From positions 1-33,751 of the forward strand of contig JAJQGV010000089.1 in assembly GCA_021200215.1 (NCBI GenBank): a stretch of DNA of 33,751 nucleotides. Direction: 5' to 3'. Within the stretch, counting starts at the first letter, position 1, and every line of letters begins with the position of its first letter. Origin of the DNA: Ruminococcus sp. Its GTDB lineage: Bacteria; Bacillota; Clostridia; Oscillospirales; Ruminococcaceae. Positions 1 to 33,751 of the stretch are shown one piece after another. The translations under genes and the position numbers were made by a program. Below the pieces are notes generated by a model that was given only the letters and a program-made list of their open reading frames with translations, searched no databases and was not told the origin of the DNA.

Positions 1-562
1 GTACTATTAATACTATATCATTACAAGCGTAAGCTAATGCATATAGTGGGTTTCTATTCAACATTAAGAATGATGCTAAAAAACTTGTGGTTATTGATAT
101 AGTACTAAATATTAAACTATTAGTGTTGAAAAACTTTAAAATATAGTAGAATATCAAAGTTATTAACATAGTTAGTACTACCATCAAGATAGCTTTCTTC
201 TTCGATAGACGCTCTACTTTAACTTCCGACTTTCCTTCTTCAAATGGATTCCTAATCCACGATATCACAGACATTATTGCTATTGGCATGGTCATTCCCA
301 TGTAGGTAATAGCCTCACCAAAGTATCTAAATTGCAACGATATTATGGCATAGATTATACTAAATACTACGGTTAATATCTGTCCTAGAACGTTACCTTT
401 GGCTATAAATATCAAGGCAGTAACTCCAATAAGAGAGGCTATTAGGGTTAAAATATTAAAGTCACTACTTACAAAGAATGATATAGTTACTACTATTACA
501 GAAGTTATCCAAAGTGATAATTCAAACTTAGATAGTTCTTTAAAAGATTTTAGAATATTCAT
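1..562 (-). CDS. pnuC: PnuC-family nicotinamide riboside transporter, partial (runs off left edge)
   Basis: Missed by the ORF track because it has no stop in the window. Reverse strand from 562 reads MNILKSFKELSKFELSLWITSVIVVTISFFVSSDFNILTLIASLIGVTALIFIAKGNVLGQILTVVFSIIYAIISLQFRYFGEAITYMGMTMPIAIMSVISWIRNPFEEGKSEV..., typical of PnuC; GGAGG RBS just upstream. Confidence 0.88.
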   Translation of the reverse strand, partial: MNILKSFKELSKFELSLWITSVIVVTISFFVSSDFNILTLIASLIGVTALIFIAKGNVLGQILTVVFSIIYAIISLQFRYFGEAITYMGMTMPIAIMSVISWIRNPFEEGKSEVKVERLSKKKAILMVVLTMLITLIFYYILKFFNTNSLIFSTISITTSFLASFLMLNRNPLYALAYACNDIVLIV

Positions 563-587
563 GAAATATATACCTCCAAAAAAATAG

Positions 588-664
588 GCATTTGATTTTT
601 TGTATATCTTCTAAGACCTAACGATATACCCATCAAATGCACGATTAACTACTCGGTAGTAGTT
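588..664 (-). promoter_or_regulatory. Structured 5' leader of pnuC (two hairpins), candidate cis-regulatory RNA
   Basis: Reverse strand: AACTACT-ACCG-AGTAGTT hairpin (plus 647-664), then GCATTTGAT...ATCAAATGC 9-bp stem (588-596/632-640) enclosing TATATC/GATATA (603-608/623-628), ending just before the GGAGG RBS. Confidence 0.6.
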
Positions 665-688
665 TTAATGTAATATTATAACGTCATG

Positions 689-717
689 ATTATATCATAG
701 TTTACAATAAAAGTCAA
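689..717 (-). promoter_or_regulatory. sigma-A type promoter of pnuC
   Basis: Reverse strand TTGACT-N17-TATAAT (-35 at 712-717, -10 at 689-694). Confidence 0.75.
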
Positions 718-732
718 GGGAGTTGAGTTAAT

Positions 733-1995
733 ATGATACCTTTAGCTGAAAAGATTAGACCACAATCTATTGATGATATGGTCGGTCAAGAACATTTAAT
801 TGGACAGAATAAACCTCTTAGAAGAATTATAGAAAAAGGTCAAATTCCTAATATGATATTCTATGGAGTATCTGGAACTGGTAAGACTACTCTTGCAAAT
901 ATTATAGCAAAAAAATCTAGTATGCAGATATATCATATAAATGCTACTACTTCAAGTCTAAGTGATATTAAAGAGGTGATATCTCAAAGTGATACACTTT
1001 TGGGTTGCAACGGAATATTGCTATACATAGATGAGATTCAATACTTTAATAAAAAACAACAGCAATCTTTATTAGAATATATTGAAAATGGTAAGATTAC
1101 TCTAATAGCATCTACTACAGAAAATCCATACTTTGCGATATTCAACGCTATACTTAGTAGGTGTACCGTATTTGAGTTTAAACAGATTACTCCTAAAGAG
1201 GTTGAAAAATCTTTAGTTAGAGCTATAGACTTCTTAGAAAAAGATATGTGTACTAAGATTTTATATACTAGTGACGTTTTAGAATACATATCTAAAAATT
1301 GTGGTGGTGATGTTAGAAAGTCCTTAAACGCTCTTGAGATGTGTGTTCTATCGGGGGAAATATATCCCGATAGGGTAGAGGTTACTTTAGATATCGCTAA
1401 AGAGTTTACTCAAAAAAGCAGTATGCGTTACGATAAAGATGGTGACAACCATTATGATATCTTATCGGCATTTCAGAAATCCATTCGTGGTTCAGATGTT
1501 AATGCTAGTTTGCACTATCTAGCAAGGCTCATAGAGGCTAAAGATATTCAATCGATATGCCGTAGGTTATTAGTCACTGCTAGTGAAGATGTAGGTTTAG
1601 CGTATCCACTTGCAATATGCATAGTAAAATCTTGTGTGGATAGTGCCTTACAGTTAGGCTTCCCAGAGGCTCGTATTCCATTAGCTCAAGCTGTGATTTT
1701 ATTAGCTACTTCACCAAAATCTAACGCTTGCGAAACTGCTATAGATTTGGCTTTAAAAGATGTTCAATCTCAAAATTGTGGTGATATCCCTAGAAATCTA
1801 CAGAACTGTCACCTCGATAGTGATGAGGTACAGCTTAAAGGACAAAACTATCTATATCCACATGATTATCCTAATCACTACGTTGAACAACAGTATATGC
1901 CAGATAATCTAGTTGGAAAGGTTTACTATTCATTTGGAAATACTAAGTTTGAACGGTCAGCTAAAACATATTGGGATAATATAATTAACAATTAA
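733..1995 (+). CDS. rarA: Replication-associated recombination protein A (RarA/MgsA AAA+ ATPase)
   Basis: 420 aa; MIPLAEKIRPQSIDDMVGQEHLIGQNKPLRR, Walker A GVSGTGKTT, Walker B LLYIDEIQ, C-terminal Y..P.DYPNHYVEQQYMP. Confidence 0.95.
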   Translation: MIPLAEKIRPQSIDDMVGQEHLIGQNKPLRRIIEKGQIPNMIFYGVSGTGKTTLANIIAKKSSMQIYHINATTSSLSDIKEVISQSDTLLGCNGILLYIDEIQYFNKKQQQSLLEYIENGKITLIASTTENPYFAIFNAILSRCTVFEFKQITPKEVEKSLVRAIDFLEKDMCTKILYTSDVLEYISKNCGGDVRKSLNALEMCVLSGEIYPDRVEVTLDIAKEFTQKSSMRYDKDGDNHYDILSAFQKSIRGSDVNASLHYLARLIEAKDIQSICRRLLVTASEDVGLAYPLAICIVKSCVDSALQLGFPEARIPLAQAVILLATSPKSNACETAIDLALKDVQSQNCGDIPRNLQNCHLDSDEVQLKGQNYLYPHDYPNHYVEQQYMPDNLVGKVYYSFGNTKFERSAKTYWDNIINN

Positions 1996-2019
1996 TAATT
2001 AATAATTAATAATTAATAA
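1990..2019. repeat. Heptanucleotide tandem repeat (AATTAAT)x4
   Basis: aattaataattaataattaataattaataa, period 7, beginning at the rarA stop codon. Confidence 0.85.
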
Positions 2020-2051
2020 CTATTAATTCTCAACGAAAGGATTTGTTTATT

Positions 2052-2645
2052 ATGGCAAGTAAAAAGAAGTTTAAAATTAGTTATAATTCACCTGTAGTTT
2101 TGACGTTTGCTCTAATCTCATTGATAGCTTTAATTATAGGGTATCTAACGGGTGGAGCATCTACAAAGTTACTATTCATGACCTACAGAAGTTCATTGTT
2201 AAATCCATTAACATATGTTAGATTGTTTACTCATGCAATAGGTCACGCAAATATATCGCATTATGTGGGTAACTTTATGTATATCTTGTTAGTAGGCCCT
2301 ATGCTAGAAGAAAAGTACGGAAGTAGCAGAATGTTAATAATGATGTTATTTACAGCTGGTATAACGGGAATTATAAACTCTATATTCTTTCCAACGGTTG
2401 CTCTATGCGGTGCTAGTGGTATAGTATTTATGATGATTCTACTCAGTTCTTTTGCAAACTCTAAAGAAAACGATGGTATTCCTCTAACTATGATATTGAT
2501 AGCAATAATCTATTTAGGAAATCAAATAATACAAGGTATCTTTATAGATGATAACGTATCGCAATTTGGACACTTAATAGGTGGTGTATGTGGTGCTATA
2601 TTTGGCTATGCCTTAAGACCTAAGTCATTAAAGAGTAAATATTAA
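2052..2645 (+). CDS. Rhomboid family intramembrane serine protease
   Basis: Multi-TM; H..HANISHYVGNFMYILLVGPMLEEKYGS, catalytic GASG and H in GHLIGG. ATG at 2052 with GAAAGG RBS preferred over TTG at 2043. Confidence 0.88.
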   Translation: MASKKKFKISYNSPVVLTFALISLIALIIGYLTGGASTKLLFMTYRSSLLNPLTYVRLFTHAIGHANISHYVGNFMYILLVGPMLEEKYGSSRMLIMMLFTAGITGIINSIFFPTVALCGASGIVFMMILLSSFANSKENDGIPLTMILIAIIYLGNQIIQGIFIDDNVSQFGHLIGGVCGAIFGYALRPKSLKSKY

Positions 2646-2668
2646 CTTTAGAAAGGAAATCTTTAAGT

Positions 2669-4153
2669 ATGAAGTATAAAAATCCAGTAATTAAAGGATT
2701 CTATCCCGACCCTAGCGTGTGTAAGGTTAATGGAAAGTACTATTTAGTGTGTAGTAGTATGCAATACTTTCCAGCAGTACCGCTCTTTGAAAGTGAGGAT
2801 TTAATCAATTGGAAACAGATAGGCAACTGCTTAACTAGAGAAAGTCAGATAGCTCTAAGAGGTGTAAACAGTTCAGGCGGAGTATTTGCTCCCACCATTA
2901 GATATAATAATGGACGCTTCTATATGGTTACTACTAACTCTACCACTCAGCAGAACTTCTATGTCTATACTAATGATATCTATGCAGAATGGTCTGAACC
3001 TATATATGTAAATCAAGGAGGTATTGACCCATCACTATACTTTGAAGATGGCAAAACATACTTCTTAAGTAACGGTTCTGATGATATTGGCGTTGAGGGT
3101 ATAACTCAATGTGAGATTGATATTGAAACTGGTGAAAAATTATCACCAAGTGTGAACATATGGCAAGGTACGGGTGGACGCTATATAGAAAGCCCTCATA
3201 TGTATAAGATAGGTGAATACTACTATCTAATGGTTGCTGAGGGTGGTACAGAATACGGTCATATGGTTACATATGCTAGAAGTAAAGACATCTATGGAAA
3301 GTTTGAAAGCTACCCTTATAATCCAGTACTTACTAATAGAAATTTAGGCGGATTTGAAATACAAGGGGTAGGTCATGGGGACTTAATCCAAGATGAGTAT
3401 GACCAATGGTGGATATTACATCTAGGTTTTAGACAGATTGACCAATGGTTGCCATACCATCACTTAGGTAGAGAAACTTTTTTAACTCCAGTGTACTTTA
3501 ATAAAGATGGTTGGTTTACTGCTGGTTATAATGGTACTACTATCCATGAGTTTGAAGTGAAATATCCTAGCAAGATTACACAGCTTGAACAGAAAGTTTA
3601 TACCTTTGATAATACTAATCTAAAGTTGGATTGGTTACATATTCGTATACCTAATATGCAAGACTACTACTTTTACGATAATACTCTAACTTTAATAGGT
3701 ACACATATCACCTTAGACGATGTGGATTCACCTACCTTTATAGGTCTACGTCAAAAGGATTTTGATGCTACTGCTACTTGTGATATATCTGTAGAAAGTG
3801 GTTTAGGTGGTATTACCATCTTCATGGACGAGCAACAACATTATGACCTATATGTTAAAAAGTTAGACAATAGTTATACTATCACAGAAAAATTAAACGT
3901 TGGTGATATTAAACATATACAAAATAGTATATCAATAGGGGAGTATAGTTCTATAACCCTAGAGGTTACATCTAATAACTTCGCATATACATTCTCTGCC
4001 ATAGTAGATGGCACTAAACACATCTTAGGTACTGCACAGACCAAGTATCTATCTACTGAGGTGGCTAGTGGCTTTACGGGAGTAATTATTGGATTGTATG
4101 CTCAAAATGGTACATCTAAGTTTAAAAACTTTAGATTAGAATATCTTAGTTAA
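2669..4153 (+). CDS. Glycoside hydrolase family 43 (beta-xylosidase / alpha-L-arabinofuranosidase type), cytoplasmic
   Basis: 494 aa; KNPVIKGFYPDPSVCKVNGKYYLVCSSMQYFPAVPLFESEDLINWKQIGN and GGRYIESPHMYKIGEYYYLMVAEGGT are GH43 hallmarks; no signal peptide. Confidence 0.93.
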   Translation: MKYKNPVIKGFYPDPSVCKVNGKYYLVCSSMQYFPAVPLFESEDLINWKQIGNCLTRESQIALRGVNSSGGVFAPTIRYNNGRFYMVTTNSTTQQNFYVYTNDIYAEWSEPIYVNQGGIDPSLYFEDGKTYFLSNGSDDIGVEGITQCEIDIETGEKLSPSVNIWQGTGGRYIESPHMYKIGEYYYLMVAEGGTEYGHMVTYARSKDIYGKFESYPYNPVLTNRNLGGFEIQGVGHGDLIQDEYDQWWILHLGFRQIDQWLPYHHLGRETFLTPVYFNKDGWFTAGYNGTTIHEFEVKYPSKITQLEQKVYTFDNTNLKLDWLHIRIPNMQDYYFYDNTLTLIGTHITLDDVDSPTFIGLRQKDFDATATCDISVESGLGGITIFMDEQQHYDLYVKKLDNSYTITEKLNVGDIKHIQNSISIGEYSSITLEVTSNNFAYTFSAIVDGTKHILGTAQTKYLSTEVASGFTGVIIGLYAQNGTSKFKNFRLEYLS

Positions 4154-4174
4154 TAGATATAATACAAGTAAAGA

Positions 4175-4212
4175 TATCGGAATGGCTATAAAACTATTCC
4201 GATAAGTTTTAT
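4175..4212 (+). terminator. Rho-independent terminator after GH43
   Basis: TATCGGAAT...ATTCCGATA 9-bp stem followed by AGTTTTATT. Confidence 0.7.
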
Positions 4213-4265
4213 TGTGTAAATATATTCTGCATTAAAAAAAAATTTGCAAGATTTCAAAAAAACAC

Positions 4266-4323
4266 TTGCATTTTTTCTCGATTTGTAATATTATATATAT
4301 AGTGATTTTTTTAGATTAATCTA
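4266..4323 (+). promoter_or_regulatory. Promoter plus palindromic candidate operator upstream of aminotransferase
   Basis: TTGCAT-N17-TATTAT (4266-4294), then perfect 12-bp palindrome TAGATTAATCTA at 4312-4323. Confidence 0.5.
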
Positions 4324-4351
4324 TGTTGATGTTTTAGGAGGACTTAATATT

Positions 4352-5629
4352 ATGAAACTTTCAGAAATGAATAAAGATGAATTAACATCATTCAAAAATA
4401 GCGTTCAAGATGAGTATGATGCTTTTAAATCGCTTGGACTTAAACTAAATATGGCTAGAGGTAAGCCATCTAGTGAACAGTTAGACCTTTCTATGCCTAT
4501 GTTAGATGTACTATCTAGTACGAGCGAACTAAACGACCTAGACGGCGTGGACGTTCGCAATTATGGTGGCTTAGAAGGCATTCCAGAGGCTAGAAAGTTG
4601 ATGGGAGATATTCTAGGTGTTAAATCTAGTGAGATATTAGTGTATGGTAATGCAAGTTTAAAGGCTATGTACGATACCATCGCTAGAAGTTATTGTTTCG
4701 GTGTGTTGGGTTCTACTCCGTGGTGTAAGTTAGATAAGGTTAAGTTCCTATGTCCAGTCCCTGGTTATGATAGGCATTTCGCCATCACTGAACAGTTTGG
4801 TATAGAGATGATTAATATTCCAATGACCCAAGATGGCCCTGATATGGATATGGTCGAAACCTTTGTAAACAATGATGAATCTGTTAAGGGTATTTGGTGC
4901 GTTCCACAGTATTCTAACCCTAGTGGTATCTCTTATTCTGATGAAACCGTTAAGAGGTTTGCAAACCTATCTCCAAAGGCTGAAGATTTTAGAATCTTTT
5001 GGGATAATGCTTACTGTATACATCACCTTGTCGATGAGCCTAAGTGCATATTAAACATAATGGACGAATGCAAAAACAACGGCAAAGAAGATATGGTATA
5101 TATTTTTGGCTCTACTTCTAAGGTTACTTTCTCTGGAGCAGGAATATCTGCTATTGGCTGTAGTGAAAAGAATCTTAAGGAGATTACCGACAAACTAACT
5201 AAAGCTACCATAGGCTACGATAAGGTAAATCAACTTAGACACTGTAAATTCTTTGGTGATATAGATGGCGTTAAACAACATATGAAAAAACACGCTGAAA
5301 TATTAAAACCTAAGTTCGATTGTGTAATATCGTGGTTAGATAAAGAGATAGCTCCACTAGGTATTGGTAGTTGGATAGAACCTCAAGGTGGTTACTTTGT
5401 ATCATTTGATTCCCAAAGCGGTTGTGCTAAGAGGATAGTTCAACTTTGCAAAGATGCAGGAGTTGTATTGACTGGTGCAGGTGCAACGTATCCATACGGC
5501 AAAGACCCACAGGATAGCAACATTAGAATAGCACCATCATATCCACCAGTTGAAGAACTTGAAAAGGCTATGGAACTATTTTGCATATGCGTTAAGTTGG
5601 CTACTGCAGAAAAGTTATTAGCTGAATAG
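4352..5629 (+). CDS. Aminotransferase class I/II, PLP-dependent (aspartate aminotransferase-type, AspT-like family)
   Basis: 425 aa; LKLNMARGKPSSEQLDLSMPML, NASLKAMYDTI, PGYDRHFAITE, PQYSNPSG, GSTSKVTFSGAGI PLP-lysine region. Confidence 0.9.
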   Translation: MKLSEMNKDELTSFKNSVQDEYDAFKSLGLKLNMARGKPSSEQLDLSMPMLDVLSSTSELNDLDGVDVRNYGGLEGIPEARKLMGDILGVKSSEILVYGNASLKAMYDTIARSYCFGVLGSTPWCKLDKVKFLCPVPGYDRHFAITEQFGIEMINIPMTQDGPDMDMVETFVNNDESVKGIWCVPQYSNPSGISYSDETVKRFANLSPKAEDFRIFWDNAYCIHHLVDEPKCILNIMDECKNNGKEDMVYIFGSTSKVTFSGAGISAIGCSEKNLKEITDKLTKATIGYDKVNQLRHCKFFGDIDGVKQHMKKHAEILKPKFDCVISWLDKEIAPLGIGSWIEPQGGYFVSFDSQSGCAKRIVQLCKDAGVVLTGAGATYPYGKDPQDSNIRIAPSYPPVEELEKAMELFCICVKLATAEKLLAE

Positions 5630-5644
5630 TTATAGTTATATCTA

Positions 5645-5681
5645 AAAACATCGACTAGAAAATAATCTTAGTCGATGTTTT
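5645..5681. terminator. Bidirectional terminator between convergent genes
   Basis: AAAAACATCGACTA...TAGTCGATGTTTT, A-tract and T-tract on either side. Confidence 0.75.
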
Positions 5682-5716
5682 ACTATATGGATTTTTAAAA
5701 TTTTGTTAGTGAGTAT

Positions 5717-6766
5717 CTATTTAATTGGAACTACTTCTCCGTTTAACTCTATAGCTACTATATTAGTGAAGTCTATTAAGTCTAAGTTTAGATGTGCGTA
5801 GTCAATAAATATCTTATATGTGTAGCTATGGTTTATATCGTTTGCTAAACTTTGATAGACCATGCCATCTCTATTTATGAGTATCTTTCTACCATCGTTA
5901 TAGATGTAATACATTGTGAACTGCTGAAACAATAGATTTTCTTGTCTATAGTAGTCAACCGAATCACTACTGAAGTTGAAGTCTATTCTAAATGGAGAAT
6001 ATTCTATACTTTCTAAGATTGTAGAAGTACCATCTTTAAGGGTTATGCTCTTATTGATATTATCCACGGTTATAGTTGTATCGTAGATTTCCATACTTAT
6101 ATCAAAAGATATATTAAATTCAAAGTCTGTAATAAAGTTATAGTTATCATCGTAGTGACCAAAATCACTGATGTATATGTATAGGTCATTTAAAGGGGTA
6201 CATATATCATTAGACTGTGTTTCAAGTACAACCGATATAATGTTATCCCTAGAGGTTATAGAGTCTATATTAAATCCTAAAGATTCGTTATTATCGTCCT
6301 TATTAATAACTTTGCTTTCATTAAGATTTATAGTAGTGTTGTTAGTTATGACAAAGTTTTCATCTTTTGGAAGAATAATATCCATAGTGACATAGTTAGT
6401 GTATCTATCGTTGATGTAACCAGTTACATTAAAATCCATATCTTCATAAGATATCTTTAGGTTGTTAAGTATAACATCGGTTTGAATATACTCATTAAGG
6501 GCAGAGCTATCTAAGGTGTCGTTGTAGTTGCCACTGTAACTATATGGAGTATAAGTATCATCTAAGAGTTTACGCTTTAGAATATCTATAGCATCGCTTT
6601 CTACTGCGAATACTCCTACACCAGATAGCGATATAACTACTGCTAGTGCTATCAACATTGCACTAGGTCTATGTCCCTTAGATTGACTTTGATTTGGAAT
6701 ATCTAATGCTTTTAACTTCCAATCGTTTGGGGTTTTAATGTAGTCAAGATAGTTTAATCTTTTCAT
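5717..6766 (-). CDS. Anti-sigma factor-like membrane protein (DUF4179-like), partner of ECF sigma
   Basis: 349 aa; short cytosolic N-terminus, one TM (AMLIALAVVISLSGVGVFAV), extracytoplasmic beta-rich region; ATGA overlap with upstream sigma gene. Confidence 0.7.
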   Translation of the reverse strand: MKRLNYLDYIKTPNDWKLKALDIPNQSQSKGHRPSAMLIALAVVISLSGVGVFAVESDAIDILKRKLLDDTYTPYSYSGNYNDTLDSSALNEYIQTDVILNNLKISYEDMDFNVTGYINDRYTNYVTMDIILPKDENFVITNNTTINLNESKVINKDDNNESLGFNIDSITSRDNIISVVLETQSNDICTPLNDLYIYISDFGHYDDNYNFITDFEFNISFDISMEIYDTTITVDNINKSITLKDGTSTILESIEYSPFRIDFNFSSDSVDYYRQENLLFQQFTMYYIYNDGRKILINRDGMVYQSLANDINHSYTYKIFIDYAHLNLDLIDFTNIVAIELNGEVVPIK

Positions 6767-7248
6767 AAAGTTTCACCTAACCTTTCTAAGTTTTCTAGTT
6801 GAATTTTAAGTCTTTCCCTACCACGTTTAAGGCGTGTTTTTACCGTAGATTGTGGACAGTTTAATATCTTAGCAATATCGGGTATAGGATAGCCCTCATA
6901 GTAGTACAGATAGATAACATCTTTATACTTTTGAGGCAACTTTAAAACCATCTCTAAGAGTTCTCTATCGTAGAAGTTAGGATTATCTGCAACTATAAGA
7001 CTATCTATACTTTCAGTGCTATGAATAATCAACTTTCTGTATAGGGTAGTACATTCGTTTAAGGTTACCTTTATGAGCCATCTTTTAATACCTTCCTCAT
7101 CTAGTTTAGATACATTGTTGAGGTTTTTGTATAGCTTAAACATAACGTTCTGATAGCAATCTTGGGCATTATGATAGTTCCTGCATTTAATTAAACATAT
7201 TCTAGTAACGGTATCGGAAAATGTTTCTATAATATCCTCATAACTCAT
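6763..7248 (-). CDS. ECF-type RNA polymerase sigma factor
   Basis: Translation from MSYEDIIETFSDTV...; sigma2-like NAQDCYQNVMFKLYKN and sigma4-like LPQKYKDVIYLYYYEGYPIPDIAKILNCPQSTVKTRLKRGRERLK. AGGAGGG RBS before the ATG at 7248; the tracked start at 7362 lies inside the upstream terminator. Confidence 0.9.
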   Translation of the reverse strand: MSYEDIIETFSDTVTRICLIKCRNYHNAQDCYQNVMFKLYKNLNNVSKLDEEGIKRWLIKVTLNECTTLYRKLIIHSTESIDSLIVADNPNFYDRELLEMVLKLPQKYKDVIYLYYYEGYPIPDIAKILNCPQSTVKTRLKRGRERLKIQLENLERLGETL

Positions 7249-7275
7249 ATAGATATCCCTCCTTTTAAATAATTT

Positions 7276-7324
7276 TAGAAACGTTTCTACTATATGTAAC
7301 GCTTTAGATTCTAAAAAAGTTTCA
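7276..7324 (-). promoter_or_regulatory. Candidate ECF-type promoter of the sigma/anti-sigma operon and adjacent palindrome
   Basis: Reverse strand TGAAAC (7319-7324)-N17-CGTT (7298-7301), then perfect palindrome TAGAAACGTTTCTA (7276-7289). Confidence 0.5.
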
Positions 7325-7329
7325 TAGTT

Positions 7330-7368
7330 AAAAAAAAATTTTGGATTGCCTTTTTTAGGCAATCCAAA
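7330..7368 (-). terminator. Rho-independent terminator of the xylA-xylB-7374 transcript
   Basis: Reverse strand TTTGGATTGCC...GGCAATCCAAA stem then AATTTTTTTTT. Confidence 0.8.
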
Positions 7369-7373
7369 GTATG

Positions 7374-7913
7374 TTATTTGCTATTAGTCATTTTAGGTTT
7401 TAACTTCTTGTAATATATTTCAATGAAGTTACTTAGAACGTAGTCATACATTAAGAATACTGGATTCGTAGCTATCAAAAGGATTAACATACCATGTTCA
7501 AAGTATTGATTCATCTGTTCTGCGAGTTCTTCCATACCAAATAGTTTGAAAGTTATCTGAAACGCTATGGTAACCGATATATTATAGTACAACAGTTTAA
7601 AAAATCCTCTTAAAAACTTAGTTTTAATCTTATCGAAGATAGTTTTTAGTATTGGATACAAACCAAATAGGAATATAAACATTATAGAACTTTCCTTATC
7701 GAACGTTACAAACAGCGACAACAACGATACTGAAGTGTATGTTAAAAAAGCCCACCCAGTGCTAACCTCTTCTTTTACAATCATCATTAAAGTTCCTGCA
7801 ACCATTGGAAGTGTAAGGCTTAATATTGGAATAACTCCTGTTAAGAACATACTAACTAAACACAATGCCGAGATTATTCCCCCTAGAGCTACTTTATAAC
7901 TAGTACTATTCAT
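7374..7913 (-). CDS. Small multi-TM membrane protein, ECF-transporter-S-component-like, function unknown
   Basis: 179 aa, about 5-6 TM segments; starts 3 bp after the xylB stop. Confidence 0.6.
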   Translation of the reverse strand: MNSTSYKVALGGIISALCLVSMFLTGVIPILSLTLPMVAGTLMMIVKEEVSTGWAFLTYTSVSLLSLFVTFDKESSIMFIFLFGLYPILKTIFDKIKTKFLRGFFKLLYYNISVTIAFQITFKLFGMEELAEQMNQYFEHGMLILLIATNPVFLMYDYVLSNFIEIYYKKLKPKMTNSK

Positions 7914-7916
7914 AGT

Positions 7917-9440
7917 TTATAGGTTGGCTAACTTTTGGCACTGTTCCTTAATTGCTGGATAGATTTCTCTATACAGTTGATAGTACTTCTCATACTGTGG
8001 AACGTTTTCTTCTATAGGTGATTGAACCTTATCCACCCTTATGATGGTTTTACAAGCTTCTTGAACACTTGAATATATTCCTGAACCCGTTAGTGCTAAT
8101 ATACCTACTCCAAGGGCAGGGCCTTCTTTAGATGATACTGTCTTAACGGGACAAGCATATAGGTCTGCTAACATCTGACGCCATAGTGGAGAAGTTCCAC
8201 CACCACCACAAGCCATCATGTTGTTTACGTTTATGTTCATCTCTCTGAACACTTCCACACAATCACGTAGAGAGTATGCAACACCTTCTAGGACGGCTCT
8301 AAGCATATGCGACTTTCCATGTATTGCAGATAGTCCAAAGAACATACCTCTAGCGTTAGGGTCTAGGTGAGGCGTTCTTTCACCCATTAGATACGGTAAA
8401 TATAATAGTCTGTCTGCACCTACTGAAATCTTTTCTGCTTCCTTATCCATTAGATAGTACTCATCTACACCCATAAGTTTAGCAGTTTCCTTTTCCGAAG
8501 TACAGAAGTTATCTCTAAACCATTTAAGCGATAGTCCTGCACCTTGAGTAACTCCCATAACGTGCCAACAGTTTGGAACTGCACAACAAAAGGTATGCAC
8601 TCTGCCCATAGTATCTATAGTAACATTTGAGGTATGTGCGAATACTACTCCACTAGTGCCTATAGTAGTAAAAGCCTTACCATCTTCAACTACACCCGTA
8701 CCGACTGCTGCCGCCGCATTGTCACCTGCACCACCGACTACTATAGTTCCTTTCTTAAGTCCTGTTATGTCTGCAACCTTTTGAGTAACCTCTCCAGTAA
8801 CGTCGGGGCTTTCATACACTTTACCGAGCATATCTTCGGTGATGTTTAAAGCATCTAACATTACAGATGACCATCTTCTATTTGGAACGTCTAAGAGTTG
8901 CATACCAGAGGCATCAGATACTTCTGTAGCAAGTTCACCAGTGAGCATTAATCTAACATAGTCTTTAGGAAGTAGTATATATCTACACTTTTCAAAGATT
9001 TTAGGTTCATTTTTCATAACCCATCTAATTTTAGATGCAGTAAAACCAGTCAATATAGGGTTAGCAGTGATTTCAATAACCTTTTCAGCACCTACTATTT
9101 CAGTGAGTTCTTCACATTCCTTACCAGTTCTTTGGTCACACCAAATTATAGACTTTCTTAGAACGTTGTAATCCTTATCTAGCATTACTAAACCGTGCAT
9201 CTGCCCAGATAGTCCAATGCCTTTGATATCTTTACTATCGATGTTGCTCTTTTCAAGTACTGCCTTGATAGTGGTTATAGTAGCGTTGTACCAATCTAAT
9301 GGGTCTTGTTCTGCCCAACCATTCTTTTCTTGATATAATGGATATTCTACAGTATGTGATGCTATTACATTTCCTATTTCATCGAATAGTACTGTCTTAG
9401 TACCACTAGTACCCAAATCGACACCTATTACATATGACAT
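7917..9440 (-). CDS. xylB: Xylulokinase
   Basis: 507 aa; MSYVIGVDLGTSGTKTVLFDE, EQDPLDWYNAT, GLSGQMHGLVMLD, IIWCDQRT; FGGY kinase fold; next to xylA. Confidence 0.96.
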   Translation of the reverse strand: MSYVIGVDLGTSGTKTVLFDEIGNVIASHTVEYPLYQEKNGWAEQDPLDWYNATITTIKAVLEKSNIDSKDIKGIGLSGQMHGLVMLDKDYNVLRKSIIWCDQRTGKECEELTEIVGAEKVIEITANPILTGFTASKIRWVMKNEPKIFEKCRYILLPKDYVRLMLTGELATEVSDASGMQLLDVPNRRWSSVMLDALNITEDMLGKVYESPDVTGEVTQKVADITGLKKGTIVVGGAGDNAAAAVGTGVVEDGKAFTTIGTSGVVFAHTSNVTIDTMGRVHTFCCAVPNCWHVMGVTQGAGLSLKWFRDNFCTSEKETAKLMGVDEYYLMDKEAEKISVGADRLLYLPYLMGERTPHLDPNARGMFFGLSAIHGKSHMLRAVLEGVAYSLRDCVEVFREMNINVNNMMACGGGGTSPLWRQMLADLYACPVKTVSSKEGPALGVGILALTGSGIYSSVQEACKTIIRVDKVQSPIEENVPQYEKYYQLYREIYPAIKEQCQKLANL

Positions 9441-9489
9441 TTAAAAACAACTCCTTTTTTAATGTAGTATTTTATATTTTGAAATATAG

Positions 9490-9515
9490 GCGGATATATT
9501 GCAATCCGCCTAATA
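9490..9515. other. Intercistronic hairpin between xylA and xylB
   Basis: TAGGCGGAT-atattgca-ATCCGCCTA 9-bp stem, no U-tract following on the minus strand. Confidence 0.6.
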
Positions 9516-9536
9516 GATATATTTATAACAAACTAA

Positions 9537-10859
9537 TTATAAGTTAAACATAATGTTATTCATAATGCTTTCAAGCATCTCTTGACGACCGCTCTTAACA
9601 GCAGATACTACTTCACCCTTTTCAAGAGCATACTTTTCAAGGTCAGCCATAGTAACCTTACCATCAATGATATCTTTACCGATGCCAGTATTCCAAGATG
9701 AGTATCTATCTGCAACGAATTGGTCAAGTCTGCCATCTTCAATCATCTTAGTAGCGATTCTTAAACCTAAAGCGAAAGTATCCATACCAGCTATGTAGCT
9801 ATGGAAGATGTCTTCAGGTTCAAAAGAGCCACGTCTAGCCTTGCTGTCGAAGTTTAGACCACCATTAGTAAAGCCACCAGCCTTTAGAACTTCATACATA
9901 CATAGGGTAGCGTCGTATATGTTAGTAGGGAATTGGTCGGTATCCCAACCTAGAAGCATATCGCCTTGGTTAGCGTCTATAGAACCGAATACTCCATTAA
10001 TACGAGCAGTTCTTAGTTCATGTTGGAAAGTATGTTGTGCAAGTGTAGCATGATTAGCCTCTATGTTCATTTTAAAGTCATCGATTAGGTTGTACTTACG
10101 TAAGAATCCTAAAACGGTAGCGGTATCGAAATCGTATTGATGTTTAGTAGGTTCTTTTGGTTTAGGCTCAATGTAGAAGTCACCAGTGTAGCCTATAGAA
10201 CGAGCATAGTCAACGGTCATTTTCATCAAACGAGCCATATTATCTAGTTCTAAGCCCATATTTGTATTTAGTAGGGTTTCATAGCCCTCACGACCGCCCC
10301 AAAAAACGTATCCTTGACCACCTAAAGCTATAGTACTTTCAACAGCCTTTTTAATCTGTGCGGCAGCGTAAGCGAACACATCAGCATTAGGAGAAGTACC
10401 TGCACCATGCATATATCTAGGGTGGTCGAAACACTTAGCAGTACCCCAAAGGAGTTTTTTACCTGTTTCAGATTGTTTCTGTTTTAGCATATCCACAACT
10501 ATATCTAGTTTTTCATTAGTTTCAGCTAACGAGCTGTATTCAGGGGATAAATCTCTATCGTGGAAACAGTAGTAATCAATAGATAGTTTGTCCATGATTT
10601 CAAAGGCAACATCAACTTTATTCTTAGCGATTTCTTCGGGAGTAGTACCACCCCATCTTTTATCGGTAGTACCACAACCGAACATATCAGTACCATCACC
10701 GCCCATAGTATGCCACCATGATAGTGCGAACTTAAGTTGCTCTCTCATAGTCTTACCATTGATAACTTCATCTGGATTGTAGTATTTAAAGGCTAATGGG
10801 TTAGTTGAACTCTTGCCTTCATATTGGATTTTACCAATCTCTTTAAAAAATTCACTCAT
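9537..10859 (-). CDS. xylA: Xylose isomerase
   Basis: 440 aa; [86 protein letters not shown]. Confidence 0.97.
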
Positions 10860-10890
10860 AGGAATTTACCTCCAAAAATTTAATGTGTTT

Positions 10891-10917
10891 ATCATATTTA
10901 GATGTTGTACATCTAAA
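10891..10917 (-). promoter_or_regulatory. xylA promoter/operator candidate
   Basis: Reverse strand TTTAGATGT-aca-ACATCTAAA perfect 9-bp dyad (10897-10917) directly followed by TATGAT -10-like hexamer. Confidence 0.45.
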
Positions 10918-10939
10918 AAGATTTTAAGCTAATAGAATG

Positions 10940-11797
10940 TTACTCTTCACTAGTAGAAGTATCATCTGAAGTATCCTCATCGTCTGAACCAAATAGCCTA
11001 TCCGACACCTTTCCATATAGGTCAGAAATAGTATCTTTAATGTTAGTAATACGGGTTTTGTAATCTAGGAATGTAAACCATTCATTTTCTATTGCATCAC
11101 TGTTGCGAAAACGTAACTCATCGTCAATGTATAGGTCATCTTCACGCCATTCAATCTCTACATCTCTTCTTTCTCTAATGTTGTAGACTATTCTTTCATA
11201 GTCCTTAGATATGAAAGCTATACCATTATAGTAGATGTCATAGGTATTAGGTTCTACATAGATTTTTGTACTACCAGTAGAACTATCGATAGTATCAATT
11301 ATGTAACATCTGTATGTACCGCTTTCGGATACGTAGTTTTCAGACTTAGTATCTCTAGTCTGACCGACTATAAGGTTACTATATAAAAAGTACGCTATAA
11401 CTGCCATTATGTATATCATAACGTACGTAGTACCTATAATAGTTTTAAGATTTTCACTAGCACCACATAGAAAGAACATCACTACAGATAGTACCGCTAT
11501 TGGTATTACTAATATCCAGTTACCCCAACAAAACATAACCACTGGAAGTATTAAAAGTAGAGAAAGCATGGAAATTATAGAGGTGATTAGATTCTTTCTA
11601 GTATAAATCATAATAGCACCTAATACCACAACTACAATCGCTATAGTAATGCCAAAGGTTTTAGTATTGGTTATAACTACATCATAAAACAGAGCCATAT
11701 ACGATAGGATTACCGTTAACCCCCCCAACGTTAGACTAAATATGGATACACACCTTTTAGTCCATTTGTTGTTAAAAAAATCTTTTAATAAAGCCAT
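10940..11797 (-). CDS. Hypothetical membrane protein (multi-TM N-terminus, soluble C-terminal domain)
   Basis: 285 aa, several hydrophobic segments, acidic Ser/Asp/Thr tail; GAAAGGAGT RBS. Confidence 0.75.
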   Translation of the reverse strand: MALLKDFFNNKWTKRCVSIFSLTLGGLTVILSYMALFYDVVITNTKTFGITIAIVVVVLGAIMIYTRKNLITSIISMLSLLLILPVVMFCWGNWILVIPIAVLSVVMFFLCGASENLKTIIGTTYVMIYIMAVIAYFLYSNLIVGQTRDTKSENYVSESGTYRCYIIDTIDSSTGSTKIYVEPNTYDIYYNGIAFISKDYERIVYNIRERRDVEIEWREDDLYIDDELRFRNSDAIENEWFTFLDYKTRITNIKDTISDLYGKVSDRLFGSDDEDTSDDTSTSEE

Positions 11798-11871
11798 AAA
11801 AATAGTTTACTCCTTTCACTACAGAAAATATCTAATTTATTATTTCTGTTTCATACTAAACGGCTGATTAA

Positions 11872-11900
11872 ATTATACCATGTTAATATCTAAGTTACAA
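11872..11900 (-). promoter_or_regulatory. sigma-A type promoter for the 285-aa membrane protein
   Basis: Reverse strand TTGTAA-N17-TATAAT. Confidence 0.6.
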
Positions 11901-11985
11901 GAGAAATTTCTATTTTTTATTGCCTAGTATTTAAAAAAAATTTTTACGCAAAGATATAATATATAGATTTTAACATATTTCGTAC

Positions 11986-12035
11986 GTTTCAACTCACGCT
12001 CGGTATATTATCGGAGTGCGACGTGCGTACATTAA
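11986..12035 (-). repeat. Dispersed repeat copy A (CRISPR-repeat-like)
   Basis: Reverse strand TTAATGTACGCACGTCGCACTCCGATAATATACCGAGCGTGAGTTGAAAC; matches copy C with 2 mismatches over ~46 nt. Confidence 0.8.
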
Positions 12036-12142
12036 GGGTACAGAAGTTACATTAGCAAAGGAATCTTTAATACTATTTTAGCAGATATTTTCTAAAATGC
12101 AATACCTTGAATCAAATTTTTTAGAAAATTTTTAAAAAACTC

Positions 12143-12219
12143 TTGCAATATGTTCTAAAGTATGATACACTCTTAATTAGAACTGTTGGAAATGTATTGC
12201 CTACTGAAAACGTTTCCAA
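12143..12219 (+). promoter_or_regulatory. Promoter and cre/LacI-type operator upstream of GH31
   Basis: TTGCAA-N17-TACACT (12143-12171); TGAAAACGTTTCCA at 12205-12218 is one mismatch from the CcpA cre consensus TGWAANCGNTNWCA; also TTGGAAA-N20-TTTCCAA inverted repeat (12186-12219). Confidence 0.6.
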
Positions 12220-12258
12220 AAAAAGTACGTTATTATTGTAAGGAGGATTTCTAAAAGT

Positions 12259-14628
12259 ATGAAATTTTCAGATGGTCTTTGGCTTAATCAAAAGGGTTAT
12301 GAGGTTAAATATGTTTCTCAAGCCTATAAAACTACTACCGATAAAAACTCTGTAACCGTATTAGCTACACCTTGTACTATATACAACAGAGCTATGACCT
12401 TAGGTGGTGAAAACTTAGAGATTACTTATACATCTAAGGCAGAAAACGTTATTAAGGTATCTATAAAGCACTTTAAGGGCGTTATAGATAATGCTCCTAA
12501 GTTTGAACTTAACGAGGATTTAGGTTATACACCAACTATCAACAATACCCATGATAAGGTGGAACTAATCTCTGGTGATACTAAGGTAGTAATATCTAAA
12601 GGTCAAAGTTGGAATGTAGAGTTCTTCTACAAAGATAAAAAGTTGACTGGTGGTGGTTGGAGAGCTACATCTTATATACAAGAAAGTCAGTTCCATGCAA
12701 ATGCTAGATTAAATCTTCAAGCAGATGACCCTTTTTGGACATATCCAGCAGACCCACACACTACATACGTTAGAGAACAGCTAACTCTATCTGTTTCTGA
12801 GTGTATATATGGTTTTGGCGAGAAGTTTACTCCGTTCGTTAAGAATGGTCAAGTGGTGGAAACTTGGAACTCCGATGGTGGTACGTGTTCCGACCAAAGT
12901 TATAAGTGTATACCATTCTACATATCTTCTAGGGGATACGGTATATTTGTAAATAGTTCCGATAAGATTTCCTTTGAAGTTGCTTCCGATACCATCTCTA
13001 AGGTATCGTTTACTATCCCTGGTGAAAGTTTAGAATACTTCGTAATAGGTGGTGAAAACTTAGAAGAGGTGCTATCTAACTATACCACTTTGACGGGTAA
13101 ACCTGCATTGCCTCCTGCAAGTTCGTTTGGTTTGTGGCTATCTACATCGTTTACTACTAACTACGACGAAAAGACCGTTAATGAGTTCATAGACGGCATG
13201 GCTAAGAGAGATATTCCTCTACAGATGTTCCACTTTGATTGCTTTTGGATGAAAGAGTTTGAATGGTGTGGCTTTGAATGGGACAGGGATTGCTTCCCTA
13301 ACCCTAAAGAAATGCTCTCCCGCTTAAAGAGTAAAGGGTTAGGCATATGTGCTTGGATAAACTCTTATGTTGGACAAAGTTCTAAACTGTTCGATGAGGG
13401 CGTTGAGAATGGATACTTTATCAAAAAGTTAGATGGCAGTGTATTTCAAACCGATATGTGGCAACCCGCTATGGCTATTGTGGATTTTACTAACCCTAAG
13501 GCTTGTGAGTGGTTCAGTGGCAAGGTTAAAGAACTTTGTGCTACTGGTGTTACTGCTATAAAAACTGACTTCGGCGAAAGAATTCCTACTAAGGGAATTA
13601 AATACTATGACGGCTCTGACCCTATTAAGATGCACAACTACTACACCTACCTATACAATAAGACCGTGTTTAATGCCCTAAAAGAATATTACGGCGAGAA
13701 CAATGCTTGTCTATTTGCTAGAAGTGCTACAGTTGGCGGACAAAAATTCCCCGTTCACTGGGGCGGAGATTGTTCTGCTGAATATTCATCTATGGCAGAA
13801 ACTATTCGTGGTGGATTATCACTATGTGCATCTGGTTTCGGATTCTTTAGCCATGATATAGGCGGTTTTGAACAGACCGCTTCCCCTGATGTATACAAGC
13901 GTTGGTGTGCCTTTGGTTTAATGTCTACTCACAGCAGATTACATGGTTCTACATCGTATAGAGTGCCTTGGGCTTATGAAGAGGATACTCCAGACAATCC
14001 CGAAAATGCTTGTGCAGTCCTTAGATACTTCACTAAGTTAAAAGGTAGGTTGATGCCTTACCTATACGCTCAAGCAGTTAAAACATCTACGGTAGGCGTC
14101 CCTATGATGAGAGCTATGGTTATAGATTATGCTAACGAACCTGCTTGTCTATATTTAGATTCTCAATATATGTTAGGTGATAATCTGCTATGTGTTCCTG
14201 TAATGAATGAAGAGGGCATTGCTCAATTTTATGTGCCTAATGGAACTTGGACAGATATTTGTACTGGTGAAACGTATCAAGGCGGTAAGTACTTCGATAA
14301 AAAGTGCAACTTCCTAGAAATGCCTATATTGGCTAAACCTAACAGTATAGTAACCTTTGGTGACTTTAATATGAATGTTATCTACGATTACGTTCAAAAT
14401 GCTGAGTTTAAAATATATAACCTTGAAGATGGCTTGACCGCTACTACTAAAATCTATGATGATAAGGCTAATCTAGTTATGGAAATGGTAGCTATCAGAA
14501 ATGGCAATACTATTCAAGTTGAGTTTACTCAAACCGATAAATCTTTCAAGATTACCGCTATTTCAAAAGGCAAAGAAATCTCTGTAAATGTTGATGCTAA
14601 TTCTAACAGTGCGGTTATTAATCTATAG
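12259..14628 (+). CDS. GH31 alpha-xylosidase (YicI-like)
   Basis: 789 aa; MKFSDGLWLNQKGYEVKYVSQAYK, YGFGEKFTPFVKNGQ, FHFDCFWMKEFEWCGFEWD, AIKTDFGERIPT, HWGGDCSAEYSSMAETIRGGLSL. Confidence 0.95.
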   Translation: MKFSDGLWLNQKGYEVKYVSQAYKTTTDKNSVTVLATPCTIYNRAMTLGGENLEITYTSKAENVIKVSIKHFKGVIDNAPKFELNEDLGYTPTINNTHDKVELISGDTKVVISKGQSWNVEFFYKDKKLTGGGWRATSYIQESQFHANARLNLQADDPFWTYPADPHTTYVREQLTLSVSECIYGFGEKFTPFVKNGQVVETWNSDGGTCSDQSYKCIPFYISSRGYGIFVNSSDKISFEVASDTISKVSFTIPGESLEYFVIGGENLEEVLSNYTTLTGKPALPPASSFGLWLSTSFTTNYDEKTVNEFIDGMAKRDIPLQMFHFDCFWMKEFEWCGFEWDRDCFPNPKEMLSRLKSKGLGICAWINSYVGQSSKLFDEGVENGYFIKKLDGSVFQTDMWQPAMAIVDFTNPKACEWFSGKVKELCATGVTAIKTDFGERIPTKGIKYYDGSDPIKMHNYYTYLYNKTVFNALKEYYGENNACLFARSATVGGQKFPVHWGGDCSAEYSSMAETIRGGLSLCASGFGFFSHDIGGFEQTASPDVYKRWCAFGLMSTHSRLHGSTSYRVPWAYEEDTPDNPENACAVLRYFTKLKGRLMPYLYAQAVKTSTVGVPMMRAMVIDYANEPACLYLDSQYMLGDNLLCVPVMNEEGIAQFYVPNGTWTDICTGETYQGGKYFDKKCNFLEMPILAKPNSIVTFGDFNMNVIYDYVQNAEFKIYNLEDGLTATTKIYDDKANLVMEMVAIRNGNTIQVEFTQTDKSFKITAISKGKEISVNVDANSNSAVINL

Positions 14629-14648
14629 TTAATAGTTGTAAAATAATC

Positions 14649-14684
14649 TCCCACTTAGGGGTATTCTCTAAGTGGGATTGCTTT
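14649..14684 (+). terminator. Terminator after GH31 gene
   Basis: TCCCACTTAG-gggtattct-CTAAGTGGGA then TTGCTTTT. Confidence 0.7.
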
Positions 14685-14708
14685 TAGTTGATTATTTGGT
14701 TGCCTATT

Positions 14709-14732
14709 GTTTGTTTGTTTGTTTATTTATTT
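14709..14732. repeat. Tetranucleotide microsatellite (TTTG)n/(TTTA)n
   Basis: gtttgtttgtttgtttatttattt. Confidence 0.85.
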
Positions 14733-14767
14733 CAATCCACGCTCAGTATTATTGAGCGACGTGTGTG
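14729..14767 (-). repeat. Solitary type I-C CRISPR-repeat-like sequence (copy B)
   Basis: Reverse strand GTCGCTCAATAATACTGAGCGTGGATTGAAAT (32 nt, 14729-14760): CGCTCA/TGAGCG stem and GTGGATTGAAAT 3' end; no second repeat at spacer distance. Confidence 0.65.
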
Positions 14768-15783
14768 TGTTGAACCTCATTAGATATATATTCCACAGAT
14801 ATATCACTTGTATAAGATATATCTGTTAAGATTGAATAGTCTACTAACTCATTACCGCAATATCCCTCATATTTTAATACTACACCAGTGGTATTATCTA
14901 CGTACATTGTAAAGTTATCAACGTTGAACTTTTCGCCGTATTCGGTGTAGCCACCTTGAACTACTGTGCAGTATCTACCAAGATATTCATCTGTACCGAT
15001 TATGTTCCAATCGTCAAAATCTTCAAGATATCCAAATGCTAAATATTGTGGAAATAGATTCAATTCAGCAGAAAGTATATTAGTTGGATTCTCTCTGTAA
15101 ACATAGTTTTTGTAACCATCTTCATCTATGTAGCTTCTATCACCGCTTACTTTACTAGCAGTAACCTTTGAAGAAACGTAAATATCATTATAAGATATAT
15201 TATCATCAGAGTTACTAATCTTTACAGATTTTATTGCAACTGCATTACTTCTAATAGCATTAGATACACTTTCATCGAAGGAGTTAAACGAACCATAGTT
15301 TATGTAATCAAGTTGAGCATTAGACATATCCAATGACATATCATCGGTGTTGAGTGAACTTCTATCGATATTGTAAACTTTTTCTTCAAAGATACCCTTA
15401 ACTAAGTCAGAACTAAATTCTGTACATATGGAATAGTCTATGTTTCCATATGCTACAACGCAAGTTCCACTAACCATATCATAGTAATCTATGCTGTTTA
15501 GCATCATGTAGTATATATCATCTTTAGAGAGTTGAGTACTGCTGTTATCTACATCTAGGTTAGAATATGTATACTCATCATAGAAGAGTTGTTTACTCAA
15601 ATCATCTATGAATACAGAACTTGTAGTAACCTCTTCACTAGGAGTTTCTTGTGTAGTAACTTCAACGGTTGCAACTTTAGATTCTTCATTAGAGCTACCT
15701 ATAGTTTCATTCGCAGAAACCGTGATTGCACTCACGATTGCTAAACATGATAGGATTCCTACTATACTAAAACATTTTTTCAT
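14749..15783 (-). CDS. Secreted protein with RseB/LolA-like C-terminal region, function unknown
   Basis: 344 aa; signal peptide MKKCFSIVGILSCLAIVSAITVSA; C-terminal IIGTDEYLGRYCTVVQGGYTEYGEKFNVDNFTMYVDNTTGVVLKYEGY resembles sigma-E regulatory/LolA folds. Confidence 0.65.
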   Translation of the reverse strand: MKKCFSIVGILSCLAIVSAITVSANETIGSSNEESKVATVEVTTQETPSEEVTTSSVFIDDLSKQLFYDEYTYSNLDVDNSSTQLSKDDIYYMMLNSIDYYDMVSGTCVVAYGNIDYSICTEFSSDLVKGIFEEKVYNIDRSSLNTDDMSLDMSNAQLDYINYGSFNSFDESVSNAIRSNAVAIKSVKISNSDDNISYNDIYVSSKVTASKVSGDRSYIDEDGYKNYVYRENPTNILSAELNLFPQYLAFGYLEDFDDWNIIGTDEYLGRYCTVVQGGYTEYGEKFNVDNFTMYVDNTTGVVLKYEGYCGNELVDYSILTDISYTSDISVEYISNEVQHTHVAQ

Positions 15784-15986
15784 GAAAAATTCCCCCTTAT
15801 AATTAGGTAAACATTAAACTGTATAATTGTTTGAACTATGCTTATATATATTATGTATAGTATATCACATATAAATAAAATTGTCAATAGATTTTTAAAA
15901 AAATATTTTATATTTTATAATTTATTTTTCCTTAGCTTTCTTGTGTGATGGTTTTATGAAATATGTGAAAACTGGGTGAAATCATA

Positions 15987-16236
15987 TCACACCCGTCACA
16001 GATTTTATTTCATTTAAACACATACCTATGCGGTTATGACGAGTGTGACGGGTGTGACACCTTTTTTCAAACTTAATATATAAAATCATAGACTAAAAAA
16101 TTTTGTGAAAGTTATAGAAAAACCCGTCACACCCGTCACAATGACGTAAATACGTGATTTGAGCTGTTATAAACCCGTCACAACCCGTCACAAAATGCCC
16201 TCAAACCACGTAACACTCGAGTTTAACCCGTCACAC
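15987..16236. repeat. Iteron-like cluster of CCCGTCACA units
   Basis: CCCGTCACA at 15992-16000, 16123-16131, 16132-16140, 16174-16182, 16184-16192, 16227-16235; inverse TGTGACGGG at 16044-16052 followed by TGTGAC. Confidence 0.9.
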
Positions 16237-16392
16237 TATTTATTGATGTTCACTAATTCCAGCAAACCCCATTTCTATGCGTAGAATAGGCGATGGGAGT
16301 AGGTCACAGAAGTAACATAAAAATCTTGATTTTTATACCCTAGTGATATATAATAATATTTGTAATACTTACTTAGGAGGACTTAAGAAAAA

Positions 16393-17469
16393 ATGCTATC
16401 TTTTATTAAGGAAAACACTAACTGTTGGGATATATTAAAGGCTGAAACTAAACCTATATACATATACGGTATGGGTGATGGTGCTGTTAAAATCTTGAAC
16501 GTATTTAAAGAGTACAACATCAAAATAGCAGGAATATTCGCTAGTGATGAGTTCGTTAGAGGTCATTCGTTTATGGGTTTTAAGGTTATGAAACTCTCAG
16601 AGGTTGAAGCTATCTGCAATGATTTTGTAATCGTGTTAGCCTTTGCAGTAGGTAGAAATCCTATGTATAACAACATAGTAGAACTATCTAAAAGGCATAC
16701 TTTGTATGCTCCAGATGTTCCAGTAGTAGTAGATGGTACTCTATTTACCTTAGATTACTGTAAAAAGCATGAATATGAACTTGAAACTGTATACAATATC
16801 CTAGAAGATGAAAAATCAAGGCAAACTTTTTCAGACGTCATTAATTTTAGGATTAGTGGAAAGATAGAATATCTATTGAACTCTACAGCCACTAAAGAAG
16901 AAGTTTTTACAGACATACTTAAACTATCTCAAGATGAAACCTATCTCGATTTAGGTGCTTACAACGGTGATACCATATTAGAGTTCTTAAATGCCGTAGA
17001 TTATAGGTACAATAGAATCATTGGGCTTGAACCTAACGCTAAAAACTTTCGCAGATTAACGAAAAATACTTCCAATATTAAAAATTTGGATATCTATAAC
17101 TATGCATCTTGGGATACAGAACAAACCTTACTATTCTCTAGTGGTGCGGGTAGAATGTCTACCATACGCAACGACGCAACTAATAAGGTTAAAGAGGTTA
17201 AAGGTATCCCAGCAGATAGCCTATTCTCTAAACTTGATACTCTTCCTACGTTCCTAAAGATGGACGTTGAGGGTGCTGAAAATCATGCTATAGTAGGTAG
17301 CCAAAAGATTATTAAAAATGGCTGTAAGTTAGCAATATCGCTATACCACAGAAATGAGGATATCTTTGCAATACCTCTACAGATTAAAGAATTAAATCCT
17401 AACTTTAAGTTCTACATTAGAAAACAGTTGTATATTCCAGCATGGGAAACGAATCTATACTGCGTATAG
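16393..17469 (+). CDS. FkbM family SAM-dependent methyltransferase
   Basis: 358 aa; TYLDLGAYNGDTILEF, IIGLEPNAKNFRRL, TFLKMDVEGAENHAIVGSQKII. Confidence 0.88.
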   Translation: MLSFIKENTNCWDILKAETKPIYIYGMGDGAVKILNVFKEYNIKIAGIFASDEFVRGHSFMGFKVMKLSEVEAICNDFVIVLAFAVGRNPMYNNIVELSKRHTLYAPDVPVVVDGTLFTLDYCKKHEYELETVYNILEDEKSRQTFSDVINFRISGKIEYLLNSTATKEEVFTDILKLSQDETYLDLGAYNGDTILEFLNAVDYRYNRIIGLEPNAKNFRRLTKNTSNIKNLDIYNYASWDTEQTLLFSSGAGRMSTIRNDATNKVKEVKGIPADSLFSKLDTLPTFLKMDVEGAENHAIVGSQKIIKNGCKLAISLYHRNEDIFAIPLQIKELNPNFKFYIRKQLYIPAWETNLYCV

Positions 17470-17500
17470 ATTAAAACTAAAAATTTTATTAGAAAGTGCT

Positions 17501-17529
17501 TGACAAACTTTCTAAAATGTTGTATTATA
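17501..17529 (+). promoter_or_regulatory. sigma-A promoter of T-box/leuA
   Basis: TTGACA-N17-TATTAT upstream of the T-box leader. Confidence 0.75.
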
Positions 17530-17548
17530 TAACTAATGAATATTTTTT

Positions 17549-17840
17549 AAAGGCTATGACGGGAACGCAAATCGCTATGGATATTTACAGAGAATCATCT
17601 AACTGCTGAAAAGATGGTATTGAAGTACGGTTTTACTCCTCCCTGAGCTTTCGGCTGAAAGATTTTATATCGATTAGGTTTGAACGGGTTCTCCCGTTAC
17701 AGAGATACACATTGTTAGATGTGGCAGAGTGAACGTTTACTGTGAAGTAGCGTTAATTGAGAGTGGTAACACGGAAGTATAAATGACTATACCTTCGTCT
17801 CTCTATGTGGATTTATCTACTTAGAGGACGAAGTTTTTTT
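17549..17840 (+). ncRNA. T-box riboswitch, leucine specificity
   Basis: AGAGAATC GA motif, CTCctccctgagctttcggctgaa specifier region (CTC = Leu), GAGAGTGGTAACACGGAAG T-box, terminator CTTCGTCTCTCTA...TAGAGGACGAAGTTTTTTT (17793-17840). Confidence 0.93.
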
Positions 17841-17866
17841 ATATAGATTTTGGAGGTATATTAATT

Positions 17867-19546
17867 ATGAAAAATGTTGAAAAGTATACTAGACAATTTT
17901 TTCCTATAGAAAACGCCCCTATGAAGTGGGCATCTAAGACTTACATAGAAAAAGCTCCCATTTGGTGTAGTGTAGACCTTAGAGATGGTAATCAAGCACT
18001 TATAGTACCTATGAGCCTTGACGAAAAGTTAGAGTTCTTTAAATTTTTGGTGCAACTTGGTTTTAAAGAGATAGAGATAGGTTTTCCTGCAGCTTCAGAA
18101 ACTGAGTATGAGTTCTGCCGTACCTTGATTGAAAACCATCTAATCCCCGATGATGTTACTATTCAAGTATTAACACAATCGAGAGAGCATATTATAGCTA
18201 AAACCTTTGAGGCTTTAAAGGGTTGTAAGAACGCTATAGTTCACTTGTATAACTCAACATCTGTAGCACAACGTGAACAGGTATTTAAAAAGGATAAAAA
18301 AGAAATCATAGAAATTGCTAGGTTTGGAGCTAACCTTTGCAATGAATATCGTGCTAAAACTGAGGGTAACTTCCATTTTGAATACTCTCCAGAAAGTTTT
18401 ACTGGTACTGAACCCGACTTCGCTTTGGAAATTTGTAATGCAGTAATAGATATTTGGAAACCTACTCCAAATGATAAGGTTATTATTAATCTGCCAGTAA
18501 CCGTATCTCATTCTATGCCACACGTTTACGCTAATCAAGTTGAGTATATGTGCGATAACTTAAACTGCCGTGAGAATGTAATAGTATCTTTACACCCCCA
18601 CAATGACAGAGGTTGTGCTATTGCCGACAGCGAGATGGGATTACTTGCAGGTGCTGACAGAGTAGAGGGTACTCTATTTGGTAATGGTGAACGTACTGGT
18701 AATGTAGATATTATTACACTAGCCTTAAATATGTACTCACAAGGTGTTGACCCTAAACTAGACTTCTCTAATATGCCTAAAATAGTTGAACTATATGAAA
18801 AAGTTACTCGTATGCACGTCTATGAACGTCAACCTTACAGCGGACAGCTTGTATTCGCTGCGTTTAGTGGTTCACATCAAGATGCCATTGCTAAGGGTAT
18901 GAAGTGGCTTGAAGATAAAAAATGCTCACATTGGACAGTTCCATATCTACCTATTAACCCTACCGATATTGGTAGAAAGTATGAAGCTGATGTTATTAGA
19001 ATCAATAGTCAATCGGGTAAAGGTGGTATTGGATATATTATGGAACAAAACTTCGGTTTCGATTTACCACCTAAGATGAGAGAAAATTTCGGCTATGTCG
19101 TTAAGAGCGTATCTGACCACAACCACAAGGAACTTATGGCAGATGAAATATATAACATCTTTGTAGATAAGTATATGAACAAGGTATCACCTTTGGATAT
19201 TAAAGAGGCTCACTTTGTACAACTTAATGACAGTGCTGAAAATACTATCAGTTCTACAGTAACCATACTACTAGATGGTATGACTAAGGTCGCCGATGGC
19301 ATAGGTAACGGTAGATTAGATGCTGTTAGCAATGCAGTTAAATCTATAACGGGATATCAATATACTATAACTACTTATAAAGAACACGCTTTGCAAGTAG
19401 GCTCAAAGTCTAAGGCAGTATCCTATGTGGGAGTAACTTCTGCAAACGGTAAAACCTATTGGGGTTCTGGTATCGATACCGATATTATAGTATCATCTAT
19501 CCATGCACTAACTAGTGCTATAAACAGTATGATTAACAATTCTTAG
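17867..19546 (+). CDS. leuA: 2-isopropylmalate synthase (long LeuA form)
   Basis: 559 aa; KAPIWCSVDLRDGNQALIVPMSLDEKLEFF, SLHPHNDRGCAIADSEMGLLAGADRVEGTLFGNGERTGNVD. Confidence 0.96.
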   Translation: MKNVEKYTRQFFPIENAPMKWASKTYIEKAPIWCSVDLRDGNQALIVPMSLDEKLEFFKFLVQLGFKEIEIGFPAASETEYEFCRTLIENHLIPDDVTIQVLTQSREHIIAKTFEALKGCKNAIVHLYNSTSVAQREQVFKKDKKEIIEIARFGANLCNEYRAKTEGNFHFEYSPESFTGTEPDFALEICNAVIDIWKPTPNDKVIINLPVTVSHSMPHVYANQVEYMCDNLNCRENVIVSLHPHNDRGCAIADSEMGLLAGADRVEGTLFGNGERTGNVDIITLALNMYSQGVDPKLDFSNMPKIVELYEKVTRMHVYERQPYSGQLVFAAFSGSHQDAIAKGMKWLEDKKCSHWTVPYLPINPTDIGRKYEADVIRINSQSGKGGIGYIMEQNFGFDLPPKMRENFGYVVKSVSDHNHKELMADEIYNIFVDKYMNKVSPLDIKEAHFVQLNDSAENTISSTVTILLDGMTKVADGIGNGRLDAVSNAVKSITGYQYTITTYKEHALQVGSKSKAVSYVGVTSANGKTYWGSGIDTDIIVSSIHALTSAINSMINNS

Positions 19547-19665
19547 ATTTTTTTACATAGTTTCCCACAGATAGTAGGTCTATCTACACATATTAGCTAT
19601 GTATATTGAGGTTACTACACGTTGATTAAAACAATGGTAATTTGGTGAAATTTATCGATTTATTG

Positions 19666-19694
19666 TTGACATATTACTCTTTTATATGTATAAT
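19666..19694 (+). promoter_or_regulatory. Consensus sigma-A promoter of the lipoprotein gene
   Basis: TTGACA-N17-TATAAT, exact consensus. Confidence 0.85.
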
Positions 19695-19766
19695 GTAAGT
19701 TGTAGCTAATGTGTATCGCTACTAGAAGATATATTTTAATATTTTTAGAAGAAGGAGATTTTTAAA

Positions 19767-20720
19767 ATGAAAAGCTTAAAAAAAGCACTAGTATGTATTT
19801 CACTAGTATGTTGCTTATCGGTTGGTGCTATAGGTTGCAGTAGTTCTGATTCCGATGGAGATACTTCTCAAACAGATGCTGATGCTAGCGTATCTGTAAG
19901 CGACGGTAATGCAGAAGTTACAGATGCTGAAAATCAAGAAACAGACGAGCAGGGTAATGTAGTAACTAATGCAGATAGTACATCTAGTGATGATGACAGT
20001 GACAGCGATAGTAACAACGACGGTGATAGTACAACTCAAGAAACTGTGGCATTAACCGATTCCGAGGGTAACGTAGTCACCGATGATGATGGTAACGTGG
20101 TAACTCAAATAGTAGTAAACAGTAACAATAGTTCGACTACTACATCTTCTAACGGACAAACTACTGACAGTGATGGTAACGTAGTTACCAATAACAACAG
20201 TAACAGTAACAATGATGGTGACAGTGACAGCGATGATAACAATGACAGTTCTATTTACTTCGCTAAGAACAGATATTCAACATTCATTTGGATGTCTGAA
20301 GATACTTCTAATAGGTATGAATCTGGTATAATGGCGGAGATTGCTGTTAAAGTCTTAGACGACGCTACAGCTGGTGACTATTCAATGGAGTTTAACTACG
20401 TTGAACTATACGATACCAATGGTGAAGAAGTTCCTTTTACCGTTCAAAATGGTACTATTACTGTAGGTAAAGCATCATCGGTTAGTGAACAAGGTGCTGC
20501 TACTAGTGGTGTTAATTATCGTTTAGATAACGCTACCGCTCAACCTGGTGATGTCGTTAAGATTAAAGTACATCTTGATAACAATAGCGGTATCGCAGTT
20601 ACTAGAGTTGAATTAAAGTACGATAACAAGGCTTTAGAGATTCAAAGTATATCCGCTTCGGGTGCTTTCTCTGACCAAATTATTGAGAGTGCTTTAAATT
20701 TAGAGAGTTCTATATCATAG
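19767..20720 (+). CDS. Lipoprotein with Ser/Asp/Asn-rich linker and cohesin-like C-terminal region in unusual order
   Basis: 317 aa; lipobox LSVGAIGC; repeated xGNVVT motif in linker; GIMAEIAVKVLDDATAGDYSMEF..NGEEVPFTVQNGTITVG followed by NYRLDNATAQPGDVVKIKVHLDNNSGIAVTRVELKYDNKALEIQSIS. Confidence 0.75.
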   Translation: MKSLKKALVCISLVCCLSVGAIGCSSSDSDGDTSQTDADASVSVSDGNAEVTDAENQETDEQGNVVTNADSTSSDDDSDSDSNNDGDSTTQETVALTDSEGNVVTDDDGNVVTQIVVNSNNSSTTTSSNGQTTDSDGNVVTNNNSNSNNDGDSDSDDNNDSSIYFAKNRYSTFIWMSEDTSNRYESGIMAEIAVKVLDDATAGDYSMEFNYVELYDTNGEEVPFTVQNGTITVGKASSVSEQGAATSGVNYRLDNATAQPGDVVKIKVHLDNNSGIAVTRVELKYDNKALEIQSISASGAFSDQIIESALNLESSIS

Positions 20721-20753
20721 TTAGATATTAGATTGTACATCTTTAAGATTTTT

Positions 20754-20788
20754 GTGGAGCGTCTAAAAGTATCGTTTAGACGTTCCAC
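20754..20788 (+). terminator. Strong hairpin after lipoprotein gene (probable terminator, weak U-tract)
   Basis: GTGGAGCGTCTAAA-agtatcg-TTTAGACGTTCCAC 14-bp stem with one G-U. Confidence 0.55.
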
Positions 20789-20820
20789 TATATAATATAT
20801 GGTATAGTGTCTATTTTTCA

Positions 20821-20864
20821 TTTAACTTGAGTTCAATCTTTCGTTGGACTGACGTTAAGTTAAA
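20821..20864 (+). promoter_or_regulatory. Structured leader hairpin upstream of ilvB
   Basis: TTTAACTT...AAGTTAAA outer 8-bp stem, AGTTCAA/TTGGACT inner stem; just before AAGGAGAG RBS and TTG start; TGGTATAGT extended -10 upstream. Confidence 0.45.
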
Positions 20865-20894
20865 AAAAGTATATTTTAAGGAGAGTGTTTTCTT

Positions 20895-22595
20895 TTGGCT
20901 AAAAAACTCAATGGTTCAGACATAATTATTGAATGTCTTTTGGAACAAGGTGTCGATACTGTATTTGGATATCCTGGGGGAGCAGTATTGAACATCTATG
21001 ATGCTTTGTACAAGTATCAAGACAAGATTAATCACATATTAACTTCCCATGAACAAAATGCTTGTCATGCCGCTGATGGCTATGCTCGTACCACTGGCAA
21101 GACTGGTGTAGTTATTGCTACATCTGGTCCAGGAGCAACTAACTTAGTAACGGGTATTGCTACTGCTAATATGGATAGTATCCCATTAGTTGCAATAACA
21201 GGTAACGTTGGTACTAGTCTATTAGGTTTAGATAGTTTTCAAGAAGCTGATATAGTATCTATTACTAAGTCTATTACTAAGAAGAACTATCAAGTTACTA
21301 GGGTAGAAGATTTAGCAGATACTATTCGTGAGGCATTCTACATAGCTAACGAGGGCAGAAAGGGTGCTGTCTTAATAGACGTTCCTAAAGATATCTCTGC
21401 AAACGTTTGCGATTTTACAAATAAACCAATAAGGCAATATGAATACATAGAAAACGATGTTGTTAATGCTCAGATAGATAAGGCTTTAGAGATGATTAAA
21501 GCATCTAAGAAACCATATATATATGCAGGTGGTGGAGTAGTATCTAGTAACGCTGTTGAACTTATGAAAGAGTTTGTCTATAAGGTAGATGCTCCCGTAT
21601 CACTATCCTTAATGGGTCAATGTGCTTTCAATAACACTGATAAGAGATATCTAGGTATGTTAGGTATGCATGGTACTAAGGCATCATCACTTGCCCTTAA
21701 AGATTGCGACCTTATGATAGTTTTAGGTTCTCGTTTTAGCGACAGAGTATCTTGTAATACTAATACTTTCAAGATGGGACAAAATATCTTGCATATAGAT
21801 ATTGATACTAAGGAAATCGATAAAAATATATCTGCCGATAGCTATATTCTAGGCGATTTAACTTATATCCTTAGTAGGTTAAACTCTAAACTTCCACAGC
21901 AAAATCACTCTGATTGGCTTAATAAAGTATATACATGGAAAGATGAGTATTCTTTAACCATGCACCCAGTAAAAGCTGATGATGTTGACGCAGTTCTCCC
22001 TAAAGATGTACTTGAAACTCTTGATAAACTCACCGATAGCAATGCTATATTAACTACTGAAGTTGGTCAACATCAAATGTGGGTAGCTGAATACTATAAC
22101 TTTACTACCCCTAGAACCTTTGCAACCTCTGGTGGATTTGGTACTATGGGCTATGGCTTAGGAGCATCTATAGGTGCAAAGGTTGGTAATCCTAATAAGA
22201 CTGTTGTCAACATTGCAGGTGATGGCTCTTTCTATATGAACCTAACTGAACTATCTACTTTAGCAAAGTACAATATACCTATAGTTGAGTTGGTATTTAA
22301 CAATTCAGTTCTTGGAATGGTTAGACAGTGGCAAAGACTCTTCTATGGCAAAAGATTCTCTCAAACTGTAATAGAAAAGGGTACTGACTTCATTAAGTTA
22401 GGTGAGGCTTTCGGAGTTAAATCGTTACAGATTACTAAAAAATCTGATATTGAACCTGTATTGAAAGAAGCTCTAACTTGTGGTAAGCCTTGTCTTATAG
22501 ATTGCCACATCGATAAAGATATAAACGTATTACCTATGGTTCCTGCAGGTGCTAGTGTATACGAACCTATTATGGATATAGTTATTGATGACTAA
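20895..22595 (+). CDS. ilvB: Acetolactate synthase, large subunit (TTG start)
   Basis: 566 aa; LLEQGVDTVFGYPGGAVLNIYDALY, SHEQNACHAADGYARTTGKTGV, GDGSFYMNLTELSTLAKYNIPI TPP motif. Confidence 0.95.
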   Translation: MAKKLNGSDIIIECLLEQGVDTVFGYPGGAVLNIYDALYKYQDKINHILTSHEQNACHAADGYARTTGKTGVVIATSGPGATNLVTGIATANMDSIPLVAITGNVGTSLLGLDSFQEADIVSITKSITKKNYQVTRVEDLADTIREAFYIANEGRKGAVLIDVPKDISANVCDFTNKPIRQYEYIENDVVNAQIDKALEMIKASKKPYIYAGGGVVSSNAVELMKEFVYKVDAPVSLSLMGQCAFNNTDKRYLGMLGMHGTKASSLALKDCDLMIVLGSRFSDRVSCNTNTFKMGQNILHIDIDTKEIDKNISADSYILGDLTYILSRLNSKLPQQNHSDWLNKVYTWKDEYSLTMHPVKADDVDAVLPKDVLETLDKLTDSNAILTTEVGQHQMWVAEYYNFTTPRTFATSGGFGTMGYGLGASIGAKVGNPNKTVVNIAGDGSFYMNLTELSTLAKYNIPIVELVFNNSVLGMVRQWQRLFYGKRFSQTVIEKGTDFIKLGEAFGVKSLQITKKSDIEPVLKEALTCGKPCLIDCHIDKDINVLPMVPAGASVYEPIMDIVIDD

Positions 22596-22627
22596 TAAAC
22601 TTTACTTTAGAAAGGATTTGATTTTTT

Positions 22628-23890
22628 ATGGGTATGACTATGACACAAAAAATCTTAGCTAAACACGCTGGATTAACTGAGGTTAAAGCAGGTCAACTTA
22701 TAAACTGTAAGTTAGATATGGTTCTTGGTAACGATGTTACATCACCAGTAGCCATTAACGAATTTGAAAAGAACGGTTTTACTTCCGTTTTCGATAAGAA
22801 TAAGATATCTATGGTTATGGACCATTTTACTCCTAACAAGGATATTAAATCGGCAACCTTAACTCAACAGACTAGAAACTTTGCCAATAAGTATGATATA
22901 TTAAACTTCTACGATGTTGGCAATATGGGTATTGAACACGCTTTACTTCCTGAAAAAGGAATAGTTGCTAGTGGTGAATGTATCATAGGTGCAGATAGTC
23001 ACACTTGCACATATGGAGCTTTAGGAGCATTCTCAACAGGTGTAGGCTCTACTGATATGGCTTGTGGTATGGCTACAGGTCAAGCATGGTTTAAAGTGCC
23101 ATCTGCGATAAAGTTTAATCTAAGTGGAAAGCTTAACAAGTGGGTTAGCGGTAAAGATGTTATATTACACATAATAGGAATGATTGGTGTAGATGGTGCA
23201 TTGTATAAGTCTATGGAGTTCGTTGGTGAGGGTGTACATAACCTATCTATGGACGATAGATTCTCTATGGCAAATATGGCTATCGAGGCAGGTGCTAAGA
23301 ATGGCATCTTTATAGTAGATGATAAGACTATTGAATATCAAAAAGACAAGGTAAATAGAGAGTATACCATCTATGAACCCGATGAAGATGCTATATACGA
23401 TGTAACTTATGATATAGATTTATCTACTATTAAATCTACAGTAGCATTCCCACACCTACCAGAAAATACTAAAACTATCGATGAGGTTGAAGATATCAAG
23501 ATAGACCAAGTAGTAATAGGCTCATGTACTAACGGTCGCTACGAAGATTTAAAGACTGCTTATGAAATCATTAAGGGCAAAAAGGTCGCTAAAGGTGTTA
23601 GATGTATCATAATCCCAGCTACACAAAAAGTATATCTACAAGCACTTAAAGAAGGTTTCCTAGAGGCTTTTGTAGAGGCGGGTTGTGTAGTATCCACGCC
23701 TACTTGTGGCCCATGTCTTGGTGGACATATGGGAATACTTGCTAAGGGTGAAAGAGCAGTATCTACTACTAATAGAAACTTTGTAGGTAGAATGGGTCAC
23801 GTTGAGAGTGAAGTATATCTATCAAGCCCAGCTATTGCTGCTGCAAGTGCTATAACGGGTAAAATATCAGATGTTTCTGAAGTTATGTAA
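22628..23890 (+). CDS. leuC: 3-isopropylmalate dehydratase large subunit
   Basis: 420 aa; [62 protein letters not shown]. Confidence 0.95.
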
Positions 23891-23910
23891 TTTAGGAGGT
23901 TTTTTAAGTA

Positions 23911-24396
23911 ATGAAAGCTATTGGAACTGTTCATAAGTACGGCGATAACGTAGATACAGACGTTATTATCCCTGCAAGATATCTAAATACTGCCGACCAC
24001 AAAGAGTTGGCTAAACACTGTATGGAAGATATAGACCCCGAATTTGTAACTAACGTTCAAGTGGGCGATATAATAGTAGCTAAGGATAACTTTGGTTGTG
24101 GCTCATCAAGAGAACACGCACCTATTTCAATTAAGGCTAGTGGAGTATCTTGTGTAATTGCGAATACTTTTGCTAGAATCTTCTATAGAAACTCTATCAA
24201 TGTAGGTTTGCCAATCCTAGAGTGCAAAGAGGCATCAGAAAAGATTGAAAAGGGCGATAGGGTGGAAGTAAACTTCGATACTGGAGTTATCACAAACCTA
24301 ACTAAGAATGAAACCTATCAAGCTGAGCCATTCCCTGCATTCATTCAAGATATTATTAATAAGGGTGGACTACTAAACTCTATCAAAGGGAATTAG
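23911..24396 (+). CDS. leuD: 3-isopropylmalate dehydratase small subunit
   Basis: 161 aa; [52 protein letters not shown]. Confidence 0.96.
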
Positions 24397-24479
24397 TCTA
24401 TGATTGAAACCAATAATAAACATAAATTTTGTAAAAAATCATGTTATTAGTAACTTAAAACATCTAGGAGGTTTTTACT

Positions 24480-25553
24480 ATGAATAAAAAAATCGCAGTA
24501 ATTAAAGGCGATGGAATAGGCCCTGAAATAGTCACTGAGGCTATGAAAGTTCTTGACAGGATAGGCGAGAAGTTTGGTCATAATTTTGAATATACAGAAG
24601 TATTAATGGGTGGTTGTGCTATAGATGCTACAGGTTCACCACTACCACAAGAAACTATAGATACTTGTTTAGCATCTGATAGTGTTCTACTAGGTGCTGT
24701 AGGTGGCCCTAAATGGGATAATCTAGCTGGAAATCAACGCCCTGAAAAGGGATTGTTAGGAATCCGTTCAGCATTAAAGTTATTTGCTAACATTCGACCT
24801 GCAAAACTATTCCAACCTTTAGCTAGTGCGTGTCCATTAAAGGAAGAAATTACTGCTAATGGTTTGGATTTAGTTATAGTTAGAGAATTAATCGGTGGTG
24901 CATATTTCGGAGAACGCTCTACTACTACTGATGAAAACGGTGTGGAAAAAGCAGTGGATACCATGCCTTACTCCGATTTTGAAATAGAACGCATTATGAA
25001 AGTTGCTTTCGATATGGCTAGAAAAAGACGTGGCAAGGTAAACTCTGTGGATAAGGCTAACGTTTTAGATACTTCAAGGCTTTGGAGAAAGATTGCTCAT
25101 AGGTACGCTGAATTAAATCCAGATATACAGTTTGAAGATACCCTTGTTGATAACTGTGCTATGCAACTAGTTAGAAACCCTGCTCAATTTGATGTTATAG
25201 TTACTGAGAATCTATTTGGAGATATTCTATCCGATGAGGCTAGTATGATTACTGGTTCTCTTGGTATGATTCCTAGTGCTAGTTTAGGTGAAACATCATT
25301 GGGATTGTATGAACCTATTCATGGTTCTGCCCCCGATATTGCAGGACAGAATAAGGCTAACCCTATAGCTACTATACTATCCGTTGCCATGATGCTACGC
25401 TACTCTTTCGATATGCCTACAGAAGCTGATGCTATAGAAAATGCAGTAAACTCTGTTCTTGAAGATGGCTATCGTACGGGAGATATTATGAGTGATGGTA
25501 TGAAGTTTGTTACTTGCTCTGAAATGGGCAATCTAATTACTGAGAGAGTTTAA
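24480..25553 (+). CDS. leuB: 3-isopropylmalate dehydrogenase
   Basis: 357 aa; IAVIKGDGIGPEIVTEAMKVL, LLGAVGGPKWDN, VTENLFGDILSDEASMITGSLGMIPSASLG, YEPIHGSAPDIAGQNKANPIA. Confidence 0.97.
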   Translation: MNKKIAVIKGDGIGPEIVTEAMKVLDRIGEKFGHNFEYTEVLMGGCAIDATGSPLPQETIDTCLASDSVLLGAVGGPKWDNLAGNQRPEKGLLGIRSALKLFANIRPAKLFQPLASACPLKEEITANGLDLVIVRELIGGAYFGERSTTTDENGVEKAVDTMPYSDFEIERIMKVAFDMARKRRGKVNSVDKANVLDTSRLWRKIAHRYAELNPDIQFEDTLVDNCAMQLVRNPAQFDVIVTENLFGDILSDEASMITGSLGMIPSASLGETSLGLYEPIHGSAPDIAGQNKANPIATILSVAMMLRYSFDMPTEADAIENAVNSVLEDGYRTGDIMSDGMKFVTCSEMGNLITERV

Positions 25554-25599
25554 TGTACGCACGTCGCACTTCGATAGTATACCGAGCGTGAGTTAAAAA
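25550..25599 (+). repeat. Dispersed repeat copy C (CRISPR-repeat-like), starts at leuB stop
   Basis: TTAATGTACGCACGTCGCACTTCGATAGTATACCGAGCGTGAGTTAAAAA; near-identical to copy A in opposite orientation. Confidence 0.8.
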
Positions 25600-25620
25600 T
25601 TAAAAAATTTCCCCTTAAAA

Positions 25621-25653
25621 AAATCGGAGAGCTTATGCCCTCTGATTTTTTTT
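25621..25653 (+). terminator. Terminator of the ilvB-leuCDB cluster
   Basis: AAATCGGAGAGC-ttat-GCCCTCTGATTT then T-tract. Confidence 0.75.
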
Positions 25654-25682
25654 AGCAAGATTCATAGGTTTAGTTGTAACGA

Positions 25683-26150
25683 TTACTTAACGTACCAAGC
25701 TTTGCCATCAAAAGAGTTCCATTGAATGGCTACACTATCGAAAGAGAGTATTAACTCAATAATATCTTTTTCACACAAAATGGTAAGACAGTAGCTATCA
25801 TTATTGAGTTTGTTGCACATATATATTTGTGGGCATAGGTCTATCATGTTGCTAATTTCACCATCTATTTCATCGATATCTATGTATTTATCTATAATAA
25901 TATCGATAATTTCATTTTTATCATTATACTTTTTGTAACCCTTGTAGCACATTTCTTTGAAGTTTACGCTTTTAAACCTTATTAAACCCTCATTGACTTG
26001 CATATCGAAGTCGTTAGGATTAACCTCACAATCTGACTTAACACAGAAACTACTTACTATAAATATGCATTCACCATCTTGATAGCCAAATTGGTCTAAG
26101 TTAGTATCATGGATATATATATCTTCTAGGGAATTAGACGTATATTTCAT
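25683..26150 (-). CDS. Hypothetical protein (155 aa)
   Basis: Good RBS (AAGGAG), coding-like composition; no family recognised. Confidence 0.65.
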   Translation of the reverse strand: MKYTSNSLEDIYIHDTNLDQFGYQDGECIFIVSSFCVKSDCEVNPNDFDMQVNEGLIRFKSVNFKEMCYKGYKKYNDKNEIIDIIIDKYIDIDEIDGEISNMIDLCPQIYMCNKLNNDSYCLTILCEKDIIELILSFDSVAIQWNSFDGKAWYVK

Positions 26151-26169
26151 AGTTAAAAAATCTCCTTAC

Positions 26170-27300
26170 TTATATTCTAGTGGATAGTAGTTGTGAATAT
26201 TGCTTTCTAAAGTTATCAAAAGAGTTATTGTCTAAAGCGTCACGAATCTTTTCCATGAGGGTATTATAAAAGTACAGATTATGCATAACAGCTAATCTAC
26301 CACCAAGTTGTTCATCTGCTTTAAACAGATGGCGAACGTATGCTCTTGAGTGATTTCTACATACAGGGCAATCACATTGAGTATCTAATGGGCAACTGTC
26401 GGTTTTATACTTTTCATTTGTGATGTGCATAATGCCTTGCCAAGTGAATATAGTTCCATGACGAGCATTCCTAGAGGGCATAACACAATCAAACATATCT
26501 ACACCTCTAGCAACGCCCTCTATAATGTTAGATGGCGTACCTACTCCCATTAGATATCTAGGCTTATCTTTAGGCATATACTCTTCAACTACATCTAAAA
26601 TGTGATACATTGTGTCAGTAGGCTCACCAACTGCAAGTCCGCCGATGGCATAGCCGTCTAAGTCTAATTCAGTGATATCTTTCATGTGCTGTATGCGTAG
26701 GTCATCAAAAGTACACCCTTGATTTATTCCAAACAACATTTGATTAGGATTAATAGTATCTGGTAGAGAGTTTAACCTAGTCATCTCGGCTTTACAGCGT
26801 ACTAACCAACGAGTGGTTCTCTCACAAGAGTTTTTTGAGTATTCATACGTAGCAGGATTCTCTACGCACTCATCGAAAGCCATAGCAATAGTAGAACCTA
26901 AATTAGATTGTATCTGCATTGAAACTTCTGGGGACATAAATATTCTATGACCATCTATATGTGATGCGAAGTAAACACCTTCCTCTTTAATCTTTCTTAG
27001 ACTAGCCAACGAAAATACTTGAAATCCACCACTATCTGTTAGTATAGGTCTATCCCAATTTATAAACTTATGAAGTCCACCCATTTCACGTACAACAGTA
27101 TCAGTTGGACGTAAATGTAGATGATATGTATTACACAACTCTACTTGGCACTTTAAATCTTTAAGGTCAAGCGAAGATATAGCACCTTTAATAGCTCCAC
27201 AAGTTGCAACGTTCATAAAGAATGGACTCTGCACCGTTCCATGCACGGTTTCAAAGATGCCTCGTCTAGCTTTTCCCTCTGTTTTGATTACTTTAAACAT
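26170..27300 (-). CDS. tgt: Queuine tRNA-ribosyltransferase
   Basis: 376 aa; PFFMNVATCGAIKGA, CNTYHLHLRPTDTVV, LTDSGGFQVFSLASLRKI, GGLAVGEPT, CVMPSRNARHGTIFT, zinc motif CDCPVCRNHSRAYVRHLF. Confidence 0.97.
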   Translation of the reverse strand: MFKVIKTEGKARRGIFETVHGTVQSPFFMNVATCGAIKGAISSLDLKDLKCQVELCNTYHLHLRPTDTVVREMGGLHKFINWDRPILTDSGGFQVFSLASLRKIKEEGVYFASHIDGHRIFMSPEVSMQIQSNLGSTIAMAFDECVENPATYEYSKNSCERTTRWLVRCKAEMTRLNSLPDTINPNQMLFGINQGCTFDDLRIQHMKDITELDLDGYAIGGLAVGEPTDTMYHILDVVEEYMPKDKPRYLMGVGTPSNIIEGVARGVDMFDCVMPSRNARHGTIFTWQGIMHITNEKYKTDSCPLDTQCDCPVCRNHSRAYVRHLFKADEQLGGRLAVMHNLYFYNTLMEKIRDALDNNSFDNFRKQYSQLLSTRI

Positions 27301-27350
27301 AGTATATAAAACTCCTTTTTGTGTTTATTAGTTATGAATAACGTTATTCA

Positions 27351-28319
27351 TTAGAGCATCATTAGTATAATGGATATTATAACTAGTATGATACCACATA
27401 TGAACAGTTTAGCAGTCATCTTATTGCCTAGATATTTATCCATAAACGACCATACCACGTTAATGAATCCAAAACTTATTAAGCACGTACCTAATAAGCC
27501 TATAGTAACATTAAAATCGGTTATGGTTTTATCTACTAAGGAATCACATATTTTTATGTACATATTCAACGGTGTAATTAATGATATAACCTCTACTAGA
27601 GTTAGTACAATATAGTGTATTGGGTGTTCTTTAAAGAAAGCTCTACTAGAAAAAGGTTCAAAGAAATCTCTAGCACAAGTAGGCATATCGTTGTAGGTAA
27701 TGGGCTTAACTATATTGTCACAACTGAAGTTTGAATATTTGCGAAAGTTAGTAGACCAATACCATTTAGGGACTATCATTCCACCGATATTTTTATCACT
27801 TAGCGTTATAAATGGATAGAAAAAGTTACTAATCTTATGGAATGGAATATGTTCTCTAAATACCATGATAGAAGTTATCCAAACGTTTCTTTCATTAGTA
27901 ATACTTGAAGGAACTTTATAGTTAAGAGGTCTGTAGAAATCATCGTTTAGAATCTTTTTAAACTCGGTAAAGTCCTCGCTAATGTAGGAGTTATCCTTTT
28001 TTATGTCATATAGGGTATCCACCACTTTTAAGAGTTCCTCTGGATTTTGATAGAAAAAGTCATCGTTAGTATACAATACTTGAGCAGGTCTATCACCATC
28101 TATTTGATGAAATAGTGAGGGATTGGCTCTAAGGATACAACTTAAGTATATCTCACCATTTTGAAATAGGTTCTCAAAGTTTTCATACACTAAGTGTAGT
28201 TTATCATTTGGAGATTTAATTAACCATTTAGGTTTGGTTATTTTAGCACCCATATATTGAGAAAATTCTGTCCTATCGATATTTCCACGAATGTTTAAGA
28301 AGTCATGAAACGTAAACAA
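27351..28319 (-). CDS. Hypothetical protein with C-terminal TM helices (322 aa)
   Basis: Soluble N-terminal ~220 aa, then three hydrophobic segments; lies between queA and tgt. Confidence 0.7.
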   Translation of the reverse strand: MFTFHDFLNIRGNIDRTEFSQYMGAKITKPKWLIKSPNDKLHLVYENFENLFQNGEIYLSCILRANPSLFHQIDGDRPAQVLYTNDDFFYQNPEELLKVVDTLYDIKKDNSYISEDFTEFKKILNDDFYRPLNYKVPSSITNERNVWITSIMVFREHIPFHKISNFFYPFITLSDKNIGGMIVPKWYWSTNFRKYSNFSCDNIVKPITYNDMPTCARDFFEPFSSRAFFKEHPIHYIVLTLVEVISLITPLNMYIKICDSLVDKTITDFNVTIGLLGTCLISFGFINVVWSFMDKYLGNKMTAKLFICGIILVIISIILMML

Positions 28320-28356
28320 TTAAAAATCACTCCCTTAGTAGTGTATATAGTATCAA

Positions 28357-29394
28357 CTATTGATTGTTAGCTATAAACATACAGTCACCAAAAGAGAAGA
28401 ATCTGTACCTTTCTTGAACGGCAACCTTATAAGCGTTCATAGTATTTTCGTAGCCCATAAATGCCGATACCAACATAATTAGAGTACTCTCTGGTAGGTG
28501 AAAGTTAGTAATTAAGCCATCGAGGACTTTAAACTTGTAACTTGGATATATAAAGATATCTGTATAGCCATCTGCCTCTTTAATCTTTCCATCATTAAAG
28601 GTAGCAACGCTTTCTAAAGTTCTACAAGATGTTGTACCTACTGCAATAACTCTACCACCATTTTTTTTTGTTTCATTGATTAAATCAGCGGTACTCTGTG
28701 GTAAGTGATAGTGTTCACTGTGCATCTTGTGGTCTAAGATATCATCTTCTTTAACGGGACGGAAAGTTCCTAAGCCAACGTGTAGGGTAACATAAGCAAT
28801 GTTTACGCCCATATCTTTTAAAGATAGTAACTGTTCATTAGTGAAGTGTAATCCAGCGGTAGGGGCAGCAGAAGAACCTAATTCTTTAGAGTATACCGTT
28901 TGATAGCGTTCTTTATCTTGAAGTTTTTCAGTGATATAAGGGGGTAAAGGCATCTGACCGACATCTTCTAAGGCGGTAAAAAAGTTACCATCACATTGAA
29001 ATTTAACTATTCTATTGCCATCATCTTTAACTTCTAAAACTTCTGCAATCAATCTGCCGTTACCAAAAGAGAACTTAACTCCAACTTTACATTTTTTAGC
29101 AGGTCTACAAATGATTTCCCAAATCTTGTCACCCTTTTGTTCTAATAGAAGGAATTCTATGAAAGTTTTATTATCCATTTTTTCGCCGTAGAGTCTTGCA
29201 GGTAACACTCGGCTATCGTTTAATACTAATAAATCACCTTTTTTTAGATATTTACATAGATTATAAAAGTAGTCATGTGTTATTTCACCAGTAGTTCTAT
29301 CGACGCACATCATTCTTGAATAGTTTCTAGGTTCAATAGGTGTTTGTGCTATAAGTTCTTGAGGAAGGTCGTAAAAGAAATCCGATTTTTTCAT
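28357..29394 (-). CDS. queA: S-adenosylmethionine:tRNA ribosyltransferase-isomerase
   Basis: 345 aa; [80 protein letters not shown]. Confidence 0.97.
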
Positions 29395-29441
29395 AGTATA
29401 AAATACTCCAATCTAAAAAGTTTAAAAAATTAAAAAAACTG

Positions 29442-29470
29442 TTGACAATACAAAGATATCGTGATATTAT
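29442..29470 (+). promoter_or_regulatory. sigma-A promoter of riboswitch-asd transcript
   Basis: TTGACA-N17-TATTAT. Confidence 0.8.
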
Positions 29471-29473
29471 ATA

Positions 29474-29665
29474 TCTTAGATAGAGGTGCGATAGAGATAA
29501 GTATTCTATGCTAAGAACAATATCGAGTTCGTTAAGATGTTAGGTATAGAGGAAAGGCAATATCGCCGAAATGCTAAAATGTATCGATATGGTTTTAGCG
29601 TTGGGTACAGACTTAATAGGTTTGTAACTGTCATCATGGTTATGATGGAGAGCTATCGGCATATA
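29474..29665 (+). ncRNA. Lysine riboswitch (L box)
   Basis: GATAGAGGTGCGA...AAGTAT...GAGGAAAGGCAATATCGCCGAAATG...TGGGTACAGAC...AACTGTCATCATGG...GGAGAGCTATCGGC; upstream of asd-dapA-dapB. Confidence 0.93.
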
Positions 29666-29706
29666 ATCTTTTTTGTATGTCAATATCTTTTATTATAACT
29701 CATGAT

Positions 29707-29731
29707 AGCCAGTTTGTAAACTGGTTTTTTT
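29707..29731 (+). terminator. Riboswitch expression-platform terminator
   Basis: CCAGTTTGTAAACTGG followed by TTTTTTT; GATAGC just upstream can pair with riboswitch GCTATC as antiterminator. Confidence 0.8.
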
Positions 29732-29761
29732 AAATTTATTTTTTAAAGGAGTTTTTTTAAC

Positions 29762-30847
29762 ATGAAACAACAATATAACGTTGGAATAATCGGAGCTACT
29801 GGTATGGTAGGTCAACGTTTTGCAACTTTATTAGAAAATCACCCATGGTTTAAGGTAGTAGTATTGGCTGCCTCACCACGTTCTGCAGGTAAAACTTATG
29901 AAGAAGCAGTAGGTAAAAAATGGGTTATGAGTACACCTATTCCAACCGAAATGAAGGATATAGTAGTTATGGACGCTACCGCAGATATAGAAAAGATTGC
30001 TGAAAAGGTTGACTTTGTATTCTGTGCCGTAGATATGAAAAAAGATGAAATAAAGGTACTTGAAGAAAAATATGCTAAAGCAGAAGTTCCAGTGGTATCT
30101 AATAACTCTGCACATAGATTTACTCCAGACGTTCCTATGGTAGTACCAGAGATTAATCCACAACACCTAGAAATAATAGCATACCAAAAGAAACGTTTAG
30201 GTACTAAAAAAGGATTTATTGCAGTAAAGTCAAACTGTTCTATACAAAGCTATGTACCTGCACTATCTCCATTAAGAGATAAGTTCGGCATTAAGCAAGT
30301 GTTAGCTTGTACCTATCAAGCTATAAGTGGTGCGGGTAAGACTTTTGAAACTTGGCCTGAAATGGTGGATAATCTAATACCATACATTGGCGGTGAAGAA
30401 GAAAAATCTGAGCAAGAACCTTTAAAAGTTTGGGGAACTATAGAGAATGGTGAGATAGTTAAAGCACAATCACCAATAATTACTACTCAATGTTTAAGAG
30501 TTCCTGTTTCTGATGGTCATACTGCTGGAGTATTCGTATCCTTTGATAAGAAACCTACTAAAGAAGAAATATTAGAAACTTGGGCAAACTTTAAGGGTGA
30601 ACCTCAAGAGTTAGATTTACCTCATGCACCAAAACAGTTTATCCATTACTTTGAAGAGGATAACCGTCCACAAGCTAAACTAGATAGAAATCTTGAGGGT
30701 GGTATGGCTGTATCGGTCGGTAGACTTAGAGAAGATACTCTATTTGATTATAAGTTTGTATGCCTATCGCATAACACTCTAAGAGGTGCAGCAGGTGGCG
30801 GAGTTCTACTCGCTGAATTACTAGCTAAAAAGGGTTACTTTGACTAA
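29762..30847 (+). CDS. asd: Aspartate-semialdehyde dehydrogenase
   Basis: 361 aa; VGIIGATGMVGQRFATLLENHPWF, SNCSIQSYVPALSPL, YQAISGAGKT, RVPVSDGHTAGVFV. Confidence 0.96.
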   Translation: MKQQYNVGIIGATGMVGQRFATLLENHPWFKVVVLAASPRSAGKTYEEAVGKKWVMSTPIPTEMKDIVVMDATADIEKIAEKVDFVFCAVDMKKDEIKVLEEKYAKAEVPVVSNNSAHRFTPDVPMVVPEINPQHLEIIAYQKKRLGTKKGFIAVKSNCSIQSYVPALSPLRDKFGIKQVLACTYQAISGAGKTFETWPEMVDNLIPYIGGEEEKSEQEPLKVWGTIENGEIVKAQSPIITTQCLRVPVSDGHTAGVFVSFDKKPTKEEILETWANFKGEPQELDLPHAPKQFIHYFEEDNRPQAKLDRNLEGGMAVSVGRLREDTLFDYKFVCLSHNTLRGAAGGGVLLAELLAKKGYFD

Positions 30848-30909
30848 TAAGGTAGGTTAAATCGATATGTCATTTATACATTAACTGGTGAAAGGAGTTA
30901 ATTTTTAAA

Positions 30910-31800
30910 ATGAAAAATACAATCTTTACTGGGGCTGGTGTAGCCATTATAACCCCTATGAATGAAGATAGTACCATAAACTTTGATAAGTTAGGTGAGA
31001 ATATAGACAATCAAATTGAAAATGGTACTGATGCTATAATAATCTGTGGTACTACTGGAGAATCTTCTACTATGACCGACGACGAACATACTGAATGCAT
31101 TCGCTATGCAGTAGAAAAAACTAACAAAAGAGTACCAGTTATCGCTGGTACTGGTAGCAATGATACTAAGTACGCTATAGAACTATCTCAAGAGGCACAA
31201 AAACTCGGTGCAGATGGTCTACTTTTAGTAACTCCATACTATAATAAAACTTCTCAACGTGGTTTGATTGCTCACTATAACGCCATTGCTAACAACGTTG
31301 ATATCCCTATAATACTATATAACATTCCTAGTAGAACGGGCGTAAACATAGCTATAGATACTTATGTTCAACTTTCCGAAAACAAGAACATTGTGGCAGT
31401 TAAAGAGGCTAGTGGAAACATAGGCTATGTTGCTAAGATTATACAAGCGGTTGGCGACAAAATGGACGTTTACAGTGGTAACGATGACCAAATCGTTCCA
31501 TTGATGTCCCTAGGTGCTAAGGGAGTTATTTCCGTACTATCTAACGTTATGCCTAAGGAAACTCATCAGATGGCTAAATATTGCTTAGATAATGACTTTA
31601 ATAGTGCTAGTAAGATGCAGATTGAACTCTTAGATTTAATTAACGCACTATTTATAGATGTAAATCCTATACCTGTTAAAGAGGCTATGAATCTTATGGG
31701 ATTAAATGTTGGTGGTTGTCGTATGCCACTATATCCAATGGCTGAAAACGATATAGAAGTCTTAAAGAAAGCATTAATTAATCATGGATTAATTAAATAA
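30910..31800 (+). CDS. dapA: 4-hydroxy-tetrahydrodipicolinate synthase
   Basis: 296 aa; GAGVAIITPM, CGTTGESSTMTDDEH, PYYNKTSQRGLIAHY, YNIPSRTGVNI, AVKEASGN. Confidence 0.97.
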   Translation: MKNTIFTGAGVAIITPMNEDSTINFDKLGENIDNQIENGTDAIIICGTTGESSTMTDDEHTECIRYAVEKTNKRVPVIAGTGSNDTKYAIELSQEAQKLGADGLLLVTPYYNKTSQRGLIAHYNAIANNVDIPIILYNIPSRTGVNIAIDTYVQLSENKNIVAVKEASGNIGYVAKIIQAVGDKMDVYSGNDDQIVPLMSLGAKGVISVLSNVMPKETHQMAKYCLDNDFNSASKMQIELLDLINALFIDVNPIPVKEAMNLMGLNVGGCRMPLYPMAENDIEVLKKALINHGLIK

Positions 31801-31804
31801 TCGT

Positions 31805-31831
31805 TTAGGAACGTTCTTAGAGCGTTCCTAA
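31805..31831 (+). other. Intercistronic hairpin dapA/dapB
   Basis: TTAGGAACG-ttcttagag-CGTTCCTAA, no U-tract. Confidence 0.55.
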
Positions 31832-31866
31832 CTTATATAAATAAAATTATCAAGGAAGTGTATTAA

Positions 31867-32625
31867 ATGGTAAATATAGCTATTTGTGGTGCTAACGGTA
31901 AGATGGGTAAAACTATATATAACTGCGTTAAAAATCGTGATAATATAAATATTGTTGGCGGTATAGATATCAACACTGAAAAGTATGCAGACTTTGAAAT
32001 AGTTGAAAATCCTAATGATTTATCTACTAAACCAGACGTTATTGTAGACTACTCTCACCCTAACGTATTAAAAAGTCTACTTGAATACTGCCTAACTAAT
32101 GGAGTTCCAGTAGTTTTGGCTACTACTGGATATTCTGATGAGCAGATAAACGATATTAAAAAAGCATCTGAACAGATACCCGTATTCTTTTCATGGAATA
32201 TGTCCCTAGGAATTAATCTATTGGTAGGGTTATCTAAAAAGGCTACTGAGATTTTAGGAAATCAATTCGATATAGAGATTGTGGAAAAACATCATAATCA
32301 AAAGGTAGATGCCCCTAGCGGTACTGCCCTTATGATTGCTAACAGCATTAACGAAACTTTAGAAACTCCACATAATTACGTTTACGATAGACACTCTCAA
32401 CGTAAAAAACGTGATAAGAACGAAATAGGTATACATTCTATCAGAGGTGGTACTATCGTTGGTGAGCATGAAGTAATCTTTGCGGGTAACGATGAGATTA
32501 TATCTTTAAAACACGTTGCTACATCTAAGACGGTTTTCGCTGAAGGTTCTTTAAATGCTAGTATCTTCTTAAAGGATAAACCTGCTGGTATCTATGATAT
32601 GAGTAATCTAATTTCCGAAAACTAG
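31867..32625 (+). CDS. dapB: 4-hydroxy-tetrahydrodipicolinate reductase
   Basis: 252 aa; IAICGANGKMGKTIYN, VDYSHPNVLKSLLEYC, EIVEKHHNQKVDAPSGTALMIA, GIHSIRGGTIVGEHEVIF. Confidence 0.97.
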   Translation: MVNIAICGANGKMGKTIYNCVKNRDNINIVGGIDINTEKYADFEIVENPNDLSTKPDVIVDYSHPNVLKSLLEYCLTNGVPVVLATTGYSDEQINDIKKASEQIPVFFSWNMSLGINLLVGLSKKATEILGNQFDIEIVEKHHNQKVDAPSGTALMIANSINETLETPHNYVYDRHSQRKKRDKNEIGIHSIRGGTIVGEHEVIFAGNDEIISLKHVATSKTVFAEGSLNASIFLKDKPAGIYDMSNLISEN

Positions 32626-32632
32626 ATAACAT

Positions 32633-32667
32633 AAAGTGGATATCTTAAAAGGTATCCACTTTTTTTA
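32633..32667 (+). terminator. Terminator after dapB
   Basis: AAAGTGGATATCTT-aa-AAGGTATCCACTTT then T-tract. Confidence 0.8.
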
Positions 32668-33751
32668 CTATTTTATATATACTCTACTAGCCCTTAAATT
32701 AATATTACAAGCTAACTCATAGTTGATAGTACCTATAATATTAGCAAGTTCATCTATTGTGATAGTTTCATTGCCATCTGTACCCACTAAGGTAACTATA
32801 TCACCCGATTTAACATTATCTATGTTAGAAACGTCTACCATAAACTGATCCATGCATACATTTCCGATAATCTTACATCTAATACCATGTATTAAAACCT
32901 CACCTTTATTAGATAATAACCTACTGTAGCCATCGGCATAACCTGCTGTAACAGTAGCCACCTTAATAGTTTTGTCAGCCTTAAAAGTTCTGCCATAGCC
33001 AACGGTATCTCCCTTAGATATGTACTTAACCATACTAACTACACTCTTTAGAGCCATTATGGGTTTATATACAATATCCTTGCGAACATCGTTGCTAGGA
33101 TTCAATCCATATAATATAATTCCAGCCCTAACAGCACCGTACTGTTCTTTCTTTAGATTAGTTAAACCAGCACTATTTTGAGCGTGTACTAAACCGCAAT
33201 CATAACCAGATTTTTTAAGTTCAGCCACTATAGTATCCAAGTTGTTAAGTTGATACTCTGTAAAGTCTACATTGTCTTGACGGAAACTATCTGCGACACA
33301 AAGATGTGTGAAGATACCATCAATCTTGAGGTTTTTCAATGCATATACTTTTTTTATATCTTCTAAGGTATCATTATGTTCATTTTGAATAAATCCAATA
33401 CGATTCATACCAGTATCTATAGCTATATGAACTCTAGCAGTAGAGCCTTTTTCTTCTAAGGATTTATTTAATTCTATAGCATAATCGTAGCCTAAAATAG
33501 CTTGAACTATGTTATAGTTTTGAAGCATCTCTGCCTCTTCTACAGGAGTATATCCTAAGATTAATATTTCACCTAATATGCCATGTTCACGAAGTTTAAT
33601 ACCCTCATCTAAGTTAGATACTGCAAAGTAATCTATACCAAGGTTTTGTAGTTCAGTAGCTATTTCAATATCTCCATGACCATAAGCGTTAGCTTTAACT
33701 ACGGCAATAATCTTTTTATCGGTGATACTTTTAATAGTATCTACATTATAT
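32668..33751 (-). CDS. alr: Alanine racemase, partial (5' end beyond right edge)
   Basis: Frame continues upstream of the tracked Met at 33528 to the edge: ...NVDTIKSITDKKIIAVVKANAYGHGDIEIATELQNLGIDYFAVSNLDEGIKLREHG..., containing the PLP lysine motif VVKANAYGHG; downstream GYADGYSR, GNVCMDQFMVDV. Confidence 0.95.
   Translation of the reverse strand, partial: YNVDTIKSITDKKIIAVVKANAYGHGDIEIATELQNLGIDYFAVSNLDEGIKLREHGILGEILILGYTPVEEAEMLQNYNIVQAILGYDYAIELNKSLEEKGSTARVHIAIDTGMNRIGFIQNEHNDTLEDIKKVYALKNLKIDGIFTHLCVADSFRQDNVDFTEYQLNNLDTIVAELKKSGYDCGLVHAQNSAGLTNLKKEQYGAVRAGIILYGLNPSNDVRKDIVYKPIMALKSVVSMVKYISKGDTVGYGRTFKADKTIKVATVTAGYADGYSRLLSNKGEVLIHGIRCKIIGNVCMDQFMVDVSNIDNVKSGDIVTLVGTDGNETITIDELANIIGTINYELACNINLRASRVYIK

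What the first reader, a model, noticed from the sequence alone, without database searches (positions are those of the whole stretch)
11986..12035. Near-identical dispersed ~46-nt repeat (copy A), partner at 25550-25599
Copies A (11986-12035, -) and C (25550-25599, +) share TTAATGTACGCACGTCGCACTYCGATARTATACCGAGCGTGAGTTRAAA with only two internal transitions, 13.5 kb apart in opposite orientation. Both show the GTCGC...GAGCGTGRRTTGAAA frame of copy B (14729-14767) preceded by an ACRCAC extension, so the three look like one family. Copies A and B lie either side of the GH31 gene in the same orientation. Possibilities: degenerate CRISPR-derived repeats, a REP/MITE-like element, or a conserved regulatory RNA/protein site.
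Basis: seen in the sequence. Interest (0 to 1): 0.7.

Follow-up and report, generated by a model that had tools for sequence, protein, structure and literature searches.

The report
Jumping DNA remnants resembling CRISPR repeats
The two matching ~48-letter sequences are leftover right ends of a short, gene-less jumping element (about 180 letters, dozens of copies in this genome) that occurs in many gut Clostridia; its left end is shared with a known transposon family, while its right end oddly looks like a CRISPR repeat.

Summary
A (11986-12033, -) and C (25552-25598, +) share 45 of 48 bases (three transitions, not two). They are not a chance pair: the genome has 52 dispersed sites with the same 3' motif and 40 BLAST matches to a noncoding ~185-bp element whose last ~48 nt are A and C. 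The element also occurs in Fusicatenibacter, Blautia, Hungatella and other gut Clostridia. Orthologous empty sites in Hungatella show precise insertion 3' of TTTAA with no target duplication beyond 2 nt. Its left end is homologous to that of TTTAA-flanked IS605 (TnpA/TnpB) elements in carrier genomes (best E 5e-11; shuffled controls 6e-4). Best explanation: a non-autonomous, PATE-like element of the IS200/IS605 kind; A and C are core-deleted right ends. Unresolved: the right end matches no IS605 end examined, but shares GTCGC plus 15 contiguous bases with the type I-C-like CRISPR repeat of the same genome. Coupling to CRISPR is not supported in Fusicatenibacter, where the element's stem differs by compensated changes from the resident array's repeat. 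CRISPR mimicry remains a low-probability, interesting reading.

The parts
11986..12033 (-). Copy A: right-end relic (element positions 139-186), TTAATGTACGCACGTCGCACTCCGATAATATACCGAGCGTGAGTTGAAAC, in the gap between the divergent 285-aa ORF (10940-11797, -) and the GH31-like ORF (12259-14628, +)
   Evidence: 48/48 identical to the right end of the full element
25552..25598 (+). Copy C: right-end relic (element positions 139-185)
   Evidence: 93.6% identical to the right end of the full element; same internal start as A and as C46:17012
25549..25553 (+). TTTAA at the left edge of copy C; its TAA is the stop codon of leuB (24480-25553)
   Evidence: sequence and ORF list
14729..14760 (-). Copy B: GTCGCTCAATAATACTGAGCGTGGATTGAAAT, probably another shortened right end; intermediate between the element end and the CRISPR repeat
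   Evidence: sequence; alignment to the array repeat scores above all 20,000 shuffles; assignment to the element family is inference
14770..14774 (-). TTCAA at the left of copy B, possible target sequence (TTYAA)
   Evidence: sequence; inference from TTYAA at other left edges

Best explanation
A and C are core-deleted right ends of a small non-autonomous mobile element of the IS200/IS605 kind (PATE-like). The full element is about 180 nt: TTTAA | left hairpin AGCAAGAATTCCCCCACTTC..AGTGG.GAGATGAATTGCT | hairpin with GGCGGAGARAAATCGGTATCC | right near-terminal palindrome GGTCAATCCACGC...GCGTGGATTGAAACAA. Shown: it encodes no protein, it is found 3' of TTTAA with orthologous sites empty in a sister species and no duplication beyond an ambiguous 2 nt, its left end is homologous to the left end of TnpA/TnpB IS605 elements that also sit 3' of TTTAA, its stems covary, and an internal deletion occurred in place at one shared site. 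Inferred: a Y1 transposase acting in trans moves it as single-stranded DNA, preferably from or into the lagging-strand template. Inferred: A, C and similar copies arose by deletion between the terminal TTTAA and a TTAAT-like sequence in the inner hairpin loop.
For: Many copies with one precise right edge. Empty-site comparisons: H. hathewayi L116 against H. effluvii L158, and L099 against L170. In-place core deletion at CCCCCAC repeats, L132 against L168. Left-end homology to IS605 elements L199, L200, L217, L221 and L225, best E 5e-11 against 6e-4 for 1140 shuffled queries, and TTTAA at the left of L199, L201, L217, L221 and L225. The same clade of TnpA is present in F. saccharivorans, H. effluvii and other carriers. 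Structure: 90.7% paired cells against at most 50% when slid. Six of seven H. hathewayi copies point along the replication fork by GC skew. Published behaviour of IS605 and PATEs: PMC7290912, PMC3119063, PMC11043419.
Against: The right end and core were not found in any TnpA/TnpB locus examined; the IS605 elements with the matching left end finish in YGTCAC instead. No autonomous copy with both ends is known. The window's assembly has no detectable Y1 transposase, though it is 92.75% complete and fragmented. Left hairpins of L096, L141 and L143 differ and do not match the IS loci. Only two empty sites are clean, and at one of them the target base differs (TGTAA).
Confidence: 0.72

Rival explanations
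1. The copies are ectopic type I-C CRISPR repeats, or mimics of them, acting through Cas proteins: a solitary-repeat RNA anti-CRISPR (Racr) or a CreA-like RNA. Their transcripts would be bound and cut by Cas5d and would sequester Cas subunits or guide Cascade.
For: GTCGC plus 15 contiguous 3' bases are shared with the array repeat of the same genome, above all of 20,000 shuffles. A full element sits about 200 nt upstream of the array. Solitary I-C repeats downstream of a gene can inhibit CRISPR (PMC10651486), and ectopic degenerate repeats can be CreA RNAs (PMC9458426).
Against: In F. saccharivorans the elements end GACTGTGAGTTGAAAC while its array repeat ends GAGCGTGGATTGAAAT. B. schinkii and H. 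hathewayi carry the element with no array of that repeat end. In full elements the handle-like 3' arm is complementary to an upstream arm in 83% of cells. No Cas5d was found in the window's assembly.
Confidence: 0.08
2. The element is a cis-acting or trans-acting structured RNA kept for a host function (for example operon mRNA processing), and mobility is secondary.
For: Both callable neighbours are co-directed with the element in 18 copies and opposed in 0 in this genome, 10 and 1 elsewhere; 16 of 32 copies are followed within 60 nt by a ribosome-site-like motif and start codon. Stems covary.
Against: Sites differ between species and include empty orthologous sites, and truncated copies are common. 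Neighbouring genes share no evident theme. Replication-linked insertion and selection against harmful orientations could give the same bias.
Confidence: 0.1
3. A retroelement-like (SINE-like) mode: RNA copies with a fixed 3' end are inserted at TTTAA with 5' truncation.
For: Several short copies share one right edge and have different left edges, mostly at TTTAA or TTTCAA.
Against: Most copies are full length with a precise left edge; no target duplication; the left end is homologous to an IS605 end; an in-place deletion at direct repeats was seen. Reverse transcriptases were not searched for.
Confidence: 0.04

Closest known systems
PATEs: non-autonomous, ends-only IS200/IS605 derivatives (Haloquadratum, Halanaerobium; PMC3119063, PMC7290912)
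   Same: Short, no transposase, near-terminal palindromes, no target duplication, short oligonucleotide target, core deletions at direct repeats, left end homologous to IS605 elements of the same genomes.
   Different: The right end is not that of the IS605 elements that share the left end, the middle is a conserved structured core, and the right end resembles an I-C CRISPR repeat.
IS605 elements with TnpA and TnpB flanked by TTTAA (L199, L221 here; TTTAA as TAM and predicted insertion site of Sulfolobus TnpB, PMC11043419)
   Same: Left hairpin sequence and TTTAA at the left.
   Different: They encode TnpA and TnpB, carry an omegaRNA-like region AACCGTGGG..CACGGGG and end in YGTCAC.
Type I-C CRISPR repeat and Racr solitary repeats (PMC10651486)
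   Same: GTCGC and GAGCGTGGATTGAAA; a small 3' hairpin followed by an ATTGAAA tail.
   Different: Part of a ~180-nt mobile element, stem changes independently of the resident array in F. saccharivorans, longer loop, 3' arm paired with an upstream arm.
REPIN or BOX-like intergenic repeats
   Same: Dispersed structured intergenic repeats in many copies (general knowledge; REPINs also PMC3116915, seen).
   Different: No sequence relation was tested or claimed; here the left end ties the element to IS605.

Membership tests
Non-autonomous IS200/IS605 element (PATE) | No transposase inside the element | tested here: met
   ~185 nt between TTTAA and the right edge; no open frame of note
Non-autonomous IS200/IS605 element (PATE) | Insertion 3' of a fixed tetra- or pentanucleotide without target duplication | tested here: met
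   Two orthologous empty sites; TTTAA or TTYAA at nearly all left edges; ambiguity of 2 nt
Non-autonomous IS200/IS605 element (PATE) | Left end homologous to an IS200/IS605 element with TnpA | tested here: met
   E 5e-11 (L100 against L221/L217), shuffled best 6e-4
Non-autonomous IS200/IS605 element (PATE) | Right end homologous to the same IS200/IS605 element | tested here: not met
   No core or right-end match in the Y1 and TnpB loci examined; IS right ends are YGTCAC
Non-autonomous IS200/IS605 element (PATE) | Near-terminal palindromes at both ends | tested here: met
   Left hairpin by folding; right helix 65-74/118-127 paired in 83% of cells on 46 sequences
Non-autonomous IS200/IS605 element (PATE) | Moved by a Y1 TnpA in trans | not testable with these tools
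   TnpA of the matching clade is present in several carriers, none found in the window's genome
Type I-C ectopic CRISPR repeat / Racr | Sequence similarity to a resident I-C repeat | tested here: inconclusive
   Strong in the window's genome, weak for the Fusicatenibacter form, 42 of 20,000 shuffles as high
Type I-C ectopic CRISPR repeat / Racr | Solitary repeat unit, not part of a larger conserved element | tested here: not met
   A and C are the last ~48 nt of a ~185-nt element
Type I-C ectopic CRISPR repeat / Racr | RNA bound or cut by the host Cas5d | not testable with these tools
   No Cas5d in the window's assembly
Known Rfam RNA family | Covariance-model match | tested here: not met
   No match on the element copies; window only shows a lysine riboswitch

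The most novel reading that the evidence does not exclude
A self-spreading CRISPR mimic: a non-autonomous IS605-type element whose right end doubles as a type I-C repeat mimic, so that each insertion seeds a solitary repeat RNA that binds Cas5d (a Racr), or turns the downstream flank into a crRNA-like or omegaRNA-like guide that favours retention of the element.
Probability: 0.07. Interest if true: 0.85.

Novelty: new variant of a known kind. Interest (0 to 1): 0.46.

Why it matters
The element is abundant, occurs across many gut Clostridia and sits at gene ends and between genes of operons, yet it matches no Rfam family and the papers found here do not describe it. It joins an IS605-type left end to a right end that those IS605 elements do not have, which raises a testable question about how flexible Y1 transposases are in end recognition. 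Its CRISPR-repeat-like end also warns that searches for solitary CRISPR repeats in Clostridia can pick up transposon ends.

Tried and rejected
Derivation from the genome's own TnpB element (C30): its ends differ. Derivation of the core from a CRISPR leader: only the 15-nt repeat end is shared. Orientation explained by TTTAA stop codons alone: the gene's stop lies in the target TTTAA in only about 5 of 35 copies (offsets there are shifted by one base, so -1 means coincident). Relatives in the same family, order or class: none besides the own genome in 61 genomes by BLAST and 391 by covariance model, the latter with strict filters. Viral contigs: no hit of the core pattern, and three right-end pattern hits without element context. 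Plasmids: none. A left hairpin of another IS605 type in L096, L141 and L143 was suspected by eye but BLAST to the IS loci did not support it. TnpB close to the element in the 55 fetched stretches: none adjacent. Integron attC sites and group II intron ends were considered by eye only and dropped.

Full report
Observation. B is a related sequence with a shorter loop. In the window's genome (G000, 1.89 Mb, 164 contigs, 92.75% complete) the pattern GTCGCRY..GMGYGTGRRTTRAAA occurs 14 times and its reversed control never. GAGCGTGRRTTRAAA with one mismatch occurs 81 times, control 0. Of these, 29 belong to one CRISPR array split over contigs C2 and C38, with repeat GTCGCTCCTCACACGAGGAGCGTGGATTGAAAT. 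The other 52 are dispersed.

What it is. Reading the dispersed copies with their flanks showed that most extend upstream into a common ~185-nt noncoding element; BLAST finds 40 places. A and C correspond to element positions 139-186 only. The copy at C46:17012 starts at the same internal point, and those at C79:5821, C105:7452 and C48:8236 are shorter still. All share one right edge, GTTGAAA or GATTGAAA. Their left edges vary but mostly lie at TTTAA, TTAA or TTTCAA. In C, this TTTAA holds the stop codon of leuB.

Distribution. A scan of one genome per species (84,980 species) for the core GGCGGAGADAAATCGGTAT gave 55 stretches, nearly all carrying the element, in Fusicatenibacter saccharivorans, Blautia schinkii, Hungatella, Eisenbergiella, Oliverpabstia, Diplocloster, Holdemania and uncultured Clostridia. 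The core was the search key, so its invariance in that set is by construction. Sixty relatives by BLAST, and a sample of 391 genomes of the class by covariance model, held no other carrier under the settings used; the distribution looks patchy.

Mobility. Flanks of Hungatella copies were joined to make empty sites and searched in sister species. H. effluvii has the empty site of one H. hathewayi copy: TTTAA followed directly by the right flank. At a second site the filled copy sits exactly after the stop TAA and before AGGAGAT; the sister species has TGTAA followed by AGGAGAT. No target duplication is seen beyond an ambiguous 2 nt. At a third site both species have the element, but H. effluvii lost part of it between two CCCCCAC repeats. 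A, C and C46:17012 can be explained in the same way, by loss between the terminal TTTAA and a TTAAT-like loop of the inner hairpin (one full copy, L010, has such a loop). This last step is inference.

Relation to IS605. Y1 transposase and TnpB loci were collected from carrier genomes. Several IS605 elements begin TTTAAC..AGCAAGAAGTCCCCCACTTCTAAAGTGGGGGATGAATTGCG or similar, homologous to the element's left end (best E 5e-11; 1140 shuffled left ends reach only 6e-4). Own-genome left ends match as well (L009 against L221, E 1e-7). The right ends of these IS605 elements (AACCGTGGG..CACGGGG.. then YGTCAC) differ, and the element's core and right end were not found in any of the loci. So the left half of the membership test is met and the right half is not. 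From the literature: IS200/IS605 elements insert 3' of a tetra- or pentanucleotide without target duplication and prefer the lagging-strand template (PMC7290912); PATEs are ends-only derivatives, and repeat-mediated core deletions are described for them (PMC3119063); TTTAA is a working TAM and predicted IS605 insertion site in Sulfolobus (PMC11043419).

Structure. The full element folds better than its shuffles as RNA (z -3.0). On 46 aligned 3' cores the hairpin in columns 21-53 and the long-range helix 65-74/118-127 together have 90.7% paired cells, against at most 50% when slid, and 29 cells with both sides changed against 11 in shuffles. The short 3' hairpin 96-98/118-120 covaries too. The last two share columns 118-120, so they are alternatives there. 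The structure was partly derived from this same alignment, which favours it.

Orientation. In this genome, both neighbours are co-directed with the element in 18 copies and opposed in 0; in the other genomes 10 and 1 (from longest open frames, not a gene caller). On the H. hathewayi chromosome, six of seven copies point along the replication fork as given by GC skew. This fits single-strand transposition on the lagging-strand template plus selection against harmful insertions, but selection at the RNA level is not excluded. In the window itself A and B point one way and C the other.

CRISPR resemblance. The own-genome right end and the array repeat share GTCGC and 15 contiguous 3' bases; 0 of 20,000 shuffles score as high. 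This is unlikely to be chance, and its cause is open. In F. saccharivorans, which has ORFs that I read as cas4, cas1 and cas2 next to an I-C-like array, the elements carry a different, compensated stem. Carriers such as B. schinkii and H. hathewayi show no array with that repeat end, although the pattern used would miss arrays with other I-C repeats. No Cas5d was found in the window's assembly, and no cas genes are seen in the stretches fetched beside its array. Solitary I-C repeats can act as RNA anti-CRISPRs (PMC10651486), so mimicry is kept as the novel reading at low probability.

Verdict. A and C are, in themselves, ordinary relics. The element they come from is widespread, apparently undescribed, PATE-like and IS605-related, with an unexplained CRISPR-like right end.

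Noticed in passing
window 29473-29663 (+): Lysine riboswitch (Rfam RF00168, 113.9 bits) upstream of ORFs that look like asd, dapA and dapB.
   Followed up: no
L078 (C20:2263), L079 (C84:11892), L081 (C99:11764): Three solitary near-copies of the genome's true CRISPR repeat, with its CACACGAG loop, outside the array and at or near 3' ends of genes; in C20 the repeat forms the end of an ORF (...VAPHTRSVD*).
   Followed up: partly
L076 9715-9904 and 10104-11822 (G000 C2), L077 (C38 end): I-C-like CRISPR array of at least 28 repeats, broken by a contig end, with no cas genes seen beside it on either side and a full element copy about 200 nt upstream of the first repeat.
   Followed up: partly
L096 near 7592, L141 near 1504, L143 near 6282: Copies with the same core and right end but a different left hairpin (AATCCRCGTAGCTTTAGATGCGYGG), as if the left module had been exchanged.
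   Followed up: partly
L012 1-126 (C152) and L005 upstream of 723 (C60): Remnants that resemble omegaRNA/right-end sequences of two IS605 types lie directly upstream of full element copies.
   Followed up: no
L239, L240 (MT836829, MT835706): Six unannotated 'Bacteriophage sp.' human-gut contigs carry the element; the two read resemble Fusicatenibacter copies and may be mislabelled bacterial scaffolds.
   Followed up: partly
L034 1624 region (C30:10005): A 5'-truncated element copy is preceded by a strong promoter-like sequence (TTGACT..TATAAT), unlike the other copies.
   Followed up: no

Follow-up and report, generated by a model that had tools for sequence, protein, structure and literature searches.

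Close to the 3' end of a gene at 14729-14760 (-) of the window (the whole stretch of 33,751 nucleotides analysed) lies a 32-nt hairpin with the appearance of a single type I-C CRISPR repeat, and the question is whether it is a relic of a CRISPR array or the end of something else. The 32-mer, GTCGCTCAATAATACTGAGCGTGGATTGAAAT, is present with 0 mismatches as described in the first-pass annotation. It has the GTCGC...GCGTGGATTGAAAY frame, the stem and the length (32-33 nt) of a type I-C repeat, and it folds into a 6-bp stem with a 7-nt loop (z -2.4), with a terminal pairing of TTCAA with TTGAA. The sequence had been called solitary, and in a strict sense this stands, as the 32-mer occurs once and no second copy within 3 mismatches was found in the window (0 expected from shuffling) or in the 1.887-Mb assembly (164 contigs, 92.75% complete). 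In a wider sense it does not, as two diverged relatives are located in the same window (11984-12036 (-) and 25549-25601 (+)) and an I-C-type array as well as other single repeats are found elsewhere in the genome. The hairpin itself is not part of an array, i.e., of two or more repeats with unique spacers of about 34 nt between them. The exact stem (GTCGCTCA-N7-TGAGCG) with its tail was absent in scans of GTDB genomes and IMG/VR, BLAST against phages and plasmids gave no matches, and neither the hairpin nor the element described below matched an Rfam family at the gathering score. A match of the hairpin to the Rfam family CRISPR-DR9 (14.9 bits against a cut-off of 45) was discarded and is not evidence.

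A chance hairpin in ordinary 3'-end DNA, e.g., part of a terminator between convergent genes, is very unlikely. The genes on either side, one of them yicI-like, are convergent and a separate stem-loop adjoins at about 14648-14683, but no T-tract follows the hairpin on either strand. Sequence composition alone predicts about 1e-6 matches to the fixed I-C positions in a window of this size, and shuffled sequences gave 0 matches to the 32-mer. The two clear relatives in the same window, and the multi-copy family to which they belong, also speak against coincidence.

The hairpin does resemble type I-C repeats. A covariance model (R2) was built from 22 I-C repeats of the same bacterial family, in which arrays carry repeats such as GTCGCTCCCTACGCGGGAGCGTGGATTGAAAT. 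It scored the hairpin at 33.3 bits (E 1.2e-5 for the window and 6.4e-4 for the genome), compared with 43.1 bits for the repeats of the host array. The GTCGC start, the stem-loop, the GTGGATTGAAAY end and the length of 32 nt are all those of a type I-C repeat. The host array is type I-C-like, has a leader and comprises at least 28 repeats of 33 nt (GTCGCTCCTCACACGAGGAGCGTGGATTGAAAT); 26 of them (C2:35607-37321; L099 7608-9322) extend to the edge of contig C2, and the end of contig C38 has another three (L100). No cas genes flanking the array were found, and the search for a type I-C cas locus came out negative, with neither Cas1 (PF01867) nor Csd2/Cas7c (TIGR02589) detected in the 92.75%-complete assembly (G000). 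The hairpin and the host repeat agree at all 23 outer positions (7 + 16 nt; GTCGCTC...GAGCGTGGATTGAAAT).

This identity, together with the R2 score, favors the view that the hairpin is a stray, decayed copy of the host repeat, one that was left behind or inserted as a single unit where a chromosomal gene has its 3' end. We regard this as unlikely, but take it seriously as a rival, since the genome does have isolated host repeats, with 3-4 mismatches, at the ends of chromosomal genes. One (C84:11875-11907; L103 2376-2408) follows a terD-like gene, and another (C20:2246-2278; L110 1247-1279) encodes the C-terminus VAPHTRSVD-stop of a glgB-like gene. On the other hand the inner stem and loop of the hairpin are completely different from those of the host repeat. 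The 22 family repeats in the model have mostly C/G-rich inner stems, and the absence of the exact stem and tail from GTDB genomes argues in the same direction. Truly solitary I-C repeats are rare in the surveyed family, since on a looser scan nearly all matches in genomes with a single I-C match turned out to be inside arrays.

R2 also picked up about 20 hairpins of 37 nt dispersed over the genome, which form the 3' ends of an element of 188 bp. The full element (about 188 bp, TTTAAC...GAGCGTGGATTGAAACAA; consensus TTTAACTAATTTCAGCAAGAATTCCCCCACTTCAACAGTGTAAGTGGCGAGATGAATTGCTAAAAGGAAACTTAACGGCAGTGGTGGGCGGAGAGAAATCGGTATCCCCTACTGACACGAGGTCAATTCATGCGTACCAATGTACGCACGTCGCACTCCGATAATATACCGAGCGTGGATTGAAACAA) is present in at least 40 copies with 75-96% identity to the consensus; 40 copies were scored among 78 candidates, and the copy numbers are lower bounds. 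From left to right it comprises a target-like TTTAA, a left hairpin that resembles the left end of TnpB transposons, a core that is structured and conserved, and a right hairpin with GTGGATTGAAAC at its end. The copies are located between unrelated genes, many of them starting where the upstream gene has its stop codon, and this gene was on the same strand as the element for 35 of 36 copies (binomial p ~1e-9 against 0.5). The sense bias exceeds the expectation from replication-strand bias alone. Given this strong bias and the invariant core, the full element may have a role as RNA as well.

Shortened copies are found as well. Two left-only deletion copies (C30:11243 and C75:720) have the left hairpin joined directly to (G)GATTGAAAT, a fusion that marks both termini of the element. 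Right-only copies of about 50 nt, in which TTYAA is followed after 8-10 nt by the right hairpin (GTCGC..TTGAAAY), are found in about six places, including contigs C149, C40 and C46 and the two loci in the window. These were scored with a covariance model of the element right end (R3) built from 21 sequences, from which the 14729-14760 hairpin was left out. The copy at 11984-12036 (-) reads CTTAA-TGTACGCAC-GTCGCACTCCGATAATATACCGAGCGTGAGTTGAAAC and scores 67.9 bits. The copy at 25549-25601 (+) reads TTTAA-TGTACGCAC-GTCGCACTTCGATAGTATACCGAGCGTGAGTTAAAA and scores 57.2 bits; the TAA within its TTTAA is the stop codon of a leuB-like gene (24480-25553) with an Iso_dh domain. The family as such, with its ends, structure, distribution and short forms, is shown by the data. 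The retention of two termini in left-only as well as right-only copies is what would be expected if these are mobile ends.

The element is not confined to this genome. One scan of the GTDB species genomes with a core pattern gave 23 loci, located in Hungatella hathewayi, Blautia schinkii, Fusicatenibacter saccharivorans, Oliverpabstia intestinalis, Diplocloster modestus and clostridial MAGs. Most loci start with TTTAAC, TTAAC or TTCAAC, and nearly all finish with GTGGATTGAAAC or a close variant; the TTCAAC start, as in the proposed copy around the 14729-14760 hairpin, is also found in Fusicatenibacter. Covariation among 19 aligned members was observed for left, central and right helices, with 14 pairs changed on both sides compared with 7.8 in shuffles. 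The outer helix CCACGC/GCGTGG did not covary above shuffles and, unlike covariation, single-sequence folding of the full-length element was not significant. The base pairs of the right hairpin vary among members (CGC/GCG, CGG/CCG, CAG/CTG), so that the GTCGC start is not fixed in the element and GTGGATTGAAAC nearly is. Over its 5' 60 nt the element shares 78-83% identity with the left ends of TnpB (IS200/IS605-type) elements in relatives, the right ends of which (...GGGGGAGAATGTCAC) are unlike GTGGATTGAAAC. A single TnpB was found in the host genome, with ends different from those of the element, and no Y1 transposase (PF01797) was detected in its incomplete assembly. Non-autonomous copies can outlive their transposase. 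A literature search, which reached few subscription papers, found no published description of the 188-bp element.

Against this background the hairpin is likely to be a degenerate, right-end-only copy of about 48 bp, TTCAA-CACACACAC-GTCGCTCAATAATACTGAGCGTGGATTGAAAT-AA at 14727-14774 (-), of a dispersed non-autonomous element that is related to the IS200/IS605 type (ssDNA hairpin) or REP-like. Where the short copies have TTYAA 8-10 nt before the hairpin, this sequence has TTCAA exactly 9 nt before GTCGC, and it shares with them the ATAATA loop and the TAA tail. TTYAA at exactly 9 nt was seen in only 1 of 394 array repeats at the loci fetched (background 0.56%). The lone repeats at C20 and C84 lack TTYAA at that spacing, and its presence here together with a YAA tail speaks against a stray host repeat. 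Part of the flank match is cheap, however, as the upstream (AC)n is of low complexity. When the sequence (TTCAACACACACACGTCGC--TC-AATAATA--CTGAGCGTGGATTGAAATAA) is aligned with a short copy (TTTAATGTACGCACGTCGCACTCCGATAATATACCGAGCGTGAGTTGAAACAA), no gap is needed over the 5' 19 nt, where each of the five differences is a transition. R3, which covers the right hairpin with the GTGGATTGAAAYAA tail, gave 30.3 bits at 14727-14769; the 107 scored CRISPR array repeats reached at most 26.1 bits, whereas the clear copies, those of the window as well as those on C2, scored 57-68 bits. An HMM of six short copies gave 18.0 bits with an envelope of all 48 nt, starting at TTCAAC, and an I-C HMM gave 13.2 bits for the final 16 nt only.

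Some observations argue against this reading. The core hairpin scores higher under R2 than any confirmed element copy (at most 27.0 bits), and three small deletions are needed to derive it from the element. That the assembly yielded no Y1 transposase, and only a TnpB with different ends, counts against it too. Pairwise alignment of the core is undecided between CRISPR repeat and element (32 vs. 33). The sequence thus lies between the two sets, and its core alone does not separate R2 from R3 cleanly (33.3 vs. 30.3 bits). It is the flanks that tip the balance, and we infer from them that the hairpin belongs to the element family rather than to stray CRISPR repeats. It is read as a transposon-like end because a large dispersed family has the same 3' end and because the anatomy of the short copies is seen at both flanks. 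The original reading as a type I-C repeat is partly supported, in that the layout is of this type and the open reading frame does end inside the hairpin.

The gene that ends here is a 344-aa open reading frame at 14749-15783 (-) with a signal-peptide-like N-terminus, and the earlier statement that it runs into the 32-mer is borne out by a C-terminus of ...EVQHTHVAQ-stop. The 32-mer opens with the 12 nt GTC GCT CAA TAA, which encode VAQ-stop, so that the stop codon is in the hairpin loop; the final codons and the stop (about QHTHVAQ-stop) fall within the proposed element copy. The protein has no Pfam match. Its C-terminus is not conserved, as four homologue matches from three relatives, with 29-36% identity, end in other sequences.

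The most likely course is the following. The hairpin ends of the element would be processed in single-stranded form by an HUH/Y1 transposase acting in trans, by analogy with IS200/IS605 and REP elements (PMC6006769), and mobilization in trans could be due to a Y1 (HUH) or a REP-type transposase. Internal deletions would leave left-only or right-only copies that keep both termini. One right-only copy probably settled at the 3' end of the gene at 14749-15783 and supplied the C-terminus and the stop codon that the gene has today; the resemblance to an I-C repeat would then derive from the right hairpin and the GTGGATTGAAAY tail of the element. Except for providing the last codons of the gene, the copy itself is probably inert.

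The comparison with known systems gives likeness and difference in each case. Some IS605 TnpBs have TTTAA as their insertion site and TAM (PMC11043419), and the element resembles IS200/IS605 (TnpB-type) derivatives in its left target-like TTTAA, its subterminal hairpins and the lack of a clear target duplication. It differs from the TnpB elements in the right end of the 188-bp form, in having a conserved structured core of its own and in its bias toward sense orientation. Homology to IS200/IS605 ends is thus seen for the left 60 nt of the full element and not for its right end, and the 14729-14760 hairpin is without the left hairpin. REP elements are short single-hairpin copies dispersed intergenically, some of which enter reading frames (PMC6006769), and the short copies of the element are similar in these respects. 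In contrast to REP/BIME (RAYT) systems, the element has no GT[AG]G foot and does have a full-length 188-bp form, and no TnpA-Y1 was found in the genome. From a type I-C CRISPR repeat the hairpin differs in being single and without an array, in its inner stem and in its element-like flanks.

A lone CRISPR-repeat-like hairpin is also reminiscent of the Racrs, single repeat mimics that include type I-C ones next to acr genes (PMC10651486), and an I-C-type array is present in the host. That the hairpin is an RNA anti-CRISPR, or another solitary repeat unit that hijacks type I-C proteins, is nevertheless extremely improbable. Published solitary repeat units are reported on viruses and plasmids, whereas no phage, prophage or plasmid setting is seen here; the neighboring genes are chromosomal and belong to xylose, leucine and lysine metabolism. 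The hairpin moreover lies inside the end of a reading frame, its inner stem is unlike that of the host repeat, Cas7c and Cas1 were not found in the assembly, and similar hairpins are present in a genome (G147) in which no Csd2 match was found. A better candidate for a Racr is a single repeat at C99:11747-11779 (+) (L101 2248-2280), which has one mismatch to the host array repeat and is flanked by the genes for a Phd-like antitoxin and a phage major head protein.

What appeared to be a CRISPR relic thus leads to a family of structured elements in Clostridia that is multi-copy, unnamed and without an Rfam model, the copies of which nearly always lie in sense orientation behind genes and are able to supply gene ends. 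It also calls for caution in the search for RNA anti-CRISPRs and orphan repeats, as a "solitary CRISPR repeat" can turn out to be the terminus of a transposon-like element. It is tempting to speculate that the right end of the element and type I-C repeats have a common ancestry or are read by the same protein, although we consider this quite doubtful. If Cas5c were that protein, element transcripts might be cut like pre-crRNA, with adjacent host sequence as guide. If it were a shared mobilizing enzyme, the enzyme that moves the element might also move single CRISPR repeats, which would explain the lone host repeats at C20 and C84 and the 14729-14760 hairpin alike.

Some further features of repeats and element were observed. 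The array repeats of some relatives (L037, L039 and L040) have strongly varying stems and a constant GTGGATTGAAAT tail, e.g., TCGCCGCCTTAAAAGGCGGCGTGGATTGAAAT, which suggests that stems drift fast within these arrays while the tail stays constant. At C35:3575-3722 (-) (L102 2076-2223) there is a degenerate mini-array of another repeat type, with short spacers between its three irregular repeats (GTCACGCCCCAYGCGGGCGTG...TTGAAAT or similar). Finally, one copy of the 188-bp element sits 204 bp upstream of the first repeat of the host array.

Follow-up and report, generated by a model that had tools for sequence, protein, structure and literature searches.

A conserved ruminococcal lipoprotein with cohesin halves in swapped order, very likely a circularly permuted cohesin

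The window analysed here is a stretch of 33,751 nucleotides from Ruminococcus sp. (contig JAJQGV010000089.1 of assembly GCA_021200215.1). Between leuA and the ilvB-leuC-leuD-leuB genes lies an open reading frame for a secreted protein, with the following features:

19666-19694, plus strand: sigma-70-type promoter, TTGACA-17-TATAAT, 12 of 12 consensus bases (consensus match only)
19750-19759, plus strand: ribosome-binding site (Shine-Dalgarno), AGAAGGAGAT, read in the sequence
19767-20720, plus strand: ORF of 317 amino acids with an ATG start; lipoprotein with a putative circularly permuted cohesin
19767-19838, plus strand: lipoprotein signal peptide with lipobox AIGC and Cys24, read in the sequence
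19839-20249, plus strand: low-complexity Ser/Asp/Asn/Thr linker of ~137 residues (~25-161), with TDSEGNVVTDDDGNVVT-type repeats (VTDxxGNVVT-type), read in the sequence
20250-20468, plus strand: C-terminal cohesin half, residues ~162-234, from Pfam matches, the family profile and AlphaFold
20268-20294, 20316-20354, 20373-20414 and 20436-20465, plus strand: predicted strands of the C-half, read as beta6-beta9
20469-20510, plus strand: new linker of ~14 residues, KASSVSEQGAATSG, connecting what are the C- and N-termini of a canonical cohesin
20511-20717, plus strand: N-terminal cohesin half, residues ~247-300 matching Pfam
20511-20540, 20553-20588, 20592-20624 and 20634-20657, plus strand: predicted strands of the N-half, beta1-beta4
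20679-20699, plus strand: low-confidence strand, read as beta5
20754-20788, plus strand: strong hairpin with a 14-bp stem, 34 nt 3' of the stop codon, a possible transcript end

The N-terminus of the protein has the positive charge, the hydrophobic stretch and the lipobox cysteine of a lipoprotein (MKSLKKALVCISLVCCLSVGAIGC), and the ~156-residue cohesin-like domain closes the chain. The promoter match lies 73 bases 5' of the start codon. The hairpin region has a folding energy of -28.3 kcal/mol (z -4.6), and no T-run follows the hairpin. The consensus promoter, the Shine-Dalgarno sequence and the strong hairpin together point to a separate transcript, hence the gene is likely to be transcribed on its own, an inference from sequence alone. 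A preliminary description of the locus had reported a lipoprotein with a lipobox and a Ser/Asp/Asn linker, a strong hairpin after the stop and no downstream continuation of the domain. All three claims held, and HMMs specific for either half found no remnant in the window flanks.

Elsewhere in the window, positions 2669-14628 hold genes for xylan and xyloglucan use, and a riboswitch precedes asd, dapA and dapB:

2669-4153: GH43 with a beta-xylosidase C-terminal domain
6763-7362: ECF-type sigma factor
7917-9440: xylulokinase
9537-10859: xylose isomerase
12259-14628: alpha-xylosidase
29473-29663, plus strand: lysine riboswitch (RF00168, 113.9 bits)

The preliminary description had also claimed that the part of the domain resembling the C-terminal half of a cohesin precedes the part resembling the N-terminal half, and had proposed a single permuted cohesin. 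Scored separately against the Pfam Cohesin profile (PF00963, curated cut-off 24.1 bits), the N-half of the window protein matched profile positions 3-52 with 32.6 bits (E 1.1e-7), and the C-half matched positions 84-139 with 15.3 bits (E 0.024), which is below the cut-off. The whole domain scored 43.1 bits in two pieces in its native order and 46.0 bits in one piece, spanning positions 3-139, once rotated. Joined in canonical order, the trimmed halves quoted in the preliminary description likewise gave a single continuous Cohesin match (E 6.1e-11).

The same analysis was extended to a set comprising the window protein and nine diverse relatives. In native order, the C-terminal piece of the domain matched Pfam Cohesin positions ~2-57 in all ten, and a second Cohesin stretch was counted in nine. 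With the halves exchanged, one continuous match over positions ~2-139 was obtained in every member (to 116 in one), and rotation raised the score in 10/10, in the best case from 54.2 to 62.5 bits. The C-half, weak alone in the window protein, is significant in relatives and in the family profile. A rotation scan with an HMM of canonical ruminococcal cohesins placed the best cut in the linker between the halves in most of 34 members. Searched against PDB sequences, a native-order profile of these 34 members found 33 chains at E <= 0.01, nearly all of them cohesins. On 1aoh, profile positions 85-137 aligned with residues 4-58 and positions 23-73 with residues 96-147, and the swap was repeated with 3ul4 and 3kcp. 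The rotation test and the comparison of the family profile with PDB rule out a chance resemblance of the C-half.

The canonical order, N-half before C-half, was met neither in any of the ten scanned members nor in the 34-member profile. The swapped order and its conservation are thus shown. Since the Pfam cut-off is met with the order swapped, the domain is a permuted variant rather than a standard member of the family. It has the attributes of a natural circular permutant, namely rotated strands, old ends joined and retention in relatives, the strand order resting on prediction only. Three independent lines, namely the rotation against Pfam, the swap against solved cohesin sequences and the conserved order, make it very likely that this is a permuted cohesin-family domain, as the preliminary description had proposed.

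AlphaFold models, built with six sequences only, predict a single compact domain, all-beta and with about nine strands, both for the window protein (pLDDT 74.3, pTM 0.71) and for the R. flavefaciens homologue (pLDDT 74.4, pTM 0.74). The strands of the window model can be read in the order beta6, 7, 8, 9, 1, 2, 3, 4, with a low-confidence beta5 last. On this reading the fold was opened close to the beta5-beta6 hairpin, a position inferred from the sequence alignment and from general knowledge of the cohesin fold. Foldseek searches of PDB with both models placed no cohesin near the top, which is expected because Foldseek compares structures in chain order. The cohesin topology itself, a nine-stranded flattened jelly roll, is therefore predicted and not shown. 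Engineered circular permutants of beta-sandwiches (glucanase 1ajo and 1ajk; SOD1 5j0f) occur among the weak Foldseek matches and represent the same type of rearrangement, but those are man-made, whereas the permuted cohesin is natural and conserved. The linker between the halves is the least conserved part of the domain apart from the last strand, the candidate for beta5. In type I cohesins, beta5 belongs to the dockerin-binding sheet. As the last strand is both unconserved and of low confidence, beta5 may be altered or absent here.

A search for related loci with the window protein alone returned nothing, and a profile search returned five, R. flavefaciens included. Counting full-length or near full-length matches to a four-member profile in a short ORF, we found the architecture in 44 of the 398 genomes sampled from the GTDB family, in ten genera (g1, g6, g20, g28, g29, g110, g121, g131, g133 and g142). 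Carriers include the isolate R. flavefaciens XPD3002, several Ruminococcus MAGs and a genome assembled as a single contig of 2,573,208 bases (G141). The swapped order occurs in 34 non-redundant loci from at least eight genera, with more divergent copies in two further genera. The proteins are ~250-400 amino acids long, with the N-half at the C-terminal end. All members with an intact N-terminus have a lipobox (the pattern matches in 31 of 34; L032 has AYAC; two are truncated at contig ends), and 23 of the 34 carry a linker repeat like that of the window protein. Both halves contain invariant residues, and a WLD motif is strongly conserved in what is read as strand beta6.

The gene directly follows leuA in the window and in two other loci (L135 and L130) and lies near leuA in a further one (L134). 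Its position directly downstream of leuA in three genera and nearby in a fourth suggests that in these genera it is probably an old gene passed on by vertical descent. Genus g6 has two near-identical permuted-cohesin genes in tandem right after leuA (L083, 837-1739 and 1971-2873), a recent duplication. No further permuted gene was found outside the GTDB family in 297 genomes of the order; the best match there, in another family (L181, genome G460), is a secreted protein with two canonical cohesins and a dockerin. A plasmid collection yielded no match.

Both halves match PF00963, the family of type I and type III scaffoldin cohesins (CipA 1aoh; R. flavefaciens ScaB and ScaE), and the rotated domain exceeds the cut-off over positions 2-139; like those cohesins, the protein is secreted and found in dockerin-rich species. 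It differs from the scaffoldins compared in its swapped halves, in carrying a single module at the extreme C-terminus of a lipoprotein, and in having neither a dockerin nor a sortase motif on the same chain. The anchoring scaffoldin ScaE of R. flavefaciens is likewise a single-cohesin protein of the cell envelope proposed to hold dockerin partners, but the cohesin of ScaE is canonical and its C-terminus carries a sortase signal (PMC4081043, PMC5301203), whereas the protein described here is anchored by a lipid at its N-terminus and has a permuted cohesin. Other cohesin-bearing proteins of these genomes are ScaF-like cohesin-dockerin adaptors (L001 in the genome of the window, and L136-L141), which differ in their canonical order, ordinary signal peptide and own dockerin. 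Similar in layout are canonical lipoproteins of genus g121 (L082 196-1251, L084 3024-3914 and L085 3-524), which also end in a single cohesin and resemble the permuted proteins in their linker repeats; the two copies that are complete have a lipobox. Their cohesin of ~130-155 residues is unpermuted and in normal order. In each of the three arrays, one such gene lies beside two or three permuted copies.

We found no earlier description of a permuted cohesin in the open-access literature searched; subscription papers and supplements were outside the search. As far as that literature shows, the permuted cohesin is previously undescribed, as a variant of a known cohesin type. Published catalogues in which divergent cohesins of R. 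flavefaciens are listed (PMC4081043, PMC5301203) could already include the protein without remarking on its permutation.

All 44 carrier genomes are dockerin-rich, defined as having at least 40 first-look dockerin candidates, and the family is absent from all 343 dockerin-poor genomes; by genus, it occurs in 10 of 17 dockerin-rich genera and in 0 of 109 others. One further dockerin-rich genome (G198) has a permuted-cohesin fragment at a contig end and was included in the Fisher tests. These tests ignore relatedness within genera, and the co-occurrence counts are phylogenetically clustered. The association with dockerin-rich genomes is shown. In the genome of the window, 55 dockerin matches stand against just two for cohesin, namely the permuted lipoprotein and the ScaF-like cohesin-dockerin protein. 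The latter (L001 1381-2292, contig C132) is the sole canonical cohesin match of the genome; the ORF that follows it (from 2387) is also secreted and runs off the contig piece. Strong canonical cohesins are also few in g28 genomes and in G407. The g28 genomes additionally encode proteins of weak cohesin likeness that have a Thr-rich stalk and end in a sortase-like tail (TSDVLPVAGAAAALVVIGGVALVAKKRK; L152, L158 and L159).

Ten dockerin-rich genomes lack the permuted cohesin, so it is not required by every dockerin system. Among them are the genomes of g89, which we take to be the genus of R. albus, inferred from CBM37-like C-termini among other features. The g89 genomes contain no permuted copy and, as canonical cohesins, only weak ones with a TM segment or a CBM37-like tail. 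The permuted cohesin was therefore rejected as an answer to the R. albus orphan dockerins. In three g89 loci (L091, L099 and L107), weak cohesin-like modules are fused to a C-terminal domain resembling R. albus CBM37; these could conceivably be cohesins that escaped notice in a genus described as lacking them.

On this basis we favour, by a modest margin, a membrane-tethered dockerin receptor, a role inferred from co-occurrence and not from binding data. The lipid on Cys24 would anchor the protein in the membrane, and the ~137-residue linker would carry the module into or through the cell wall, its reach being inferred. Within the module, the old N- and C-termini, adjacent in cohesins, would be joined by the ~14-residue linker; the strands would run beta6-7-8-9, linker, beta1-2-3-4 and possibly 5, with the new ends opening near the beta5-beta6 hairpin. 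The module would then bind dockerins of secreted enzymes or of the ScaF-like adaptor, and enzymes would thereby be kept at the cell surface. Taken as a whole, this explanation, a permuted-cohesin lipoprotein holding enzymes through their dockerins, seems to us the better bet, though not by much. The secretion and cohesin likeness of a scaffoldin are met; the assembly of dockerin proteins is inferred without biochemical data, and no published demonstration of dockerin binding by a permuted cohesin was found in the open-access literature searched.

The rival that survives best accepts the permuted cohesin fold and denies dockerin binding, assigning the module another surface role, such as contact with cell-wall polymers or with another protein. 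This remains possible. In its favour, cohesin-like modules are known without cellulosomes (cited in PMC4081043, PMC4300822), conservation is poor in the tail assigned to beta5, and ten dockerin-rich genomes manage without the permuted cohesin. Against it stand the strict limitation of the family to dockerin-rich genomes, the strong conservation of WLD in the strand read as beta6, and the position of the protein as one of only two cohesin matches facing 55 dockerin matches in its own genome.

The other option in the preliminary description was a relic, left when two tandem cohesins lost the halves on the outside; the gene would then be decaying, or its half-modules would act separately. Circular permutants usually arise when a domain is duplicated and the outer halves are subsequently lost, and canonical and permuted lipoprotein genes adjoin in the g121 arrays. 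However, the same order with the same ends recurs in the 34 loci from at least eight genera, the outer halves are gone, both halves are constrained and contain invariant residues, and AlphaFold predicts one compact domain. With half-specific HMMs, none of the 34 loci showed a C-half downstream or an N-half upstream; one weak N-half match lies beyond L040. We therefore regard this reading as very unlikely and reject a decaying relic, while outer-half loss from tandem cohesins may still be the route by which the permutation arose. The g121 arrays may be a record of that event. A tree of rotated permuted and canonical cohesins was poorly resolved and did not reject a single origin (p-AU 0.667); a quick cohesin tree, itself weak, contained at least three order changes.

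Also very unlikely is intermolecular closure, in which the C-half of one chain completes the N-half of the next to form a domain-swapped surface chain. Only ~14 residues join the halves, and a permuted sandwich could, by inference, swap. Canonical cohesin ends lie side by side, however, so a 14-residue linker is ample within one chain, and a single chain is predicted as a compact domain. An assembly deletion between two full cohesins, also raised in the preliminary description, is excluded: the source is a MAG of 164 contigs, but 44 genomes, among them the single-contig G141 and the isolate R. flavefaciens XPD3002, share the architecture, and the leuA neighbour is conserved.

The dockerin-receptor reading also has a bolder form, unlikely at present but not excluded, in which cohesin-poor, dockerin-rich ruminococci, the one studied here among them, would run a two-part cellulosome of minimal design. 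The many dozens-strong set of dockerin enzymes and the ScaF-like adaptor would be served by the permuted-cohesin lipoprotein as membrane anchor, and the permutation would shift the tether to the edge of the dockerin-binding sheet, changing the load bearing of the bond.

Cellulosomes are defined by their cohesins, and whether a species is considered to have one depends on cohesin counts. Since the conserved swapped-order module appears only as fragments in searches, such inventories may miss or misread it. The family spans ten or more genera of gut bacteria that degrade fibre, R. flavefaciens included, and order-based searches see only half-modules; inventories of R. flavefaciens-type and related genomes may thus overlook or misread an entire class of docking modules anchored in the membrane. 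The binding partners of orphan dockerins in ruminococci are an open question, stated for R. albus (PMC4081043). The two cohesin and 55 dockerin matches in the genome of the window bear on that question, although R. albus-like genomes lack the family. An array that holds both canonical and permuted lipoproteins would provide a natural experiment on the origin and the mechanical effect of circular permutation, and a permuted cohesin may offer a new attachment geometry for designer cellulosomes.
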